DNA from: Shouchella rhizosphaerae
Lineage (GTDB): Bacteria > Bacillota > Bacilli > Bacillales > Bacillaceae_D
NCBI RefSeq assembly: GCF_900142675.1
Contig: NZ_FRBS01000003.1
Span: forward strand, 186,001 to 250,000
Direction: 5' to 3'
DNA length: 64,000 bases
This document shows positions 1-64,000 of this stretch, piece after piece. Every line of letters starts with the position of its first letter. The stretch's first letter is position 1. The notes below the pieces were generated by a model, which saw nothing but the letters and a program-made list of their open reading frames with translations, did no database searches and had not been told where the DNA came from. The position numbers and the translations under genes were made by a program.

Positions 1-537
1 CATTGTCCGCGCCTGGACTGGCGATGTTTGCGTCCGCAACAACAAGTCCTCTGTTACATAAAACGAATCCTGCATATCTCTTGCCGGGTGGTCTTTTGGC
101 AAATTCATTGCTTCAAAGTTGTAATAATCCGTTTCAATTTCTGGCCCTTCCCCAATCGAAAAACCAAGCCCTAAAAAGATTTCTTCGATTTCCGTGACAA
201 CCGCAGTCAATGGGTGAATCGCGCCTTGAAGCGCCGGGCGACCTGGCAACGTCACGTCGATTGATTCTTGTTCAAGCTGCTGTTTAATCGCAGCTTCTTG
301 AAGTTTTTTACTTTTTTCATCCAATTTGTTTTTGATTTCATCACGCACTTCATTGGCGAGGGCACCAATAATTGGGCGTTCTTCCGCTGACAATTTCCCC
401 ATGCCGCGAAGGACTTCGGTAATCGGCCCCTTTTTCCCTAAATAGGCAACGCGAATCGCTTGAATATCTTGCTCTGATTTCGCTACCTCGGCTTTGTCCA
501 ACGCCTCATGCTTTAATGCCGTTAGCTGTTCTCGCAT
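1..537 (-). CDS. pheS: Phenylalanine-tRNA ligase alpha subunit, N-terminal part (3' end outside window)
   Basis: Cytoplasmic alpha subunit of the alpha2-beta2 phenylalanyl-tRNA synthetase, which charges tRNA-Phe. The visible 179 codons run from [18 protein letters not shown] through the coiled-coil arm (about residues 1-85) into the start of the catalytic core ([20 protein letters not shown], then [10 protein letters not shown]), a family hallmark. The ATG at 535-537 follows AGGAGG by seven bases. The gene runs off the window start, so the class II motifs 2 and 3 are not seen. The T-box leader directly upstream shows regulation by uncharged tRNA-Phe. pheT presumably follows outside the window. 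Confidence 0.95.
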
Positions 538-570
538 GGCAATGCCTCCTTGTATCCTTTCTTTCCTTTT

Positions 571-810
571 AAACAATAAAAAAAGCCTTCTACTCCCTAA
601 AAAGGGACGAAAGCTCCGTGGTACCACCCTTCGTTTGCACTTGCTAAAAAAGTGCAACTTCATTGTCCATAACGGCTCTAAACCGGGAACATCTTTTAGA
701 GATGCCAGCTCAAGAGTGAATTCGGCCCATCCTACCATAGAAACGCTTCCAGTCTTTGGCATTCCCTCCCTGAAAGGCGGTTTTAAGCTTACTACTCTCT
801 ATCAACGCTT
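571..810 (-). promoter_or_regulatory. T-box leader of pheS, Phe (UUC) specifier
   Basis: On the minus strand the conserved T-box AAGGGTGGTACCACGGAG lies at 615-632, followed by a terminator stem with a T7 run (577-614). Stem I begins with AGAGAGT near 796-802. It pairs with ACTCT, which is preceded directly by TTCA, so the specifier codon is UUC (complement of 718-720), matching the phenylalanine enzyme downstream. Uncharged tRNA-Phe would stabilise the antiterminator. Confidence 0.92.
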
Positions 811-839
811 TTTATCCTATACAATTACGATTGCTTTTT

Positions 840-868
840 ATTATAATCAATTGCCACACAAGCTGCAA
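840..868 (-). promoter_or_regulatory. Predicted sigma-A promoter of the pheS leader
   Basis: Minus-strand TTGCAG (863-868), a 17-base spacer and a perfect TATAAT (840-845), about 35 bases ahead of T-box stem I. It lies just outside the stop codon of the upstream methyltransferase gene. Confidence 0.65.
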
Positions 869-870
869 GC

Positions 871-1611
871 TTAACTTTTCAAGGCAAATAGCAAAATACC
901 GGCAGCTACAGAAACGTTTAATGATTCTGCTTTCCGGTTTTGGCGGATAAATAGGTTCTCCGTAGCAGCATCCAACAAATGGCTTTGCACGCCTTCCCCT
1001 TCATTTCCAAGCAAAAGCGCAAACTGTTCTTGGGAGTGGAACTGATCATGTGGCGTAGCATCCTGTAAAGATGTTCCGTAAACCGGAATACCACTTTCTT
1101 TGAGCGCCTCTATCCAGGTAACTAGATCGCCCATATAAACAGGTAAATGAAACAATGCCCCTTGTGTTGCTCGGATCACTTTTGCATTAAATAAATCAGC
1201 ACAACCACTGCCTAAAACAACTCCTGCTGCATCAGCAGCCAATGCCGTGCGGATAATCGTTCCGACATTGCCTGGGTCTTGAACCCGGTCAAGAAGAACA
1301 AACCGCCCTTTCAACCGTTCTGGGGTATGCCACTGTTTTTTTTGACATACAGCTACAATGCCTTGAGGGCTTTTCGTTTCCGATAACTCCTTCATGACGG
1401 CTTCAGAAACGCCTATGCATTCCCCGGGAAATAAGCTTGCATCGTCTGCAGTCGTAAGCACCGTTTCTACTTTCCAATCTGATTTCCACGCTTCTTCAAC
1501 TAAATGTTCCCCTTCTATTAAAAACCGTCCTGTCTGGTCACGTCCTTTTTTGCTATGTAATTTTTTCCATGCTTTAATACGTTCATTTTTGACTGATTCT
1601 ATCCGTTTCAT
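871..1611 (-). CDS. SpoU/TrmH-family RNA 2'-O-ribose methyltransferase (YsgA-like)
   Basis: Predicted SAM-dependent 2'-O-methyltransferase acting on rRNA or tRNA. The 246-residue protein has an N-terminal substrate-binding domain (RFLIEGEHLVEEA, about 29-41) and a SPOUT knot. The knot motifs are NVGTIIRTA (115-123, with the motif 1 Asn and Arg), LLLGNEGEGV (199-208) and LNVSVAAGILLF (231-242). An earlier in-frame ATG at 1683 exists, but MKRIESVKNER at 1611 follows an AAAGGGG ribosome site and matches the family start. It lies next to pheS as B. subtilis ysgA does. The exact target nucleotide cannot be read from sequence. Confidence 0.9.
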   Translation of the reverse strand: MKRIESVKNERIKAWKKLHSKKGRDQTGRFLIEGEHLVEEAWKSDWKVETVLTTADDASLFPGECIGVSEAVMKELSETKSPQGIVAVCQKKQWHTPERLKGRFVLLDRVQDPGNVGTIIRTALAADAAGVVLGSGCADLFNAKVIRATQGALFHLPVYMGDLVTWIEALKESGIPVYGTSLQDATPHDQFHSQEQFALLLGNEGEGVQSHLLDAATENLFIRQNRKAESLNVSVAAGILLFALKS

Positions 1612-1736
1612 GACCAATGGCCCCTTTTTATGCTGTTGTCGACATTTACTAACAGAATAGCTTGTTTTCGATTTATAATCCACCTTAGTTCGGGAATACT
1701 ACTAGTCGATTCACCATTTTAAAGGGGGTTATTTCA

Positions 1737-1946
1737 TTGAGCTTTAATTTGCGCAACGCGATTATGGCGAATATACAAGGCAGTTCCCAACAAGAAGTCG
1801 AAGCAACAATCGTCGATGCCATGGAAAGTGGCGAAGAAAAAATGTTGCCGGGACTTGGCGTGCTTTTTGAAGTCTACTGGAAACATGCAGATGAATCCCA
1901 AAAAGACGAGCTTTGTGCTGAAATTAGCAAAGGGCTTAATGAATAA
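1737..1946 (+). CDS. sspI: Small acid-soluble spore protein SspI
   Basis: Minor small acid-soluble spore protein made in the forespore. The 69-residue sequence (MSFNLRNAIMANIQGSS, then EKMLPGLGVLFEVYW) has the SspI family signature and length. The start is TTG, eight bases after AAAGGGGG, and there is no better ATG. It is one of few plus-strand genes and faces away from the methyltransferase gene. An AATACTA box near 1696 resembles a sigma-G -10, but I see only a poor -35, so forespore control is inferred mainly from the family. Confidence 0.93.
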   Translation: MSFNLRNAIMANIQGSSQQEVEATIVDAMESGEEKMLPGLGVLFEVYWKHADESQKDELCAEISKGLNE

Positions 1947-1976
1947 GCGAGCAGGATTTTCCTGTTCGCTTTTTTC
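1946..1976 (+). terminator. Rho-independent terminator of sspI
   Basis: The stem AGCGAGCAGG/CCTGTTCGCT (one G-T pair) is followed by T6 and starts at the sspI stop codon. Confidence 0.85.
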
Positions 1977-2064
1977 ATAATCGCTTTAGTCAAGGACAGC
2001 AGCTTGTATAATAAACGGGCGTGCTGTCCCATACACTAGACTATTACAGTGGAAGGAGCGACCA

Positions 2065-2253
2065 ATGGCAATGATTTTACGTTGGGGATTTTCTCTAATC
2101 GCACTCTGCTTAATTGTCTATGGACTCTTCTTTATGTTCGCTCACCCAATTGACCAATTTGGGTTAAGAGGATTTCGCCATTTTTTGTTTTTGCTTCATG
2201 TTAGCATTTTCTTATATGGAGTAGATATCGTCCGCAATGAGCTCACAAGATGA
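2065..2253 (+). CDS. Small two-helix membrane protein, unknown function
   Basis: A 62-residue hydrophobic protein with two predicted membrane spans (about 8-26 and 38-56), separated by HPIDQFGLRGFRH. I do not recognise a family. The ATG follows GGAAGGAG with normal spacing, which supports translation. It stands alone between sspI and a convergent minus-strand gene. No promoter motif is convincing. It could be a sporulation or envelope small protein, but nothing in the sequence proves that. Confidence 0.55.
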   Translation: MAMILRWGFSLIALCLIVYGLFFMFAHPIDQFGLRGFRHFLFLLHVSIFLYGVDIVRNELTR

Positions 2254-2273
2254 TATTTTTGAATATTCTACAT

Positions 2274-2561
2274 TCATCCGCTCATCCACACTACATTAAG
2301 CAAGATAGCGAGTATGAGCACACTTGCGCCAATTAAGAGCCACGGTGCAAGCTTCCACTTGCCAGTCTCCCCTTTTGCAAGAGACACCAAACTAACAATT
2401 GCGCTTGCCACTAGAACAACAACGGCAATGGTGCCGACCGCGCTCGTTGTGCTTGGCAAAAGTCGCAACGCATAGCCTGTAGTGAGCAAGAGTGCAAAGG
2501 CAATAAACAACACAAGCGAAATAATCGCGAGAAAGAATGACCATTTCCCGAACTTATTCAT
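2274..2561 (-). CDS. Small membrane protein, unknown function
   Basis: A 95-residue protein starting MNKFGKWSFFLAIISLVLF, with three predicted membrane spans (about 7-30, 36-57 and 70-92). The reading frame stays open further upstream, but the ATG at 2561 follows GGGAGGAACAGA and the N-terminal Lys-rich segment fits a first transmembrane helix. It lies 16 bases after the M42 peptidase stop and is probably co-transcribed with it. Function unknown. It convergently faces the small plus-strand gene at 2065. Confidence 0.6.
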   Translation of the reverse strand: MNKFGKWSFFLAIISLVLFIAFALLLTTGYALRLLPSTTSAVGTIAVVVLVASAIVSLVSLAKGETGKWKLAPWLLIGASVLILAILLNVVWMSG

Positions 2562-2577
2562 TCTGTTCCTCCCGTTT

Positions 2578-3645
2578 TTAAGCGAATGTGATGTTTTTAA
2601 CCGTTTCCCCATCCAACCGTTTAACCAACTCAACGAGCAGTTTAACCGTGTTGTTGTAATCATCTCGATGAAGTAAACCTGCGTGCGTATGGATGTAGCG
2701 AGTTGCAATCGTAATCGACAAAGCCGGAACGCCATTGGCAGTTAAATGGATGGCGCCTGCATCGGTCCCTCCTCCTGGAATGGTGTCATATTGGAAAGGA
2801 ATGTTGTTTTCCTCTGCTGTTTTCACAACAAAATCCCTTAGGTTTTTATGGCCAATCATCGAAGCGTCGTATAAAATAATTTGCGGGCCAGCTCCAAGCG
2901 TGCCTTCGCCCTTCGTATTCGGCGTATCTGCGCCAACACCAACATCAATGGCAAAGCCGATGTCTGGCTGTATCGCATGTGCGCTCGTTTTTGCCCCACG
3001 CAAACCGACTTCCTCTTGTATCGTTCCAACTCCGTAGACAACATTGGGGTGTTCGACGTCGTGTAATGATTTAAGGACGTCAATGGCGATGGCGCAGCCA
3101 ATACGATTATCCCATGCTTTGGCCATCAACAACTTCTCATTTTTCATCACTGTAAATTCGCACACAGGCGCAATCGGGTTACCAGGCTTGACACCAAACT
3201 CTAGTGCTTCTTCTTTTGATGTGGCGCCAATATCGATAAACATGTCCTCAATCTCGACTGGTTTTTTCCGTGCTTCTGGGGACAGCACGTGGGGCGGTTG
3301 AGAACCGATAACACCAGGAATCGGCCCGTTGTCTGTGATGACTGTTACACGGCTGGCTAGCAAAACTTGGCCCCACCAGCCGCCGATGGTTTGGAAACGC
3401 ACAAATCCTTTTTCATCAATGCTTTTCACCATAAACCCAATTTCATCTAAGTGGCCAGCGACCATAATTTTTGGCCCATCGGCATTGCCCGTTTTTTTTG
3501 CAATCAAACTGCCCAAATGGTCCGTTTCCACAGAATCGGCAAAAGGAGCAATATATGACTTCATGACGTCCCGTGCTTCTTTTTCAAAACCGGAAACCCC
3601 GTTTGCATCAGTTAGCGCTTTTAGCATTTGCAATTGTTGATCCAA
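2578..3645 (-). CDS. ysdC: M42-family metallo-aminopeptidase (YsdC-like)
   Basis: Cytoplasmic cobalt/zinc aminopeptidase of the M42 (glutamyl aminopeptidase / tetrahedral aminopeptidase) family. The 355 residues carry the metal ligands in order: [10 protein letters not shown] (His near 65), [10 protein letters not shown] (Asp near 179), [10 protein letters not shown] (catalytic Glu near 209), FAIDVG, and [10 protein letters not shown] near the C-terminus. Members are often misnamed endoglucanases. The start is TTG, nine bases after AAGGAG. It is divergent from ysdB, as expected for the ysdB-ysdC neighbourhood. Confidence 0.92.
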
Positions 3646-3743
3646 ATTGTTCCACTCCTTTTATGAATTCCTTCCTAGTATAGCGAAAACACCAGCAGCC
3701 AACAAATTTTTAAAAGCCAAATAGAAACTTTTATTAATAAAAG

Positions 3744-3770
3744 TGAAACCTTTTTTGTTGTAGAGCCGTA
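3744..3770 (+). promoter_or_regulatory. Sigma-W-type promoter upstream of ysdB
   Basis: Plus-strand TGAAAC at 3744-3749 and CGTA at 3767-3770 with a 17-base, T-rich spacer, 40 bases before the GTG start. This fits the extracytoplasmic-function sigma-W consensus TGAAAC-N16/17-CGTA and the known sigma-W link of ysdB. Confidence 0.75.
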
Positions 3771-3809
3771 TATATTGAAAACCATTATGCCAAAAAGGGG
3801 GTTTAGCCC

Positions 3810-4211
3810 GTGCTCGTCCTAATCTTCCGGCTACTGATAGTAGCTACCATTGTTGTCATTTCCTATAGTTTAATAAAATATACATTGCAGCCTGAACGAA
3901 AGCTAAAAAAAGCCCAGAACGCGCATCAGTTTTATTTTTTGGACGATAGCACGAATGTGCGCAAAAATTTCCAACTCACATTTAAAGGAATTATGTTTGA
4001 AGGAGAGAAGTATTTAGAGGCGACAAAGGAATCATTTGAAGTCGTTCGCGTTTATATAAAAGCAGATACAGATAGACTCCGCGGCTTAACTTTTTCTGAC
4101 TTCCATTTTATTGAAGAAGAAGTCCTCTTACGTTATCCAGAGGCGACAATTGAATGGGCATCACCGATTAAAGAGTTTATGAAACAAGCAAAACAGCCTG
4201 AGGAGCGCTAG
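3810..4211 (+). CDS. ysdB: Sigma-W pathway protein YsdB
   Basis: A 133-residue protein with one N-terminal membrane segment (about 3-22, ILFRLLIVATIVVISYSLI-like) and a cytoplasmic domain containing KNFQLTFKGIMFEGEKYLE (about 52-70). This matches the YsdB family, described in B. subtilis as a sigma-W pathway protein of unknown biochemical role. The GTG start follows AAAGGGGG. The upstream sigma-W-type promoter agrees with the name. The last codons and stop lie inside a hairpin (4201-4224), after which a possible dispersed repeat copy begins. Confidence 0.88.
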   Translation: MLVLIFRLLIVATIVVISYSLIKYTLQPERKLKKAQNAHQFYFLDDSTNVRKNFQLTFKGIMFEGEKYLEATKESFEVVRVYIKADTDRLRGLTFSDFHFIEEEVLLRYPEATIEWASPIKEFMKQAKQPEER

Positions 4212-4224
4212 GATTAGCGCTCCT
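4201..4224 (+). terminator. Hairpin overlapping the ysdB stop codon
   Basis: Perfect nine-base arms AGGAGCGCT/AGCGCTCCT around a six-base loop. The 5' arm encodes the last YsdB codons and part of TAG. No T-run follows, so it is a terminator stem without a tail, or the tail was lost when the adjacent repeat arrived. Confidence 0.6.
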
Positions 4225-4345
4225 CCTGTACTGTCAACACATGTTCGCATACGTTGTGTTTTCGCAGCTCTTTGTTCCGACACAAACGTCAAGTTCTATT
4301 CGCTACTTCCCTTTCCTCGTCTAGCAAGTGAGATTGAGGATGGCG
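4225..4345 (+). repeat. Diverged copy (A) of the intergenic hairpin-associated repeat
   Basis: Read on the minus strand, this segment contains TAGACGAGG, GCGAATAGAA and AACGTATGCGA in the same order and spacing as CAGACGAGG, GCGAATAGAA and GACGTATGCGA in the copy at 25483-25606. Its end (CCTGTACTG) directly abuts the ysdB hairpin. Divergence is high, so this is the least certain copy together with that at 20090. Confidence 0.45.
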
Positions 4346-4364
4346 ACTACCTCCATTCCTCGAT

Positions 4365-5891
4365 CTATTCCGCTTTTCGGTAGCCAATGTTGGCCCGCAC
4401 TTTCACTTCTGCGTATTTGGCATCGTCCCGTTTTTTAGACAACAACGTCCCTACTATGCCGCCGATAAAGCCAATCGGAACAGAAATAATGGCCGGGTTC
4501 GTTAATGTAATAAGCGGTTCCGCCGTAATAAATGCATCGCCTGTCGGCGATAGCACATTCGGGCTGATTGCAACGAGTATTAAAGCTGAGAACAAGCCTG
4601 ACAACATTGCTGTTACGGCACCAGCCGTGTTGAACCTTTTCCAGTAGATAGTGTAAACAATAACAGGCAAGTTGGCGCTTGCAGCCACACAGAAAGCAAG
4701 GGCAACGAGAAAGGCGACATTCATATTTTGCGCAAACAGCGCCAACACAATCGATAGACCCGCAACTGTAACCGAAGCTATTCGCGCTGCCACAACTTGT
4801 TGCTTCTCCGTAATTTTTCCTTTTTTGATGATTTGCCCATAAATATCGTGGGCAAACGCCGAAGCGCCTGAAAGCACGAGCCCTGCTACAACTGCTAGAA
4901 TCGTGGCAAAAGCGACAGCAGCGACAAAAGACATAAACAAATCGCCACCAAGACGTTCTGCTAATAATGGAGCCGCCATATTTCCAGCTGGATTGGCAGC
5001 CATAATATCGGTAGAACCAACAAATGCAGCAGCACCGAATCCAAGGAAAATCGTTAGAATATAAAAGATTCCGACAATCCAAGTTGCAGTAACAACGGAA
5101 CTACGCGCTGTCTTTGCATCCTTTACGGTAAAAAAGCGCATCAGAATATGTGGCAAGCCTGCCGTCCCTAAAACGAGAGCGAGCATGAGCGAAATGGAGT
5201 CAAGGGGAGCTCTCCCTTGCATTCCAGGATGCAGGAACCCTTCTTCTTGAGAAGCGCCAACAGAGGCAAACATGTCTAATAGGTTAAAGTTAAACCGGAC
5301 CAACACCATGATCGAAATCGCCGCAGTCGCGACCATTAGCAATGTAGCCTTAACAATTTGCACCCAACTTGTCGCTGTCATTCCGCCAAACAACACATAA
5401 ATGGTCATCATAACGCCCACTAACAGCACAGCGTATGTATATGGAATTTGAAACAACAATTGAATGAGCGCTCCAGCCCCCACCAATTGGGCGATCATGT
5501 AGAAAATCACGATTGTAATCGTGCTCCCTGCAGCAACACCACGGACTTTCCTCGCATCAAAACGAGAATGGATCATGTCAGCAAGCGTATATTTCCCTAA
5601 GTTCCGAAGTGGTTCTGCCACCACAAACATCACAACCAAGTAGGCAACTAGATAGCCAATACTGTAAAAGAACCCGTCAAAGCCAAACAAAGCAATGGCA
5701 CCGGCTATCCCTAGAAACGAGGCTGCAGACAAGTAATCACCTGCAATCGCAAGCCCGTTTTGCCAGCCAGTCAAACCGCCTCCAGCTGTGTAAAATTCAC
5801 TTGCTGTCTTTGTCCGTTTCGCCGCATAGTAAGTGATGACAAGCGTCAGTATAACGATCGCTAGAAATAGTGAAATGACAGTAATGTTCAT
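4365..5891 (-). CDS. Sodium:solute symporter, ActP/YwcA-type (acetate or short-chain acid uptake)
   Basis: A 508-residue integral membrane protein of the SSS family with 13-14 hydrophobic segments. The N-terminal YAAKRTKTASEFYTAGGGLTGWQNGLAIAGDYLSAASFLG region and the QLVGAGALI and TAGLPHILMRFFTVKDA motifs are typical of cation/acetate symporters (ActP, YwcA). It follows a DUF485 gene with a four-base overlap, the pair arrangement seen for yjcH-actP and ywcB-ywcA. The substrate is inferred from the family. With ackA in the same window, acetate exchange is plausible. It sits between rplT and ysdB, interrupting the usual gene order. Confidence 0.88.
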   Translation of the reverse strand: MNITVISLFLAIVILTLVITYYAAKRTKTASEFYTAGGGLTGWQNGLAIAGDYLSAASFLGIAGAIALFGFDGFFYSIGYLVAYLVVMFVVAEPLRNLGKYTLADMIHSRFDARKVRGVAAGSTITIVIFYMIAQLVGAGALIQLLFQIPYTYAVLLVGVMMTIYVLFGGMTATSWVQIVKATLLMVATAAISIMVLVRFNFNLLDMFASVGASQEEGFLHPGMQGRAPLDSISLMLALVLGTAGLPHILMRFFTVKDAKTARSSVVTATWIVGIFYILTIFLGFGAAAFVGSTDIMAANPAGNMAAPLLAERLGGDLFMSFVAAVAFATILAVVAGLVLSGASAFAHDIYGQIIKKGKITEKQQVVAARIASVTVAGLSIVLALFAQNMNVAFLVALAFCVAASANLPVIVYTIYWKRFNTAGAVTAMLSGLFSALILVAISPNVLSPTGDAFITAEPLITLTNPAIISVPIGFIGGIVGTLLSKKRDDAKYAEVKVRANIGYRKAE

Positions 5892-6223
5892 AAACCCGCC
5901 CCTTCTTTCCTGTCAGTGTCTTGCTCGCTTACTACCTTTTCAGCTAGCTTATCAAACCGCGCTGATTTTTTTACATACAAAATGCAAAACGTCCATGTCA
6001 TAATAAATTGCGCAATTGCAAGCACCCATGCCCATGTGATTTCGCCAATAACCGGCGTTTCCAAAACAGTGGTATAAACGGCGAGTACTGGCAAGGAAAA
6101 GTAAAAGACCATAAAAAATAGAATACTAGGCACTAAAAACGCTTTTTTCTTTTTCATCAGCTCCGCAAAGGATGCGCTTTTCGTTATGCGCTCATACTCC
6201 GTTTCGCCTTTTTTTCGTGGCAT
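5888..6223 (-). CDS. DUF485 membrane protein, partner of the symporter
   Basis: A 111-residue DUF485 protein with two membrane segments (about 33-55 and 68-91). The early ERITKSASFAELMKKKKAFLVPSILFFMVFY stretch is typical of the YjcH/YwcB family, whose genes precede ActP-type symporters. The ATG follows AGGAGGGG. The last four bases overlap the symporter start, which implies translational coupling. Its exact role (assembly or modulation of the transporter) is not established. Confidence 0.88.
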   Translation of the reverse strand: MPRKKGETEYERITKSASFAELMKKKKAFLVPSILFFMVFYFSLPVLAVYTTVLETPVIGEITWAWVLAIAQFIMTWTFCILYVKKSARFDKLAEKVVSEQDTDRKEGAGL

Positions 6224-6365
6224 ACTGCTTCCCCTCCTACGTTTATCAGTATGTCATTATCATATGAAAACGCTACCATATTGTCAATTACAAACTTTCT
6301 GCAAATAGACTTTACTCATAAAACAACGTTGTTTTCAGTCGTATTCTTAAAATCGTGACGAACAC

Positions 6366-6400
6366 ACAAAAAAGCAGCCAATGTAATCGTTGGCTGCGTG
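6366..6400 (-). terminator. Terminator of the infC-rpmI-rplT operon
   Basis: Minus-strand GCAGCCAA stem (6374-6381 with 6390-6397) followed by a T-rich tail, six bases after the rplT stop. Confidence 0.85.
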
Positions 6401-6405
6401 TGTTT

Positions 6406-6765
6406 TTAGCTATTTAAGCTTTCTTTTGCTTTATCAGCAAGTTGAGCAAATGCTTTTTCATCGTTAACTGCTAGATCAGCAAGCATTTTGCGGTTAACGT
6501 TAATTTCAGCTAGCTTCAGGCCATGCATTAAACGGCTATAAGACAGGCCATTTAAGCGTGCAGCTGCATTGATACGCGTGATCCAAAGTTTGCGGAAATC
6601 ACGTTTCTTCTGACGGCGATCACGGTATGCATATTGCAAAGATTTCATGACCTGGCCTTGTGCTGATTTAAAAAGCGTATGCTTCGAACCGTAGTAACCT
6701 TTTGCTAATTTTAATACTTTTTTACGACGACGACGAGCGACATAACCGCCTTTTACTCTTGGCAT
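6406..6765 (-). CDS. rplT: 50S ribosomal protein L20
   Basis: L20, an early-assembly 23S rRNA-binding protein of the large subunit. The 119 residues ([25 protein letters not shown] start; [11 protein letters not shown]-like ending) have the family length and the very basic N-terminus. It is the third gene of the infC operon. In low-GC Gram-positives L20 also represses this operon by binding the infC leader, a candidate for which is present upstream. The ATG follows AAGGAGGG. Confidence 0.98.
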
Positions 6766-6795
6766 CGCAAATCCCTCCTTAATCTATCCGAACAG

Positions 6796-6999
6796 TTATT
6801 TTTTCTTGTATGTGAGCATTTGATGAATGCGTTTAAAATCTCCAGAATGCACAATTGCCGCTTTGCGGAGTTTGCGTTTTTGTTTCTGTGATTTATGGCG
6901 GAACATATGGCTTGTATAAGCATGTGAGCGCTTAAGCTTGCCAGTTCCTGTTTTCTTAAAACGCTTAGCAGCGCCTCGGTGTGTTTTCATTTTAGGCAT
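6796..6999 (-). CDS. rpmI: 50S ribosomal protein L35
   Basis: A 67-residue basic protein, [23 protein letters not shown] at the start, with family-typical length and sequence. It lies between infC and rplT with short gaps, so the three are one transcript. The ATG follows AAGGAGG. Confidence 0.97.
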
Positions 7000-7030
7000 A
7001 ACGACGTCCTCCTTTAACTAATTCCTGCCC

Positions 7031-7549
7031 TTATTTCTCGGTTTTAGGTGCCATAACGAGAAACATGCTGCGGCCTTCCATTTTTGGGCGGGCCTCAATC
7101 GTTGCGATGTCCTCGCATTCTTTTGCGAGACGTTCAAGTACGTCACGTCCGATTTGTGAGTGCGTAATTGCACGACCACGGAAACGAATGGATGCTTTCA
7201 CCTTATCGCCTTTTTCTAGGAATTTACGGGCATTGCGAAGCTTTGTATTAAAGTCATTGGCTTCAATCGTCGGACTTAAACGTACTTCTTTGATTGTAAT
7301 AACTTTTTGATTTTTGCGCGCTTCTTTTTCTTTCTTTTGCTGTTCATAGCGATATTTCCCGTAATCCATAATCCGGCAAACAGGCGGTTTTGCATTTGGC
7401 GCCACACAGACAAGGTCAAGATTTACTCTTTGTGCCATTTCCAGTGCTTCATGCTTTGACTTGACGCCGATTTGGTCGCCGTTGGCGCCAACCAGACGTA
7501 CTTCACGAGCCCGAATCCCTTCATTGACCAACATGTCCTTGCTAATAAT
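7031..7549 (-). CDS. infC: Translation initiation factor IF-3, predicted AUU start
   Basis: IF-3 binds the 30S subunit and checks initiator codon pairing. The N-domain holds [22 protein letters not shown], the linker [21 protein letters not shown], and the C-domain the [14 protein letters not shown] and [12 protein letters not shown] motifs. The first ATG (7534) has no well-placed ribosome site. GGAGGT at 7555-7560 is five bases before ATT (7547-7549), which begins [10 protein letters not shown], like the N-terminus of Bacillus IF-3. I therefore annotate the rare AUU start (172 residues), which allows self-control of IF-3 synthesis. Confidence 0.93.
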
Positions 7550-7554
7550 GAGCC

Positions 7555-7735
7555 ACCTCCAGTGGATTTTGTGATGCAGCTAAAGCAATTAACGCGTCTA
7601 AACGTGAAAAAAGTGTGGACGCACGGCACCCACACTTAATCAGCATTTTAACAAACTGACGGTTTCTAACCTGGCAACCAATGTCGTACAGGTGAGAAGC
7701 GGGCGCTTCTTCTTGCTCTATTAACTAACACAAGA
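7555..7735 (-). promoter_or_regulatory. L20-type ribosomal protein leader of infC with attenuator
   Basis: The long infC 5' region on the minus strand contains an AAGTGTGG/CCACACTT stem (7611-7618 with 7630-7637) followed by a T6 run. Upstream are segments (GCGGGCTTCTCACC-like, near 7690-7710) that could form the alternative L20-binding fold. This is the arrangement of the L20 leader in Bacillus, where excess L20 favours termination. Fold details were not computed. Confidence 0.75.
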
Positions 7736-7792
7736 CGTATCTTACCATGGTGAATGGTTCCTGTCAATGCACGTTGCTGAATTTTGCCTGCA

Positions 7793-8986
7793 TTATTCAT
7801 ATCGGAGTGATTCAACTGGATCTAACTTCGCCGCTTTATTGGCTGGCAATATGCCAAACAATATGCCGACCCCCAGGGAGAAAGCAGTCGCAATTAAGAC
7901 AACCGTTCCAGACAAAACGACCTCCATATCAAATGCGTTGCCGATGAGCTGTACGAGCAGCGCCCCGAGCAAAATGCCTGCTGTCCCACCAAGCACGGTC
8001 AACACAATCGATTCAATTAAAAATTGAAACAGGATTTGTCCTCTAGTGGCCCCCATTGACTTACGGATACCAATTTCTCTCGTTCGTTCTGTCACTGAAA
8101 CAAGCATAATATTCATGACACCAATTCCGCCGACAAGAAGCGAAATGCCAGCGATGCCACCAATAATGATCGTCATGACACGGGTAATCGTTGAATCTGT
8201 TTCCATAAATTCGCTCATATCATAGCTTTTGTAGGCATCAACTGTGCTGTGGTTTTCATTTAAAATCGCAGCTGCATCCACTACAGCCAATTCAACGTCT
8301 TCGACTGTTTCCGCCTTAATATGGATGGAGTCAAATCCATCACGGAAGAAAATTTGTTTCCACGTTTCATAGGGAAGCAACAATTGTTCCCTTTCATAGT
8401 TAATAATGCTGTCAGACGGCGCTAATACGCCGACAATTTCAATCGGATAAGCGCCAACTTTTACCGTTTGCCCGACAGCAGACTCGTAAGGAAACAGTTG
8501 TTCAGCCAGCACGGATGTAATGACGGCTTTCCTCGTTCCCGTTAAATAGTCGACTGGATGAAGCAAATTCCCTTCTAAAGCTTCATAATCGTAAAGATCC
8601 ATATAGTGCATGTTGATTCCGTTAACTTCCGTTTCAACCTTTTCATCACCCGCCAAAATCGTCGTGTGTTCGGCACTAGAAGCGACGACCGATTGAACGG
8701 AAGGCAACGCTTGAATGTCTGTTACGTCTTGTTCCGAGTACTGCCAGAAGGCGTAAATGTTCGGATTTTCCTGTTCATCGAATTCCGATGGCTCGAAATA
8801 AATCTCACGAATGTTCTCTACGCCTACGATTTGTGCTTTTAATTTTTGTTCAGCACCTTGCCCAATTGCTACCACCATGATGACGGCAGCAACACCGATA
8901 ATAATGCCAAGCGTTGTTAATAGCGCCCGCAATTTTTGGGCAGCAATCGAATGAAACGCCATTTTGATGTTTTCAATGATGTTCAC
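7793..8986 (-). CDS. yknZ: MacB-type ABC transporter permease YknZ
   Basis: A 397-residue permease with the MacB/FtsX layout: one N-terminal membrane helix (about 20-45, LRALLTTLGIIIGVAAVIMVVAIG), a large extracytoplasmic MacB_PCD domain (about 50-265), and three C-terminal helices with GIGVMNIMLVSVTERTREIGIRKSMGA between the first two. The GTG at 8986 (after AAAGGA) is preferred over ATG 9052, which lies inside yknY. It works with YknY and YknX. In B. subtilis the YknWXYZ system protects against the SdpC toxin. Confidence 0.9.
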   Translation of the reverse strand: MNIIENIKMAFHSIAAQKLRALLTTLGIIIGVAAVIMVVAIGQGAEQKLKAQIVGVENIREIYFEPSEFDEQENPNIYAFWQYSEQDVTDIQALPSVQSVVASSAEHTTILAGDEKVETEVNGINMHYMDLYDYEALEGNLLHPVDYLTGTRKAVITSVLAEQLFPYESAVGQTVKVGAYPIEIVGVLAPSDSIINYEREQLLLPYETWKQIFFRDGFDSIHIKAETVEDVELAVVDAAAILNENHSTVDAYKSYDMSEFMETDSTITRVMTIIIGGIAGISLLVGGIGVMNIMLVSVTERTREIGIRKSMGATRGQILFQFLIESIVLTVLGGTAGILLGALLVQLIGNAFDMEVVLSGTVVLIATAFSLGVGILFGILPANKAAKLDPVESLRYE

Positions 8987-9020
8987 AGGCCTCGTTCCTT
9001 TCCGGAAAACAAGCAGCTTA

Positions 9021-9695
9021 TCAGGATGCTGTTGCCTCCTGGATTTTGCCATCCTTTACAAAAACAGTCCGGTCTGTTTTTTCCGCAATTTCCGTTTCGT
9101 GCGTAATAATCGAAATGGTTACCCCTTCTTCATTTAAACCACGGAGCAATTCCATAATCGACTCGCTCGTTTTCGAATCGAGAGCGCCAGTTGGCTCGTC
9201 CGCCAAAATAATCGACGGATTGTTGACTAGCGCCCTGGCGATGGCGACTCGTTGTTTTTGACCGCCTGAAAGGGAAGCAGGCTTGTATGTAGCACGGTCG
9301 CCGAGGCCCACTTTTTTCAATGCCTCATATGCCCGCTCTTTTCGCTCACTTTTTTTGATGCCGGCATATACCATCGGCAGTTCGACGTTTTTCCATGCCG
9401 AAAGCCGTGGCAATAAATGAAATTGCTGGAACACAAACCCGATTTTTTCGTTGCGGATCTTGGCAAGTTCTTTTTCGCTTAGTGTGCCGATCATCTGGCC
9501 ATCAAGCAAATATTCGCCTGTTGTCGGTTTGTCAAGACAGCCAATGATATTCATTAGCGTCGATTTTCCAGAACCAGATGGGCCCATGATTGACATAAAA
9601 CTTTCTTGTTCAATCGTTAAATCGATGGGAGCTAGCACTTGCGACCAAGCTTGCCCAACGCGGAACGATTTAGTCACCTGTTTGAGCACAATCAT
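9021..9695 (-). CDS. yknY: ABC transporter ATP-binding protein YknY
   Basis: A 224-residue cytoplasmic ATPase of the MacB/LolD type. It has Walker A GPSGSGKST (about 38-46), a Q-loop FQQFHLLP, the signature LSGGQKQRVAIARAL (about 142-156), Walker B IILADEPTGALDS (about 163-175) and the switch His in ITHETE. Its start overlaps the end of yknX by four bases. It powers the YknXYZ complex rather than classic substrate import. Confidence 0.95.
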   Translation of the reverse strand: MIVLKQVTKSFRVGQAWSQVLAPIDLTIEQESFMSIMGPSGSGKSTLMNIIGCLDKPTTGEYLLDGQMIGTLSEKELAKIRNEKIGFVFQQFHLLPRLSAWKNVELPMVYAGIKKSERKERAYEALKKVGLGDRATYKPASLSGGQKQRVAIARALVNNPSIILADEPTGALDSKTSESIMELLRGLNEEGVTISIITHETEIAEKTDRTVFVKDGKIQEATAS

Positions 9696-11029
9696 ACCTC
9701 ATCGTCCTCTTCAATAATCTCGCCGCCTTCAATCACTTCGCCTTCTTCTCCGTCAATTGGCGCTTCTAACGGTTCTTCCCCTTCTTCAAACTGTTCATCG
9801 ACCCCGTCAAGCCCTTCTTCAAAGTCGCCATCTTCGTAAACGGCTGGCGTGACCGTCATGCCATCCTGCACTTCTCCCATGTAATCGAGAATGACCTCAT
9901 CAGCTTCTGTCACGCCCTCTATAATCTCGATCGAATATTCAGTTGCAATTCCAATTTCAACGTCCCTACGTACAGCGATACCATCTTCATAAACATAAAC
10001 AAATGAGGAAAACTCATCATATTGGATCGCTTCCATAGGCAAAGCAAGCCCTTCGTGTTCCATCGTTATAATTTCAGCATAAACTTGGTAACCTGGTCGG
10101 AGCTTGTCCGTATCGCCTTCGGTTATTTTAATTGTAACTGGGTATTGAGAGCTCGACGATTCTCCGTAAAATTCATCGCTTTCAGTTGGGAAATAAGAGA
10201 CATCGACTACTTCCCCTTCCCAAAAACCATCTTCTACAGTATCAGATGTAATCATAACAGGATGGCCAGGCTCCACTTCGAGGGATTGCTGCTCGGAAAT
10301 GTTGCCTGTAATCGTAAATTGGCTCGTGTCGGCCACTTCAAGCAACGCATTTGTCGCACTTTCACCGAGGCCTTCATTGCTTTCCTCTGCCGTGTCGTTT
10401 CTCTTAATGACCGTTCCTGCAATTTTGCTTTTCACGGTCAATTGTGCTTTTTGCTCTTTAATGCTTTCTAATTGGTTTTTTAGCCGCGTCAATTCAAACG
10501 CTTCTTCTTTTTTCTGTGCGGCAAGCTCAGCCAACTCAGCGTCAAGCTCAGCAACGGTCACGACCGGTTCAATTTCCGTTTTTTCACCTGTCTCCTCGTC
10601 CGTCTCATAGGTCGGTTTGACATCAGGCCCATTTTTACGCTTCTTCACATCCTCTTCTTGCTTTGAAAGTTCCGCAATCACCCCATTGGCTTTTTCAATT
10701 TGCAGTTCAACGTCCTGTTGCTCAAAATCAAGCTCAGATGTTTCATATTGGACGAGCGGCGTCCCTTCTTCGACTTCATCGCCGACATCGACTAATATTT
10801 CGAACCCGCTATGTTCAGCCAGTTCTGTCACTAACTGGCGATCGACTAACTCTAACTTCCCCGGAACCATTACCTTGGAGTCCATTACTTCATTCATCGG
10901 TGTAACCAAATCGACCGTGTATCCTGCCTCTCCGCCACCTGTTTCACGGGCTTTAGATAGTCCAAAATAAGTAAATGTGGCAATAGATACAACAACCACT
11001 CCACCAATGATTGCTTTTTTCATACTCAA
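9692..11029 (-). CDS. yknX: Membrane fusion protein YknX with long acidic tail
   Basis: A 445-residue periplasmic-adaptor-type protein. It has an N-terminal membrane anchor (about 5-23), a lipoyl/barrel-sandwich half near 65-90, a long alpha-helical hairpin (about 105-205, with IEKANGVIAELSKQEEDVKKRK), the second half-barrel (LTVKSKIAGTVIKRNDT), and beta-barrel domains to about 400. The last 40 residues are almost all Glu, Asp and Gly. It starts at TTG, sharing TTGA with the yknW stop. The acidic tail fits an exported surface adapted to high pH, which is inference. Confidence 0.9.
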   Translation of the reverse strand: MSMKKAIIGGVVVVSIATFTYFGLSKARETGGGEAGYTVDLVTPMNEVMDSKVMVPGKLELVDRQLVTELAEHSGFEILVDVGDEVEEGTPLVQYETSELDFEQQDVELQIEKANGVIAELSKQEEDVKKRKNGPDVKPTYETDEETGEKTEIEPVVTVAELDAELAELAAQKKEEAFELTRLKNQLESIKEQKAQLTVKSKIAGTVIKRNDTAEESNEGLGESATNALLEVADTSQFTITGNISEQQSLEVEPGHPVMITSDTVEDGFWEGEVVDVSYFPTESDEFYGESSSSQYPVTIKITEGDTDKLRPGYQVYAEIITMEHEGLALPMEAIQYDEFSSFVYVYEDGIAVRRDVEIGIATEYSIEIIEGVTEADEVILDYMGEVQDGMTVTPAVYEDGDFEEGLDGVDEQFEEGEEPLEAPIDGEEGEVIEGGEIIEEDDEV

Positions 11030-11781
11030 CGCAAAAGCCCCCCTAATAAATTGACAATTAACACCAATGCAAATATGCCCGCCCCAATCGCAATTGCTGG
11101 GAATTTTTTGAAGTTGGCTGTCTTAATGAGCCCCAGCGAAATAAAAGCAACAAACGCAAGCGTAGAGATTTCCAAGCTTTGTAACAGAGAATAGAATGGG
11201 TGTGTTTCATTGACAAACACAGATGGCGCCGTATAAATATAGCCGTACGTTCCGTTTGCCGCATTGACAATCATCAAATACAGAAAGCCAATGGCGCTTA
11301 CGAGTGTGGCAAAAACAGTCATTGAATAAATTGCCTTATAGGGCGTCTGGTTGTTTTGCATTTTCGAAATCGCAAACAAGATAAGCGCAAGCAGAGGCGG
11401 TCCGGCAGCATAAGCAACCAGCATAATCATTCCAATTATAATTCCTGAAACGAGGCCATCTATGTTAAAGCTAGCAAACAGCGGCGCCTCTTCTTCATAC
11501 ATAGCATCCTCCATGTAGATTCCTTCTTCCATCATCATCCCATCCATGTCGCCGTCATAGGCAACCGCATCTAAGTCGATTAGCCCTCCTTGTCCAGTAA
11601 AAACGGGAAAAAGCAAGCCAAGTAAGACGAGGCATAGGATGATAAACATTGGAAAGCCGACGGACGGTTCCACTTTCATGCGCACAAACTGTTTACTTGG
11701 GTTAAAAAGAAAGGCGAAAATATTAGGCTTTTTTGAAAAAGCGAACTCTTCGGGCTGGTGTGCCTCCTTGAATTGTTCCAT
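11026..11781 (-). CDS. yknW: YIP1-family membrane protein YknW
   Basis: A 251-residue Yip1-domain protein: a cytoplasmic N-terminus ending in FLFNPSKQFVRMKVEPSVGFPMF, then five hydrophobic segments (about 42-60, 112-137, 148-170, 195-212 and 225-247). An acidic extracytoplasmic loop, DGDMDGMMMEEGIYMEDAMYEEEAP, lies after the first. In B. subtilis YknW assembles the YknXYZ transporter. It is first in the operon. The ATG follows GAAGGAGAACGAGAG. Upstream I find a TATAAT box but a weak -35 and no sigma-W motif, unlike B. subtilis. Confidence 0.88.
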   Translation of the reverse strand: MEQFKEAHQPEEFAFSKKPNIFAFLFNPSKQFVRMKVEPSVGFPMFIILCLVLLGLLFPVFTGQGGLIDLDAVAYDGDMDGMMMEEGIYMEDAMYEEEAPLFASFNIDGLVSGIIIGMIMLVAYAAGPPLLALILFAISKMQNNQTPYKAIYSMTVFATLVSAIGFLYLMIVNAANGTYGYIYTAPSVFVNETHPFYSLLQSLEISTLAFVAFISLGLIKTANFKKFPAIAIGAGIFALVLIVNLLGGLLR

Positions 11782-11962
11782 CTCTCGTTCTCCTTCGATA
11801 ACTAGAAATTCGGTACATCTTCTATTTTTCTATTATACTGCTAAATACTAGAAAAACCAGGCACTTTATAAAAACTTTAGAATTTTTTGTTGGATAATCT
11901 CGTCGTTCTCAAGAACACGTTAGTCGAACGCAGTTGTTTGAAAACAAACCGCACGGTCAGAA

Positions 11963-11990
11963 GGCGCGCAGCTTTCTTTAGCCGCGCGCC
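11963..11990 (-). terminator. GC-rich hairpin after dacC
   Basis: Arms GGCGCGCGGCT/AGCTGCGCGCC with one G-U pair and a six-base loop, 11 bases after the dacC stop. No clear T-run follows, so termination strength is uncertain. Confidence 0.6.
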
Positions 11991-12001
11991 CCTCGTATTC
12001 A

Positions 12002-13471
12002 TTAGGATGATTCGCCAAGAATCGCCAACACGATCTCATCTTCAATGTGTCGAATCGTTTGGCTTTCGCCAATGAAATTATTCACCATAATCGTAAACAA
12101 ATAGCTATCGCCGTCATTTGTCCTTGCATAGCCAGTTAAGCTTGATACCCCTGTAAGGGAGCCCGTTTTCGCTCTCACTTCCCCTTCTATCCCGCCTAAA
12201 CGATTCCGCAACGTTCCGCCAACAAGCCGTTCTTTTTCTCCAGCCACTGGTAGACCATTGTAAAAATCAGTAAACCAATGCTGCTGCTGAGCGTGATAGA
12301 GCACGCTCGTTAAATCATTTGCTGCAACGAGCGTCTTATGGGACATGCCCGAGCCATCACGCAGTAATAAAGGACCGCTTGCCCCAAGCTGCTCGGTGCT
12401 TTCTGCGACAAGAGGCAATCCCGCATCCCAGCTCCCTTCTCCTTCTTTTACATAACCAATTTCTTTTACAAGCACTTCTCCATGTCCATTGTTGCTAAGC
12501 TTTAAAAACGGTACAAGCAGTTCATGCAAAGGCATCGACTCTCGTTCAGCTTGTTTCACTGCTTTTTTAGGCACGTACCCTATTGTCTCGTCCGCCTTTT
12601 TTATGTCAATCCCCGCATTGTTAAGAGCCTGCTTAAATACAGCAGTTGTATATTGAGCCGGCTCCCATACAGCTACCCAACTTCTTGTTGCGCTTGCCCC
12701 AATGGGCACATTGCCGGTGATGCGGATGTCCGCTTTGCCATGTTCTCTTTCTATTTTTAATGATTTCTGTTCTTCAGCTGCTACTGTCACTGCCTCATTT
12801 ATAATCGGCACTGCTTTAACGTCAGGCTGCGTCGTGACAATTGGTTTTTGGCCTGCTTTTTTTCCCGGGGTCACTTCAACCAAGATGGTTCCTGCATCAT
12901 AGTCGTCTGTCGGAGAAAGAGTCAATGCTGACACTTGCGCCCCTGTATAAAACGATTCATCTGACCAATTCAAATCTTGGGATAACCGTACGTCGTCATA
13001 GCGTGATTCATCGGCAATTATATCGCCATTTATTTTTTTGATGCCTTTGTTGCGCACCTCCTGTGCAAGCTCATTTAATTCTGCTTCCATGAGTGTAGGG
13101 TCGCCACCCCCTTTTATGTATACATTTCCATGGAGGACGCGTTTGCTTATTTTGCCGTCTGTAAACACGGTCGTTTTGAACGTATGGTCAGAGCCTAGCT
13201 CCGTTAAAGCAGCAACGGCAGTTAACACTTTCATCGAAGAGGCTGGATGGAGCAGCATGTTCCCATTGTGTTCAAACAACAGTTCATTGGTAGCGCCGTC
13301 CCGGACACTCACGGCAACAGATGCGCCAGCCAAACGTTCATGTTCCAATAGCGCAGCAATTTCATCTGCAAAATGTGGCGTTTTTTCTTTTGCCTGGAAT
13401 GAGGTTGTAAGAGGAAATACAAGCAAGACTACCACAATCGCCAACAATGCTAAACGCCCATTCTTTTTCAC
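12002..13471 (-). CDS. dacC: D-alanyl-D-alanine carboxypeptidase, PBP4/DacC type (family S13)
   Basis: An exported serine carboxypeptidase/endopeptidase that trims peptidoglycan peptides. A signal peptide covers about 1-27 (VVVLLVFPLTTSFQA). The penicillin-binding motifs are SSMK (nucleophile Ser78), SNN in FLKLSNNGHG and KTG in VRAKTGSLTG. The insert between the first two motifs is the large extra domain of class C PBPs (PBP4, DacC). At 489 residues it has the family length. The ATG follows AGGAGGGG. It is monocistronic by its flanking hairpins. In B. subtilis dacC is expressed post-exponentially. Confidence 0.92.
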   Translation of the reverse strand: MKKNGRLALLAIVVVLLVFPLTTSFQAKEKTPHFADEIAALLEHERLAGASVAVSVRDGATNELLFEHNGNMLLHPASSMKVLTAVAALTELGSDHTFKTTVFTDGKISKRVLHGNVYIKGGGDPTLMEAELNELAQEVRNKGIKKINGDIIADESRYDDVRLSQDLNWSDESFYTGAQVSALTLSPTDDYDAGTILVEVTPGKKAGQKPIVTTQPDVKAVPIINEAVTVAAEEQKSLKIEREHGKADIRITGNVPIGASATRSWVAVWEPAQYTTAVFKQALNNAGIDIKKADETIGYVPKKAVKQAERESMPLHELLVPFLKLSNNGHGEVLVKEIGYVKEGEGSWDAGLPLVAESTEQLGASGPLLLRDGSGMSHKTLVAANDLTSVLYHAQQQHWFTDFYNGLPVAGEKERLVGGTLRNRLGGIEGEVRAKTGSLTGVSSLTGYARTNDGDSYLFTIMVNNFIGESQTIRHIEDEIVLAILGESS

Positions 13472-13531
13472 TCGTTTCCCCTCCTATTAAGATGCTACGT
13501 TCAGTTTATTCCACTTTCTTTAAAATAAACC

Positions 13532-13568
13532 TAAAAAAGAAGCTGCCCTCTATAAAAAGAACAACTTC
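13532..13568 (-). terminator. Terminator after the aldo/keto reductase gene
   Basis: Stem AGAAGTTG/CAGCTTCT (13561-13568 with 13537-13544) with a T6 tail on the minus strand. Confidence 0.75.
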
Positions 13569-13581
13569 TACATGCCAATCA

Positions 13582-14508
13582 TTATTTTTGTAAATCGAGC
13601 CAAGCAACTTCGTCAGCAGTTAATGCCAATGCTGCCCCTTTTGCACAAGACTGCATTTCTTGCTGATTTTGCGGTCCAATGATCGCAGCAGTAGGAAAAG
13701 GTTGGTTTAAGACATAGGCTAAAGCGACCTCAATTGTCGTTGCCCCTTTTTGTTTTCCTAACGCTTCTGCCCGGTCATAGCGCTGCCAATTGTCGTCATT
13801 GTAAAACACACGAACCAAATCTTCATTGCTTCGGTCATCCCGAGAAAAGCGGCCAGTAAAAAATCCACGTGCTTGGGAAGACCACGAGAACACAGGCAGC
13901 TTCGTTTCCACGTGCCATTCAATCGCTGTTTGGTCAAGGCTAATGCAGCCAGGCCAGTAAGGCTGTTGGGCTTTGGCAAGACTTAAATTGGGGCTGGAGA
14001 AAGAAAAACCAACAAGCCCATGTTTTTCGGCATATTCGTTCGCTTCGGCCAGCCTTGTTAACGACCAATTTGAACCACCAAACGCGCCTATCCGCCCTGC
14101 TTCTTTATGTTCATTAAGCCATTCTAAAATGGCGCCGACTGGCACTGTTGGATCATCGCGGTGAAGGGCATACAATTCAACTGCATCTGTTTGCAAACGG
14201 TCTAAGCTAATTTTTAATTGTTCGGCAATGTCGTGTTTATTAATCGTATGGCCCTTTTCATTCGGGTGGCCCCCTTTGGTTAACACATTCATTCGCGACC
14301 GGTTGCCAGCGTCAAGCCAGTTCCCAATAGCAACCTCACTTTTGCCGCCATTGTAAATAAATGCTGTATCAATTGTATTGCCACCGATCGAAACATACTG
14401 CTCAAGAATGTTGTTAACGGCCTCTTGATGATCTGGAGAAAAATAGTCACTGCCCATTATGAGGGCGGATACTGGCTTTGTTATGCCTTCGAAAGGGATT
14501 GCTTTCAT
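13582..14508 (-). CDS. Aldo/keto reductase family protein
   Basis: A 308-residue NADPH-dependent oxidoreductase with the AKR barrel. The catalytic tetrad is visible as NTIDTAFIYN (Asp and Tyr, about 46-55), VLTKGG (Lys) and YALHRDD (His). The cofactor-binding end has AAIIGPQNQQEMQSC. The ATG at 14508 is eight bases from GGAG. An in-frame GTG two codons earlier is too close to it. It overlaps or abuts the Gfo/Idh gene end, so both are one unit. The substrate is unknown. Pairing with a Gfo/Idh protein suggests sugar or polyol oxidation-reduction. Confidence 0.88.
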   Translation of the reverse strand: MKAIPFEGITKPVSALIMGSDYFSPDHQEAVNNILEQYVSIGGNTIDTAFIYNGGKSEVAIGNWLDAGNRSRMNVLTKGGHPNEKGHTINKHDIAEQLKISLDRLQTDAVELYALHRDDPTVPVGAILEWLNEHKEAGRIGAFGGSNWSLTRLAEANEYAEKHGLVGFSFSSPNLSLAKAQQPYWPGCISLDQTAIEWHVETKLPVFSWSSQARGFFTGRFSRDDRSNEDLVRVFYNDDNWQRYDRAEALGKQKGATTIEVALAYVLNQPFPTAAIIGPQNQQEMQSCAKGAALALTADEVAWLDLQK

Positions 14509-14510
14509 TG

Positions 14511-15509
14511 TCACCGCTCCACTTCTATTCGTTTTCGTTCAAGTTGTGACTTCAAGCATGCGTCTAGCACTTTCATGTTTAACACAGCATCTTCTGCTGA
14601 AAAAGGCAACGGCTTTTCGTTGCGGACCGTTGCGGCAAACGCATCTGCCTGCAACGCATAGTGATCCACTGCATTGCCGCAAAAATGAGTGTGGCCATCG
14701 TTCGTATACAAATCATATCCATTTGCTTCATTAGTAAAAGCGGTTGGGATAGTAATCCGTCCTTTTGTACCAATAATTTCGGCTTCATCACGAAATGCGG
14801 CCCACATTCCACAATCAAATGTCAGGTAGCGGCCATTCGAAAATTCAACTAACCCTGCTGCTACCATATCGACTTGGTCATGGGAATCAGGCATAAAACT
14901 ATGCATCGTCACTGCTTCGGGTTCCTCGCCAAAGACCAACCGCGCTAATGAAAGTGGATAGACACCGACGTCATAAAGGCCGCCGCCGCCATATGCTCGT
15001 TTCATACGGAAATTATCGAAAGCGCTTGCATTATTGAACGTAAATACAGCACGAATCCCGCGAATTTCGCCAATGTCGCCATTATCGATATGGGCTAATA
15101 TGTCTTTGTACCGTGCTTGGTAACGGTACATAAAAGCTTCAGCGAGGACTACACGATGCTGCTCGCATGCCCCTTTCATTTCCTCGGCTTCCTCTGCATG
15201 TAAAGCAATCGGCTTTTCGCACAGGACATGCTTTCCGGCTTCGGCAGTTTTTATAACCCACTCCTTATGCAAGTGGTTTGGCAACGGAATGTAAACGGCT
15301 TCAATTTCCTCATCTGCCAATAGCTCCTCATAAGAACCATACGCTGTTTTAATGTCATGCTCAGCTGCAAATGCCTGGGCTTTTTCAAGTGAACGGCTCG
15401 CTATTGCTACCACTTCACCGCTTGCGGATGCAGCGATTCCAGGGATAATTGCTCGTTTTGCAATTGAAGCTGTCCCTAAAATGCCCCATTTCAAAGCTTC
15501 TGTATGCAA
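14511..15509 (-). CDS. Gfo/Idh/MocA-family NAD(P)-dependent oxidoreductase
   Basis: A 332-residue dehydrogenase with an N-terminal Rossmann fold (WGILGTASIAKR, about 8-19), the CEKP motif that carries the catalytic Lys (HVLCEKPIAL, about 94-103) and a C-terminal alpha/beta domain with FDCGMWAAF and GRITIPTAF. Substrates in this family are sugars, inositols or related compounds. Which one applies here cannot be read. The start is TTG, nine bases after GGAGG. An ATG inside the spacer is in another frame. Translationally coupled to the aldo/keto reductase. Confidence 0.88.
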   Translation of the reverse strand: MHTEALKWGILGTASIAKRAIIPGIAASASGEVVAIASRSLEKAQAFAAEHDIKTAYGSYEELLADEEIEAVYIPLPNHLHKEWVIKTAEAGKHVLCEKPIALHAEEAEEMKGACEQHRVVLAEAFMYRYQARYKDILAHIDNGDIGEIRGIRAVFTFNNASAFDNFRMKRAYGGGGLYDVGVYPLSLARLVFGEEPEAVTMHSFMPDSHDQVDMVAAGLVEFSNGRYLTFDCGMWAAFRDEAEIIGTKGRITIPTAFTNEANGYDLYTNDGHTHFCGNAVDHYALQADAFAATVRNEKPLPFSAEDAVLNMKVLDACLKSQLERKRIEVER

Positions 15510-15610
15510 ACTGCCATTCCTCCATTTCGTACAAATCTAAAAATTCTCCACTAGCTTAGCATAAATTCATAAGCATTTGCGCCTTTCAAAGCAATGTAAC
15601 CAAATTGAAA

Positions 15611-15650
15611 TAAACGTTCCAGCCACGGCTTGACCTAGCTGGAACGTTTA
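15611..15650 (-). terminator. Terminator of thrS
   Basis: Perfect arms TAAACGTTCCAGC/GCTGGAACGTTTA with a 14-base loop, close after the thrS stop. Confidence 0.88.
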
Positions 15651-15658
15651 TGCAGCCT

Positions 15659-17590
15659 TTATTTTCTCGCTTCTTTGCCAATCTCGTCGACAAAGACAGA
15701 GAGCGGTTGCGAAGAAGAGGCTTGCTCCCCATACTTACGGACATTTACCGCTTCAGCTGCCACTTCCTTGTCGCCAAGAACGAGCATATAAGGGATCTTT
15801 TGGATTTGCGCTTCACGGATTTTATAGCCAAGCTTTTCGTCACGGTCGTCGATCTCGACACGGACACCTGCTTGTTGCAGTTGTTCAATGACACGTTTGG
15901 CGTAATCCAGGTGGACTTCATTCGATACAGGAATCACTTGTACTTGGACAGGCGCAAGCCATGTTGGCAGCGCACCTTTGTATTCTTCTAACAAGAAAGC
16001 AACAAATCGCTCCATTGTTGAGACAACCCCGCGGTGAACGACAACCGGGCGGTGCAGCTTTCCGTCTTCGCCGACATAGGTTAAATCAAAGCGTTCAGGA
16101 AGGAGAAAATCAAGCTGAACAGTCGAAAGCGTCTCTTCTTTGCCAAGGGCCGTTTTTACTTGCACATCCAATTTAGGCCCGTAAAAAGCGGCTTCACCAA
16201 TCGCTTCATAATATGGCAACCCTAATGTATCCATTGCTTCTTTTAACATCGCTTGCGCTTTGTTCCACATGTCATCGTCATCAAAATATTTTTCCTTGTC
16301 TTCTGGATCACGGTACGATAGTCGAAACTTATAGTCGTTTAAGCCAAAATCCTTGTACACTTCTTGAATAAGACGTACAACGCGAACGAATTCCTCTTTA
16401 ATTTGATCAGGGCGGCAAAAAATGTGGGCATCGTTTAACGTCATTCCACGAACGCGCTGAAGTCCAGAAACAGCGCCTGACATTTCGTAACGGTGCATCA
16501 TGCCCAGTTCAGCAATTCGCAGCGGCAATTGCCGGTAACTGCGCATGTCTTGCTTGTAAACCATCATATGATGGGGGCAGTTCATCGGCCGCAACACTAG
16601 CGTTTCATTGTCCATTTCCATCGGTGGGAACATGTCGTCTTGGTAATGGTCCCAGTGCCCAGACGTTTTATAGAGCTCAGAGGAACCAAGGATCGGCGTA
16701 TAAACATGCTGGTAGCCAAGGCGCTCCTCTTTATCAACAATGTAACGCTCAATGATACGGCGAATCGTCGCTCCTTTTGGCAACCATAAAGGCAACCCTT
16801 GTCCTACTTTAGGTGAAAGCGCAAAGATACCAAGTTCCTTGCCAAGCTTGCGGTGATCTCGTTCTTTTGCTTCTTCGAGCAAGCGCAAATGTTCGTTTAG
16901 GTCGTCTTTGTTAAAGAATGCCGTTCCATAAATACGCTGCAACATTTTGTTTTTCGCGTCGCCGCGCCAGTAAGCTCCTGCAGTGGACAGTAACTTAAAC
17001 TCTTTGATTTTATTCGTTGATGGCACATGGACGCCACGACACAAATCAAAAAATTCGCCTTGTTTGTAAATCGTGACTGTTTCTTCCTCTGGAATGGCTT
17101 CGATCAACTCTAGTTTATAAGGGTCATTTATTTCTTTAAAGCGGGCAATCGCTTCCTCACGGCTCACTTCTTCGCGTAGGATCTCTAAATTTTCGCCAAT
17201 GATTTTTTTCATTTCTTTTTCGATCCGCGGCAAATCTTCTGCCGTAATCGATTCGTCGGCATCGATGTCATAGTAAAAGCCGTCCTCAATCACGGGCCCG
17301 ACACCTAACTTAACACCTGGAAACAATCGCTTGACTGCTTGGGCAAGCACATGGGCTGTACTGTGCCTCATGATGTCTAATCCTTCGTCTGATCCTGCGA
17401 CGACAATTTCAATGTTCCCATCTTCAGGAAGTGGCGTTTTCAAATCATACAATGTCCCGTTTAGTTTTCCAGCCAATGCTTTTTTCTTTAATCCTGGGCT
17501 AATAGAAGCAGCAATCGCTTCAGTCGTCGTTCCAATTGGAAATGATTTTACCGTTCCATCAGGAAACGTAAACATTCGTTTGTCCGTCAT
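15659..17590 (-). CDS. thrS: Threonine-tRNA ligase
   Basis: Class II synthetase charging tRNA-Thr. At 643 residues it shows the TGS domain (about 1-62), the editing domain with HxxxH ([12 protein letters not shown], about 73-84) and CRGVHVP, and the catalytic core with motif 2 ([22 protein letters not shown]) and motif 3 ([12 protein letters not shown] then [14 protein letters not shown]). The zinc ligands are Cys in MNCPHH and two His, and the anticodon domain starts near 540. The ATG follows GGAAGATGAAG. Controlled by the T-box directly upstream. Confidence 0.97.
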
Positions 17591-17614
17591 ACTTCATCTT
17601 CCTTTCGCATTAAA

Positions 17615-17845
17615 ATAAAAAACACTCGCCCCTTAATCGAAGGGACGAGTGTGGTTTCGTGGTTCCACCCTACTTACATGCTCTACATACAGATAACGGC
17701 TGCGGGCCGGCGCTGGATACTGTCATTCCCCAGGGCAGTTCAAAGGTGGTCACAATCGAGTCGCGTTTAGGGGTCCCAGCCTATGCCCCATTCTCTAAAA
17801 AACGCCTTACTTGAATGCGGTGTCCTTATCATCACTTTTCATACA
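17615..17845 (-). promoter_or_regulatory. T-box leader of thrS, Thr (ACC) specifier
   Basis: The minus strand carries AGGGTGGAACCACG (about 17658-17671), followed by a terminator stem AACACTCGCCCCTT/AAGGGACGAGTGT with T6 (17620-17653). In stem I, ACC is followed by A and CCTT, which pairs with AAGG of the stem base. The specifier is thus ACC (complement of 17748-17750), matching threonine. Confidence 0.92.
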
Positions 17846-17848
17846 GCC

Positions 17849-17878
17849 ATTATACAAAAAACAAAGCTAAAAATGCAA
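17849..17878 (-). promoter_or_regulatory. Predicted sigma-A promoter of thrS
   Basis: Perfect TATAAT (17849-17854) with TTGCAT 18 bases upstream (17873-17878) on the minus strand, just ahead of T-box stem I. Confidence 0.6.
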
Positions 17879-17897
17879 GCTTGTTCGTTGTAATCGT

Positions 17898-18746
17898 TCA
17901 ATGGCGTTCTTGCAAAGGGAAAATCGTCAGCCGTTCTTGGAAGATCGCTTGAATCGTTAAAATGACCCCATGGTCTGGTTCATCTGTAAATACATGGACA
18001 TGCCCTGGAGCCATGCTAACGAGCGGGCTAATGACCATTTCAGAAAAATCAAGGCCTGTTTCAAATACAAGTTCTTGCTTTAAATAATAAGCCATTTCTT
18101 CAGCAGTCAACTCCCGGAAATGTTCATCATAAAACGTAAACATGTCCTTGTGAACGAGGTAAACCATTGGCAACCGTGCAGGTGTGATACGGATATAATG
18201 GCGCAAATTTTCAACCATTGCCTGGTAATCTTGTTCCATTAAATATTCGTCAATCGCAAGCTCGATACAATCAATTAACATTTCTCCATATTCTTTTAGC
18301 CGGAATGTCAGAAATGGTTCGTAATAAAATGTCGTATCCGGGTTGAGGTGTGAGGCGAAGGCGTCATATAGAAATGCACGTCTATCAAAATGCGGCTTAA
18401 CAGATGGGATATCATTCCGATCCCCTTGAAGAATCGCTTGGGCAATGGCGACAATTTGCTGCTTTTCCTCTTCGTCGGTAAAGTAAAAAAGGTTTTCAGC
18501 AATGTCCATTAACCATTCATCTTCCTTTGTTTCTATGACATATTCCGCAAAGATCGAGGCCAAAAAAGGATGGAACGACTCATAAAAATCGACGTCTTTG
18601 TTTTCATAACGGACGGTGATCGTCGCTTCACTGTTTTTTTCCACTGCCCCGCCAAAACCATATGGCTTATAGGTTGCCATATAGCCCCTCAATTCATCAA
18701 ACAGGCGCGAGCAGTTGCCGCGCTCTTCAAAATGAATGGCAATCAC
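17898..18746 (-). CDS. ytxC: YtxC-like sporulation-associated protein
   Basis: A 282-residue soluble protein matching the YtxC family (putative sporulation protein): FRLKEYGEMLIDCIELAIDEYLMEQDYQ near 150-176 and FYDEHFRELT then DFSEMVISPLVSMAPGHVHVF near the C-terminus. No catalytic motif is evident. The GTG start is six bases after GGGGGAG. An overlapping ATG is in another frame. It sits between thrS and the dnaI region, as in B. subtilis. The biochemical role is unknown. Confidence 0.82.
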   Translation of the reverse strand: MIAIHFEERGNCSRLFDELRGYMATYKPYGFGGAVEKNSEATITVRYENKDVDFYESFHPFLASIFAEYVIETKEDEWLMDIAENLFYFTDEEEKQQIVAIAQAILQGDRNDIPSVKPHFDRRAFLYDAFASHLNPDTTFYYEPFLTFRLKEYGEMLIDCIELAIDEYLMEQDYQAMVENLRHYIRITPARLPMVYLVHKDMFTFYDEHFRELTAEEMAYYLKQELVFETGLDFSEMVISPLVSMAPGHVHVFTDEPDHGVILTIQAIFQERLTIFPLQERH

Positions 18747-18852
18747 GCATGACTCCCCCTAACATATCAAAACCTTACCTAAAGCTCACTAGAAGCCAGA
18801 CAGGCTTATTATCAATTTATGTTGGTGGCACAAAAACATGCTAATTGCATAC

Positions 18853-18879
18853 AAAAAAGCTCCGGAGTCGCTCCGGAGC
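18853..18879 (-). terminator. Terminator of mqnC
   Basis: Perfect GCTCCGGAG/CTCCGGAGC arms with a three-base loop and T6 tail on the minus strand. Confidence 0.9.
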
Positions 18880-18886
18880 AATCGGG

Positions 18887-19999
18887 TCAATTTTGCATGA
18901 TAAAGTCTTTCTCAACGTTTTCGTCATTGGAAAACGTTCTTAATATCTCATATTTTGTGTTACGTTGGGCTGGTATTTTTCCAGCTTCGCGAATCAATTT
19001 AAGCGTCAAATTTGAATTGACTTTGTGTGTCGTATTTGCAGCAGATACGACATTTTCTTCCATCATGGTGCTACCAAAATCGTTACAGCCAAAATGAAGC
19101 GATTTTTTGCCGACTTCAGGGCCCATTGTCACCCAGGAAGATTGGAAATTGGCGATATTATCGAGGAAAATCCTTGAAATCGCTACGTTTTTCAAATAAT
19201 CTTCTGGCGTTAATTTTTTCAGCCTTCTTAACCCTGTATTTTCCGGTTGTAGCAGCCAGGAAATGAAGGCCGTAAAACATTCTGTTTCGTCTTGGGCATC
19301 ACGAACGCGTTGCAAATGCAAGGCTCGTTCTTCAAACGATTCACCGAAGCCAATGACCATTGTGGCCGTACCAAACATGCCAACTTTCTTCGCTGCCTTC
19401 ATCGCATCAAGCCACTGATCGGCTGTCACTTTTAAACGGCTGACGCGCATCCGTGTCTCTTCCGTCAAAATTTCAGCGCCTCCGCCAGGCATACTGTCAA
19501 GCCCCGCTTTGTGGAGTTCCCGAAGCACGTCTTCAATCGACATGTCCATCACTTCAGCGATTTTCCAGATTTCCGCAGGGGAAAAGGAATGCATCCAAAT
19601 ATCTGGAAAACGTTCTTTAATGCCTTTTAGCAAGTTTGTATAGTAATCAAGCTTTAAGTTAGGGTTGGTTCCGCCCTGCATTAATATTTCTGTCCCGCCA
19701 ACGTCTTGTGTTTCCTTGATTTTTTGAAAAATGACTTCATCATCAAGAACGTAGCCGTCTTTATGGTTAGGCGGTCGGTAAAAGGCACAAAACGAACAAT
19801 ATGTATCGCAAAAGTTCGTGTAGTTCACATTGCGACCGATCACAAATGTCGTTATTGGCTCAGGGTGCCATTTTTTCATAATCGTATCAGCTGCTTTGCC
19901 AAGTTTATCGAGATCGTCGCTCTCGTAAAGCTTAACGGCATCGGCCATCGAAATGCGCTCGCCGTTTACTGCCCGTTCTAATATGGCATCTATGCTCAT
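18887..19999 (-). CDS. mqnC: Cyclic dehypoxanthinyl futalosine synthase (radical SAM)
   Basis: Converts dehypoxanthine futalosine to its cyclic form in the futalosine route to menaquinone. The 370-residue protein has the radical SAM cluster motif FCDTYCSFC (Cys64, Cys68, Cys71), GGTEILMQGGTNP, the MqnC-type HSFSPAEI stretch and PGGGAEIL, and the C-terminal QSSWVTMGPEVGKKSLHFGCNDFGSTMMEENV. MqnC fits better than MqnE, judged from these motifs. The start at 19999 (after GGGGGT) is preferred over in-frame ATGs upstream that lack ribosome sites. It is a single gene between ytxC and dnaI. Other mqn genes are not in this window. Confidence 0.9.
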   Translation of the reverse strand: MSIDAILERAVNGERISMADAVKLYESDDLDKLGKAADTIMKKWHPEPITTFVIGRNVNYTNFCDTYCSFCAFYRPPNHKDGYVLDDEVIFQKIKETQDVGGTEILMQGGTNPNLKLDYYTNLLKGIKERFPDIWMHSFSPAEIWKIAEVMDMSIEDVLRELHKAGLDSMPGGGAEILTEETRMRVSRLKVTADQWLDAMKAAKKVGMFGTATMVIGFGESFEERALHLQRVRDAQDETECFTAFISWLLQPENTGLRRLKKLTPEDYLKNVAISRIFLDNIANFQSSWVTMGPEVGKKSLHFGCNDFGSTMMEENVVSAANTTHKVNSNLTLKLIREAGKIPAQRNTKYEILRTFSNDENVEKDFIMQN

Positions 20000-20089
20000 T
20001 GTTGTACCCCCAAGCACAAGTAATCTAGTATTCTCTATACATCGTACCATAGTTATCCTTAAACATCCAATGACCAAGCATTGCTCTAA

Positions 20090-20191
20090 AACCTTACATA
20101 CGTCGCTCGTGAACCCCTATACTTTCCGCAATTCCACTCGCTTGCCAAGCAGCTTCTACCCGCCTGAGCGCTGTTGTCGAAAAATCGACAA
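20090..20191 (+). repeat. Diverged copy (E) of the intergenic repeat
   Basis: Plus-strand CATACGTCG, TGAACCC, TCCGCA, CACTCG and a final TTGTCGA-AAAA-TCGACAA palindrome (20174-20191) occur in the same order as on the minus strand of the 25458-25606 copy. That copy ends in GTTGTCGA-CTCTG-TCGACAAC. Divergent and shortened. It lies between the mqnC start and the dnaI terminator. Confidence 0.45.
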
Positions 20192-20194
20192 TAT

Positions 20195-20223
20195 AAAAAT
20201 CGGCGCTACATACTGCGCCGATT
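20195..20223 (-). terminator. Terminator overlapping the dnaI stop codon
   Basis: Arms AATCGGCGC/GCGCCGATT (20215-20223 with 20198-20206) with a T5 tail. The first arm encodes the Asn-Arg-Arg of the DnaI C-terminus and the TAG lies at the edge of the second arm. Confidence 0.85.
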
Positions 20224-21135
20224 TTGTCCGCCCACTTCTACGAATGTGGTAAAATGTTTGATCCTTTCCATAATCCGTTTTGCTTTTAGCCGTTCGATCC
20301 CGCCTTTTTCCGAATAGGCAAGCTGCTCTTCTAACTCATCGTAATCGTAATTCGAAGTAAACAACGTTGGCAGTTTCTCAGCCATTCTGTATTGAAGAAT
20401 GGGACCTAAAACTTCGTCACGGGTCCAAGCAGTTGTTGTTTCTGCTCCAATGTCATCTAGCATCAGAACAGGGGCTTTTCGGACAGCTTCCAGCTTTTCT
20501 TGAAAGGACCCATCGCCAATGGCTTGCTTCATTTCCCTAAAAAAGTCAGGTGTATAAATCAAATAGGATTGGATGTTTTTTGTTTTTAATTCATTTGCGA
20601 TAGCTCCTAATAAATAGGTCTTTCCTACGCCAAATTTCCCGTATAAGTATAGACCCTTTCCCTTTTCTCCTGGATTGGCTGATAAAGCAAATTCGAGCCC
20701 TTCACTTAGCGCATCTGCCCGTTCCTCATTTTGTTCCATATCGTCAAATGTTGCTTTAAGGATATCTTTAGGAATATAAAGCGACTGGATTAGCTGTAGT
20801 TTGGCTTGCTCAGCCTCTTGCTCCCGTTTTAGTTGGCATCGGCTATAAGAAATCTCAATGCTGCCTCTCTCTGTATAAAGCGCCGGTTGAAACCCTTTTA
20901 TCATATTCGGACAATGGTCTAACCCAGGGCAAGTTTGGCAGTTCCCCCGTTCCTTTTTAAACTCGTATAGTTTGCTAAGGGCACGGTCGATCATCGAGCG
21001 GGTTACATCAGGATGGTCTTGCAAAAAGGCTTGTACAATCGCGCTATCTAGCAGCTCCTGCCTTTGGCGCTCAATCCGTTTTTGCAGGCGCCCATCCTGG
21101 TCAAAAGCTTTCAGCGCCTGTTCTATTGATTCCAT
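20206..21135 (-). CDS. dnaI: Primosomal protein DnaI (helicase loader)
   Basis: AAA+ ATPase that loads the replicative helicase onto oriC with DnaB and DnaD. The 309 residues contain an N-terminal helicase-binding domain with zinc ligands (CQTC at 66-69, Cys75, Cys100), Walker A GKFGVGKT (166-173), Walker B VLMLDDIGAE and sensor segment LFTSNYDYDELEEQL. The start overlaps the dnaB end by 13 bases, the standard dnaB-dnaI operon. The 3' end is built into its terminator. Confidence 0.96.
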   Translation of the reverse strand: MESIEQALKAFDQDGRLQKRIERQRQELLDSAIVQAFLQDHPDVTRSMIDRALSKLYEFKKERGNCQTCPGLDHCPNMIKGFQPALYTERGSIEISYSRCQLKREQEAEQAKLQLIQSLYIPKDILKATFDDMEQNEERADALSEGLEFALSANPGEKGKGLYLYGKFGVGKTYLLGAIANELKTKNIQSYLIYTPDFFREMKQAIGDGSFQEKLEAVRKAPVLMLDDIGAETTTAWTRDEVLGPILQYRMAEKLPTLFTSNYDYDELEEQLAYSEKGGIERLKAKRIMERIKHFTTFVEVGGQNRRSM

Positions 21136-22565
21136 TCGCCCTCATCCTTTTTTTCCCTTAGTCGTTTTCGTTCCTCCATTAATGCAGCAATCCGTTTTTT
21201 TGACTCTGTTTGACTTGCGCTTGTTTTGGATTCAGTTGCTTCCGCCACACCGCTAGCTTGTTTGCTTTCTTGACTATTTCCCTTTTCTTGCTCAGCCATT
21301 AGCCACTTTGGTAGTTTGTCTTGGCGTGCGTTTCGCTTATACGTTTGCCGCAGCGATGCATTGGCCTGTTTTTGTTTGTCTTCCTTCACAAGCCCCATAG
21401 CGCCTGGCACCGTTTTTACTTTTTTTCGCTTCCAATGGCCAGCAATTTTTAACATAAAGCCGCGGGAAAGTTTCATATCGTGTTGGAATAGGACGTAATC
21501 AATCAGCACGTTCGCCACACCTGGATGCAATTTATAGTCAACGATGAGTTCTTCAATCAAGCGGGCGTCGGCTGGAGAAACCGCTGCTCCTTCTTGGCGC
21601 ATTTCCAAGAGTGTCATTGGCGGTGTCTGCTCGTAAAATTGGATCGACCGTTCTTCTTCCGTTTGCGGCTCTTTCGTCATCGTTCGCGCTGTCTGCGGCT
21701 GTGTTTTTAAGCCAAGCGCAGGCGGTTTTGTGCCATTTTCAAGACGATACCACTCTTTGATCGTTTTACGTAAGTCGTCTTCATCCAACATGTCGCCTCG
21801 AGATGCTTGCTCAACTAAATTAGCCATTGTTAACGGCTCAACTTGGTAAACAAAGGCGAGTTTTTTGATCAAGTCGATCAATCGATCAGTCAACACTTCC
21901 GGCGGGACAATAAAGCTAGACAACGCTTGCTTCATTAATTCAACGTCAAAATCATCAAAGCGAATGCCATCGCTGTCCTTGCCGATCAGCGCCTCTCCAT
22001 TTGCCCCTTTCAATGCACCATCTTGTTCGTTCATTAACGCTGGCTGCATTTCTGAATGAGTTAAAGAGGCAAACACATTGGAAAAGGATTCGGTCACTTC
22101 TTCAAACTCGCTACTGTCCAGCACGGGCAGAGCAAAGCGTTCCCTTACTGCCCGGTATCCTTGTTTGCCTAGCCTGTTATACAAAAAAACGCTAAGAACA
22201 TCATCTCGGAAAAAACGGTGCGGTTTCATTGGCGGCTGTAATTCATACATAAAAAAGCGGACGTCATCTGTTTTTTTTCGGTATGTCCTGAGCAAATCTA
22301 TTGCTTCTAACTTTTTCCGCGCTTCGAGCAGCTTAGGCAAACTCAAGTCAAGGAGGACGCTAAGTTGATGGTGAGTATGGATATCGCCTTGGTACTTCCC
22401 TGACGGAAGCTGCGATCTCAAACTATTGTATAGGCCAACAGCTTCAGTGCCAATCAAAGGCTGGTACAAAAGGGTAAGCACATGGTTATCCATGTCTGTG
22501 ATAACATCGGCCAGCCGCACTGTGTACTGGTCTACAGGAAGAACTTCTTTCCAATGCCAAGGCAT
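21123..22565 (-). CDS. dnaB: Replication initiation and membrane attachment protein DnaB
   Basis: The Gram-positive DnaB (not the helicase), which assists helicase loading at the origin and membrane attachment. The 480-residue protein starts HWKEVLPVDQYTVRLADVI and carries the winged-helix DDBH1 region in the N-terminal half. The DDBH2 helices lie about 330-390 (ADARLIEELIVDYKLHPGVANVLIDYVL), and the tail is charged, Gln/Lys-rich and probably disordered. The ATG follows AAAGGGG. It lies downstream of nrdR and directly ahead of dnaI. Confidence 0.95.
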   Translation of the reverse strand: MPWHWKEVLPVDQYTVRLADVITDMDNHVLTLLYQPLIGTEAVGLYNSLRSQLPSGKYQGDIHTHHQLSVLLDLSLPKLLEARKKLEAIDLLRTYRKKTDDVRFFMYELQPPMKPHRFFRDDVLSVFLYNRLGKQGYRAVRERFALPVLDSSEFEEVTESFSNVFASLTHSEMQPALMNEQDGALKGANGEALIGKDSDGIRFDDFDVELMKQALSSFIVPPEVLTDRLIDLIKKLAFVYQVEPLTMANLVEQASRGDMLDEDDLRKTIKEWYRLENGTKPPALGLKTQPQTARTMTKEPQTEEERSIQFYEQTPPMTLLEMRQEGAAVSPADARLIEELIVDYKLHPGVANVLIDYVLFQHDMKLSRGFMLKIAGHWKRKKVKTVPGAMGLVKEDKQKQANASLRQTYKRNARQDKLPKWLMAEQEKGNSQESKQASGVAEATESKTSASQTESKKRIAALMEERKRLREKKDEGEWNQ

Positions 22566-22624
22566 GGCCCTTACCCCTTTCGCTAAAAAAGAGCTTAAAA
22601 CGCTCCATGCGTTTATAGCTCCTT

Positions 22625-23080
22625 TTAATTTTTATTCATTAACTCTGTCAATTCTTTTATAAATACATTGATGTCTTTAAACTGTCTGTAAACAGAAGCA
22701 AAACGAACGTAAGCCACATCGTCAATTTTCGCTAGCCGTTCCATGACGAGTTCGCCCACATCCTGACTCCGTACTTCTTGTTTCCCTTCATTGCGAAGCG
22801 TGCGCTCTACGTCCAATACCATTTTTTCAAGCGTTTCAAGGGGAACGGGGCGTTTCTCACAGGCACGCACAAGACCGCGCAGCATTTTATCACTGCTAAA
22901 TTCCTCACGCATACCGTCTTTTTTAATGATGAGAAGAGGTCGTTCTTCCACTGTCTCATAGGTGGTAAAACGTTGCAAACATTTTTCGCACTCCCGCCTC
23001 CGTTTGATCGAGCGGCTTTCATCACTTGGCCTGGAATCGAGCACTCTTGTGCCGTTATGCTGACATTTGGGACAGCGCAT
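22625..23080 (-). CDS. nrdR: Transcriptional repressor NrdR
   Basis: Repressor of ribonucleotide reductase genes that senses ATP/dATP. The 151-residue protein has an N-terminal zinc ribbon ([15 protein letters not shown], then CEKCLQRF, Cys 3, 6, about 31 and 34) and an ATP-cone (about 49-139, [20 protein letters not shown]). ATG 23080 gives the standard MRCPKC start. A longer in-frame start adds five residues without a better ribosome site. It heads the nrdR-dnaB-dnaI group. Confidence 0.96.
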
Positions 23081-23174
23081 TGCAATCATCTCCATCTGTG
23101 CCCAAAGGACGTGAATACCAAAATGAGATTGGTTTCTTCTATCATATAAAAAAAGGGCGCCTGTGGCAAGCCTC

Positions 23175-23576
23175 TTACAGCAGCTCTTGGCCTAGCGCTG
23201 AACCGACGTACGTTAATTCCTGGTCAAGTTTCTGGTAAAGAGCTAAAATGAATTTCCGGCTGTAGCCAAAATCGCTTGGAAGCACGGTTTCCGTTGCACA
23301 AGAAAAATCAACCGCGGTCCGATACGGTTTTACTGTAATAATGGATGCGACTAACAGTAGTTTTTTCCCTGATTTCGTTTGTGCCACAATTTCCCCTCTG
23401 TCATCTTCGCTCCGCTTTATCGTCAATCCTTGTTGTGTCAGCACTTGTTCAATTGTACGCATAGCCTTGTCTTTCGTTGTTTTATAGTAACGTGTTTGCA
23501 ACTCTTTCACTGGGTGCTCTTCCCCGGTTTCAGTGCGTGTGCTGAAAATACGGTTCATTGTTTCACGAAAACCCAT
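23175..23576 (-). CDS. Conserved hypothetical cytosolic protein
   Basis: A 133-residue soluble protein, [20 protein letters not shown] at the start, with no signal peptide or membrane segment. The middle ([27 protein letters not shown] then [22 protein letters not shown]) suggests one small alpha/beta domain. I do not recognise a functional family. The ATG follows GGGGAGAGAGC. The gene lies between speD and nrdR, where B. subtilis has none that I recall, so it may be lineage-specific. Co-transcription with nrdR is possible. Confidence 0.7.
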
Positions 23577-23648
23577 CCTGCTCTCTCCCCCTGTGTAAAC
23601 GTTGCCTTTATCATACCATAAATCACGAAAGCGCATCCATTTATAGCA

Positions 23649-23680
23649 AAAAGAAACCGCCAAGCAGTATGCTCGGCGGT
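23649..23680 (-). terminator. Terminator of speD
   Basis: Stem ACCGCC-GAGC/GCTT-GGCGGT with a T-rich tail on the minus strand, ten bases past the stop. Confidence 0.82.
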
Positions 23681-23689
23681 TCCCCTAAT

Positions 23690-24079
23690 TTATTTAACAG
23701 CACTGTGGCTTAATCGTTTTTCTGGCTTAACCGGTCCCATTCCTCGTGGCAATTCCAGCACTTCGCTTGTTGTTGCATTCAACTCTCTTGCAATAAACTC
23801 AGCAGCAACGTTTGGATCTATAACTGGACCACATGTATAAACGTCTATGCTCGCATAGCCATGTTCTGGGAAACTGTGAATCGTTAAATGCGACTCAGAA
23901 ATGATCACGACTCCGCTCACCCCTTGTGGGGCAAACTTATGAAACGCTACTTCCCTCACTTCTGCTCCAGCTCTTAAAGCTGCATTTACAAATACTTGTT
24001 CGATAAATTCCATGTTGTTTAGCTTGTTTGTGTCACAACCCCAAAGCTCAGAAATGACATGACGTCCCATTGTATCCAT
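23690..24079 (-). CDS. speD: S-adenosylmethionine decarboxylase proenzyme
   Basis: Makes decarboxylated SAM for spermidine synthesis. The 129-residue proenzyme self-cleaves before Ser63 in [20 protein letters not shown] (60-79) to form the pyruvoyl cofactor. His68 and Cys83 (VYTCGP) are also conserved. It starts [16 protein letters not shown] at 24079 after AAAAGGGGGAAG. An upstream in-frame ATG lacks a ribosome site. As in B. subtilis it lies between gapB and nrdR. Confidence 0.96.
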
Positions 24080-24188
24080 ATGAACTTCCCCCTTTTCGGT
24101 AATTCGCCATGCAGCAAAAGCATGCATGTAGGATCGTCTTCGTACAGGGGGGAAAGTTAGTCCTAAGAGGTCCTAACCCATGCTGCAA

Positions 24189-24227
24189 GAAAAACGAATC
24201 CCGTTTTTAAACGAACTCACGGGATTC
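24189..24227 (-). terminator. Terminator of gapB
   Basis: Perfect GAATCCCGT/ACGGGATTC arms with a 14-base loop and a T5 tail on the minus strand. Confidence 0.85.
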
Positions 24228-24285
24228 AGTATACTTGGTTTACACCGCGATTGCAACTGGATTTCTAAACAATTTTACAGCATGC

Positions 24286-25320
24286 TTACGATGCAGAATG
24301 GATTTCTTCTTTTGTCGACATCTGGGCTGCGACATGATTCATTAAATCAACTACTCTGCATGAATAGCCCCATTCATTGTCATACCAAGCAAGGACTTTT
24401 GCTTGACGATTGTTTAAAACTGCCGTTGATTGACCGTCCACAACCGCCGATTGTTCCTCACCATTAAAGTCGATTGAAACAAGAGGTTCATCTGTAATTC
24501 CTAAGATCCCTTTAAGTGTTCCTTGTGAAGCTTCCCAAAAGGCGTTGTTGATGGCTTCTGCAGTGGTTTCTGTTTTTAAATTCACAACTAAATCAACTAA
24601 CGAAACATTTGGCGTTGGCACGCGAAGCGCCATTCCTGTTAGTTTGCCGTCCAAATTCGGCAACACTTTTGATAGGGCCTTAGCCGCTCCAGTCGATGTC
24701 GGGATGATGGACTGTCCACATGCACGGGCGCGCCGCAAATCTTTATGGGGGTTGTCAATGTTTTTCTGGTCATTCGTATACGAATGCACCGTTGTCATCA
24801 TCCCTGATTCAATCCCAAATTTTTCGTCGAGGACTTTCGCAACTGGGGCTAGGCAATTGGTTGTACATGAGGCATTCGAGAGAATGTGATCTTCTTGTGG
24901 ATTGTAGTCGCTTTCATTTACACCGACGACAATCGTTGCATCTTCGCCCTTTGCCGGAGCTGTAATAATCACCTTTTTCGCGCCTGCTTGCAAATGAGCA
25001 CCGGCCGCTTCTTTTGTTTTAAATTTTCCAGTTGCTTCAATGACAATATCAATCCCTAACGCTTCCCAAGGCAAGCGCCGCGGATCCCGTTCAGCGAGCA
25101 ATTCAATCTTCTTTCCATTTACGAATAACTGCCCATCTTTCGCATAAACGTCGGCCATAAATGGCCCATGAATGGAATCGTATTTGATTAAATGAGCCAA
25201 TGTGTCTGCGGGGTAAGAAGCATTGATCGCGGTAATGTCCACTTTCCCTTCTAAAAAAGCTTTTCGGAACACCATTCGACCAATTCGTCCAAACCCGTTG
25301 ATTGCCATTTTCACATTCAT
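24286..25320 (-). CDS. gapB: Glyceraldehyde-3-phosphate dehydrogenase, gluconeogenic GapB type
   Basis: A 344-residue GAPDH with INGFGRIGRM (7-16), active-site Cys152 in SNASCTTNC, and His near 179 in TTVHSYTNDQ. At the end of beta-strand 2 it reads AINASYP instead of the VNDL of NAD-dependent GapA. The usual Asp that selects NAD is missing, which fits the NADP-preferring gluconeogenic GapB. The adjacent speD also matches B. subtilis gapB. The promoter contains two motifs like CcpN operators, so repression on glucose is likely. Confidence 0.93.
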   Translation of the reverse strand: MNVKMAINGFGRIGRMVFRKAFLEGKVDITAINASYPADTLAHLIKYDSIHGPFMADVYAKDGQLFVNGKKIELLAERDPRRLPWEALGIDIVIEATGKFKTKEAAGAHLQAGAKKVIITAPAKGEDATIVVGVNESDYNPQEDHILSNASCTTNCLAPVAKVLDEKFGIESGMMTTVHSYTNDQKNIDNPHKDLRRARACGQSIIPTSTGAAKALSKVLPNLDGKLTGMALRVPTPNVSLVDLVVNLKTETTAEAINNAFWEASQGTLKGILGITDEPLVSIDFNGEEQSAVVDGQSTAVLNNRQAKVLAWYDNEWGYSCRVVDLMNHVAAQMSTKEEIHSAS

Positions 25321-25343
25321 AAAGTCCAGCCCCTTCAGGTTAT

Positions 25344-25387
25344 TATGTTATCCTTTTTACCAATATTATATGAAATAGTATAACATA
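25344..25387 (-). promoter_or_regulatory. gapB promoter with two candidate CcpN operators
   Basis: A minus-strand -10 TATAAT (25365-25370) is bracketed by TATGTTATACT on the minus strand (25377-25387) and TATGTTATCCT on the plus strand (25344-25354). The first matches the CcpN consensus TRTGHYATAYW fully as I remember it; the second has one mismatch. The first overlaps the promoter spacer and the -35 is poor. No binding search was done. Confidence 0.6.
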
Positions 25388-25423
25388 AATAAACCAAAAA
25401 CGTGAACCAATTTCAATTTAGGC

Positions 25424-25456
25424 ACAAAAAAGACCGCCTATTCAATGGCGGTCTTA
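25424..25456 (-). terminator. Downstream terminator of the polA-mutM-ytaF-coaE unit (duplicate hairpin)
   Basis: On the minus strand AAGACCGCC/GGCGGTCTT is followed by T6. It is a near copy (22 of 25 positions) of the hairpin at the coaE stop codon 176 bases upstream, from which it is separated by the dispersed repeat. Confidence 0.85.
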
Positions 25457-25457
25457 A

Positions 25458-25606
25458 GTTGTCGACTCTGTCGACAACTGTCCAGACTGAAAGAAAGCGT
25501 TTGTCAGACGAGGCGCGAAACCGAGTGAAGATGCGAATAGAAAATGGGTTCATGAGCATATGAACGAGGTGAGCAACGACGTATGCGAGCGCTTGTCTTC
25601 AGGCTG
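25458..25606 (-). repeat. Intergenic hairpin-associated repeat, copy B (longest)
   Basis: The core is 25483-25606 (124 bp), bounded by CAGACTG and CAGGCTG in plus orientation, with an outer palindrome GTTGTCGA-CTCTG-TCGACAAC at 25458-25478. Internally the unit CGAGGnG...ACCGA/ACGA...ATGCGA occurs twice. It matches the copy at 51296-51361 at both ends and lies one base from the hairpin that overlaps the coaE stop. Confidence 0.75.
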
Positions 25607-25607
25607 T

Positions 25608-25632
25608 GACCGCCTATTCGTGGGCGGTCTTA
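25608..25632 (-). repeat. Duplicated terminator hairpin at the coaE stop codon
   Basis: GACCGCC/GGCGGTC arms contain the last coaE codons and TAG. The same 25-bp segment, with three changes, recurs at 25432-25456, where it is followed by the T-run. The two form direct repeats around the dispersed repeat. Confidence 0.8.
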
Positions 25633-26207
25633 GCCAACGCATCGTATACTTGTCGGTAGGTGTTTTCCTTCGTTCCATTATTGTCTATGAGCACGTCGGC
25701 CTGTGCTTTTTTGGCGGTTAATGGCATTTGCGCAGCAATTCGTTGTTTCGCCTCTGTTTCAGTTAAGCCATCTCGCTCAATTAAACGCCGAAGCTGAGTT
25801 GCTTCGTCTACATACACGAGCCAAACTTGGTTGACCATATGAAACAAGTTGCTTTCGTATAACAAGGGGATGTCGAGCACAACTCGAGTGTAGCCCCTTT
25901 GTTCGTATAGATCGGCCTGTTTTTTCATCGATTGCCGTACAGCGGGATGAACAATTTCATTCAACTGCTTCCTTTTTTGTTCGTCACCAAAAATGATCGC
26001 CCCTAACTGTTTCCGATCTAACGTGCCGTCGTCCTGGAGAACGTGTTCGCCAAATGTCGCGACGATTTGGGCAAGCGCTGGCTCGCCAGGCTCTACGACC
26101 TGACGTGCAAGTTTATCTGCATCAACAACCGGAATGCCCTGTTTCTCCAAATAGGTTGCCACAAGCGATTTTCCGCTGGCAATCCCGCCAGTTAAGCCAA
26201 TTCTCAT
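25614..26207 (-). CDS. coaE: Dephospho-CoA kinase
   Basis: Last step of CoA synthesis: phosphorylates the 3'-hydroxyl of dephospho-CoA. The 197-residue P-loop kinase has GLTGGIASGKS (4-14, Walker A), DADKLARQVVEPG (about 30-42) and a LID region followed by a C-terminal QADVLIDNNGT motif. It follows ytaF by 15 bases and ends the polA-mutM-ytaF-coaE cluster conserved in Bacillus. Its stop codon is embedded in a hairpin that seems to have been duplicated. Confidence 0.95.
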   Translation of the reverse strand: MRIGLTGGIASGKSLVATYLEKQGIPVVDADKLARQVVEPGEPALAQIVATFGEHVLQDDGTLDRKQLGAIIFGDEQKRKQLNEIVHPAVRQSMKKQADLYEQRGYTRVVLDIPLLYESNLFHMVNQVWLVYVDEATQLRRLIERDGLTETEAKQRIAAQMPLTAKKAQADVLIDNNGTKENTYRQVYDALAKTAHE

Positions 26208-26222
26208 AAGTACATGTTCCTC

Positions 26223-26846
26223 CTACAATTTCATCACGCCGATAATGAGCAGCAAGCAGCCTGGAATGAATGCCATTTTTTGCACCCACTTCAACCGTGC
26301 TGTCCGGTAGCCAAACGTCATACCTAGTGTGACAAACAAGGCGCTTAAAATAGCCGTACATGTCGCAAGGCCAAGAGGGGAAAGGCCCATTAACGCAGCG
26401 CCAATCCCAGCGCCAAAGGCATCAAGTGATAGGGCGAGGCCAAGTAAAAGGGCTTCCTTTCCAGTCACTGTGCCGGAACGGTCGATGTCGGCGCTTTCTG
26501 GTTCCCGTAAAATATGGATAACAAACCCGAATAAGCGAATCGTAAAATCCATTTTCGTCTGTTTAACACGCGGCTTCCGCTCTTTTTTCGGCCGATATGC
26601 TGCATAAACAGTCCAACAGCCAAGGCCTATTAAAATGATCGCTCCGAGCAATTCAGCCACGTCAGGCGACAACCACATCGATAAGGCAGAACCAACTGAC
26701 ATAGCGATTAAAATAGAGATACCTGAACAAGCTGCAATAAATAAAAGCGATATGAGTGGTATTTTGATACGACGAGTGCCGTAGGCAAACCCGACACCAA
26801 AACTATCAAGGCTAACTGCCGCGGCCAACATAACCAATGTTGCCAA
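26223..26846 (-). CDS. ytaF: Sporulation membrane protein YtaF
   Basis: A polytopic membrane protein with six predicted spans in two repeated halves, each starting with a VSLDSFGVGFAYG / LSLDAFGAGIGAA motif, the signature of the YtaF/MntP-like family. A basic loop (about 85-105) separates the halves. TTG 26846 is eight bases after AGGAGG and gives 207 residues. ATG 26879 is possible but has the ribosome site inside the gene. Its position between mutM and coaE is conserved. B. subtilis ytaF is sporulation-expressed. The substrate is unproven. Confidence 0.88.
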   Translation of the reverse strand: MATLVMLAAAVSLDSFGVGFAYGTRRIKIPLISLLFIAACSGISILIAMSVGSALSMWLSPDVAELLGAIILIGLGCWTVYAAYRPKKERKPRVKQTKMDFTIRLFGFVIHILREPESADIDRSGTVTGKEALLLGLALSLDAFGAGIGAALMGLSPLGLATCTAILSALFVTLGMTFGYRTARLKWVQKMAFIPGCLLLIIGVMKL

Positions 26847-26907
26847 TAGAAGCCCCTCCTGTCTAATGTTCGTTGCCATTAGTATATGGAGAGGACTTTG
26901 TCATTGT

Positions 26908-27738
26908 TCACGGCCGTGGTTGGCAATTGGGGCAATAGTGAGTTCCGCGCCCGCCAACGACTGTCTTTTCAATCGCTGTGTCGCAATGATGGCACGGTTG
27001 TTGTTTACGGCCATAAACGTGGAGCTGTTGTTGGAACATGCCGATTTCCCCTTGGCCGTTTACATACGATTTTATCGAGCTGCCCCCTGCCTCAATCGCT
27101 TCTTTAAGCGTTCTTTTAATTTCCTTATGAAGGTTGTGATATTCTTCCTTTGACAGTGATGAAGCCGTCCGTTCAGGATGGATACCTGCATGAAAGAGCG
27201 CTTCATCGACATAAATATTGCCGAGCCCCACGACTGTTTTCTGGTCAAGCAATGCTGTTTTAATCGCTCTTGTTGTTTTTGCATAAGCTTGTTCCAGCAA
27301 TTCGACCGTAAACTGTTCGGAAAAAGGTTCAACGCCTAGCTGGGCAAGAGGCATGGCAACGTGTTCGGCCCCTTTAGCAAACAAATGCATCGTACCGAAT
27401 TTGCGCACATCCGCATAACGTAATTCAGACCCATCTGTAAACGAAAAGACGACATGCGTATGCTTCGTTTTTTCATCCGTTGGTTGATACAAACCATAGC
27501 GCCCTTCCATCCGCAAATGGGAGACAAGTACATAGTCGTTGAGCACAAACAGCAAAAATTTGCCTCTGCGCCCGATGTCTTCGATCGTTTGTCCCTTTAA
27601 TAGCTGTATAAAACGTTCTACATCATCTGGTTCTTTAATCATTTTCGGCCAGCCGACGTCCACGTCCGCAATGGTCTTGTTCTTAACCAACTGCAAAAGT
27701 GTTCGGCGTACCGTTTCTACTTCCGGTAATTCTGGCAT
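26908..27738 (-). CDS. mutM: Formamidopyrimidine-DNA glycosylase
   Basis: Base-excision repair enzyme removing 8-oxoguanine and formamidopyrimidines, with AP-lyase activity. The 276 residues begin PELPEVETVRR (catalytic Pro1 after Met removal, Glu2) and include Lys in LRMEGRYG and the H2TH region LLDQKTVVGLGNIYVDEALF. The C-terminal zinc finger is CHHC then CPNC, with VVGGRGTHYC carrying the binding Arg. It lies 11 bases from the polA stop, so it is co-transcribed with polA. The ATG follows AAGGAGAAG. Confidence 0.96.
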   Translation of the reverse strand: MPELPEVETVRRTLLQLVKNKTIADVDVGWPKMIKEPDDVERFIQLLKGQTIEDIGRRGKFLLFVLNDYVLVSHLRMEGRYGLYQPTDEKTKHTHVVFSFTDGSELRYADVRKFGTMHLFAKGAEHVAMPLAQLGVEPFSEQFTVELLEQAYAKTTRAIKTALLDQKTVVGLGNIYVDEALFHAGIHPERTASSLSKEEYHNLHKEIKRTLKEAIEAGGSSIKSYVNGQGEIGMFQQQLHVYGRKQQPCHHCDTAIEKTVVGGRGTHYCPNCQPRP

Positions 27739-27749
27739 TTCTCTTCTCC

Positions 27750-30383
27750 TTATTTCGCGTCAAACCATGAATTTCCGCTAGAGACATCCACTTGTAAAGG
27801 CACATCAAGCTCAAGTGCCTGTTCCATTACTTCTGTGACAAGCTCTTGTAACGGTTCCACATCGTCAGGCGCCACTTCAAAAATGAGTTCGTCATGGACT
27901 TGGAGCAACATGTTTGCTTTAAGCCCTGTTTCTTCTAACGCTTCACTCATTTTCACCATCGCCCGTTTAATAATGTCAGCTGCGGTCCCTTGGATGGGTG
28001 TGTTCATCGCTGTCCGTTCTGCAAAACTGCGCTGATTGAAATTGCGGCTTTTCAGTTCAGGCAAATAACGCCTTCTCGCAAGCAGTGTTTGGACATACCC
28101 CTTCTCCTTTGCTTCTTTCACCACATTCTCCATATAAGCTTTCACTTGTGGATAACTTGCTAAATAGCGGTCGATAAAGTCTTTCGCTTCTTTTCTCGTA
28201 ATTCCTAGGCTTTGTGAGAGCCCATAATCGCTTATGCCGTAGACAATCCCAAAATTGACGGCCTTCGCGCTCCTTCTCATCAAATCAGTAACTTCCTCAC
28301 GTTTTACATGGAAAACATCCATTGCCGTTTTTGTATGGATGTCCATCCCCGTTAAAAACGCTTCCTTCATCCGTTCATCGCCAGAAATATGGGCGAGGAC
28401 ACGGAGCTCAATTTGCGAGTAATCAGCCGCAACTATTTTCCAGCCTTCCTTCGAGGCAACGAATGCTTTGCGGATTTTTCTTCCTTCCTCTAAACGGATA
28501 GGGATGTTTTGCAAATTCGGGTCTGTCGACGAAAGGCGTCCTGTTTGCGTTAAAGCTTGGTTAAAACGGGTATGGACTTTCCCTGTTTCCGAATCGATCA
28601 CTTTAAGCAACCCTTCGATGTATGTTGAATAGAGCTTGCCAAGTTGCCGGTAAAGAAGAAGGTGTTCAATAATTGGATGTGTGCCTGCAAGTTTTTCCAA
28701 TACATCAGCACTAGTGGAATAGCCTGTTTTTGTTTTTTTCACAGGCGGCAACCCTAGTTTTTCAAACAGGATAACGCCAAGCTGTTTCGGTGAATTAATA
28801 TTGAATGGTTCTCCAGCTTCTTTATGAATCGCCTTTTCTAGAGTGTTCAAGCGATCCGATAAATCTTTGCCCATTTCCTCAAGTTGTTCTCGGTCGACAC
28901 GGACACCTTCTTTTTCCATACGGCCAAGTACAACAGACAATGGCATTTCTAACTTCTTGAGCAATTCAAGCTGCTCATTTTGCGCCAGTTCATCTTCCAA
29001 TGTGCTTTTTAACGTAAACATGGCATTCGCTTTACGGCAAAGATGTTCGGCTAGGGCGGCCTCTTCTGGAAGAGAGCGCTTGGCGCCTTTGCCGTATACA
29101 GCTTCATCTTCAGCCACGCCACCTGTCCCTTTACGGGTAGCAATGTCGCTAATTTCGTGGGATGACAGCGATGGATCGAGCAAATAGGAAGCCATTTGCA
29201 AGTCAAAATCAACGCCGTTTAATTCAACCCCATGCCAGGCTAAAGCGACGACAGCGCGCTTTGCGTCAAACAGCCATTTCTTTTTTTCTTGCGAACGGGC
29301 AAATGCCCTAAACGCGTCTGACTTCACTGCTTTCTCAGTCGGGAAATAAAAGCAGCCCTTCTCGTTCGCCACCGCCATACCGGCAATTTCGGCTTGATGG
29401 TAGTTTTCCGCTAACACTTCGACGACTAACGCTGACGGGCTGGAAAAATGTTCAGGCAACGGTTCTTCAACGATATCAAAATCCAGTTCCGTCAATTGCT
29501 GTGGTGCACTTTCTTCATCGCCGTTGCCGTCAATGCGGCCAAGCAACGAATGAAAAGACAGCTCTTTAAACGCTTCTTTAACTTGTTTATACTCATATCC
29601 GCCATACTCGAACGAATCAAGCGTTTCGGCAAGTGGCACGTCAAGGGCAATTGTGGCGAGTTTTTTGCTTAGGAGGGCTTGGTCTTTATTCTCTTGAAGA
29701 CGTTCTTTCAGCTTCTTCCCAGAGATCGCATCAATCGAATCAAGCACCGTTTCTACGTCGCGGAATTCGGCAAGCAATTTTAGTGCCGTTTTCTCACCTA
29801 CGCCGGGAACACCTGGAATGTTATCAGACGAATCGCCCATTAACCCTTTTAAATCAATAATTTGTCTCGGTTCAAGCCCGTAGCGTTCAGCCACTTTTTC
29901 ACGATTATAGCGATCCACTTCAGAAATGCCTTTTTTCGTCAGCACGACTTCAACACGGTCATCAACCAATTGAAGCAAATCTTTATCACCTGTAATGACA
30001 ACAACGTCAAAGCCTTCTTTTGCTGCATTCGTTGCCGCCGTGCCGATAATGTCGTCTGCTTCGTATTCGTCTACTTCATAACGCTTAATCGAAAACGCAT
30101 CGAGCACTTGGTGAATCATTGGAATTTGCCCAGATAGCTCTGATGGCGTTTTCTGCCTCGTGCCTTTATAAGCCGCATAAGTCTGATGGCGGAACGTCGA
30201 TTTCCCTGCATCAAAGGCGACAAGCATATGGCTCGGTTTTTCGTCTTCGAGAACCTTCAACAACATGGTCGTAAAGCCGTAGACAGCATTTGTATATTCG
30301 CCTTTTTCATTATTTAAAAGCGGCAATGCAAAAAATGCACGGTAAGCAATGCTGTTGCCGTCAATAAGCACTAATTTTTTCAA
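27750..30383 (-). CDS. polA: DNA polymerase I
   Basis: Repair and Okazaki-fragment polymerase of 877 residues. The N-terminal 5' nuclease domain (about 1-290) has FDAGKSTFRH, YEADDIIGT and GDSSDNIPGVPGVGEKTA. The middle 3'-5' exonuclease-like domain lacks the DEDD acids (LVVEVLAENY in place of the first motif), as in other Bacillus Pol I. The polymerase domain has motif A DYSQIELRVLAHISGD, motif B RRSAKAVNFGIVYG and motif C QVHDELIFE. TTG 30383 follows GAAAGGGG by nine bases and gives the usual KKLVLIDGNS start. ATG 30413 has no ribosome site. Confidence 0.96.
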   Translation of the reverse strand: MKKLVLIDGNSIAYRAFFALPLLNNEKGEYTNAVYGFTTMLLKVLEDEKPSHMLVAFDAGKSTFRHQTYAAYKGTRQKTPSELSGQIPMIHQVLDAFSIKRYEVDEYEADDIIGTAATNAAKEGFDVVVITGDKDLLQLVDDRVEVVLTKKGISEVDRYNREKVAERYGLEPRQIIDLKGLMGDSSDNIPGVPGVGEKTALKLLAEFRDVETVLDSIDAISGKKLKERLQENKDQALLSKKLATIALDVPLAETLDSFEYGGYEYKQVKEAFKELSFHSLLGRIDGNGDEESAPQQLTELDFDIVEEPLPEHFSSPSALVVEVLAENYHQAEIAGMAVANEKGCFYFPTEKAVKSDAFRAFARSQEKKKWLFDAKRAVVALAWHGVELNGVDFDLQMASYLLDPSLSSHEISDIATRKGTGGVAEDEAVYGKGAKRSLPEEAALAEHLCRKANAMFTLKSTLEDELAQNEQLELLKKLEMPLSVVLGRMEKEGVRVDREQLEEMGKDLSDRLNTLEKAIHKEAGEPFNINSPKQLGVILFEKLGLPPVKKTKTGYSTSADVLEKLAGTHPIIEHLLLYRQLGKLYSTYIEGLLKVIDSETGKVHTRFNQALTQTGRLSSTDPNLQNIPIRLEEGRKIRKAFVASKEGWKIVAADYSQIELRVLAHISGDERMKEAFLTGMDIHTKTAMDVFHVKREEVTDLMRRSAKAVNFGIVYGISDYGLSQSLGITRKEAKDFIDRYLASYPQVKAYMENVVKEAKEKGYVQTLLARRRYLPELKSRNFNQRSFAERTAMNTPIQGTAADIIKRAMVKMSEALEETGLKANMLLQVHDELIFEVAPDDVEPLQELVTEVMEQALELDVPLQVDVSSGNSWFDAK

Positions 30384-30684
30384 GCAGGAGAGCCCCTTTC
30401 TCGATCTATACATGTATTCTTATTGTACCATAGTCACTGGAAAAGAAAAAAGCATATGCGAACGAACGTACGCAGGAAGGCAGGAAGAATGGCTGATGAA
30501 TCGAGGCTAGTTGCTACAAGAGAAAGCAGTATACGTGTTTAGTCAACCAAAAAGAAGGCAAGAGTTTCACTCTTGCCTTTAAAAAGGGCTGATCGGAAGA
30601 GGGATACCGATCTCATTACTGACCGTTCTCCCTTAGTGTAAGCGCGCGCCATTAAGCCTTGATGAACATTGTGTAAAGATTTTG
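30384..30684. other. 301-base intergenic region between phoR and polA
   Basis: Contents: the polA ribosome site, a possible minus-strand -10 TACAAT near 30424-30429 with a poor -35, the phoR terminator (30549-30580) and a second short hairpin with GATCGG/CCGATC arms (30589-30610). I see no convincing open reading frame or known RNA. A stretch at 30452-30540 has faint resemblance to the dispersed repeat, but not enough to call. Confidence 0.5.
30549..30580 (-). terminator. Terminator of phoPR
   Basis: Perfect ten-base arms AAGGCAAGAG/CTCTTGCCTT (30555-30564 with 30570-30579), five-base loop and a T-rich tail on the minus strand. Confidence 0.85.
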
Positions 30685-32457
30685 TTAAAGTGTGCTTGGC
30701 TGTTTTTTTGGGAACGTCAAGGAAAACTCGGTTCCTTTGCCCTCTTCGCTCTGCACTTCTATTTTTGCATGGTGTGCTTCGGCCAAATGCTTGACGATTG
30801 CAAGGCCTAATCCCGTCCCTCCCGAATTGCGGCTTCTCGCCCGGTCAACTCGGTAAAAACGTTCAAAAATGCGCAATGTTTCTTTTGGGTCGATGCCAAT
30901 TCCTGTATCTTGCACTTTTAGAACAACAGCGTCCTTTTGTTCTTTGAGTGCGACCGTTACATGGCCGCCTGATGGCGTATAGGCGATCGCATTGGAAACT
31001 AGGTTCAACACAACTTGCTTCAACCGTTGCCGATCCCCTTCAATCACGGAGCTGCCTTGTTCTTGTATATGCAAGTGCATGCCTTTTTCTTCAGCTTTGC
31101 CCCGCACTAGTTCAAACACATCTTCCGTGATGTCTTTCAATGACATATCTTCCAAATCGAGCTTAAACTGGGCATTCTCAATTTTCGACAGCTCCAACAA
31201 ATCGACGATTAGCATTTGTAGCCTGTCGCTTTCTTTCCATATGATCTCTGTAAACTGTTTCGAAAGCACGGGATCGTTGATCGCCCCATCAAGGAGCGTT
31301 TCTGCAAAACCTTTAATCGATGTAACGGGCGTTTTCAACTCATGAGAAACGTTGGCAACAAAGTCTTTGCGAACTTGCTCTAGCTTTTTTTGTTCGGTAA
31401 TGTCGTGCATGACAAGCGTCACACCTCTGAGCCTGCCCGAATCCGCCATTACCGGCGCGCCGTATACATCATAGACGCGAGTTGAAAAATGCTTCGTCCA
31501 TTCGATTAGGCTGCGCTGTTTCTTCTCTGTCATATAAACCAATTGCACAAACTGGATAAGAGGTTGGCTCGGAAATACATGGTAGTACGGTTTTGAAAGC
31601 CAATCACTGCTATCGACTTCAAACACTTGCTCTGTCGTTTGGTTCAACAGCACCACATCGCCACGAACATTCATAAACAAGAGCGCACTTCCCATATGGT
31701 CAATTAGAGCAGCCATTCGGTCTTGCTGTGCCTGGTGGCGTCTCGATAATTGCTCCAAATTATACGCAAGCGCATTAATGGAACGGCCTAACAGCCCAAG
31801 TTCTTTATGGTGATCTTCATAAGTCCTAGTCTGATAATCGCCCTCGGCTAGGCGAATAGCCGCTTTTGTCGCTTGGTCAATCGGATGGATAATTTGTTTG
31901 GTGATGCGTGTAATTAAAAACAAAATGAAAATGAATGCTCCTAAAAAGCTGACGCCAATAACCGTCCATACCGTCCGATTCATATGGTTCAACGGCTCTA
32001 CAGACACACCGACGCGGACATAGCCGAACATTTCCCTGCCTTCTTCTAAAGGAAGTGCGTAATAAAGCAATTCTTCACCAATGGTTTCACTAAAGCGCAG
32101 TTCCAATTCATCATCGAGGCGAGCACGCTGGATTTCTGGGCGATCAAGATGGTTTTCCATTTCTTTTGGATCAGCCCATGAATCGCCAATGACGTTCCCT
32201 TCAGCATCAATGATCGTTAGCCGTGCTTCAATTTCAGTCCCAATTTCTTCTGCAATTTGTTGGGCTTGCGTGCTATTTGGATAGCCATCGCGCATGACTG
32301 CCCAAACCGCTAGTGCTGCTTCATTTTTAACACGCTCTGAAACAAAGTCAACATAGCGCTCGTTTGACCAGGAACCAAGCGTTAATCCTAATACTAGGAG
32401 AACAAGCGTGATAACGAGCATAATGCTGAAAATAAAACGGTTGCGGAGTTTATTCAT
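30685..32457 (-). CDS. phoR: Phosphate-regulon sensor histidine kinase PhoR
   Basis: Membrane kinase that phosphorylates PhoP in the phosphate-starvation response. The 590 residues contain TM1 (about 8-29), an extracytoplasmic PAS-like domain (31-160), TM2 (about 163-184) and a HAMP linker (185-237). Next come a cytoplasmic PAS domain (about 245-355), the HisKA domain with phospho-acceptor His372 in FVANVSHELKTPVTS, and the ATPase domain with N-box NLVSNAI, G1 VQDTGIGID and G2 GTGLGLAIVKH. The start overlaps phoP by eight bases, so the two are coupled. Confidence 0.93.
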   Translation of the reverse strand: MNKLRNRFIFSIMLVITLVLLVLGLTLGSWSNERYVDFVSERVKNEAALAVWAVMRDGYPNSTQAQQIAEEIGTEIEARLTIIDAEGNVIGDSWADPKEMENHLDRPEIQRARLDDELELRFSETIGEELLYYALPLEEGREMFGYVRVGVSVEPLNHMNRTVWTVIGVSFLGAFIFILFLITRITKQIIHPIDQATKAAIRLAEGDYQTRTYEDHHKELGLLGRSINALAYNLEQLSRRHQAQQDRMAALIDHMGSALLFMNVRGDVVLLNQTTEQVFEVDSSDWLSKPYYHVFPSQPLIQFVQLVYMTEKKQRSLIEWTKHFSTRVYDVYGAPVMADSGRLRGVTLVMHDITEQKKLEQVRKDFVANVSHELKTPVTSIKGFAETLLDGAINDPVLSKQFTEIIWKESDRLQMLIVDLLELSKIENAQFKLDLEDMSLKDITEDVFELVRGKAEEKGMHLHIQEQGSSVIEGDRQRLKQVVLNLVSNAIAYTPSGGHVTVALKEQKDAVVLKVQDTGIGIDPKETLRIFERFYRVDRARSRNSGGTGLGLAIVKHLAEAHHAKIEVQSEEGKGTEFSLTFPKKQPSTL

Positions 32458-33172
32458 TCTTTGCTGGTTCCTCTAGCTTATAGCCAAGGCCACGAATCGT
32501 TTTAATATAGACTGGTTTTTTAGAATTAGGCTCAATCTTGTCGCGGAGGTGGCTAATATGCACGTCCACAATTCGTGTATCGCCAACAAATTCATAGTTC
32601 CATACAGCGTTCAGAAGCTGATCTCGTGTAAGCACCCGCCCTTTATGGTCTGCCAAATAAACAAGCAGTTCAAATTCTTTTGGCGTTAATGTAAGCAGTT
32701 CTTTTTTCACATAAACTTCGTAGTTTTGCGGGTAAATCGTCAAATCGGCAATTTGAATGCTTTTGCCTTTTCCTTGTTCATTCTTCGCTACGGCTCCGCC
32801 TGTTTGTTCAATTCGACGAAGGATTGCCCGCACCCGCGCGGTCACTTCCCTTGGGGAGAACGGCTTTGTCATGTAATCGTCAGCCCCAAGTTCTAAGCCA
32901 AGAACTTTATCGAACTCATCATCTTTGGCGGTAAGCATGAGAATCGGCACAAAAATTTGTTCTTGTCTTAGCTGCCGACATACATCCATGCCGTCCATGC
33001 CAGGGAGCATGAGGTCCAGGATAATGAGGTCAAAATCTGCTTCTTTTGCTCGGTCAAAACCTGCTTGGCCATCCAATTTGGTTTCGACTTCAAAGCCCGC
33101 TTGCTCTAAATTGTATTTCAAGAGCGTCGAGATGGACGGTTCGTCATCAACTACGAGTATCCGCTTTGCCAT
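32450..33172 (-). CDS. phoP: Phosphate-regulon response regulator PhoP
   Basis: OmpR/PhoB-type regulator. The 240-residue protein has a receiver domain with the acidic pair Asp9-Asp10, phosphorylation site Asp53 (IILDLMLPG) and Lys near 104. It is followed by a winged-helix DNA-binding domain (about 135-235) with VDVHISHLRDKIEPNSKKPVYIKTIRGLGYKL. It sits ahead of phoR and in the conserved neighbourhood mdh-phoP-phoR-polA. An Lrp-type gene between mdh and phoP is additional compared with what I recall for B. subtilis. Confidence 0.94.
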   Translation of the reverse strand: MAKRILVVDDEPSISTLLKYNLEQAGFEVETKLDGQAGFDRAKEADFDLIILDLMLPGMDGMDVCRQLRQEQIFVPILMLTAKDDEFDKVLGLELGADDYMTKPFSPREVTARVRAILRRIEQTGGAVAKNEQGKGKSIQIADLTIYPQNYEVYVKKELLTLTPKEFELLVYLADHKGRVLTRDQLLNAVWNYEFVGDTRIVDVHISHLRDKIEPNSKKPVYIKTIRGLGYKLEEPAKNE

Positions 33173-33244
33173 AGGTGCTTCCTACACTCCTAACTTTTTG
33201 ATTTGAACGGTCTCTCTCTTTATAATGCTAGTATAGCAAACTTT

Positions 33245-33694
33245 TTACTCATATCCCTCTTCATCAGGCAAAATAATCCGATAGGGCACTGGGGAATTTA
33301 ATACAGTAGACGTATTAATCGTTCCATACGGAATAAGGCGGTCAATTAATTTCCTCATGCTGCCTACATCTGATACAGCCGCTTTAATAAAGTAGCTCAC
33401 TTCACCTGTTACCCGGTGGCATTCAATAATGTCATGCTCCTGTCGCACCATTTCTTCAAATTCCGCAACAGGCACTTTTAAACCACTGACTTGGATCAGC
33501 AACAGTATATCTTTGCCAATTTTTTTCAGTGAGACGCGTGTGGTGAAATGTTCAATAATGCCTTTCTCTTGAAGCCGCAGCAGCCTTTCCGACATACTAG
33601 GACGGCTTAGCGCCAATTCTTTTGATAATTCACTGATTGTCATTCGCGCATTCTCCTGCAACAATTTCAGAATATCGCGATCCATTTTATCCAT
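33245..33694 (-). CDS. Lrp/AsnC-family transcriptional regulator
   Basis: A 149-residue regulator: N-terminal helix-turn-helix (about 1-60, MDRDILKLLQENARMTISELSKELALSRPSMSERLLRLQEKGII) and a C-terminal RAM ligand-binding domain (about 65-145), where amino acids usually bind and set the oligomer state. The ATG at 33694 follows AAGGTG. An upstream in-frame start adds six residues. It resembles LrpC-like proteins but the target genes are unknown. It is an orphan between phoP and a long gene-free stretch upstream of mdh's terminator. Confidence 0.9.
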   Translation of the reverse strand: MDKMDRDILKLLQENARMTISELSKELALSRPSMSERLLRLQEKGIIEHFTTRVSLKKIGKDILLLIQVSGLKVPVAEFEEMVRQEHDIIECHRVTGEVSYFIKAAVSDVGSMRKLIDRLIPYGTINTSTVLNSPVPYRIILPDEEGYE

Positions 33695-34116
33695 TTCAGT
33701 CACCTTTTTCAAATTGAATCAAAATGAATAGTAAACACTTCATTCATTAAACCATAAATCACAACATCCTTCTAGTTGATAAGCAAAACTCTTTAAATGT
33801 CTTCTTCAATAATAGCCCGATTGAAGATGAGGGGATGGCAACGATGCAAGACGTGAAAAAGAGCAGCCCACATAAATAAGCATGCTCGAGAACCACTTTT
33901 ATGAGTGTTGGGTAACATGGCGTGGCTATAGCCTATAGCCGACGTACGGATCGCCACGGATACAAGCTGATTATGAATGGGCATGCTCGATGATAAGTGT
34001 CCATGCAAAGCAGGCTGTACGGGAAATGAAAGTCCATTGCCACATCGATTACACCCAATCAAACCCACACGGGTCTGCCAAATAACAACATCGCTTGAAA
34101 AACAATCGATCAAGAA
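33695..34116. other. Gene-poor region between lrp-like gene and mdh terminator
   Basis: About 420 bases with no credible gene. A 106-codon minus-strand frame (33793-34113) lacks a ribosome site and domain features. Visible structure: an AT-rich stretch (33713-33790) likely holding the lrp promoter, a CTTCAAT/ATTGAAG hairpin (33805-33827), the palindrome GCTATAGCCTATAGC (33925-33939), and a ten-base direct repeat GCATGCTCGA at about 33890 and 33981. The nature is unknown: an RNA gene, a decayed gene or spacer. Confidence 0.5.
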
Positions 34117-34154
34117 AATGGGAGTAGAGTTTATGTCAAATCTCTACTCCCATT
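34117..34154 (-). terminator. Terminator of the citZ-icd-mdh operon
   Basis: Perfect 13-base arms AATGGGAGTAGAG/CTCTACTCCCATT with a 12-base loop and TTTTCTT after the stem on the minus strand. Confidence 0.85.
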
Positions 34155-34194
34155 GTTCAATTATAGGCTTTTGGAAGAGCCTCTAGCTTTCCTA

Positions 34195-35139
34195 TTACTC
34201 CGCTGGCAATGCTGCCATTACATTGCGCACCGATTGTACTGATTTGTCCAATTGTGCCTTTTCTTCCTCTGTCAAGTCAAGCTCAATGACTTTCTCAATG
34301 CCGTCACCACCAAGAATGGTCGGTACGCCTAAGTACAGGTCATGCTGCCCATACTCGCCTTCGAGGTAGGCAATTGTTGGGATAATGCGTTTTTTGTCTT
34401 TCAAGATCGCTTCGACCATTTGTGTAAGCGAAGCAGCTGGTGCGTAATAGGCGCTGCCATTGCCTAATAAGCCAACGATTTCGCCGCCGCCTTTGCGCGT
34501 GCGTTCAACAATTTCTTCAATCCGTTCTGGAGCGATCAGTTTTGTTAACGGCACACCGCCTGCTGCTGAATAACGGATAAGCGGAACCATATCATCTCCA
34601 TGGCCGCCTAAGACAAAACCAGTGACATCCTCTACGGATACATTTAGTTCTTGGGCGACAAACGTGCGGAAACGTGCTGTGTCAAGAACGCCAGACTGGC
34701 CGATGACACGGTTTTTCGGAAAGCCTGATTCTTTATAAACCGTATACGTCATCGCGTCAGCAGGGTTGGTCAAAACGATAATGTAGCTGTTAGGCGAATA
34801 CTTAACAACTTCTTTTGTGACAGACTTCATGATTTTTGCATTTGTGGCTACAAGATCATCACGGCTCATTCCCGGTTTGCGGGCAATGCCAGCCGTAATG
34901 ACAACGACATCCGAATCTTTCGTATCTTCGTAGCTAGAGGTACCCGTGATCGTTGAATCGACGCCTTGGACAGGTGTCGATTCAAGCATATCAAGGGCCT
35001 TTCCTTTCGTAGGACCTTCCATGTTTGGAATGTCCAATAAAACAACATCCCCTAGCTCTTTTTGGGCAACCATAAGCGCAGTGGTAGCTCCTGTAAAGCC
35101 ACTGCCGATTACAGAAATTTTTCTTCGTTTAATTGCCAT
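34195..35139 (-). CDS. mdh: Malate dehydrogenase
   Basis: Interconverts malate and oxaloacetate with NAD. A 314-residue LDH-like enzyme: Rossmann motif [12 protein letters not shown] (about 8-19), substrate loop [16 protein letters not shown] with the two Arg, and active-site His in [13 protein letters not shown] (near 180). ATG 35139 follows GAGGAG. ATG 35148 is closer to it and less likely. Last gene of the citZ-icd-mdh set, with 50 bases to icd. Confidence 0.96.
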
Positions 35140-35189
35140 GCCAAACACTCCTCAACGTGTGTAGTCCATCTGCTTATCACGAAATAGAT

Positions 35190-36455
35190 TTATAGATTTT
35201 TGATCAATTCATCTGCAAATCCTGAGCAAGACACTTCTGTTGCGCCATCCATCAAGCGGGCAAAATCATAAGTAACAACTTTGCTGGCAATCGTTTTGTC
35301 CATTGACGCCATAATTAAATCTGCTGCTTCTGTCCAGCCAAGGTGACGCAAAAGCAGTTCTCCTGACAACAGGACTGAGGAAGGGTTGACTTTGTCGAGT
35401 CCCGCATATTTTGGCGCCGTGCCATGTGTCGCTTCAAAAATGGCATGACCTGTATCATAGTTGATGTTTGCTCCTGGAGCAATGCCGATTCCGCCTACTT
35501 GAGCAGCAAGAGCATCGGAAATGTAATCGCCGTTTAAGTTCATCGTCGCAACCACATCAAACTCTTTCGGGCGAGTCAAAATTTGCTGCAAGAAAATGTC
35601 GGCAATGGCATCTTTCACAATAATTTTGCCAGCAGCTTCTGCTTCGCTTTGCGCTTTATCGGCAGCTTCGCGGCCACTTTCTTCCACAATTTTATCGTAC
35701 TCAGCCCATGTAAATACTTTATCGCCAAACTCACGCTCAGCCAATTCGTAACCCCAGTTTTTAAACGCGCCTTCTGTAAATTTCATGATGTTGCCTTTAT
35801 GGACAAGCGTCACGCTCTTGCGGCCTTCATCAAGCGCATATTGAATGGCAGAACGGACGAGGCGCTCTGTTCCTTCCTTCGATACAGGTTTTACGCCGAT
35901 ACCAGAAGTTTCAGGGAAGCGGATATTCGTTGCACCAAGCTCATCTTGCAAAAAGGCAATTAGCTTTTTCACTTCGTCAGAGCCTTCTTTAAATTCAATC
36001 CCTGCATAAATGTCTTCTGTATTTTCACGGAAGATGACCATGTCCGTATCTTCAGGACGTTTCACTGGAGATGGCACTCCTGTAAAATAACGGACTGGAC
36101 GGAGACACGTGAACAAATCAAGCTCTTGGCGGAGCGCTACGTTTAATGAGCGGATGCCGCCGCCAATTGGCGTCGTTAAAGGTCCTTTAATCGCAATTAA
36201 ATATTCGCGGACAGCGTCAAGCGTTTCTGCTGGAAGCCATTCTCCTGTTTCGTTGTACGCTTTTTCACCGGCAAGAATTTCTTTCCAGTGGATTTTGCGC
36301 TCGCCGTTGTATGCTTTCTCAACTGCAGCATCAAGAACACGAGAAGCTGCTGCCCAAATGTCTGGGCCTGTACCATCGCCTTCAATGAATGGAACGATTG
36401 GCTCGTTTGGAACGTTTAAAACACCGTTTTGAGTTTGAATTTTTTCTGCTGCCAT
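35190..36455 (-). CDS. icd: Isocitrate dehydrogenase (NADP)
   Basis: A 421-residue NADP-dependent enzyme making 2-oxoglutarate. Visible: [29 protein letters not shown] (about 95-123, substrate Ser and Arg residues), YAGIEF with the catalytic Tyr, metal-binding NLNGDYISD and the cofactor loop [21 protein letters not shown]. Length and order citZ-icd-mdh are those of B. subtilis. The ATG follows AGGAGG. Confidence 0.97.
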
Positions 36456-36507
36456 AGTAAAACCTCCTAAAGATGTTTATGTAGAACGGAGTTTCCTCCG
36501 CCTAGGA

Positions 36508-37623
36508 CTATCGTGATTCTACTGGTTTGTAGCTGCGTTTGTTCGGACCGACATACTCAGCACGCGGACGAATCAGGCGGTTGTTTGCATACTGTTCGAG
36601 GATATGGGCAATCCAGCCAGATGTGCGGCTGATCGCAAAAATCGGCGTGAACAAATCATGTTTAATCCCAAGACTATGGTATACAGTCGCTGAATAAAAA
36701 TCAACGTTTGGCAGCAAGCCTTTTTGAGTGGTGACCAATTCTTCAATCCGCAAAGACATGTCGTACCATTTTGATTCTTTAATAACGTCTGTTAGTTGTT
36801 TGGACATTTCCCGCAAATGCTTAGCCCGAGGATCGCCATTTTTGTATACACGATGGCCAAAGCCCATGATTTTCTCTTTATTATCAAGCGCTTTCTGGAT
36901 ATACGGTTCCACTCGCTCAAATTCTTCGATTTCAAGAAGCATTTTCATGACGCCCTCATTTGCGCCGCCATGAAGAGGCCCTTTCAATGCGCCAATTGCC
37001 GCTGTAATGCCTGAATACATATCAGACAGCGTCGCTACACAAACACGCGCCGTAAATGTTGAGGCGTTCAGTTCATGATCCGCATGGAGCACAAGCGCTT
37101 TATTAAAAGCTTTTACTGAAATCGCATCTGGGTTTTCGCCCGTTAACATGTATAGGAAATTTGCTGCAAACGATAACTCCTTGTTTGGAGCAATCGGTTC
37201 TTTGCCAGAACGGATCCGCTCAAAGCCGGCAACAATTGTAGGAATTTTTGCTTGAAGTTTAATCGCTTTGCGGTAATTTTTTTCTTCCTCGACTGATTCT
37301 GCTTCATCATCAAACAAACCAAGCATTGAAACAGATGTGCGCAGGGCAGCCATTGGATGGACGCTATCGATTGGATAGGCTTTCATTTGTTCGAAAATTT
37401 CATCGGGGACGCCCGCTTGTTCAGCAAGCGCTCTTGAAAACGATTCCAATTCTTCTTTCGTAGGCAATTCACCATTCCACAGCAAATAAACGACCTCTTC
37501 AAAACTAGCATTTTCGGCCAGGTCGTCAATGCCATAACCATGGTACGTTAATTCATCATCAATAATGGAGCTAACGCTCGATTGTGTTGCCACAATACCT
37601 TCTAAACCACGAGTTGTAGTCAC
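36508..37623 (-). CDS. citZ: Citrate synthase
   Basis: First TCA enzyme, condensing oxaloacetate and acetyl-CoA. The 371-residue Gram-positive-type enzyme has ALVLHADHELNASTFTARV (substrate His), GPLHGGANEGVM, MGFGHRVYKNGDPRAKHL (catalytic His) and DFYSATVYHSLGI (catalytic Asp). The GTG start follows AAGGAGAGATAAA directly. It heads the citZ-icd-mdh operon. I do not find a clear CcpC dyad in the 97 bases upstream. Confidence 0.96.
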   Translation of the reverse strand: MTTTRGLEGIVATQSSVSSIIDDELTYHGYGIDDLAENASFEEVVYLLWNGELPTKEELESFSRALAEQAGVPDEIFEQMKAYPIDSVHPMAALRTSVSMLGLFDDEAESVEEEKNYRKAIKLQAKIPTIVAGFERIRSGKEPIAPNKELSFAANFLYMLTGENPDAISVKAFNKALVLHADHELNASTFTARVCVATLSDMYSGITAAIGALKGPLHGGANEGVMKMLLEIEEFERVEPYIQKALDNKEKIMGFGHRVYKNGDPRAKHLREMSKQLTDVIKESKWYDMSLRIEELVTTQKGLLPNVDFYSATVYHSLGIKHDLFTPIFAISRTSGWIAHILEQYANNRLIRPRAEYVGPNKRSYKPVESR

Positions 37624-37720
37624 CTTTATCTCTCCTTTTCTGTAAATATGATCCCTTCGCGCACAACGCCTGGTAAAGCGGTTACGAAAAACGTCGTAAA
37701 GGATGATACGGCCGTGACAC

Positions 37721-38194
37721 TTATCCCCATAGTTGGGCGATGTATTGGATAGCGCGCATCGTCAAATAAGCAATGCCTGCACCAATTAAAGGGCCGACCG
37801 CAACGCCGTTTAAAAAAGAAACAGCGACGATGGTGCCAAGTACGAGGGCAGCTGTAATATGCGGATCGTTTTTCAGCAAGTCAATGCCACTTGCAGCTAC
37901 GAGCGCAACAGCGATGCCGCTGCCAAGTGCAACCCATGCATACAATGATTTTGTTGCTTCTCCCAGCTGTTTGAACCCAATATCCCCTGTAGCAATCGGC
38001 ACAAGGACAGCTATGGTAATAATGGTGACGCCAAGGTTGATTCCTTTTGCCTGCATGAGAGGAAACACTTTATCTCCAAGCCCTGTCCATTTTATCAGTA
38101 ACAAAACGGAAATAGCGATGATTAATGATTGGTTTTTTGCAATAAGGGCGATCGCCATTAATAGCAACAAAAACAAGGTACTCTGAGATAACAA
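37721..38194 (-). CDS. ytwI: DUF441 membrane protein YtwI
   Basis: A 157-residue integral membrane protein with four to five hydrophobic segments. The pattern NQSLIIAISVLLLIKWTGLGDKVFPL and the final FLNGVAVGPLIGAGIAYL is that of the UPF0756/DUF441 family (YtwI). TTG 38194 lies six bases after GGAGGAG and matches the family N-terminus. A longer frame from 38215 would place the ribosome site inside the gene. Location upstream of citZ agrees with B. subtilis. Function unknown. Confidence 0.87.
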   Translation of the reverse strand: MLSQSTLFLLLLMAIALIAKNQSLIIAISVLLLIKWTGLGDKVFPLMQAKGINLGVTIITIAVLVPIATGDIGFKQLGEATKSLYAWVALGSGIAVALVAASGIDLLKNDPHITAALVLGTIVAVSFLNGVAVGPLIGAGIAYLTMRAIQYIAQLWG

Positions 38195-38279
38195 TGGTTT
38201 CTCCTCCAGCTTCAACTAGGCAATTCATATCATAACACAGTTTTGCAAATTCGGCTATATCCCACAAATTCAGACAAAC

Positions 38280-38675
38280 TTAGCGCCGTTTTATCACGGT
38301 CCAGTTCCCTTTTGTCATGCTGCTATGAACGATTTTCAGCAGCAGTGCTTTTCCAATCGCACGTGTCCATGGAATAAGGAAAAATAAACCAATGGCGTCT
38401 GTTAAGAAACCTGGGATAACGAGTAGAATGCCACCAAACAAAATGCACAACCCATCAAGCAATGCATGGCTTGGAATTTGGCTGTTTTGCATCTGTAGCC
38501 GAGCAAGTCGGTACACTTGCATCCCTTGTTTTCTGGCAAAAATAAAGCCTAGTATTGACGTAGCAAACATAAGAAGCAGCGTTTGCCATATGCCTAGCCA
38601 ATTGACAAAGGCCGTAATGATAAACAGTTCCAATACGGGAATCGCGATCGCAGCGACGACAATCGATTTCTTCAT
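38280..38675 (-). CDS. fxsA: FxsA-family membrane protein
   Basis: A 131-residue protein with three to four membrane segments. The conserved FxsA core is PVLELFIITAFVNWLGIWQTLLLMFATSILGFIFARKQG, followed by LCILFGGILLVIPGFLTDAIGLFFLIP. In E. coli FxsA overexpression relieves phage T7 exclusion by PifA; the normal role is unknown. ATG 38675 follows GGTGG by nine bases. ATG 38687 precedes the ribosome site. It follows pyk with a terminator and a repeat copy between them. Confidence 0.88.
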   Translation of the reverse strand: MKKSIVVAAIAIPVLELFIITAFVNWLGIWQTLLLMFATSILGFIFARKQGMQVYRLARLQMQNSQIPSHALLDGLCILFGGILLVIPGFLTDAIGLFFLIPWTRAIGKALLLKIVHSSMTKGNWTVIKRR

Positions 38676-38700
38676 TGTTCGTACCACCTTTGCCGACTGT

Positions 38701-38728
38701 AAAAAAGGAGAGGCTCACCTCTCCTTTT
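38701..38728 (-). terminator. Terminator between pyk and fxsA
   Basis: Minus-strand AAGGAGAGG/CCTCTCCTT arms (38717-38725 with 38705-38713) with a four-base loop, followed by T6. The dispersed repeat copy D begins at 38729 on its other side. Confidence 0.85.
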
Positions 38729-38791
38729 CAGACTGTAGACAAACGCTCGCATCCATCATGGTTTGCGAAGCATTTTCTATCAGCCAGTTTG
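38729..38791 (+). repeat. Intergenic hairpin-associated repeat, copy D
   Basis: A 63-bp segment bounded by CAGACTG (38729-38735) and CAGTTTG (38785-38791). Its first 24 bases match the reversed end of copy C (51338-51361) with a single change. It lies two to three bases from the pyk terminator stem. Confidence 0.72.
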
Positions 38792-38800
38792 ATTATTCCA

Positions 38801-40555
38801 TTATAATACACGGGCTTGGCCGCTGTAAATGTTTCCGCTAATGCAGTCCACAGTCACTTCATCGCCGTCTTGGAAACGTTCAAGGGCGTTGGCTACACCG
38901 ACGATAACAGGCGTGCTCAAGTTTAAGCCAACAACAGCTGCATGGGATGTAAGACCGCCTTCTACAGTCACGACAGCAGCAGCTTTCTCGAACGCTTCGA
39001 TCATGTCTTTATCGGTTGATTTTGTGACAAGCACAGAGCCTTCCGTTACTTTTGCAATCGCTTCTTTTGCGTCACGGGCAACAACGACTTTTCCTGAGGC
39101 AGAGCGACGTCCGATGCCTTGTCCTTTTGCTGCAACTTCCCCAAGCATATGGACTTTCATTAAATTCGTTGTGCCTGACTCCCCAACGGGAACACCAGCC
39201 GTAATGATAACAAGGTCACCTTGTTTCACCACTCCTGTAGCGACAGCCGCTTCAACTGTACGGTCTAACATTTCGTCAGTTGTGTTTGCTTGTTTACCAA
39301 GTATTGGCGTAACCCCCCACACGAGCGCCATTCTCCGGTAAGCACGCTCATTGCTCGTTACGGCCAAGATTGGCGATTTCGGCCGGAAACGTGATGTCAT
39401 CCGTGCTGTATAGCCGCTTTCTGTCGCTGTTAAAATCGCAGCAGCATTCAAGTTTGAGGCGGTGTAAGCAACAGACTGGCCAATTGCACTTGTAATCGAT
39501 GTTTTCACTTCTTTGCTTTTCCGACGCAGCATGTTTTCATAATTGAGGGCTTGTTCTGTTCGTTCGGCAATATTGTGCATTGTTTGCACCGATTCTACAG
39601 GGTAATCACCAGCAGCGGTTTCACCAGAAAGCATAATGGCGTCTGTCCCGTCAAAAATAGCGTTGGCTACGTCGCTTGCTTCCGCTCGTGTAGGACGCGG
39701 GTTGCGTTGCATGGAATCAAGCATTTGCGTGGCAGTGATGACCGGCTTGGCCAACTCATTGCATTTTTTAATGAGCTGTTTTTGCACAAGCGGTACTTCT
39801 TCTGCTGGAATTTCTACACCTAAGTCTCCCCTTGCGACCATAAGGCCGTCCGATACTTCAAGAATTTCATCGATATTGTCAACGCCTTCTTGGTTTTCGA
39901 TTTTCGGGATAATCGCTGTATCTGCAGCGCCATGCTTTTCAAGGAGCTCGCGGATTTCTAGAACATCAGAAGCGCGGCGCACAAAGGAGGCGGCTATAAA
40001 GTCAACTTTTTGCTCAATCCCAAATACAATGTCGGCTGCATCCTTTTCGGTCATCCCCGGTAGGTTGACGCTGACATTTGGGACGTTGACGCCTTTCTTG
40101 TTTTTCAGCACGCCACTGTTGCGAACAATCGTAACCAGCTCAGTGTCGCGGATTTCCTTTACCTCAAGCCCAATTAAGCCATCATCGAGCAAGATCGTAC
40201 TTCCGACTTCTACATCCTCGCAAAGCCCTGGATACGTAATGGAGATCTTTTCTTTCGTACCTTGGACTTCATTCATTGACAAAATGAGCTCTTGCCCTTT
40301 CTCAAGTTCAATCGCTCCGCCTTCTACCGTTTGTGTGCGGATTTCCGGCCCTTTCGTATCAAGTAGAATAGCAACCGTTTTTCCAGTCCGTTTTGCCGCT
40401 TCGCGAATGTTTTTAATTCGGGCACCGTGCTCTTCAAAATCACCGTGTGAAAAATTCAAACGGGCTACATTCATCCCCGCTTCGATGAGTGCTGTTAGTT
40501 TTTCAAGCGACTCACTTGCTGGTCCAATCGTACAAACAATTTTTGTTTTACGCAT
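38801..40555 (-). CDS. pyk: Pyruvate kinase with C-terminal PEP-utilising-type domain
   Basis: Final glycolytic step, phosphoenolpyruvate plus ADP to pyruvate plus ATP. The 584-residue enzyme has the N-terminal barrel ([24 protein letters not shown]), the active-site signature [21 protein letters not shown] and [10 protein letters not shown], and the allosteric C domain. It ends with the extra Bacillus-type domain (about 475-584) with [23 protein letters not shown], which resembles the phosphohistidine domain of PEP synthase. ATG 40555 follows AAGGAGG. It is co-transcribed with pfkA, 28 bases upstream. Confidence 0.96.
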
Positions 40556-40583
40556 ACGTTCCTCCTTAATAGGTGTGTTGCTG

Positions 40584-42667
<2,084 letters not shown>

Positions 42668-42685
42668 TGGTTATATCCTCCCTTG

Positions 42686-43528
42686 TTACTGATGCATCGC
42701 CAACAGCTTAGTCAGCGTTTCTTTCATTTCTAGCCTTGGAATGACACGATCAAGCTGGCCGTGCTCCAATAGAAATTCTGCTGTCTGAAAGTCTTCAGGA
42801 AGTTCCTGACGAATCGTCTGTTCAATAATGCGCCGCCCAGCGAAGCCAATTAATGCTTTCGGCTCGGCAAAATTGTAATCGCCAAGGGACGCGAAACTAG
42901 CAGACACGCCGCCCGTCGTCGGATTGGTCATAACCGAAATGTAAAGCCCTCCTGCTCGGTTCAGCCGCTCAAGTGCGGCGCTCGTTTTCGCCATTTGCAT
43001 AAGGCTGAGCATGCCTTCTTGCATGCGCGCTCCCCCTGAGGCAGCAAAAATAAGCAACGGAACACTCGTCTCGGTGGCCAATTCAATTGCCCTCGTTAGC
43101 TTTTCCCCGACCGCTGAGCCCATGCTCGCCATTCGAAAATTGGGGTCCATAACCGCAATGACAACGGGATATCCATTTATCTTTCCTTCACCAGTGACCA
43201 CCGCTTCATTCAAACCGGTTTTTTTACGGTCGCTCTCGAGCTTTTCCTCATACCCTGGGAACTGGAGTGGGTTGCCTCCTTTGACAGAGGCGAATGCTTC
43301 TTTAAACGTGCCATCGTCAATGATGGAGTCAATTCGCTCTCTCGCACTCATGCGGTGGTGATGCCCGCAAGTCCTGCACACACTCAAGTTCTTTTTTAAG
43401 TCTTTTGTATACATAATCGTGCGGCATGAAGGGCATTTGGTCATAATCCCTTCTGGCACTTCCTGCTTAGCCCGTTCAGAGGGAATCGTCGCGTACCTTT
43501 TTTTCTTTGAGAACATATCTTTTAACAT
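42686..43528 (-). CDS. accD: Acetyl-CoA carboxylase carboxyltransferase subunit beta
   Basis: Beta half of the carboxyltransferase. The 280-residue protein has the N-terminal zinc ribbon CPSC...CRTC (about 32-54), which contacts mRNA or biotin carrier, and the catalytic [23 protein letters not shown] segment (about 159-181). [13 protein letters not shown] and [14 protein letters not shown] follow. The ATG follows AGGAG. Order gntR-accD-accA. Confidence 0.97.
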
Positions 43529-43568
43529 GATATTCGCTCCTAACTTGATGCTAAAGCCGGCTCCTTGC

Positions 43569-44234
43569 TTAAAATCGGCTATTTTGCAAATGAAGACGCA
43601 TCGCTAATAGCGCCTGCTCACTATCACGCTTCTTTAACGCCTCCACAATTTGCTCGTGTTCTTTTATCGATATAGGAGGACGGCCGCTCCGTTCAAGGGA
43701 TTCTTTGATCGCTTCTTTATTAAAAGCAACGAGTGATTTCCAAATGTGGAATAGCAGGACGTTTTGGCATGATTTCACAATCGTTTTATGAAAACGATAG
43801 TCTTCTTCAACAGGAAAGTCTCCTTGATTCCACTCTTTTTTGGAACGTAAAATCAACGTGTCAAGCTTCCTGATTTGCTCGTCTGTTATTCGCTCACAAG
43901 CAAGTTTTAATGCTTCCAACTCTATAATTCGCCTTGTCTCAGTCAAATCCTTCCTCGCCTGCTCGTCTTTTAGGACAAAAGACAGCAAGAGGTCGACCAA
44001 TTTATAGCTTGACGTCGCCTTCATAAACGTGCCTTCGCCTCTTCTTGTTTCAATAAGGTCGAGGAGCTCAAGGCCACGCAAAGCCTCGCGAATAGAGGAG
44101 CGACCGACATCAAGCCGGTCGCTGAGTTCCCGTTCAGAAGGAAGCTTATCGCCACTTTTCAAGCCATCGTTTTGAATCATCTCACTTACGGCCCGAATGA
44201 TCTCTATATACCTTTTTGGCTGGTCAGCTGCCAT
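43569..44234 (-). CDS. GntR/FadR-family transcriptional regulator
   Basis: A 221-residue regulator with an N-terminal winged helix (about 5-72, [40 protein letters not shown]) and an all-helical FCD ligand domain (about 80-215) with metal-site residues such as [11 protein letters not shown] regulators usually sense carboxylates such as lactate, pyruvate or malate. It lies between malic enzyme and accD, so it probably controls this operon. A TGGTCAGACCA operator candidate lies in the operon promoter region. The ribosome site is weak (GGCGAG). Confidence 0.9.
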
Positions 44235-44249
44235 TTTTCACTCGCCCAA

Positions 44250-45482
44250 TCAATCAATAATCGCTAATTTCCGTGTTTTTTCAGCTACTTCTTCCGGGTC
44301 TACTTTTACGCGGGCAACGCCCGTTTCCATCGCTTTTTTAGCTACTGCCGCCGCGACTGCTGGGGCAACACGAGAGTCAAATGGTGCTGGGATCACATAA
44401 TCAACAGACAATTCTTCTTCAGAAACTAAATTGGCAATTGCATAAACAGCCGCCACTTTCATCTCTTCGTTAATATGGGTAGCACGGGCATCTAGCGCTC
44501 CGCGGAAAATTCCTGGAAAAGCCAAAACATTATTCACTTGGTTCGGGAAATCAGAACGGCCAGTACCAATAACAGAAGCGCCTGCTGCTTTCGCATCTTC
44601 TGGCATAATTTCTGGAACAGGGTTAGCCATGGCAAAAATAATCGGGTTGTCATTCATGCTTTCAACCATTTCTTTTGTGACTGCCCCTTCAACGGATACA
44701 CCAATAAACACGTCGGCCCCTTTAATGACATCTTCAAGCTTGCCTTCTTCTTTATTCATGTTTGTCCGTTTTGCAACCGCTTCTTTGACTGCGTTCATTC
44801 CATATGGGCGTCCTTCATAGATTGCGCCTTTCGTATCGCACATAATAATGTTGCGCACACCCATGCGGAGCATCAATTTAATGATGGCGATCCCAGCAGC
44901 TCCTGCGCCATTGGCGACTACTTTGATTTCTGACAGTTTTTTGCCGCTAATTTTTAGAGCGTTGATCAAGCCTGCAAGGGTAACAATCGCTGTGCCATGC
45001 TGGTCATCGTGGAAAATCGGAATATTTGTCTCCTTTTTTAGCCGCTCTTCAATCACAAAGCAGTCTGGTGCCGCAATATCTTCTAAGTTGACACCGCCGA
45101 ACGTCGGCTCAAGCAACTTCACCGTATTGACAATTTCATCGACATCGTTTGAACGGAGGCATATTGGAAAAGCATCTACACCGGCAAACGACTTAAATAA
45201 AACCGCTTTTCCTTCCATAACAGGGAGGGAAGCTTCTGGGCCTATGTTACCGAGGCCAAGCACGGCTGTGCCATTGCTGACGACAGCAACCATATTCCCT
45301 TTCATCGTGTACTCATACACCGTTTCAACATCTTCAAAAATTTCTTTGCACGGTTCTGCTACACCTGGGGAATAGGCTAAGCTTAAGTCTCGGGCATCCT
45401 TCACTGGGACTTTCGCTTTTGATTCTAGTTTTCCTTGGTTTATCCGGTGCATGTGAAGCGCTTCTTCTCTCGTCGTTGGCAC
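44250..45482 (-). CDS. ytsJ: NAD(P)-dependent malic enzyme (YtsJ-like)
   Basis: Oxidative decarboxylation of malate to pyruvate. The 410-residue short bacterial form has DLSLAYSPGVAEPC (catalytic Tyr), GKAVLFKSFAGVDAFPICL (Lys), IFHDDQHGTAIVTLAGL with the metal-binding Asp pair, and VVANGAGAAGIAIIKL for cofactor binding. The GTG start follows AAAGGAGAGAGATAC. In B. subtilis YtsJ is the main, NADP-linked form. Here it leads the operon, presumably linking malate breakdown and NADPH supply to fatty-acid synthesis (accDA). Confidence 0.93.
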   Translation of the reverse strand: MPTTREEALHMHRINQGKLESKAKVPVKDARDLSLAYSPGVAEPCKEIFEDVETVYEYTMKGNMVAVVSNGTAVLGLGNIGPEASLPVMEGKAVLFKSFAGVDAFPICLRSNDVDEIVNTVKLLEPTFGGVNLEDIAAPDCFVIEERLKKETNIPIFHDDQHGTAIVTLAGLINALKISGKKLSEIKVVANGAGAAGIAIIKLMLRMGVRNIIMCDTKGAIYEGRPYGMNAVKEAVAKRTNMNKEEGKLEDVIKGADVFIGVSVEGAVTKEMVESMNDNPIIFAMANPVPEIMPEDAKAAGASVIGTGRSDFPNQVNNVLAFPGIFRGALDARATHINEEMKVAAVYAIANLVSEEELSVDYVIPAPFDSRVAPAVAAAVAKKAMETGVARVKVDPEEVAEKTRKLAIID

Positions 45483-45510
45483 GTATCTCTCTCCTTTTCG
45501 TTTTGCTCAC

Positions 45511-45521
45511 TGGTCAGACCA
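45511..45521. promoter_or_regulatory. Candidate GntR/FadR-type operator upstream of ytsJ
   Basis: The palindrome TGGTC-A-GACCA fits the FadR-subfamily pattern TGGTnnnACCA. It sits about 20-30 bases downstream of the predicted -10, between promoter and the ytsJ ribosome site, in front of the operon that encodes an FCD-type regulator. Binding is inferred. Confidence 0.6.
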
Positions 45522-45539
45522 CTCAATTCTACGCTCCCT

Positions 45540-45568
45540 ATTATAAACAACTCCTGTCCATACGCCAA
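45540..45568 (-). promoter_or_regulatory. Predicted sigma-A promoter of the ytsJ-gntR-accDA operon
   Basis: Minus-strand TTGGCG (45563-45568), 17-base spacer and perfect TATAAT (45540-45545). Confidence 0.7.
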
Positions 45569-45617
45569 TAGGTAGCGCAAGGTTTCCCGTAAAAATCTTG
45601 ATTTAAATGGGCTCTCT

Positions 45618-48600
45618 TTACTCTTCGTCGCTTTTTAGCACAATATTCTCTTCGCCAAACATTTGTTTTAATAACTGAAGCGTCTTCCTTGTTGGCGCGA
45701 CACTGTATTCATCTGCAAGGCGCGTTCGCGCCTGTTCTTTTTCTCTGTAAAGAATCACTTGTGTTGAACCGACATCTTGGCTTAGCACATATTTTAAGTC
45801 GCTCAGGCGTGTAGGCTGATCTTTGTCCGCCGTTAGACGAATATAGAGCGTTTGTTTTTTCTTGTTTTTGTTTAGTTGCAAAACATCAGCTGCTTTATGG
45901 ATAATAAACTGCGTTTTTCCTTGCCGTTCTTCTAATACGCCTTCTAAAAACACAAGGGCGTGGGGGGCGAACAGCCCTTCATATACTTTCCACGCTTGGG
46001 GGAAGGCCACGCAACTACACTCGCCCGATTCGTCGCTCAGAGTCAAAAAGGCCATCGCTTCGCCTTTTTTCGTTACTATTTTTTTTACATCGATGACCAT
46101 TCCCGCAATTCGTACTGGCTTTCTTGAAGGGATACATTCAGCTAAAGGGATACGACCGAATGGTGCTAGCCGCTCTAGTTCATTTTCAATTGGGTGGCCC
46201 GATAAATAAAAGCCAAGCACTTCACGCTCCCCTTCTAAATCTTCCATTTTCGTAGACGGCGTCACATCCAAGTAAGCTGGAACGGCAGGCTTGATTGTAA
46301 ACAGCCCTCCTGAAGATGCTTTAAACGAACGGACTTGCTCAACAAAAGCTTCTGCTTTATCCAAGTTGCCGAGCAGCGTCGCTCGCGATTGGCCAAACTC
46401 ATCCAATGCCCCAGCTTTAATAAGAGCTTCCATTACCCGTTTGTTGACAGCCGTTGAGGCAACATGGGCGTAAAACATAAACAAGTTGCTGTCGCTGTTT
46501 TTTCGCCGCTTGCTGATGATTTCATTGACCGCTTGGACGTTAACACCAGAAATTGGCAAAAGACCAAAGCGAATTTGGCCATTTTCAAGTTCAAATAGCA
46601 GGCCGCTTTTGCAAACAGACGGAGGCAGCACACGAATGCCTTCTTTTTTCGCCTCGTTTATATACGAATACAATTTTTCGTGATTTTGCCAAACTGAGGA
46701 AAAAAGCGCAGCAAAAAAGGCAGCTGGAAAATGGACACGCAAATAAGCAAGCCAGTAGCTAATGAAACTGTAAGCTGTGGCATGACTTTTAGGAAAGCCA
46801 TAATTGGCAAACCGCTCAATTAATGAAAATATAGCCTCTGCCTCTTCAGGTAAAAACCCGTTTTCGACAGCCCGGTGAATAAATTGGTGTCTTTCTTGAA
46901 TGATGACATCATGTTGCTTTTTGCTAATGGCCCTACGGAACAAATCCGCTTCAGCTAAACTATAATTGGCCGTCGCCTGCACGACTTGCATAATTTGCTC
47001 TTGGTAAACGAGAACGCCAAAAGTAGGCTCGACAATTGGACGCAGCGATTCATGGGGAACAATAGCTTGCGTGTGTCCATGTTTGCCACGGATGTATTCT
47101 GGAATAAATGCCATTGGTCCTGGCCGATAAAGAGCACTTGTAGCAACAATGTCTTCAAACTGGCTTGGCTGCAACTGTTTCAGCACTTGCCTCATGCCTG
47201 CCGACTCAAGTTGGAAAATTCCCGTTGATTTCCCTTGTTGAAGCAGCTGGAAAGTGGCTTTATCATTGAGTGGGATATGCTGCAAATTTAATGCGACACC
47301 CTCTTCTTGTTCAATTACTTTGAGCATCCGTTCAAGCAACGTCAAATTGCGCAGCCCCAAAAAGTCAAATTTCACAAGACCTAGACGCGCCAAACTATCC
47401 ATATCCGCTTGCGTCACCGCATGGCCGTCGATCCCTAACTGCAACGCTGTTTTATTGTTAAGTGGCTTGTCGCTAATAATTACTCCTGCAGCATGGGTCG
47501 ATGCATGCCTTGGCAACCCTTCAATTTGCTTAGCGAAAAAAAGCAACTCGTCCAGTTCAGGCGATTCAAGGCCTTTAAAGACGCCTTTTTCCTGCGCTTC
47601 ATTAAGGCTGAGAGAAGCAGGGGTTAACGACTTCGCAACGCGATCGACAAAAGTATGGCGGATCGACAGCGCCTTTCCAACGTCGCGAATCGCAGCGCGT
47701 GCTGCAAATGTGCCAAACGTTAACACTTGGGCAACTCGATCATGGCCAAACCGCTCTCTAACATAAGCAATCACTTCATCACGGCGATAGTCTGGAAAAT
47801 CGACATCGATATCGGGCAAACTTGCACGCTCAGGGTTTAAAAAGCGTTCAAATAAAAGATCATGGGCTAGCGGGTCAACGTCGGTAATGAACAACGTATA
47901 AGCGACGATGGAACTAGCCGACGAGCCCCTGCCTGGGCCTGTTAAAATGCCTGATTTTTTGGCATAGCCGACAAAGTCAGCGACAATTAAAAAATACGAG
48001 GAAAAACCCCGTTCTGCAATAATCGCTAACTCATGTTCCAACCGCCTTTCAGCCTCTACTGACACTGCCTTGTATCGTGCTTTCAAACCTTGCCGGCATA
48101 ACGTTTCTAAGCGTTTATCTGCTTGTTCAACCGTAAGCCCATCGTAAGCAGGTATTCGCGGCTTTTCTTCAGGCAAATACGGTTCAACTTTTTCCGCAAG
48201 CGCCCTTGCCTGCAAAAGCGCTTTTTCGGGAAAACGTTCTTTCAGCGAGTTTGCGGTCGGCAAATGCCACCGTTGCCAGCCCTCTTCTAATTCAAGGTGA
48301 GTCGTCGTCGTCCCAGCCCCTATCGCACGCACAAGTTGGTAAACAGGCGCATCCTCTTTGCGCAAAAACCGGGTTGGCGGAGCAGCCACACACGGGATTT
48401 GGTGGGCATTCGCAAACTGTATGAGCTCGTGGTCGCTTTCGCCGCCTGCAAGCTCGATAAACGCCTCAAGCCCACCAGCTAGGCGCTCCCAAAAGCGCAG
48501 CCAATTGCCTTTTGCCGCAACAAAGGCTTCTTTCGGGATAAAAACAAAACACGCGGTGCTGTTTGCTTTCCATGTTTCTAGCTCAATCGCTGCCTGTTTA

Positions 48601-48905
48601 GTTTGAAAGCCAAGCGATGTACTATGGGCAACAAGTTGGCGATAACCTTCTTCATTTTTGGCGACCATCCGTACCGGTATTATCTCTTCATCGAGTCGGA
48701 CAGTCACTTCGAGGCCAAGCAACGGTTTGAGTCCAGCTTTACGACAGCTTTGAAAAAAAGGCACAGCCCCATATAATACATGTCTATCTGTAAGGGAAAG
48801 CGCTGTGTAGCCAGCTTCCTTAGCAGCTTGTACAAGCTCATCCACCCGGTTCGTTGACTGGAGTAAGCTGTATTCGCTGTAAACATTCGTAATCAGGGCA
48901 TCCAC
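45618..48905 (-). CDS. dnaE: DNA polymerase III subunit alpha, DnaE type
   Basis: Second C-family replicative polymerase of Firmicutes, extending primers before PolC takes over. The 1095 residues show an N-terminal PHP domain (1-~200), the palm with the catalytic acids in ASLPDIDVDFPDYRR, fingers/thumb (KSHATAYSFISYWLAYLRVHFPAAFFAALF) and a C-terminal OB fold (VRIAGMVIDVKKIVTKKGEAMAFLTL, about 975-1000). In the PHP domain the usual HSxYS His is Tyr9 and LTDxH reads LTDRH, so metal binding is likely lost or weak. The GTG start follows AGAGGAAG. Confidence 0.94.
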   Translation of the reverse strand: MDALITNVYSEYSLLQSTNRVDELVQAAKEAGYTALSLTDRHVLYGAVPFFQSCRKAGLKPLLGLEVTVRLDEEIIPVRMVAKNEEGYRQLVAHSTSLGFQTKQAAIELETWKANSTACFVFIPKEAFVAAKGNWLRFWERLAGGLEAFIELAGGESDHELIQFANAHQIPCVAAPPTRFLRKEDAPVYQLVRAIGAGTTTTHLELEEGWQRWHLPTANSLKERFPEKALLQARALAEKVEPYLPEEKPRIPAYDGLTVEQADKRLETLCRQGLKARYKAVSVEAERRLEHELAIIAERGFSSYFLIVADFVGYAKKSGILTGPGRGSSASSIVAYTLFITDVDPLAHDLLFERFLNPERASLPDIDVDFPDYRRDEVIAYVRERFGHDRVAQVLTFGTFAARAAIRDVGKALSIRHTFVDRVAKSLTPASLSLNEAQEKGVFKGLESPELDELLFFAKQIEGLPRHASTHAAGVIISDKPLNNKTALQLGIDGHAVTQADMDSLARLGLVKFDFLGLRNLTLLERMLKVIEQEEGVALNLQHIPLNDKATFQLLQQGKSTGIFQLESAGMRQVLKQLQPSQFEDIVATSALYRPGPMAFIPEYIRGKHGHTQAIVPHESLRPIVEPTFGVLVYQEQIMQVVQATANYSLAEADLFRRAISKKQHDVIIQERHQFIHRAVENGFLPEEAEAIFSLIERFANYGFPKSHATAYSFISYWLAYLRVHFPAAFFAALFSSVWQNHEKLYSYINEAKKEGIRVLPPSVCKSGLLFELENGQIRFGLLPISGVNVQAVNEIISKRRKNSDSNLFMFYAHVASTAVNKRVMEALIKAGALDEFGQSRATLLGNLDKAEAFVEQVRSFKASSGGLFTIKPAVPAYLDVTPSTKMEDLEGEREVLGFYLSGHPIENELERLAPFGRIPLAECIPSRKPVRIAGMVIDVKKIVTKKGEAMAFLTLSDESGECSCVAFPQAWKVYEGLFAPHALVFLEGVLEERQGKTQFIIHKAADVLQLNKNKKKQTLYIRLTADKDQPTRLSDLKYVLSQDVGSTQVILYREKEQARTRLADEYSVAPTRKTLQLLKQMFGEENIVLKSDEE

Positions 48906-49071
48906 GAAACCACTTCCTCTTATTTTTCGCTACAATCCTTAATAAAAATGACTTTAATGGAAAAGGGCGCCCTATGCAACTTTCCAGACTTGTCCACAAT
49001 TGACCTGCATAATTCCCCGCCCTCGGCCTTATATATGAAAGTAAAGCTTTCTTGGACGAGGTGAGCAACCT

Positions 49072-49407
49072 ATGCTTTTGACAAAGGAAATGCTAGCGCA
49101 TTTAGTCATGAACTTTTTTATTGCCTTCGGCGTGATGATCGGCGGAGCGCTAATTGGCGGCATTGGCGCTTTTTTAATCGGCAAACCGGTGTTAATTGAA
49201 ATTTACAGCCTTTCCAACAGTTTGAAAATATGGGCAATTGTCGCAGCGATTGGCGGCTCTTTTGAAGCAATCACCAAAATTGAAACAGGCTTGTTCAGCG
49301 GCGTCCACGAAGACATTTACCGAACGCTAGCGATGCTGCTTGTTGCTTTTTGCGGCGCCCAATCAGGAACCATTCTACTTCGGTGGATTGTTGGAGACCC
49401 CGTCTAA
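49072..49407 (+). CDS. ytrH: Sporulation membrane protein YtrH
   Basis: A 111-residue protein with three hydrophobic segments (about 13-38, 51-66 and 82-105) and Gly-rich GVMIGGALIGGIGAFLIGKPV, the YtrH family signature. In B. subtilis ytrH is made in the mother cell under sigma-E and helps sporulation. The ATG follows GAGGTGAG. Its stop shares one base with the ytrI start. It is divergent from dnaE. I could not identify a convincing sigma-E promoter in the 166-base gap. Confidence 0.9.
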   Translation: MLLTKEMLAHLVMNFFIAFGVMIGGALIGGIGAFLIGKPVLIEIYSLSNSLKIWAIVAAIGGSFEAITKIETGLFSGVHEDIYRTLAMLLVAFCGAQSGTILLRWIVGDPV

Positions 49408-49919
49408 TGTATATACCAAACTACAGAAAACACCGAGGCTGGCTTCGCTTTTTTTCAGGTATTCTTATTGGCACATTGATTGGTTGGGGCTTTTTTCTGG
49501 CTGAGTACGGCGAACGGTATGATCACTTGTATAATGAGATGGGCAAACAGAGCATTATCATCAATGAATTACGGGCAAAAAATGACCAGCTCATTAACGA
49601 CATTACGTTGCATAACGAGGAAAACTTAAAGAACCTAATTGTCCAAAGCGTGACTGTCAACTTGACGAATAGCGACAAGTACCACCTTAGCCAATTGAAT
49701 GTGTATGAATTAAAACAGCAAATTTTAAAGGAACTGCGCCATTTGCAAGGAACCAACATCGAAACCATCGCAAGCATAAAAGAAGTGATCTTAAGCGCAG
49801 TCGAAAATAAAACATACACGCTCAACAACAACGAATACCGCGTCAAAACGATTAGCTTCTTTGCCATGACTGAAATGGAGCTCAATGTTGAAATTATTGA
49901 AGAAAAAAGCATTCGCTAA
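49407..49919 (+). CDS. ytrI: Sporulation membrane protein YtrI
   Basis: A 170-residue single-span membrane protein. It starts MYIPNYRKHRGWLRFFSGILIGTLIGWGFFLAEYGERYD (membrane helix about 15-32), followed by a coiled coil (about 40-75) and a C-terminal alpha/beta domain ending in ISFFAMTEMELNVEIIEE. This matches YtrI, which with YtrH is required for efficient sporulation. It starts in the TAATG overlap with ytrH rather than at the earlier in-frame ATG 49350 inside ytrH. Confidence 0.88.
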   Translation: MYIPNYRKHRGWLRFFSGILIGTLIGWGFFLAEYGERYDHLYNEMGKQSIIINELRAKNDQLINDITLHNEENLKNLIVQSVTVNLTNSDKYHLSQLNVYELKQQILKELRHLQGTNIETIASIKEVILSAVENKTYTLNNNEYRVKTISFFAMTEMELNVEIIEEKSIR

Positions 49920-49930
49920 CCGCTTATACA

Positions 49931-49960
49931 GCAAAAAACAGGCACGTGCCTGTTTTTTGC
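49931..49960. terminator. Bidirectional terminator between ytrI and nrnA
   Basis: A perfect 30-base palindrome (15-base arms) with an ACAGGCAC/GTGCCTGT core and A6/T6 flanks, so it can serve both convergent genes. Confidence 0.9.
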
Positions 49961-49970
49961 CACTTGCCTC

Positions 49971-50900
49971 TTACGTGCAAGCTTCAACAAGTTCAGTCGT
50001 AATTACGTCTGTTTCTTCCCACGAGTAGGCTGTCGCTCCAGCGGCAACTGGATGGCCTCCACCAGCATGCCGTTTAGCGATTTCATTTATCGATACTGAT
50101 TTTGACCGTAAGCGGCAGCGGATTTTCGTCTCTGATTCTTCGACAAAGAAAGCCCAAGCTTCCAATCCTTCCACATCAGCAAAACAATTGACAAGCAACG
50201 AAGACTCATTGGCTGTGACGCCAAATCGGTGTAATTGTTCTGCCGTCAGCTTAATCACGCCAACCTTTTCTTGGATCACTTCAAAGTTTTGCAGTACGTA
50301 TCCTTCAAGGCGAACCATGTTCAATGAACGCTTGTACAAGTTCCGATAAAATGCATTGCTGTCAAATCCTGTTTCAAGTAGCGTTGCTGTTCTCCGGAGC
50401 GTGTCGGCAGTCGTGTTGCGAAAGCGGAAACGGCCTGTATCGCCGACAATGCCGCCATAGAGCAAGAAAGCGACCTCTTCTGTAAGCTTGAATACACGTG
50501 CTACTTCTGTAAAGGCAATGACCAACTCGCTTGTGGAACTAACGGTCGTGTCAACATAAACGAGATCGCCATATGGCTCTTCATTTGGATGATGGTCAAA
50601 CTTGATCACGACTTCCCCTAATTTATAGCGTTGGTCGCTAATGCGCTCTGTATTGGCCGTATCACAGACAATGACAAGCGCCCCTTTGTATACATCATCT
50701 TCAATCGTATCCATTTTTCCGAAAAAAGCCAGCGATGGCTCCTCTTCACCGACAGCATAGACCTTTTTCTCAGGAAACGCCTGTTTGATCAGAGCTTTAA
50801 ACCCGAGCTGTGAGCCGAGGGCATCAGGATCGGGCCGCACATGACGGTGTATAATAATCGTCTCATATTGTTGAATGTGTTCACTGATGATCGAAAACAT
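49971..50900 (-). CDS. nrnA: NrnA-type DHH phosphoesterase (oligoribonuclease / pAp phosphatase)
   Basis: Degrades 2-5 nucleotide RNAs and dephosphorylates pAp. The 309-residue DHH-DHHA1 protein has IIHRHVRPDPDALGSQLGF (about 16-34, Mn ligands), VIVCDTANTERI, FDHHPNEEPYG (DHH motif, about 105-115) and the C-terminal GGGHPVAAGA loop (about 282-291). The ATG follows GGAGGAACC. It lies between ytrI and ytpI, the B. subtilis ytqI position. Confidence 0.94.
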   Translation of the reverse strand: MFSIISEHIQQYETIIIHRHVRPDPDALGSQLGFKALIKQAFPEKKVYAVGEEEPSLAFFGKMDTIEDDVYKGALVIVCDTANTERISDQRYKLGEVVIKFDHHPNEEPYGDLVYVDTTVSSTSELVIAFTEVARVFKLTEEVAFLLYGGIVGDTGRFRFRNTTADTLRRTATLLETGFDSNAFYRNLYKRSLNMVRLEGYVLQNFEVIQEKVGVIKLTAEQLHRFGVTANESSLLVNCFADVEGLEAWAFFVEESETKIRCRLRSKSVSINEIAKRHAGGGHPVAAGATAYSWEETDVITTELVEACT

Positions 50901-50999
50901 GGTTCCTCCTTATTTGTGCGGCTGGTCAAACCTTCCCATTCGCGATACAATAAAAGAAATCGCTTTATTTACTCATGCAAGTCGTAACAGGAGGTTTAT

Positions 51000-51284
51000 A
51001 TGGGCCGTATTTTGATCATTATTGCGATTGCCGCATTTATGTTTTATGTAATTACCCGTGTCCGTGCCTTTCGTTTGCAGGATTCCTTGGAAAAACGGAT
51101 TCTCGAATCACGGGCCCGCTTGGCTCTAGGCGCCACGATGACTGCCCTTGGCGTTAACTTAGCCTTTTTTTCGTTTTATACCGCCATTCAACTCATTGTC
51201 GGAGCCGTCTTCCTTATATTCGGCCTCGCGAACGCCATTTACGGATTTCGCGCTCATAAACATTATGCAGCACAACTGGATTAG
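51000..51284 (+). CDS. ytpI: YtpI-like membrane protein
   Basis: A 94-residue protein with three membrane spans (about 3-19, 43-62 and 64-83) and a basic cytoplasmic loop (RVRAFRLQDSLEKRILESRARLALG). It matches the YtpI family. The ATG directly follows AGGAGGTTTAT. It lies divergently from nrnA and convergently to ytoI, with a repeat copy in the gap. Function unknown. Confidence 0.85.
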   Translation: MGRILIIIAIAAFMFYVITRVRAFRLQDSLEKRILESRARLALGATMTALGVNLAFFSFYTAIQLIVGAVFLIFGLANAIYGFRAHKHYAAQLD

Positions 51285-51295
51285 ACAACATCACT

Positions 51296-51361
51296 CAAAC
51301 TGACTGTAACGCTTGTCAGTCGAGGTGAGCCACGAAGATGCGAGCGTGTGTCTACAGTCTG
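51296..51361 (-). repeat. Intergenic hairpin-associated repeat, copy C
   Basis: A 66-bp segment bounded by CAAACTG and CAGTCTG. Internal CTTGTCAGTCGAGGTGAGC, CACGAAGATGCGAGCG and TGTCTACAG match both halves of copy B (25483-25606). It abuts the hairpin beside the ytoI stop codon. Confidence 0.78.
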
Positions 51362-51385
51362 GAGCTTGCCCTACTGGCAAGCTTC
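51361..51385. terminator. Hairpin after ytoI without a T-run
   Basis: AGCTTGCC/GGCAAGCT arms with a five-base loop, two bases past the ytoI stop. No T-tract follows on either strand. Repeat copy C begins where a tail would be expected on the minus strand. Confidence 0.6.
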
Positions 51386-51386
51386 A

Positions 51387-52694
51387 CTATTCAATCAACT
51401 GGGCAGTAAGCATTGCTTTTCCGACAAGTTCACCTTCGTGGTAGAGGGCGACATCAAACTTGCCATGTTTTCGGCCAATTTCCAATATAGATGGCATGAT
51501 GGAAATATGGCTGTCAATTTGCACAGGTTTTAAAAAATACAACGTGACGTTTTCAAGCACCAAATCCCCGCGCTTGTGTTTCCGCATCGTTCGCCTTGCC
51601 GCCTCAACCATCAACGTCATGACAACACCGTAAGAAACGGTTCCAACATGGTCGGTCATTTGCGGTGTAATGTCACAAGTGAAAAGCAACTCATTTCCAC
51701 TTCGTTTTTCTTCCATCCGGCTTGTCACGATCTCTTCGATCGTCTCTCCGACATGAGGTTGCCTTTGTGTTGTTTGTAAGGCCTTCAATACATCTTGGCG
51801 GCTAACCACACCAATCAATTTTCGCTGTTGGTCGACAACAGGGAGCAACTCAATGCCTTGCCAAACCATCAAATGGGCAACCGCGGCTATGGAAGTACGT
51901 TCATTGACCGTAATCGGGTCGCCAGTCATCACTTTTTCAATCAGCCAATGCTTCGGCTTATCAAATACATCCTTTGCTGTAATCATTCCTTGTACCCTCA
52001 TTGCCTCATCGACAACGGGGTAACGGCTATGCCCAGTCCGCTCGTTGAACTCTTGCCATTTGCCAATCGTATTCGTCACTGTCAAATAGTACGTATCCTG
52101 CAATGGGATTAAAATGTCATCTACTAAGACAATTTCTTTTTTTATCAATTGGTCGTAGATGGCGCGGTTGATCATCGCTGCTACTGTGAAAGTGTCATAG
52201 GATGTAGAAATAATAGGGAGGTTAAGTTCATCAGCCAGACGGACTGCATCGGCGCTCGTGCTAAATCCGCCAGTTATGAGGACAGCTGCCCCTGTTTCTA
52301 AAGCAATCTTATGCACTTGGTAGCGGTTGCCGACAATGAGCAAGTTCCCCGCTGTCACATAGCGCATCATTGCCTCCGTTTTCATGGCACCAATCACAAA
52401 ACGGTTTAGTGTTTTATGAAGGCCTGTCCGACCGCCAAGTACTTGTCCATCAACGATATTAACGACCTCTGCGAAAGTGAGCTTTTCTATATTTTCTTTT
52501 TTCTTTTTTTCGATCCGGATTGTGCCAACCCGTTCAATCGTCGAAACGAGCCCTTGCGTTTCCGCTTCCTTAATGGCGCGATATGCGGTTCCTTCACTAA
52601 CACTTAAAGCTTTAGCAATAGACCGGACCGATATTTTTTCCCCTATTTGCAATTGTGTTATGTATTCAAGTATTTGTTCATGCTTTGTCGTCAC
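51387..52694 (-). CDS. ytoI: CBS-domain and hotdog-domain protein YtoI
   Basis: A 435-residue protein with an N-terminal winged helix (about 1-60, EKISVRSIAKALSVSEGTAYRAIKEAETQGLV), a DRTGG domain (about 70-185), two CBS domains (about 195-310, TGHSRYPVVDEAMRVQGMITAKDVF and GIELLPVVDQQRKLIGVVSRQDV), and a C-terminal hotdog-fold thioesterase-like domain (about 320-430). It is the YtoI family, a putative nucleotide- or CoA-sensing regulator; no target is known. The GTG start has only a weak ribosome site, but an upstream in-frame stop rules out a longer form. Confidence 0.9.
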   Translation of the reverse strand: MTTKHEQILEYITQLQIGEKISVRSIAKALSVSEGTAYRAIKEAETQGLVSTIERVGTIRIEKKKKENIEKLTFAEVVNIVDGQVLGGRTGLHKTLNRFVIGAMKTEAMMRYVTAGNLLIVGNRYQVHKIALETGAAVLITGGFSTSADAVRLADELNLPIISTSYDTFTVAAMINRAIYDQLIKKEIVLVDDILIPLQDTYYLTVTNTIGKWQEFNERTGHSRYPVVDEAMRVQGMITAKDVFDKPKHWLIEKVMTGDPITVNERTSIAAVAHLMVWQGIELLPVVDQQRKLIGVVSRQDVLKALQTTQRQPHVGETIEEIVTSRMEEKRSGNELLFTCDITPQMTDHVGTVSYGVVMTLMVEAARRTMRKHKRGDLVLENVTLYFLKPVQIDSHISIMPSILEIGRKHGKFDVALYHEGELVGKAMLTAQLIE

Positions 52695-52765
52695 CTTGGC
52701 ACCACGCTTTCACCGTATCACTCTTTTATCTAGTATACGACTTGACGCGGCGCCATAGCAACTTC

Positions 52766-53005
52766 TTAACCAAATTCTCGTCTTTTTTCCGGTTCGGCGT
52801 TTTCCTGTTGCCTGTCTTTCTGCGCTTTTTGCCGGTATCCGCCTAGCACAGCGACCCCATTTCCAGCAATGACAAGCGCGGCGAATGCAAGCCAAGAATA
52901 GGCAAACATTTGCCCGATTCCTTCTTCATGTATCGGCAAATAATCGAATGCATAAACGACTAAAACGATGGCTGCAAGCAAACAAATGAACGAACGTTGC
53001 TTCAT
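52766..53005 (-). CDS. Small membrane protein, unknown function
   Basis: A 79-residue protein, MKQRSFICLLAAIVLVVYAFDYLPIHEEGIGQMFAYSWLAFAALVIAGNG, with two spans (about 6-23 and 35-57) and a highly charged cytoplasmic tail rich in Lys, Glu, Gln and Arg. ATG 53005 follows AAGGGGGAGCCT. The frame upstream to 53056 lacks a ribosome site. I do not recognise the family. It lies between ytkL and ytoI on the same strand. Confidence 0.65.
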   Translation of the reverse strand: MKQRSFICLLAAIVLVVYAFDYLPIHEEGIGQMFAYSWLAFAALVIAGNGVAVLGGYRQKAQKDRQQENAEPEKRREFG

Positions 53006-53045
53006 AGGCTCCCCCCTTGTCCTATGCCTATGCATTGCCGCTCTT

Positions 53046-53083
53046 AAAAAGAACAAACGTCCACATCGGTGATGTGAACGTCA
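53046..53083 (-). terminator. Terminator of ytkL
   Basis: GACGTTCACATC/GATGTGGACGTT arms with two G-T pairs, then a T-rich tail on the minus strand. Confidence 0.75.
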
Positions 53084-53106
53084 AATTGTTGAAATAAGCC
53101 GTATTT

Positions 53107-53793
53107 TTACAGTTCTATCGTTTCGCCAACTTCCAAGACACGCCCTTCGCCGCTTTGAAGGCTGGTAACAAAAGCATGAGGATCCTGTTTAATCGGCGGA
53201 AAAGTGTTGTAATGAATTGGAACAGTTAAGCTGGCGCCAATCCATTCTGTTGCTGTTTTTGCATCTTCTGGCCCCATTGTAAAGTTGTCGCCAATTGGAA
53301 GAAAGGCCAAGTCGATAGGATGGCGCTCGCCAATAAGCTTCATGTCGCTGAACAAAGCTGTGTCGCCTGCATGGTAGATGGTCTTGCCTTCAGCAGTGAA
53401 CAGAATGCCGCCTGGCATGCCTGTATAGACAATTTTTTGGCTATCTTCCTCTGTGAACGAAGAACCGTGGAAGGCTTGTGTAAACTTAACACGGCCAAAG
53501 TCAAACTGGTATGCGCCGCCAATGGACATCGGATGAACGTTTTCAACTCCTTGAAAGCCCATGTATGTTGCTAATTCGGCTACAGCGACAACCAGTGCCC
53601 CTGTGCGCTTGGCAATCGCGACTGTATCGCCGACATGGTCATTATGGCCATGTGTTAACAGAATGACATCGGCTTCCACATGGTCTGCGTTTAAATCAGT
53701 CAATTCATTTCCTGTAATAAACGGATCAATTAAAATCGTTTTTCCACCTGTTTCAATCTGGACAACGGAATGGCCATGGTAACTTACTTTCAC
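53107..53793 (-). CDS. ytkL: Metallo-beta-lactamase-fold hydrolase YtkL (UPF0173)
   Basis: A 228-residue cytoplasmic metal-dependent hydrolase. It starts [13 protein letters not shown] and has [14 protein letters not shown] (HxHxDH, about 47-60), a further His in [10 protein letters not shown] and [14 protein letters not shown], all typical of the UPF0173/UlaG-like group. The GTG at 53793 is nine bases from GGAG. TTG 53799 would be too close. The natural substrate is unknown. Confidence 0.9.
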
Positions 53794-53897
53794 TCGCAAG
53801 CGCTCCTTTCGAATGTTTGTCTCTTTTTGATTTATAGCCGAATTTCTTTCGACTAAAACTATTTTACCGTATACTTAAAGAAAGGAGGAGGATTCAT

Positions 53898-55007
53898 TTG
53901 AAATTGGAACGGCTGCAAACATTGCAAAGGCAAATGGGAGAAAAGCAAGCTTGGTTTGCGTTTATAACAAGCAAAGAAAATGTCTTTTATTTAACCGGTT
54001 ACCGTACGGACCCCCATGAACGCCTCATTGCCTTTTTTGTTTTTCCAAATAGCCATTTTCTTGTTGTTCCTAAAATGGAAGAAAGCATGGTCAGAAAAGC
54101 TGGATACGAAGGCGATATTCTTTCATATAGTGATAATGAAAATGTTTGGGAAAACATCTATGCCCGCATTCCCGAGCACGAGCCCCGTAACTTGCCACTT
54201 ATATGTGTGGAAGAACGGCTTGTCTCTTTTGAACGGATTCGCGCTTTACAAGCCCTTGATAAACAGGTTTCGTTTACTGACTGTGAAGGACTTTTAATGG
54301 AGCAGCGCCTTCAGAAAACGAATGAAGAACTGCAAACATTGCGTGCTGCCGCTGCTTTTGCTGATAGAGGGGTAGAGTTAGGCGTAGCCGCATTAAAAAC
54401 AGGCGTAACCGAAATGGAAGTCGTCGCGGCGATTGAATATGGCCTGAAACAACAAGGCATCCGGGAAATGTCATTCCAGACAACCGTCCTCTTTGGCGAC
54501 CATGCGAGCGCACCACATGGAAAGCCAGGCAATCGCCAATTGCAAGAAGGCGAGTTTGTCCTTTTTGACCTTGGCGTCGTTTTAGAGGGCTACTGCTCCG
54601 ACATTACTAGGACCGTTGCCTACGGAAACGTTTCCGAACAGGAGGCCACTATTTACCATACAGTCCTTAAAGCGCAAGAAGCGGCGCTCGCTGCTGCGAA
54701 GCCAGGTGCAGTCATTGGCGCTGTTGACCAAGCTGCACGCCATGTGATCACAGAAGCTGGCTATGGCGCGTTTTTTCCACACCGACTTGGACACGGGTTA
54801 GGCATTGATGTACATGAGTCTCCCTCCATGCACCAAGACAACCAAAACCATTTAAAAGAACGGATGACCTTTACAGTAGAACCTGGCATCTACATACCAG
54901 ATCGTTGCGGTGTACGAATTGAAGACGATGTTGTTATTACAGCCGCTGGGTGCGAGGTAATGACAAGCTACCCGAAAACGCTGGACCCTGTGCCTGTTCG
55001 CTTATAA
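53898..55007 (+). CDS. M24-family Xaa-Pro aminopeptidase/dipeptidase
   Basis: A 369-residue creatinase-fold metallopeptidase. An N-terminal creatinase-like domain (about 1-130) precedes the pita-bread domain with all five metal ligands: DLGVVLEGYCSDITRT (two Asp), HRLGHGLGIDVHE (His), FTVEPGIYI (Glu) and VRIEDDVVI (Glu). It resembles YkvY/PepQ-type proline peptidases. TTG 53898 follows AAAGGAGGAGGATTCA. It is on the plus strand, divergent from ytkL, and ends at a bidirectional terminator. Confidence 0.92.
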   Translation: MKLERLQTLQRQMGEKQAWFAFITSKENVFYLTGYRTDPHERLIAFFVFPNSHFLVVPKMEESMVRKAGYEGDILSYSDNENVWENIYARIPEHEPRNLPLICVEERLVSFERIRALQALDKQVSFTDCEGLLMEQRLQKTNEELQTLRAAAAFADRGVELGVAALKTGVTEMEVVAAIEYGLKQQGIREMSFQTTVLFGDHASAPHGKPGNRQLQEGEFVLFDLGVVLEGYCSDITRTVAYGNVSEQEATIYHTVLKAQEAALAAAKPGAVIGAVDQAARHVITEAGYGAFFPHRLGHGLGIDVHESPSMHQDNQNHLKERMTFTVEPGIYIPDRCGVRIEDDVVITAAGCEVMTSYPKTLDPVPVRL

Positions 55008-55031
55008 CCGCTCTGTCCAGCTCGTAAAAAC

Positions 55032-55064
55032 GCAAAGTGGCCTTCTCCTCGCAGGCCACTTTGC
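55032..55064. terminator. Terminator between the M24 peptidase and the secreted hypothetical gene
   Basis: Perfect 12-base arms GCAAAGTGGCCT/AGGCCACTTTGC with a nine-base loop; a T-rich stretch follows on both strands. Confidence 0.88.
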
Positions 55065-55083
55065 TTTACCCTTTTTTATTCGC

Positions 55084-55464
55084 TTACTTTGTCCATAACC
55101 ATGTAAAACGTTCGCTGTCCCTATTCATCCAACGAATTTCTAAGCGTTCCATCGTGGGGAATTTAGCAGAAAGCCGATCAGCGTATTCTGCTTCTGTCGT
55201 TTCCTCATTGATTTGGAGCAAATCGACGATTTCTTCTACATGGGACCGGGCTTCCTCCCCTTTTATAACGTAATTGCCTTTTTCATACTCATAATGGTTT
55301 GGGTTATCGTATTCCCATTGATGTTCGACTCCCTCTGCAATGACCGTCACCCGTAGTGAAAAAGATTCCATAAGCTCCGTCCCCGATACAGCAGACACAG
55401 GCAATGGGCAAATCGCCGCCAATAATAGAGCAAACAGCGTCGTATACATAAGTGTGTGTTTCAT
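55084..55464 (-). CDS. Predicted secreted protein, unknown function
   Basis: A 126-residue protein with a signal peptide (MKHTLMYTTLFALLLAAICPLPVSA, cleavage after about residue 25). The mature domain is acidic (EHQWEYDNPNHYEYEKGNYVIKGEEARSHVEEIVDLLQI, then EIRWMNRDSERFTWLW). No cysteine pair, lipobox or sorting motif is seen. I do not recognise the family. It is a single gene downstream of an SDR gene, with no close partner. Confidence 0.72.
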   Translation of the reverse strand: MKHTLMYTTLFALLLAAICPLPVSAVSGTELMESFSLRVTVIAEGVEHQWEYDNPNHYEYEKGNYVIKGEEARSHVEEIVDLLQINEETTEAEYADRLSAKFPTMERLEIRWMNRDSERFTWLWTK

Positions 55465-55521
55465 TTGGACGAGCCCACCTTTTTATTACTAAGGTAGGCA
55501 AAAACATGTGTGATTATGCAT

Positions 55522-56274
55522 TTACCGATAACGGTGAATGACGTCGACTCCACCAGTTACTTCAACGACCGTTCCTGTTACCATATCAGCATCATCTTCA
55601 CATAAAAACAACACCGTTCTGGCAATATCTTCCCCTGTCCCAGAGCGGCCAATCGGCGTATCACTGTCGTTTCGCTCTCGTGCCTCTTGAATCGTCGATT
55701 CTTTCATTTCACCCATAATATTGCCAGGGCACACCATATTGGCAGTAATGCCATGCCCTGCCTCTTCGATCGAAACCGTTTTCATAAGCGAAACAAGTCC
55801 GACTTTCGCAGCTGCATAAGCGGATCGGTAAATCCATCCAGGCGCGCTATTGGCGCCTTGAAAACCGTAAAAAACAATGCGTCCAAATGATTGTTTCCGC
55901 ATGACGGGGATGACTTGCTGGAGCAGGTAAAACGCTGAATTCAAGTTGCCATCGATCATATATGCCCATTCGGCTTCGCTGTAATCCATAAGCTTCTTTT
56001 TTTCAAACACGTAAGGGCCGGCATTATGGATACACAAATCGATTCTGCCAGCGAAGGAAAGGGCTTGTGCTGCTGCCGTTTGCAAGTCCTCTTTCTTCGT
56101 GACATCCGCTTGGACAAGCTGCAATTTTTTATGGGCCCACTTTTGTTGGAGCGTTTCAGCCTTTTCCTTGTCACTGAAATAAGTAACCGTTGCACTGTAC
56201 CCCGCTTCCAGCAATCCTTCCACTACTTGTAAGCCCAGCCCTTTCGTCCCGGCCGTAATCAATGCATGCCTCAT
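55522..56274 (-). CDS. Short-chain dehydrogenase/reductase (YtkK-like), atypical active site
   Basis: A 250-residue SDR with cofactor loop TAGTKGLG (7-14), NAG (84-86) and YAAAK (Tyr153, Lys157), ending in the family-typical GTVVEVTGGVDV. The catalytic Ser expected 13 residues before Tyr153 is Gly140 (sequence FYGFQGANSAPG), and the first Gly of TGxxxGxG is Ala8. It may therefore have altered activity or use another residue such as Ser143. It resembles FabG/FabL-like enzymes, including YtkK at the same place in B. subtilis. Substrate unknown. Confidence 0.85.
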   Translation of the reverse strand: MRHALITAGTKGLGLQVVEGLLEAGYSATVTYFSDKEKAETLQQKWAHKKLQLVQADVTKKEDLQTAAAQALSFAGRIDLCIHNAGPYVFEKKKLMDYSEAEWAYMIDGNLNSAFYLLQQVIPVMRKQSFGRIVFYGFQGANSAPGWIYRSAYAAAKVGLVSLMKTVSIEEAGHGITANMVCPGNIMGEMKESTIQEARERNDSDTPIGRSGTGEDIARTVLFLCEDDADMVTGTVVEVTGGVDVIHRYR

Positions 56275-56330
56275 TGCTGTTCACCTCTTGACTAGACGCT
56301 TTTATCCCAAAGATACATGAGTCCCATTGG

Positions 56331-56388
56331 AAACGCAAAACAAAACCCAGTGCTAACTACTAATCAGCCTGGGTTTTGTTTTGCGTTT
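56331..56388. repeat. Perfect 20-bp inverted repeat
   Basis: AAACGCAAAACAAAACCCAG at 56331-56350 and its exact reverse complement at 56369-56388 enclose an 18-base loop. On both strands the second arm contains T-rich runs. It lies between the SDR and the 40-residue gene and may be the terminator of the latter, but it is unusually long and AT-rich for one. Confidence 0.8.
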
Positions 56389-56413
56389 GTGTCATCCGAT
56401 CGAGATCAGGACG

Positions 56414-56536
56414 TCATTTGCTGCGACGCTTTTCGTCCTCTGCTGTCCCTTGGTAATAGGAATCCATAATTTGTTCATTTACCATCTGCTCGCCAGACTC
56501 AATGTGTTCGCCATTGGTTTCTTGCTTTTTTTCCAT
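56414..56536 (-). CDS. Small acidic/charged protein, 40 residues
   Basis: A short gene with a strong ribosome site (AAAGGAGGAGT, six bases before ATG 56536). It encodes a 40-residue charged protein beginning MEKKQETNGEHIESGEQMV and containing MDSYYQGTAEDEKRRSK at the end. The SYYQGT segment recalls small DUF4025/YozQ-type proteins, but I would not assign a family. It sits between argH's terminator and the SDR gene. Its codon frame is clean and the long inverted repeat follows the stop. Confidence 0.65.
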   Translation of the reverse strand: MEKKQETNGEHIESGEQMVNEQIMDSYYQGTAEDEKRRSK

Positions 56537-56616
56537 TGTCCCACTCCTCCTTTTTCATTGCTCCTTAGTTTGCCTCCTGTATTTATTTTCTACCCCCTTT
56601 TCACAAAAAAATAAAA

Positions 56617-56642
56617 AAGAGGAAGCATCAATGCTCCCTCTT
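56617..56642 (-). terminator. Terminator of argGH
   Basis: AAGAGGGAGCAT/ATGCTTCCTCTT arms with one mismatch, a two-base centre and a long T-rich tail on the minus strand. Confidence 0.82.
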
Positions 56643-56693
56643 ACATCTTTACTCGGCTTCGGATCTTGCTTAGCTGACTTTAGCCTGCACATA

Positions 56694-58082
56694 CTATCCT
56701 TTTATAGACTGAGACAAAAGATCGTTTGCTTTTCCAAGGGCGAGCTTGACTTGCTCGAAACCGGTGCCCCCTGCGCTATTCCGTCGGCCAACAACGGTTT
56801 TGGGCTGGAGAACTTCGTAGATGTCATCGGCAAACAGGCTGCTCGCCTCTTTGTAAACTTCGATAGGCAAATCAAGCAAATACACACCTTTTTCAATTGC
56901 TGTGAGCACAAGTTTGCCTACTACTTCATGAGCTTCTCTAAAAGGCATTCCTTTTGTCGCCAAATAGTCTGCCAACTCAGTCGCATTTGAAAAGTCACTT
57001 GTGACGGCTTTTGCCATCGCATCCGTATTTACAGTCATCGTTTCAATCATTCCTGCGAAAATCCGCAAGCTGCCTTTGACTGTTTTTACAGTGTCAAACA
57101 TGCCTTCTTTGTCTTCTTGCATGTCTTTGTTGTAAGCTAGCGGCAAACCTTTCAACGTTGTCAGCAAGCTGAACAGACTGCCGTACACGCGTCCGGTTTT
57201 GCCGCGGATCAATTCAGCCATATCCGGGTTTTTCTTTTGTGGCATAATGCTTGATCCAGTTGCAAAGGCATCGTCGATTTCAATAAATTGAAATTCCTGT
57301 GCAGACCATAGGATCAACTCTTCACATAACCGAGACAAATGCATCATTAGCGTCGCCGAAGCAGCGAGAAATTCAACAATAAAATCGCGGTCGCTGACGG
57401 CATCAAGGCTATTTTCGTAAATGCCCTCAAAATGAAGGAGTTCCGCAGTGTAAGCACGGTCGATCGGAAATGTCGTCCCCGCCAAAGCACCAGCCCCTAA
57501 TGGAGAAATGTTCACCCGTTTTAAGCTGTCTTGCAATCGGCCGTAATCACGTTCCAGCATCCAAAAGTAGGCAAGCAAATGATGGGCAAACGAAACCGGC
57601 TGTGCCCGCTGTAAATGGGTATAGCCAGGAATCAGCGTTTCGACATGCCCTTCCGCCTGCTTAACCAATGCGGCCTGCAATGTGCGGATTGCTTCCATGA
57701 TTTCTTCGGTTTGCGTCCGCAAATAGAGGTGCATATCAGTCGCAACTTGGTCGTTCCGGCTTCTTCCTGTATGCAGTTTACCGCCAACAGGGCCAATTTC
57801 ATCAATGAGCAGCTTTTCTAAATTTAAATGGATATCCTCTTGAGCAGCAGAAAAGACAAGCTCTCCTGCTGCTGCTTTTTTTTGCAGCGTCTTTAGCCCA
57901 TTTTTGATCTGGGCCGCTTCTTCCTCAGAAAGAATGTGTTGTTTGGCAAGCATCGTGACATGGGCAATGCTTCCTGTAATGTCTTCCTCAACAAGCTGTT
58001 GGTCAAAACCGATCGATGCGCCAAATTCATCGACCCATTGTTCTGCTGTTTTTGTAAACCTTCCACCCCACAGCTTGCTCAC
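56694..58082 (-). CDS. argH: Argininosuccinate lyase
   Basis: Splits argininosuccinate to arginine and fumarate, the last arginine step. The 462-residue fumarase-superfamily enzyme has [10 protein letters not shown] at the start, [25 protein letters not shown] and the family signature [19 protein letters not shown] 58082 follows GGAGGTCAC and overlaps the argG stop (GTGA). The earlier in-frame ATG lies inside argG. Coupled translation with argG and shared ARG-box control are expected. Confidence 0.96.
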
Positions 58083-59290
58083 AGCGTGACCTCCTTTTTC
58101 TCCTTTGTCACCATGCTGTGTACTTTTGTAGGCAAGCCCCATAGGGAAATAAACCCAACTGCAGCTGAATGGTCAAATTCATCATCTGGCGTGTACGTGG
58201 CTAGTTTTTCATTGTACAAAGAGTAAGCAGATTTGCGCCCTTCGATGATCGCATGGCCTTTAAAAAGTTTGACACGGACAACACCAGTTACATGCGTTTG
58301 AGATTCTTTTAAGAAAGCAAGAAGTGCTGGTTGCAAGCTTGAAAACCAAAGCCCTTCATAAATGAGTTCAGTCAGTTTCTTTTCGATAACCGGTTTAAAG
58401 TGGGCCAATTCTTTCGGTAGCGTCAAATCTTCCAACTCTTTGTGAGCTTTGATTAGCGTCATCGCTCCTGGGCATTCATAAACTTCACGAGATTTGATGC
58501 CAACTAGGCGGTTCTCAACATGGTCAATCCGGCCTACGCCATGTTTGCCAGCGATCTCATTTAACGTCAAAATCAGCTGATCAAGAGGGTATGCCTCTCC
58601 GTTAATCGCAACGGGCACCCCTTTTTCAAAAGACAGTTCAATAATGTCTGGTGTATCAGGCGTTTTCTCAAGCGGCGCTGTCAGCGCATAGGCTCCTTCT
58701 GGCGGAGTCGCCCAAGGATCTTCAAGAACGCCACACTCATTGCTACGTCCCCACAAGTTCTGGTCAACCGAATATGGGTTGTCAAGATCAATCGGAATCG
58801 GGATATTGTGCGCTTTTGCATACTCGATTTCTTCATCACGTGACCATGCCCATTCCCTTACAGGTGCTAATACTTTTAAGTTCGGATTTAACGCTTGAAT
58901 GGAAACTTCAAAGCGCACTTGATCGTTGCCTTTTCCTGTGCAGCCATGGGCTACTGCTGTTGCTCCCGTCTGTTCGGCAATCTCTACGAGCTTTTTGGAA
59001 ATGAGCGGGCGTGATAACGCCGAAACAAGAGGATACTTTTGCTCATAAAGGGCATGTGCTTGCAACGCAGGCAAGACAAATGATTCAGCATACTCTTTTT
59101 TTGCGTCAATTGTATAAGATTGAATGGCCCCAACTTGAAGGGCTTTTTGTTTTACAAACTCCAAATCTTTTCCTTCGCCAACATCGAGGCCGACAGCTAT
59201 AACGTCATACCCTTTGTCAGTTAGCCATTTAACGGCAACAGACGTATCCAATCCCCCAGAGTAAGCTAAAACTACTTTTTCTTTCGCCAT
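58079..59290 (-). CDS. argG: Argininosuccinate synthase
   Basis: Joins citrulline and aspartate at the cost of ATP. The 403 residues start [22 protein letters not shown] (PP-loop, about 9-18) and include [15 protein letters not shown] and [17 protein letters not shown] 59290 follows CGGAGGGATTCAC. The 5' region holds a promoter, two ARG-box-like sites and a terminator-like hairpin, so both AhrC repression and early termination are possible. Forms an operon with argH. Confidence 0.96.
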
Positions 59291-59306
59291 GTGAATCCCT
59301 CCGCTA

Positions 59307-59320
59307 TGAATAATCATTCT
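59307..59320. promoter_or_regulatory. ARG box near the argG start
   Basis: TGAATAATCATTCT matches the AhrC/ArgR half-site pattern TGAATnnnnATTCA with one mismatch. It lies 17 bases upstream of the argG start codon. Confidence 0.7.
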
Positions 59321-59349
59321 CTTTTCGTTATTTTTATACATAAATGTTC

Positions 59350-59377
59350 AAAAAACAGTCGGGAACCTCTTCCCGAT
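59350..59377 (-). terminator. Terminator-like hairpin in the argG leader
   Basis: TCGGGAA/TTCCCGA arms (59370-59376 with 59359-59365) around a four-base loop, then a T6 run, located between the predicted argG promoter and its start. The upstream gene has its own terminator at 59472-59501, so this may be an attenuator. Confidence 0.6.
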
Positions 59378-59402
59378 TTGCAAGAAAATAAGCCTCTATT
59401 AA

Positions 59403-59443
59403 TGAATATACATAACTTTAACAGGCTTCCTCTCTTTTGACAA
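59403..59443 (-). promoter_or_regulatory. argG promoter overlapped by a second ARG box
   Basis: Minus-strand TTGTCA (59438-59443), 17-base spacer and TAAAGT (59415-59420). The ARG-box-like TGAATATACATAAC (59403-59416, two mismatches in the half-sites) covers the end of the -10 and the expected start point, a classic repression position. Confidence 0.6.
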
Positions 59444-59471
59444 GGGGTTTCGCCAAATATTCTATATAAAT

Positions 59472-59501
59472 AACCAGGCCTGATTGAGTCATCGCCTGGT
59501 T
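59472..59501 (-). terminator. Terminator overlapping the stop codon of the EcsC-like gene
   Basis: AACCAGGC/GCCTGGTT arms; the 5' arm encodes the last codons and TGA lies in the loop. The tail is only moderately T-rich. Confidence 0.65.
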
Positions 59502-60280
59502 TTTGTATAGTATATGCGCTCCCTAGAATTTAGCCACCTTTTTTGGTAAAAAACACGTGCAGCAGCGAGGGTTGTCTGTATTTGCTTGTAAAAACTATAA
59601 GCGCCGACCGCAGATGTCGCCAAGCTTTTGCCAGCAATCTGCTTATTGCTTACTGAACGAATAAGCCCCCATTTCATCGATTGCAAAGCCAAAGACACAA
59701 GCAATTCATCACTGAATAAATCTTCCCTTGATTGATAGAAAGGTTGGCCTTTTTCATGCTCAGCCAGCTCCTTTTGCAGGAGTTCCCATTCAGCGAGGCG
59801 CGCATAGCGCGGCAAAAAGGATAAGTGGAGTAGGCGAATCGCATACAGCGACTCAAGCGCTGTGTCTCCTTTATATCCATAAGCATGGCCGATTAGAGCA
59901 ATCGCGCGTCCACACGCATACAGTTGCGCTGGCAAAGTCAATGCCATTCTTTTGCCTTTCGCTAAATAGGCTCCTTTGCCTGCAGACAAAAGTCGTATTT
60001 TGGCTTCCTCGCGATTTAGCTTTTGTTCATGAATAGTGATCTGTTGTTCACTTGCGCTAACGGGAAGTGGTGTAAACGTTTCCTTTGCACGCTGATTAAA
60101 CCATTCATCTTTTGTGATAAAGGGATGCAATTGGAGAACAAACGGTTCTAACTGAGCTAATGTCCGCATCCCTGCCTTTTGCAAAGGGACAGGCGTCGTC
60201 ATTGGGCTTTGCGCTTGTTCGTATAACTGTTTTTCATACTTACGTACTCGATCATGCATTAAGGCAATCTCCGTCTTCAC
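59489..60280 (-). CDS. EcsC-like protein
   Basis: A 263-residue protein that resembles the EcsC family. The KGKRMALTLPAQLYACGRAIALIGHAYGYKGDTALESLYAIRLLHLSF region (about 107-154) has the typical short hydrophobic helices and Gly-Tyr-Gly turn. The C-terminal half repeats this with RSVSNKQIAGKSLATSAVGAYSFYKQIQTT. EcsC in B. subtilis accompanies an ABC transporter, but here the partner is a YhaM-like gene overlapping by four bases. The role is unknown. The N-terminal ~100 residues are charged and probably helical. Confidence 0.7.
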   Translation of the reverse strand: MKTEIALMHDRVRKYEKQLYEQAQSPMTTPVPLQKAGMRTLAQLEPFVLQLHPFITKDEWFNQRAKETFTPLPVSASEQQITIHEQKLNREEAKIRLLSAGKGAYLAKGKRMALTLPAQLYACGRAIALIGHAYGYKGDTALESLYAIRLLHLSFLPRYARLAEWELLQKELAEHEKGQPFYQSREDLFSDELLVSLALQSMKWGLIRSVSNKQIAGKSLATSAVGAYSFYKQIQTTLAAARVFYQKRWLNSRERIYYTKTRR

Positions 60281-61212
60281 TCAGCTTCCTCCTCTTGATG
60301 AAAAGCCTTTCCGACAGCCATCTTTCGCTTAAACAAATCGAGATAGGCAAAGTCGTGTTCTCCGCCCTCAGCTTGCTGCAACGCCCGTAATTCTGTATTC
60401 ATCCGCTTGATATAGTAATAAAAAAGCGCCTCTTTTGTTTTTGCTTGAACGGTACTGGACAACCCTGACTCCGTTTCGCCATATTGGGCCAATATCGCGT
60501 GTTTGACTGCTACTAATTTCTGGTCGTTTACGTCCAACCCCTGTTCATTAGCCGCTTGGCTGATCATTTCTGAACTTAATGCCAAATGGCCGATTAACTC
60601 ACCAGAACGGGTGTATTCAGGGGCAAACGGATCTTCCAATGCTTTTACTTTGCCAATGTCGCCGAGCAAACAAGTGGCAAGGGCTACGTCTTTGTCCAAG
60701 TCAGCGTACAAAGGAAGAAGTTGCAAACAAGCAGCGGCCAACTCTACCGTCTGCTCAAGCAAGCCTGCGTAATAAGCATGATGCAATTTTTTAGCAGCAG
60801 GGATGGTTGTAAAGCGTTCGCGAATTGATCGATCGCCATAAAGCTTTTTTATAACAAGTTGAAGAACTGGCGATTGGATTTCTTCCATGATCATCCGCAG
60901 CTCATGCCACAAATCCTCTCTGGAAATCCCTTTTTTCGATACCAATTCGGTGCGGTTGATGCCGTCTTCTTCAGTAGCCAAGCGAATCTTTTGGATCGTC
61001 ACTTGTTGTTTAGAGCGAAATGTTTCTAGCTTCCCTTCAATTTTTACAATTGCTTTTGGCACAAATTTATCTTGTTGGTCGTCTGTTATATCCCATAGCC
61101 TCGCAGACAGAATCGTATGTTGTTTTAGCAGTGTGAAATTGGCGTAGAGCGAGCCATTAGCTGCCTGTTTAATTTCACGGTCACGAATTAAATAAAAGCC
61201 ATTGACTGTCAT
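60277..61212 (-). CDS. YhaM-like OB-fold/HD-domain protein with degenerate HD site
   Basis: A 311-residue protein with an N-terminal OB fold (about 12-80) and an HD-type domain (about 135-280), the layout of the 3'-5' exoribonuclease YhaM. Key ligands are altered: LHHAYYAGLLEQ keeps His144-His145 but has Gln154 where I expect His. The HDIGK motif reads GDIGK (Gly184-Asp185), and the later SHHG reads AQYG. GELIGHL retains its His. The enzyme activity is thus doubtful; an RNA-binding or regulatory role is possible. Coupled to the EcsC-like gene. Confidence 0.82.
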   Translation of the reverse strand: MTVNGFYLIRDREIKQAANGSLYANFTLLKQHTILSARLWDITDDQQDKFVPKAIVKIEGKLETFRSKQQVTIQKIRLATEEDGINRTELVSKKGISREDLWHELRMIMEEIQSPVLQLVIKKLYGDRSIRERFTTIPAAKKLHHAYYAGLLEQTVELAAACLQLLPLYADLDKDVALATCLLGDIGKVKALEDPFAPEYTRSGELIGHLALSSEMISQAANEQGLDVNDQKLVAVKHAILAQYGETESGLSSTVQAKTKEALFYYYIKRMNTELRALQQAEGGEHDFAYLDLFKRKMAVGKAFHQEEEAE

Positions 61213-61285
61213 TGCCAGACACCTCCGCTTCTATCTTATCTACTTCTTTCCAGAAAGGCAAAACTTCTATGGGAAACACTAGATA

Positions 61286-61324
61286 AAAAAAACAGCCTCC
61301 CCCCTCTGGTTTAACCGAGGGGGC
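61286..61324 (-). terminator. Terminator of ackA
   Basis: GCCCCCTCGG/CCAGAGGGGGG-type stem followed by T8 on the minus strand, 15 bases past the stop. Confidence 0.88.
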
Positions 61325-61338
61325 AAGGCGAACTTATC

Positions 61339-62526
61339 TTATGATGTTAACCGAACCGTGTCACGAGCAATCATGACTTCTTCGTTGGTTGGGATGACAA
61401 TGATTTTAACTGGAGCGCCCGCTTTTTCAATAAACGCTTCTTTGCCGCGGACATTATTTTTTTCCAAATCAACATCAACGCCCATAAAGCTGAGCCCTTT
61501 TAGAACACGTTCCCGAATGGTGGCGCTATTTTCGCCAATGCCAGCAGTAAAGACAATCGCATCGAGTCCGCCCATCCGTGCCGCATATGAACCGACATAC
61601 TTATGAATCCGAGACGCAAACACATCAAGAGCTACCTGTGCTCGTTCGTCCCCTTCTTTCGCAGCCGCTTCAATATCACGCAAATCACTTGAAAAGCCAG
61701 TTATCCCTAACAAGCCGCTCTTTTTATTAAGCGTAGCCACGACTTCTTCTACAGATTGGCCGGTTTTTTCCATAATGTAAGGAATCAGGGCAGGGTCAAT
61801 GTTTCCTGAACGGGTCCCCATTGTCACACCTGCCAGTGGCGTGAAGCCCATCGATGTATCAATCGACTTGCCGCCTTTAACCGCAGCAATGCTTGCGCCG
61901 TTGCCTAAATGACAAGAAAGAATACGCAATTCTTCAATTGGCGTCTCCATTAATTCGGCTGCACGATGTGTGACATATTTATGGGAAGTGCCGTGGAATC
62001 CATATTTACGAATGCCATATTTCTCATAGTATTCATAGGGCAAACTATATAAAAATGCGCTCTCTGGCATCGTTTGGTGGAAAGCAGTATCGAACACTGC
62101 TACAGCAGGTACATTTGGAAGGACTTCTTTAAAGGCTTTAATACCTGTAATGTTGGCAGGGTTATGGAGGGGAGCCAATTCTGATACTTCCTCAATGCCT
62201 TGAAGGACTTCATCTGTAATTACAACGGAATCATTGAATTTCTCGCCGCCATGAACAACACGGTGGCCAATGCCTTCAATTTCTTCTAGGGATGCAATGA
62301 TGCCGCGGCCCGTTAAGTCCTTTAGCAAAAGCTTTACTGCTGCAGCATGGTCAGGAATATCTTCGGTCAATTCATGCTGTTGGCCGTTTGCTTCGATTGT
62401 AAAAATACTTTTTTTTAAGCCAATCCGCTCAACCAGCCCTTTTGCAATGACTGTCTCTTCTGGCATTGCCAACAGTTGAAATTTGAGAGATGAACTTCCT
62501 GCATTAATTGCAATAATTTTAGCCAT
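61339..62526 (-). CDS. ackA: Acetate kinase
   Basis: Interconverts acetate and acetyl phosphate with ATP, for overflow metabolism and acetate use. The 395 residues show [11 protein letters not shown] (7-17), [20 protein letters not shown] (catalytic Asp), [11 protein letters not shown] and [27 protein letters not shown], with [15 protein letters not shown] near the end. ATG 62526 follows AAAGGAG by about 11 bases. The in-frame ATG at 62562 precedes the ribosome site. It lies downstream of ytxK as in B. subtilis. Confidence 0.97.
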
Positions 62527-62679
62527 GGTTCTTTCGACTCCTTTTTTCTGTCTAACACGCATGTTCCTCTACCATTTAAGCATTCACCAGCCTTGATTTC
62601 AAGCACGGTTCGACAAAAAAGCGCATACATTTGAATTAATTAAAAAGAGCGGCAATTTCAACAAAAAAAGAGCGCTCAT

Positions 62680-63666
62680 TTAGCGCCCTAACTGTTCTGA
62701 AAACCATTTATTGATTTGCCTCATCATATCGTGCATCGCTTCAGCGTTTGAAAAAGACGGCAGCTCCGCAAGCAATGCTTGTTGAGGGGTTTTGACGTTG
62801 TCTGCCTTTTTTTGCAACAACAGTATACTTTTGCCGTGTTGACTGTTGGAAAACAGCGAACTTGGAAGCTGGAGAAGCCCTAACACAATTGCTTCTTTTT
62901 TCAAGTAAACATTTAATGCTTCTGCTTGATCGCTTGAGAATAAAAAATTTGGGACAAGCAACACTGCATACCCGCCGGGATGAAGGGAGCGAATTGCTTG
63001 TTCGATCATTAAATGATGAATATAGCTATGCCCTTCTCCTGCTTTTAACTCAAACCCTTTTGCGACATCATCTTTTGGATAATAGCCAACAGGCAAGTCG
63101 CTCGCCACGATGTCTGCGTGAGGCAATGTAACTTGGACGCTGTCTTGGTGGTATAAAGCGACTTCACGTTGCTGCAAATTGGCACTTGCGAACGCGACTT
63201 TCAGCAATGTTTCATCCGCTTCAAATCCAATTGCCTCTGGCTCATTGTTTACATGGTTGCAAATCGAAAACAACAAATTCCCTGAACCAACAGCCAAATC
63301 AAGCAGTTTAAAGCGCTCTTTTTTAGGGTCTATTAGTTTTTGAACCAGATAGCCGATAAACAAACTTACCGCGTCAGGCGTCAGCATGTGGTTTGCTTGT
63401 ACGGTCCCTTTCATTCCTTTTATGATGGCAAGCTGAAATGCTTTGCGCATATCTTCCCGTTCCCATTTTTCGTCTTTCACTTCGTTTAGCTTTTTTTCGA
63501 GCATTGCCTCGGTTTCGCCACGCACTTCCTGCAAAATCTGTTGTTCAAATAAATTGTCGCCTGCTGCAGCCAAAGCGTCTAAATACGTTCCCTCGATCTG
63601 GTTAAGTAAAATGTCAGCGCTTTGGTCCAAATAATCAAACAGACGTACTACTTGAGTTGATTCCAT
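62680..63666 (-). CDS. ytxK: YtxK-like class I SAM-dependent methyltransferase
   Basis: A 328-residue protein of the N-6 DNA methylase-like YtxK family: helical N-domain (about 1-95), motif I FKLLDLAVGSGNLLFSICNHV (about 115-135) and motif IV DIVASDLPVGYYP (about 187-199). The usual catalytic N/D-P-P-F/Y is DLPV here, so base-adenine methylation is uncertain. LHPGGYAVLLVPNFLF is the post-motif strand. ATG 63666 follows AAGAAGGTGTAAAA. Conserved tpx-ytxK-ackA order. Target unknown. Confidence 0.88.
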   Translation of the reverse strand: MESTQVVRLFDYLDQSADILLNQIEGTYLDALAAAGDNLFEQQILQEVRGETEAMLEKKLNEVKDEKWEREDMRKAFQLAIIKGMKGTVQANHMLTPDAVSLFIGYLVQKLIDPKKERFKLLDLAVGSGNLLFSICNHVNNEPEAIGFEADETLLKVAFASANLQQREVALYHQDSVQVTLPHADIVASDLPVGYYPKDDVAKGFELKAGEGHSYIHHLMIEQAIRSLHPGGYAVLLVPNFLFSSDQAEALNVYLKKEAIVLGLLQLPSSLFSNSQHGKSILLLQKKADNVKTPQQALLAELPSFSNAEAMHDMMRQINKWFSEQLGR

Positions 63667-63730
63667 TTTTACACCTTCTTTTTTCCGTCCATCTTGTCTG
63701 TCCTGTATTGTACAAAAGCACAAAGAAAAA

Positions 63731-63757
63731 GTCCACTGTCACAGCAGTGGACATAAA
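63731..63757 (-). terminator. Terminator of tpx
   Basis: Perfect GTCCACTG/CAGTGGAC arms (63745-63752 with 63731-63738) with a six-base loop and a T5 run on the minus strand that overlaps the region upstream of ytxK. Confidence 0.85.
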
Positions 63758-63777
63758 CTGATTATGCCGTTCGGCTA

Positions 63778-64000
63778 TTAAGCATTTTTAGCTGCTTCCA
63801 ACGCAGCCTCATAATTTGGGTGCTCCGTCACTTCGTTCACGTACTCCACATAAACAATCTCATCATCCGCATTAACGACAAAGACAGAACGGGCCAACAA
63901 GCGCAATTCTTTAATTACTACACCGTATGCTTCGCCAAATGACAAGTCGCGGTGGTCGGAAAGCGTTTGGACATTATCAATGCCAGCGGAAGCGCACCAA
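63778..64000 (-). CDS. tpx: Thiol peroxidase (Tpx), C-terminal part (5' end outside window)
   Basis: A peroxiredoxin that reduces hydroperoxides using thioredoxin. Only the last 74 codons are in the window, beginning with W-C-A-S-A-G-I-D. The Cys in this segment is the resolving cysteine of atypical two-Cys Tpx proteins. The peroxidatic Cys lies upstream, outside. The segment [36 protein letters not shown] and the end [10 protein letters not shown] match the family. Confidence 0.92.

Follow-up and report, generated by a model that had tools for sequence, protein, structure and literature searches.

What kind of element is the short repeat that recurs beside terminator hairpins in the 64,000-nucleotide stretch of Shouchella rhizosphaerae DNA analyzed here (the window), and why does it lie where it does? 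A reading made from the letters only (the sequence-only reading) had named five places and proposed a non-autonomous, MITE-like or REP-like element. All five were matched by a profile built from 41 full-length copies, an input that includes the window copy at 25455-25606 and excludes the other four window places. E-values were 3.8e-42 for 25458-25606, 3.2e-7 for 38766-38728 (minus strand), 1.8e-6 for 20191-20105 (minus strand), 1e-5 for 51322-51361 (with 51283-51330 at 2e-4) and 3e-5 for 4330-4230 (minus strand), compared with a best of 0.056 in ten windows shuffled in 2-base blocks. The features concerned are the following:

25431..25454, no strand assigned: left copy of the duplicated terminator hairpin (AGACCGCC...GGCGGTCT); locus L087, 24 bp, 20 of them identical to the right copy
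25455..25606, plus strand: MITE, full-length copy of 152 bp, from the profile match and target repeats
25455..25478, plus strand: left IS1182-type end with the GTTGTCGAC...GTCGACAAC palindrome, by comparison with IS ends
25483..25508, plus strand: subterminal CAGACTG arm that pairs with the right end, from sequence and fold
25590..25606, plus strand: right terminal inverted repeat ending in CAGGCTG (consensus GTCTACAGTCTG)
25607..25630, no strand assigned: right copy of the duplicated hairpin, containing the coaE stop codon (25614-25616, minus strand)
38728..38791, minus strand: decayed copy beside a hairpin at about 38709-38728, downstream of the pyruvate kinase gene
51283..51361, plus strand: decayed copy with a hairpin at about 51362-51385 to its right, between convergent reading frames
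4230..4330, minus strand: diverged copy beside a hairpin at about 4203-4225, between convergent reading frames
20105..20191, minus strand: diverged copy near a hairpin at about 20199-20226

The unit as first proposed was too short; the full one extends left through the GTTGTCGAC...GTCGACAAC palindrome to 25455. Of the two CAGACTG-type motifs taken as its ends, one is the true right end, but the other is subterminal, because the true left end lies ~28 bp outside it. Likewise, a hairpin does adjoin the element as described, but the window copy is flanked by two, at 25431-25454 and 25607-25630, each a duplicate of the other. The commonest unit measures 154 bp and consists of GAGGTTGTCGACAAAGTCGATAACCGCCCT, then CAGACTGATAGAAAACGCTTGTC, a body of ~80 bp and then GCGAGCGTTTGTCTACAGTCTG; full copies range from 140 to 156 bp and carry no transposase gene. 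A single strand is predicted to fold into a small end hairpin and a long imperfect hairpin (−61.6 kcal/mol and z = −6.2 for copy L139; z = −4.9 for the window copy with its flanks). A longer subtype (L022, L026, L027, L291 and L311) has an extra internal hairpin of ~37 bp (GGTTTTCTTGCGCATGAAACGACCGTTTC), and short tandem arrays of units with a period of ~127 bp occur at G011:C28:47181-47549, G004:C4:531240-531480 and L320/L321 (G010:C1:1195842-1195989). Two Rfam families reached their gathering score in the window, neither at the repeats: a T-box leader (600-814) and a ribosomal protein L20 leader (7601-7720), both on the minus strand and both ordinary cis-regulatory RNAs.

The family extends well beyond chance matches in the genome. 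Allowing up to three mismatches, the 21-base right end occurs 61 times in the window's own genome and 89, 91 and 96 times in its sister genomes G010, G004 and G011. Elsewhere in the genus it was found in draft genome G006 (n = 25), G009 (n = 2), G008 (n = 1) and G012 (n = 1), with no match at this threshold in the remaining five of 13 genomes, and the reversed right end, used as a control, had no match in any of the 13. In the window's genome a 130-base query matched 42 times (of 61 candidates at first look, 40 were scored), and outside the genus a single 31-base match was found, in one of 27 genomes. Decayed copies are common, and the sites occupied differ between sister genomes. With gene context called from reading frames of at least 90 amino acids, the 41 full copies lie between convergent (n = 21), tandem (n = 17) or divergent genes (n = 1), with two unassigned.

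These 41 copies, from six genomes, also served as the test set for target duplications; they were drawn from 173 BLAST hits by retaining copies that matched over almost the entire unit and did not repeat one already included. In 35 of them, representing 31 distinct sites, the element lies between direct repeats of 20-30 bp, and each repeat is as a rule one complete terminator hairpin, commonly of the form AAG...CTT (16/35). The repeats are perfect in 18 cases and have at most one mismatch in 28. Self-complementarity about the repeat center averaged 0.84 and was at least 0.8 in 31 of the 35, compared with 0.25 in 7,000 length-matched random windows; sliding the frame by 1-4 bases lowered it to 0.21-0.26. 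No hairpin repeat was scored in the other six copies (L150, L159, L101, L075, L121 and L039); in L150, L101 and L121 a hairpin pair shifted by an indel is visible by eye, and these three were left out of the 35. Two copies in the window's genome (G000) have unusual structures. At L066 (G000:C10:141314-141467), the right-hand hairpin resembles the GGTTGTCG...CGACAACC palindrome at the element's own end; it looks as if one element had used an end of another as its target. At L082 (G000:C4:234918-234954), a minimal copy consists of two hairpin copies enclosing 37 bp of the left end; because the orthologous site in G011 and G004 (L153 and L148) holds a full-length copy, L082 looks like an internal deletion.

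Unoccupied sites in close strains give the state before insertion. Twelve predicted empty sites, made by joining the flanks with one copy of the repeat, were searched in the 13 genomes, and a contiguous match was found for ten (L162, L154, L117, L163, L140, L157, L137, L175, L177 and L164) but not for L142 or L179. At every one of the ten, inspection of the individual bases in one or more genomes showed one hairpin, and the L157 site in G004 is identical over 275 bases. In some matches (L140, L117, L164 and L177 in G000) small indels lie within or close to the hairpin, as diverged orthologues would be expected to show. The proposed association with hairpins was also upheld by a census covering all 89 right ends of G010, a single-contig genome (two of these stretches are identical): 80 are directly followed by a hairpin of −9 kcal/mol or better, compared with 23% of 580 random 45-mers taken from the flanks of loci in G000. 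A left end was recognized for 32 of the 89, with a scored duplication in 28 of these, and a hairpin is still abutted by 50 of the 57 right ends lacking a recognized left end.

A transposase with matching ends, which the sequence-only reading had envisaged, is encoded by a 1,537-bp insertion sequence in G010. The IS1182-family profile NF033551 had eight matches over its cut-off in this genome, five of which belong to this one IS, and none over the cut-off in six other genomes searched. The transposase scores 484.9 bits (cut-off 270) and carries the Pfam domains DDE_Tnp_1_6 and DUF772. The IS has the ends CAGCCTGTCGACAAAGTC and, reading inward from the right, CAGACCGTAGACAAAACG; the MITE ends (GAGGTTGTCGACAAAG and CAGACTGTAGACAAAC) agree with it at 13 and 14 of 16 positions, and agree with other IS at 14 of 16 (left end of L189) and 15 of 16 (right end of L188). 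Four of the five G010 copies are flanked by hairpin-wide direct repeats of 21, 22, 22 and 28 bp; the fifth, L170, has no hairpin repeat. Because its ends match IS1182-family IS both in a sister genome and in other Bacillota, the element is best read as a MITE that would be moved by a transposase of this family.

The window's own genome yielded no intact partner IS: all seven of its IS1182 matches are fragments at contig ends. As the partner's home it was rejected, since the four of these fragments whose right end was read represent another IS, with GGGACAAC-type ends. This second IS1182-family IS was seen at L183, at L018 and at contig ends of G000 (L165, L171, L176 and L178); at L183 and L018 its end directly abuts a MITE copy, as if it had inserted into the MITE. 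G004 and G011 hold many MITEs, yet only weak transposase matches.

A scan of named genomes with the G010 transposase gave 62 loci, most of them from Anaerovorax sp. IOR16 and the others from Halalkalibacter urbisdiaboli, Compostibacillus humi, Fictibacillus phosphorivorans, Oscillospiraceae MAGs and a few more sources. Both ends were found in 53 related loci, and with junctions allowed to shift by a few bases to maximize the repeat, 47 of these had a scored hairpin duplication (37 from Anaerovorax and ten from others); L192, L221, L244, L245, L246 and L248 had none, and L193 and L194 look like one duplicated insertion. In Anaerovorax sp. IOR16 an IS1182-family element has expanded heavily (L193-L241, ~40 loci, nearly all in hairpins), and these loci are a good natural data set for the target rule. 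Among six plasmid copies, two show a hairpin duplication (30 and 24 bp) and four do not. ISEfa7 and other plasmid-annotated IS1182-family members have a transposase ~60% identical to that of G010; no right end was recognized in the one ISEfa7 copy examined.

Taking all sets together and searching for the best hairpin without restriction, the dyad lies within half a base of the repeat center in 81 of 86 scored duplications (32/35 for the MITE, 4/4 for the G010 IS and 45/47 for the related loci), and in 81 of 84 analyzed when the search was limited to one base either side. Duplications are 19-36 bp long, and their length rises with the G+C span of the hairpin (Spearman's ρ = 0.58, Pearson's r = 0.44, n = 84), the relation being weak in the MITE set alone (r = 0.33). 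Because lengths vary over this range and the duplications are centered on the dyad, it is the hairpin that sets the duplication length. This is consistent with cuts made at both 5' feet of a hairpin or cruciform. Support for the earlier proposal of a non-autonomous MITE-like element at gene 3' ends comes from copy number and gene context as well as from the IS-type ends, the direct repeats and the empty sites. As an interpretation it was largely right, but it overlooked the duplication of the hairpin, the link to IS1182 and the position of the true left end.

Other explanations of these patterns can be weighed against the same data. The transposase could cut with a fixed stagger of ~25 bp and prefer terminator regions, so that a hairpin falls inside the duplication only for that reason. 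The MITE duplications do cluster, with 19 of 35 at 25-26 bp (mean 25.2, sd 2.1), but a constant stagger does not account for the dyad centering, for the loss of symmetry when the frame is slid by a single base or for the range of lengths in related IS, and we regard this explanation as unlikely. It is scarcely credible that the hairpins are instead part of the element: they occupy a constant place at both ends, as such parts would, but their sequence varies from site to site, and the idea is refuted by the unoccupied sister sites that already hold one hairpin.

Two further explanations, both highly improbable in our view, concern what keeps the copies in place. If insertion were random and selection retained only copies at gene 3' ends, as the suggestion that the element persists only there would have it, the finding of just one of 39 assignable copies between divergent genes could also be obtained; selection cannot, however, put both junctions symmetrically about a dyad, and acting alone it leaves the dyad-centered duplications unexplained. 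If the element were retained as a functional RNA or regulatory element and were not a mobile parasite, its very stable predicted fold and its position in probable 3' untranslated RNA would fit. Against this, occupancy varies among sister genomes, five genomes of the genus have no match, decay is frequent and the fold is a consequence of the inverted repeats. We therefore return to a MITE that is very probably mobilized by an IS1182-family DDE transposase choosing its target by shape and not by sequence.

This reading can be set beside known systems. REP and BIME elements with RAYT move by single-strand transposition and leave no target duplication, unlike the MITE described here; with long direct repeats and DDE-type IS ends, its copies do not bear out the 'REP-like' half of the original proposal. 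Long, variable direct repeats are listed in ISfinder for some IS1182 members. An IS1202-family origin, suggested by the long duplications, was rejected: profile NF033594, which we take to cover IS1202, matched none of the 13 genus genomes at E = 1e-10. The IS1202 group is reported to have similarly long and variable target duplications (16-28 bp, target unknown; PMC10132070); its transposase belongs to another family. Pneumococcal BOX, RUP and SPRITE and other bacterial MITEs are likewise small, non-coding, intergenic and present in many copies, and are set apart by their description, in which the excerpts of PMC10969869 mention no hairpin-wide duplication. IS1272 and TnSha1 of Staphylococcus are IS1182-family elements reported to target hairpins, often transcription terminators, without a sequence consensus (PMC4923244, PMC5678879). 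In the mode observed for IS1272, the hairpin is replaced or partly deleted with no target duplication (PMC5678879, PMC4923244), whereas here the hairpin is duplicated whole and empty sites hold one. Duplication of the stem-loop is pathway b in the model figure of PMC5678879, where it is offered only as a possibility for IS1272; our data are what that pathway predicts. Beyond this hypothetical pathway, the excerpted open-access literature (PMC10132070, PMC11187229, PMC4923244, PMC10969869, PMC5678879) describes no MITE or IS with a terminator hairpin as its target duplication.

Mechanistically, the transposase would join each 3' end of the element to one 5' foot of a palindromic terminator hairpin, the two joints lying on opposite strands, and gap repair would then leave a complete hairpin on each side, whatever the hairpin's length. 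The form recognized may be a cruciform or a single-stranded hairpin, the latter arising during replication or transcription, or possibly a bent duplex palindrome.

For the host, the arrangement of the flanks suggests why insertion would do little harm. MITE sequence (GAGGTT or CAGACTG) lies directly inside each repeat, so the inner flanks of the hairpins lack a T-tract and the natural one is found only on the outer flanks. At least four T or four A in six bases were present on one outer side in 26 of the 35 copies and on both sides in ten. The outer hairpin, as sole keeper of the natural T-tract, would preserve termination, and the MITE would be read as 3' untranslated RNA and be nearly neutral. 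In the window, the A-tract to the left of the hairpin at 25431-25454 is a T-tract for leftward coaE transcription; because coaE (minus strand) stops inside the right hairpin and this tract lies beyond the left one, its mRNA should end beyond the MITE.

The length of a target duplication is normally treated as a fixed property of the transposase, and in these elements it tracks the target's secondary structure. It seems to us probable, if less firmly so than mobilization itself, that a subgroup of IS1182-family DDE transposases, with the MITEs they move, read DNA shape and make an elastic duplication of one hairpin (19-36 bp seen), so that the terminator is rebuilt and insertion is nearly harmless in both directions of transcription; this would be natural evidence for a stem-loop-duplicating pathway so far only hypothesized. 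Such elements offer a genomic handle on whether DDE transposases recognize extruded hairpins in vivo, with each insertion recording a hairpin once open; they could also guide the design of a tool for terminator-directed integration. The same behavior explains the paired identical terminators of MITE-bearing genomes, and duplication of the terminator at each insertion could be the reason why a genome tolerates 60-100 copies.
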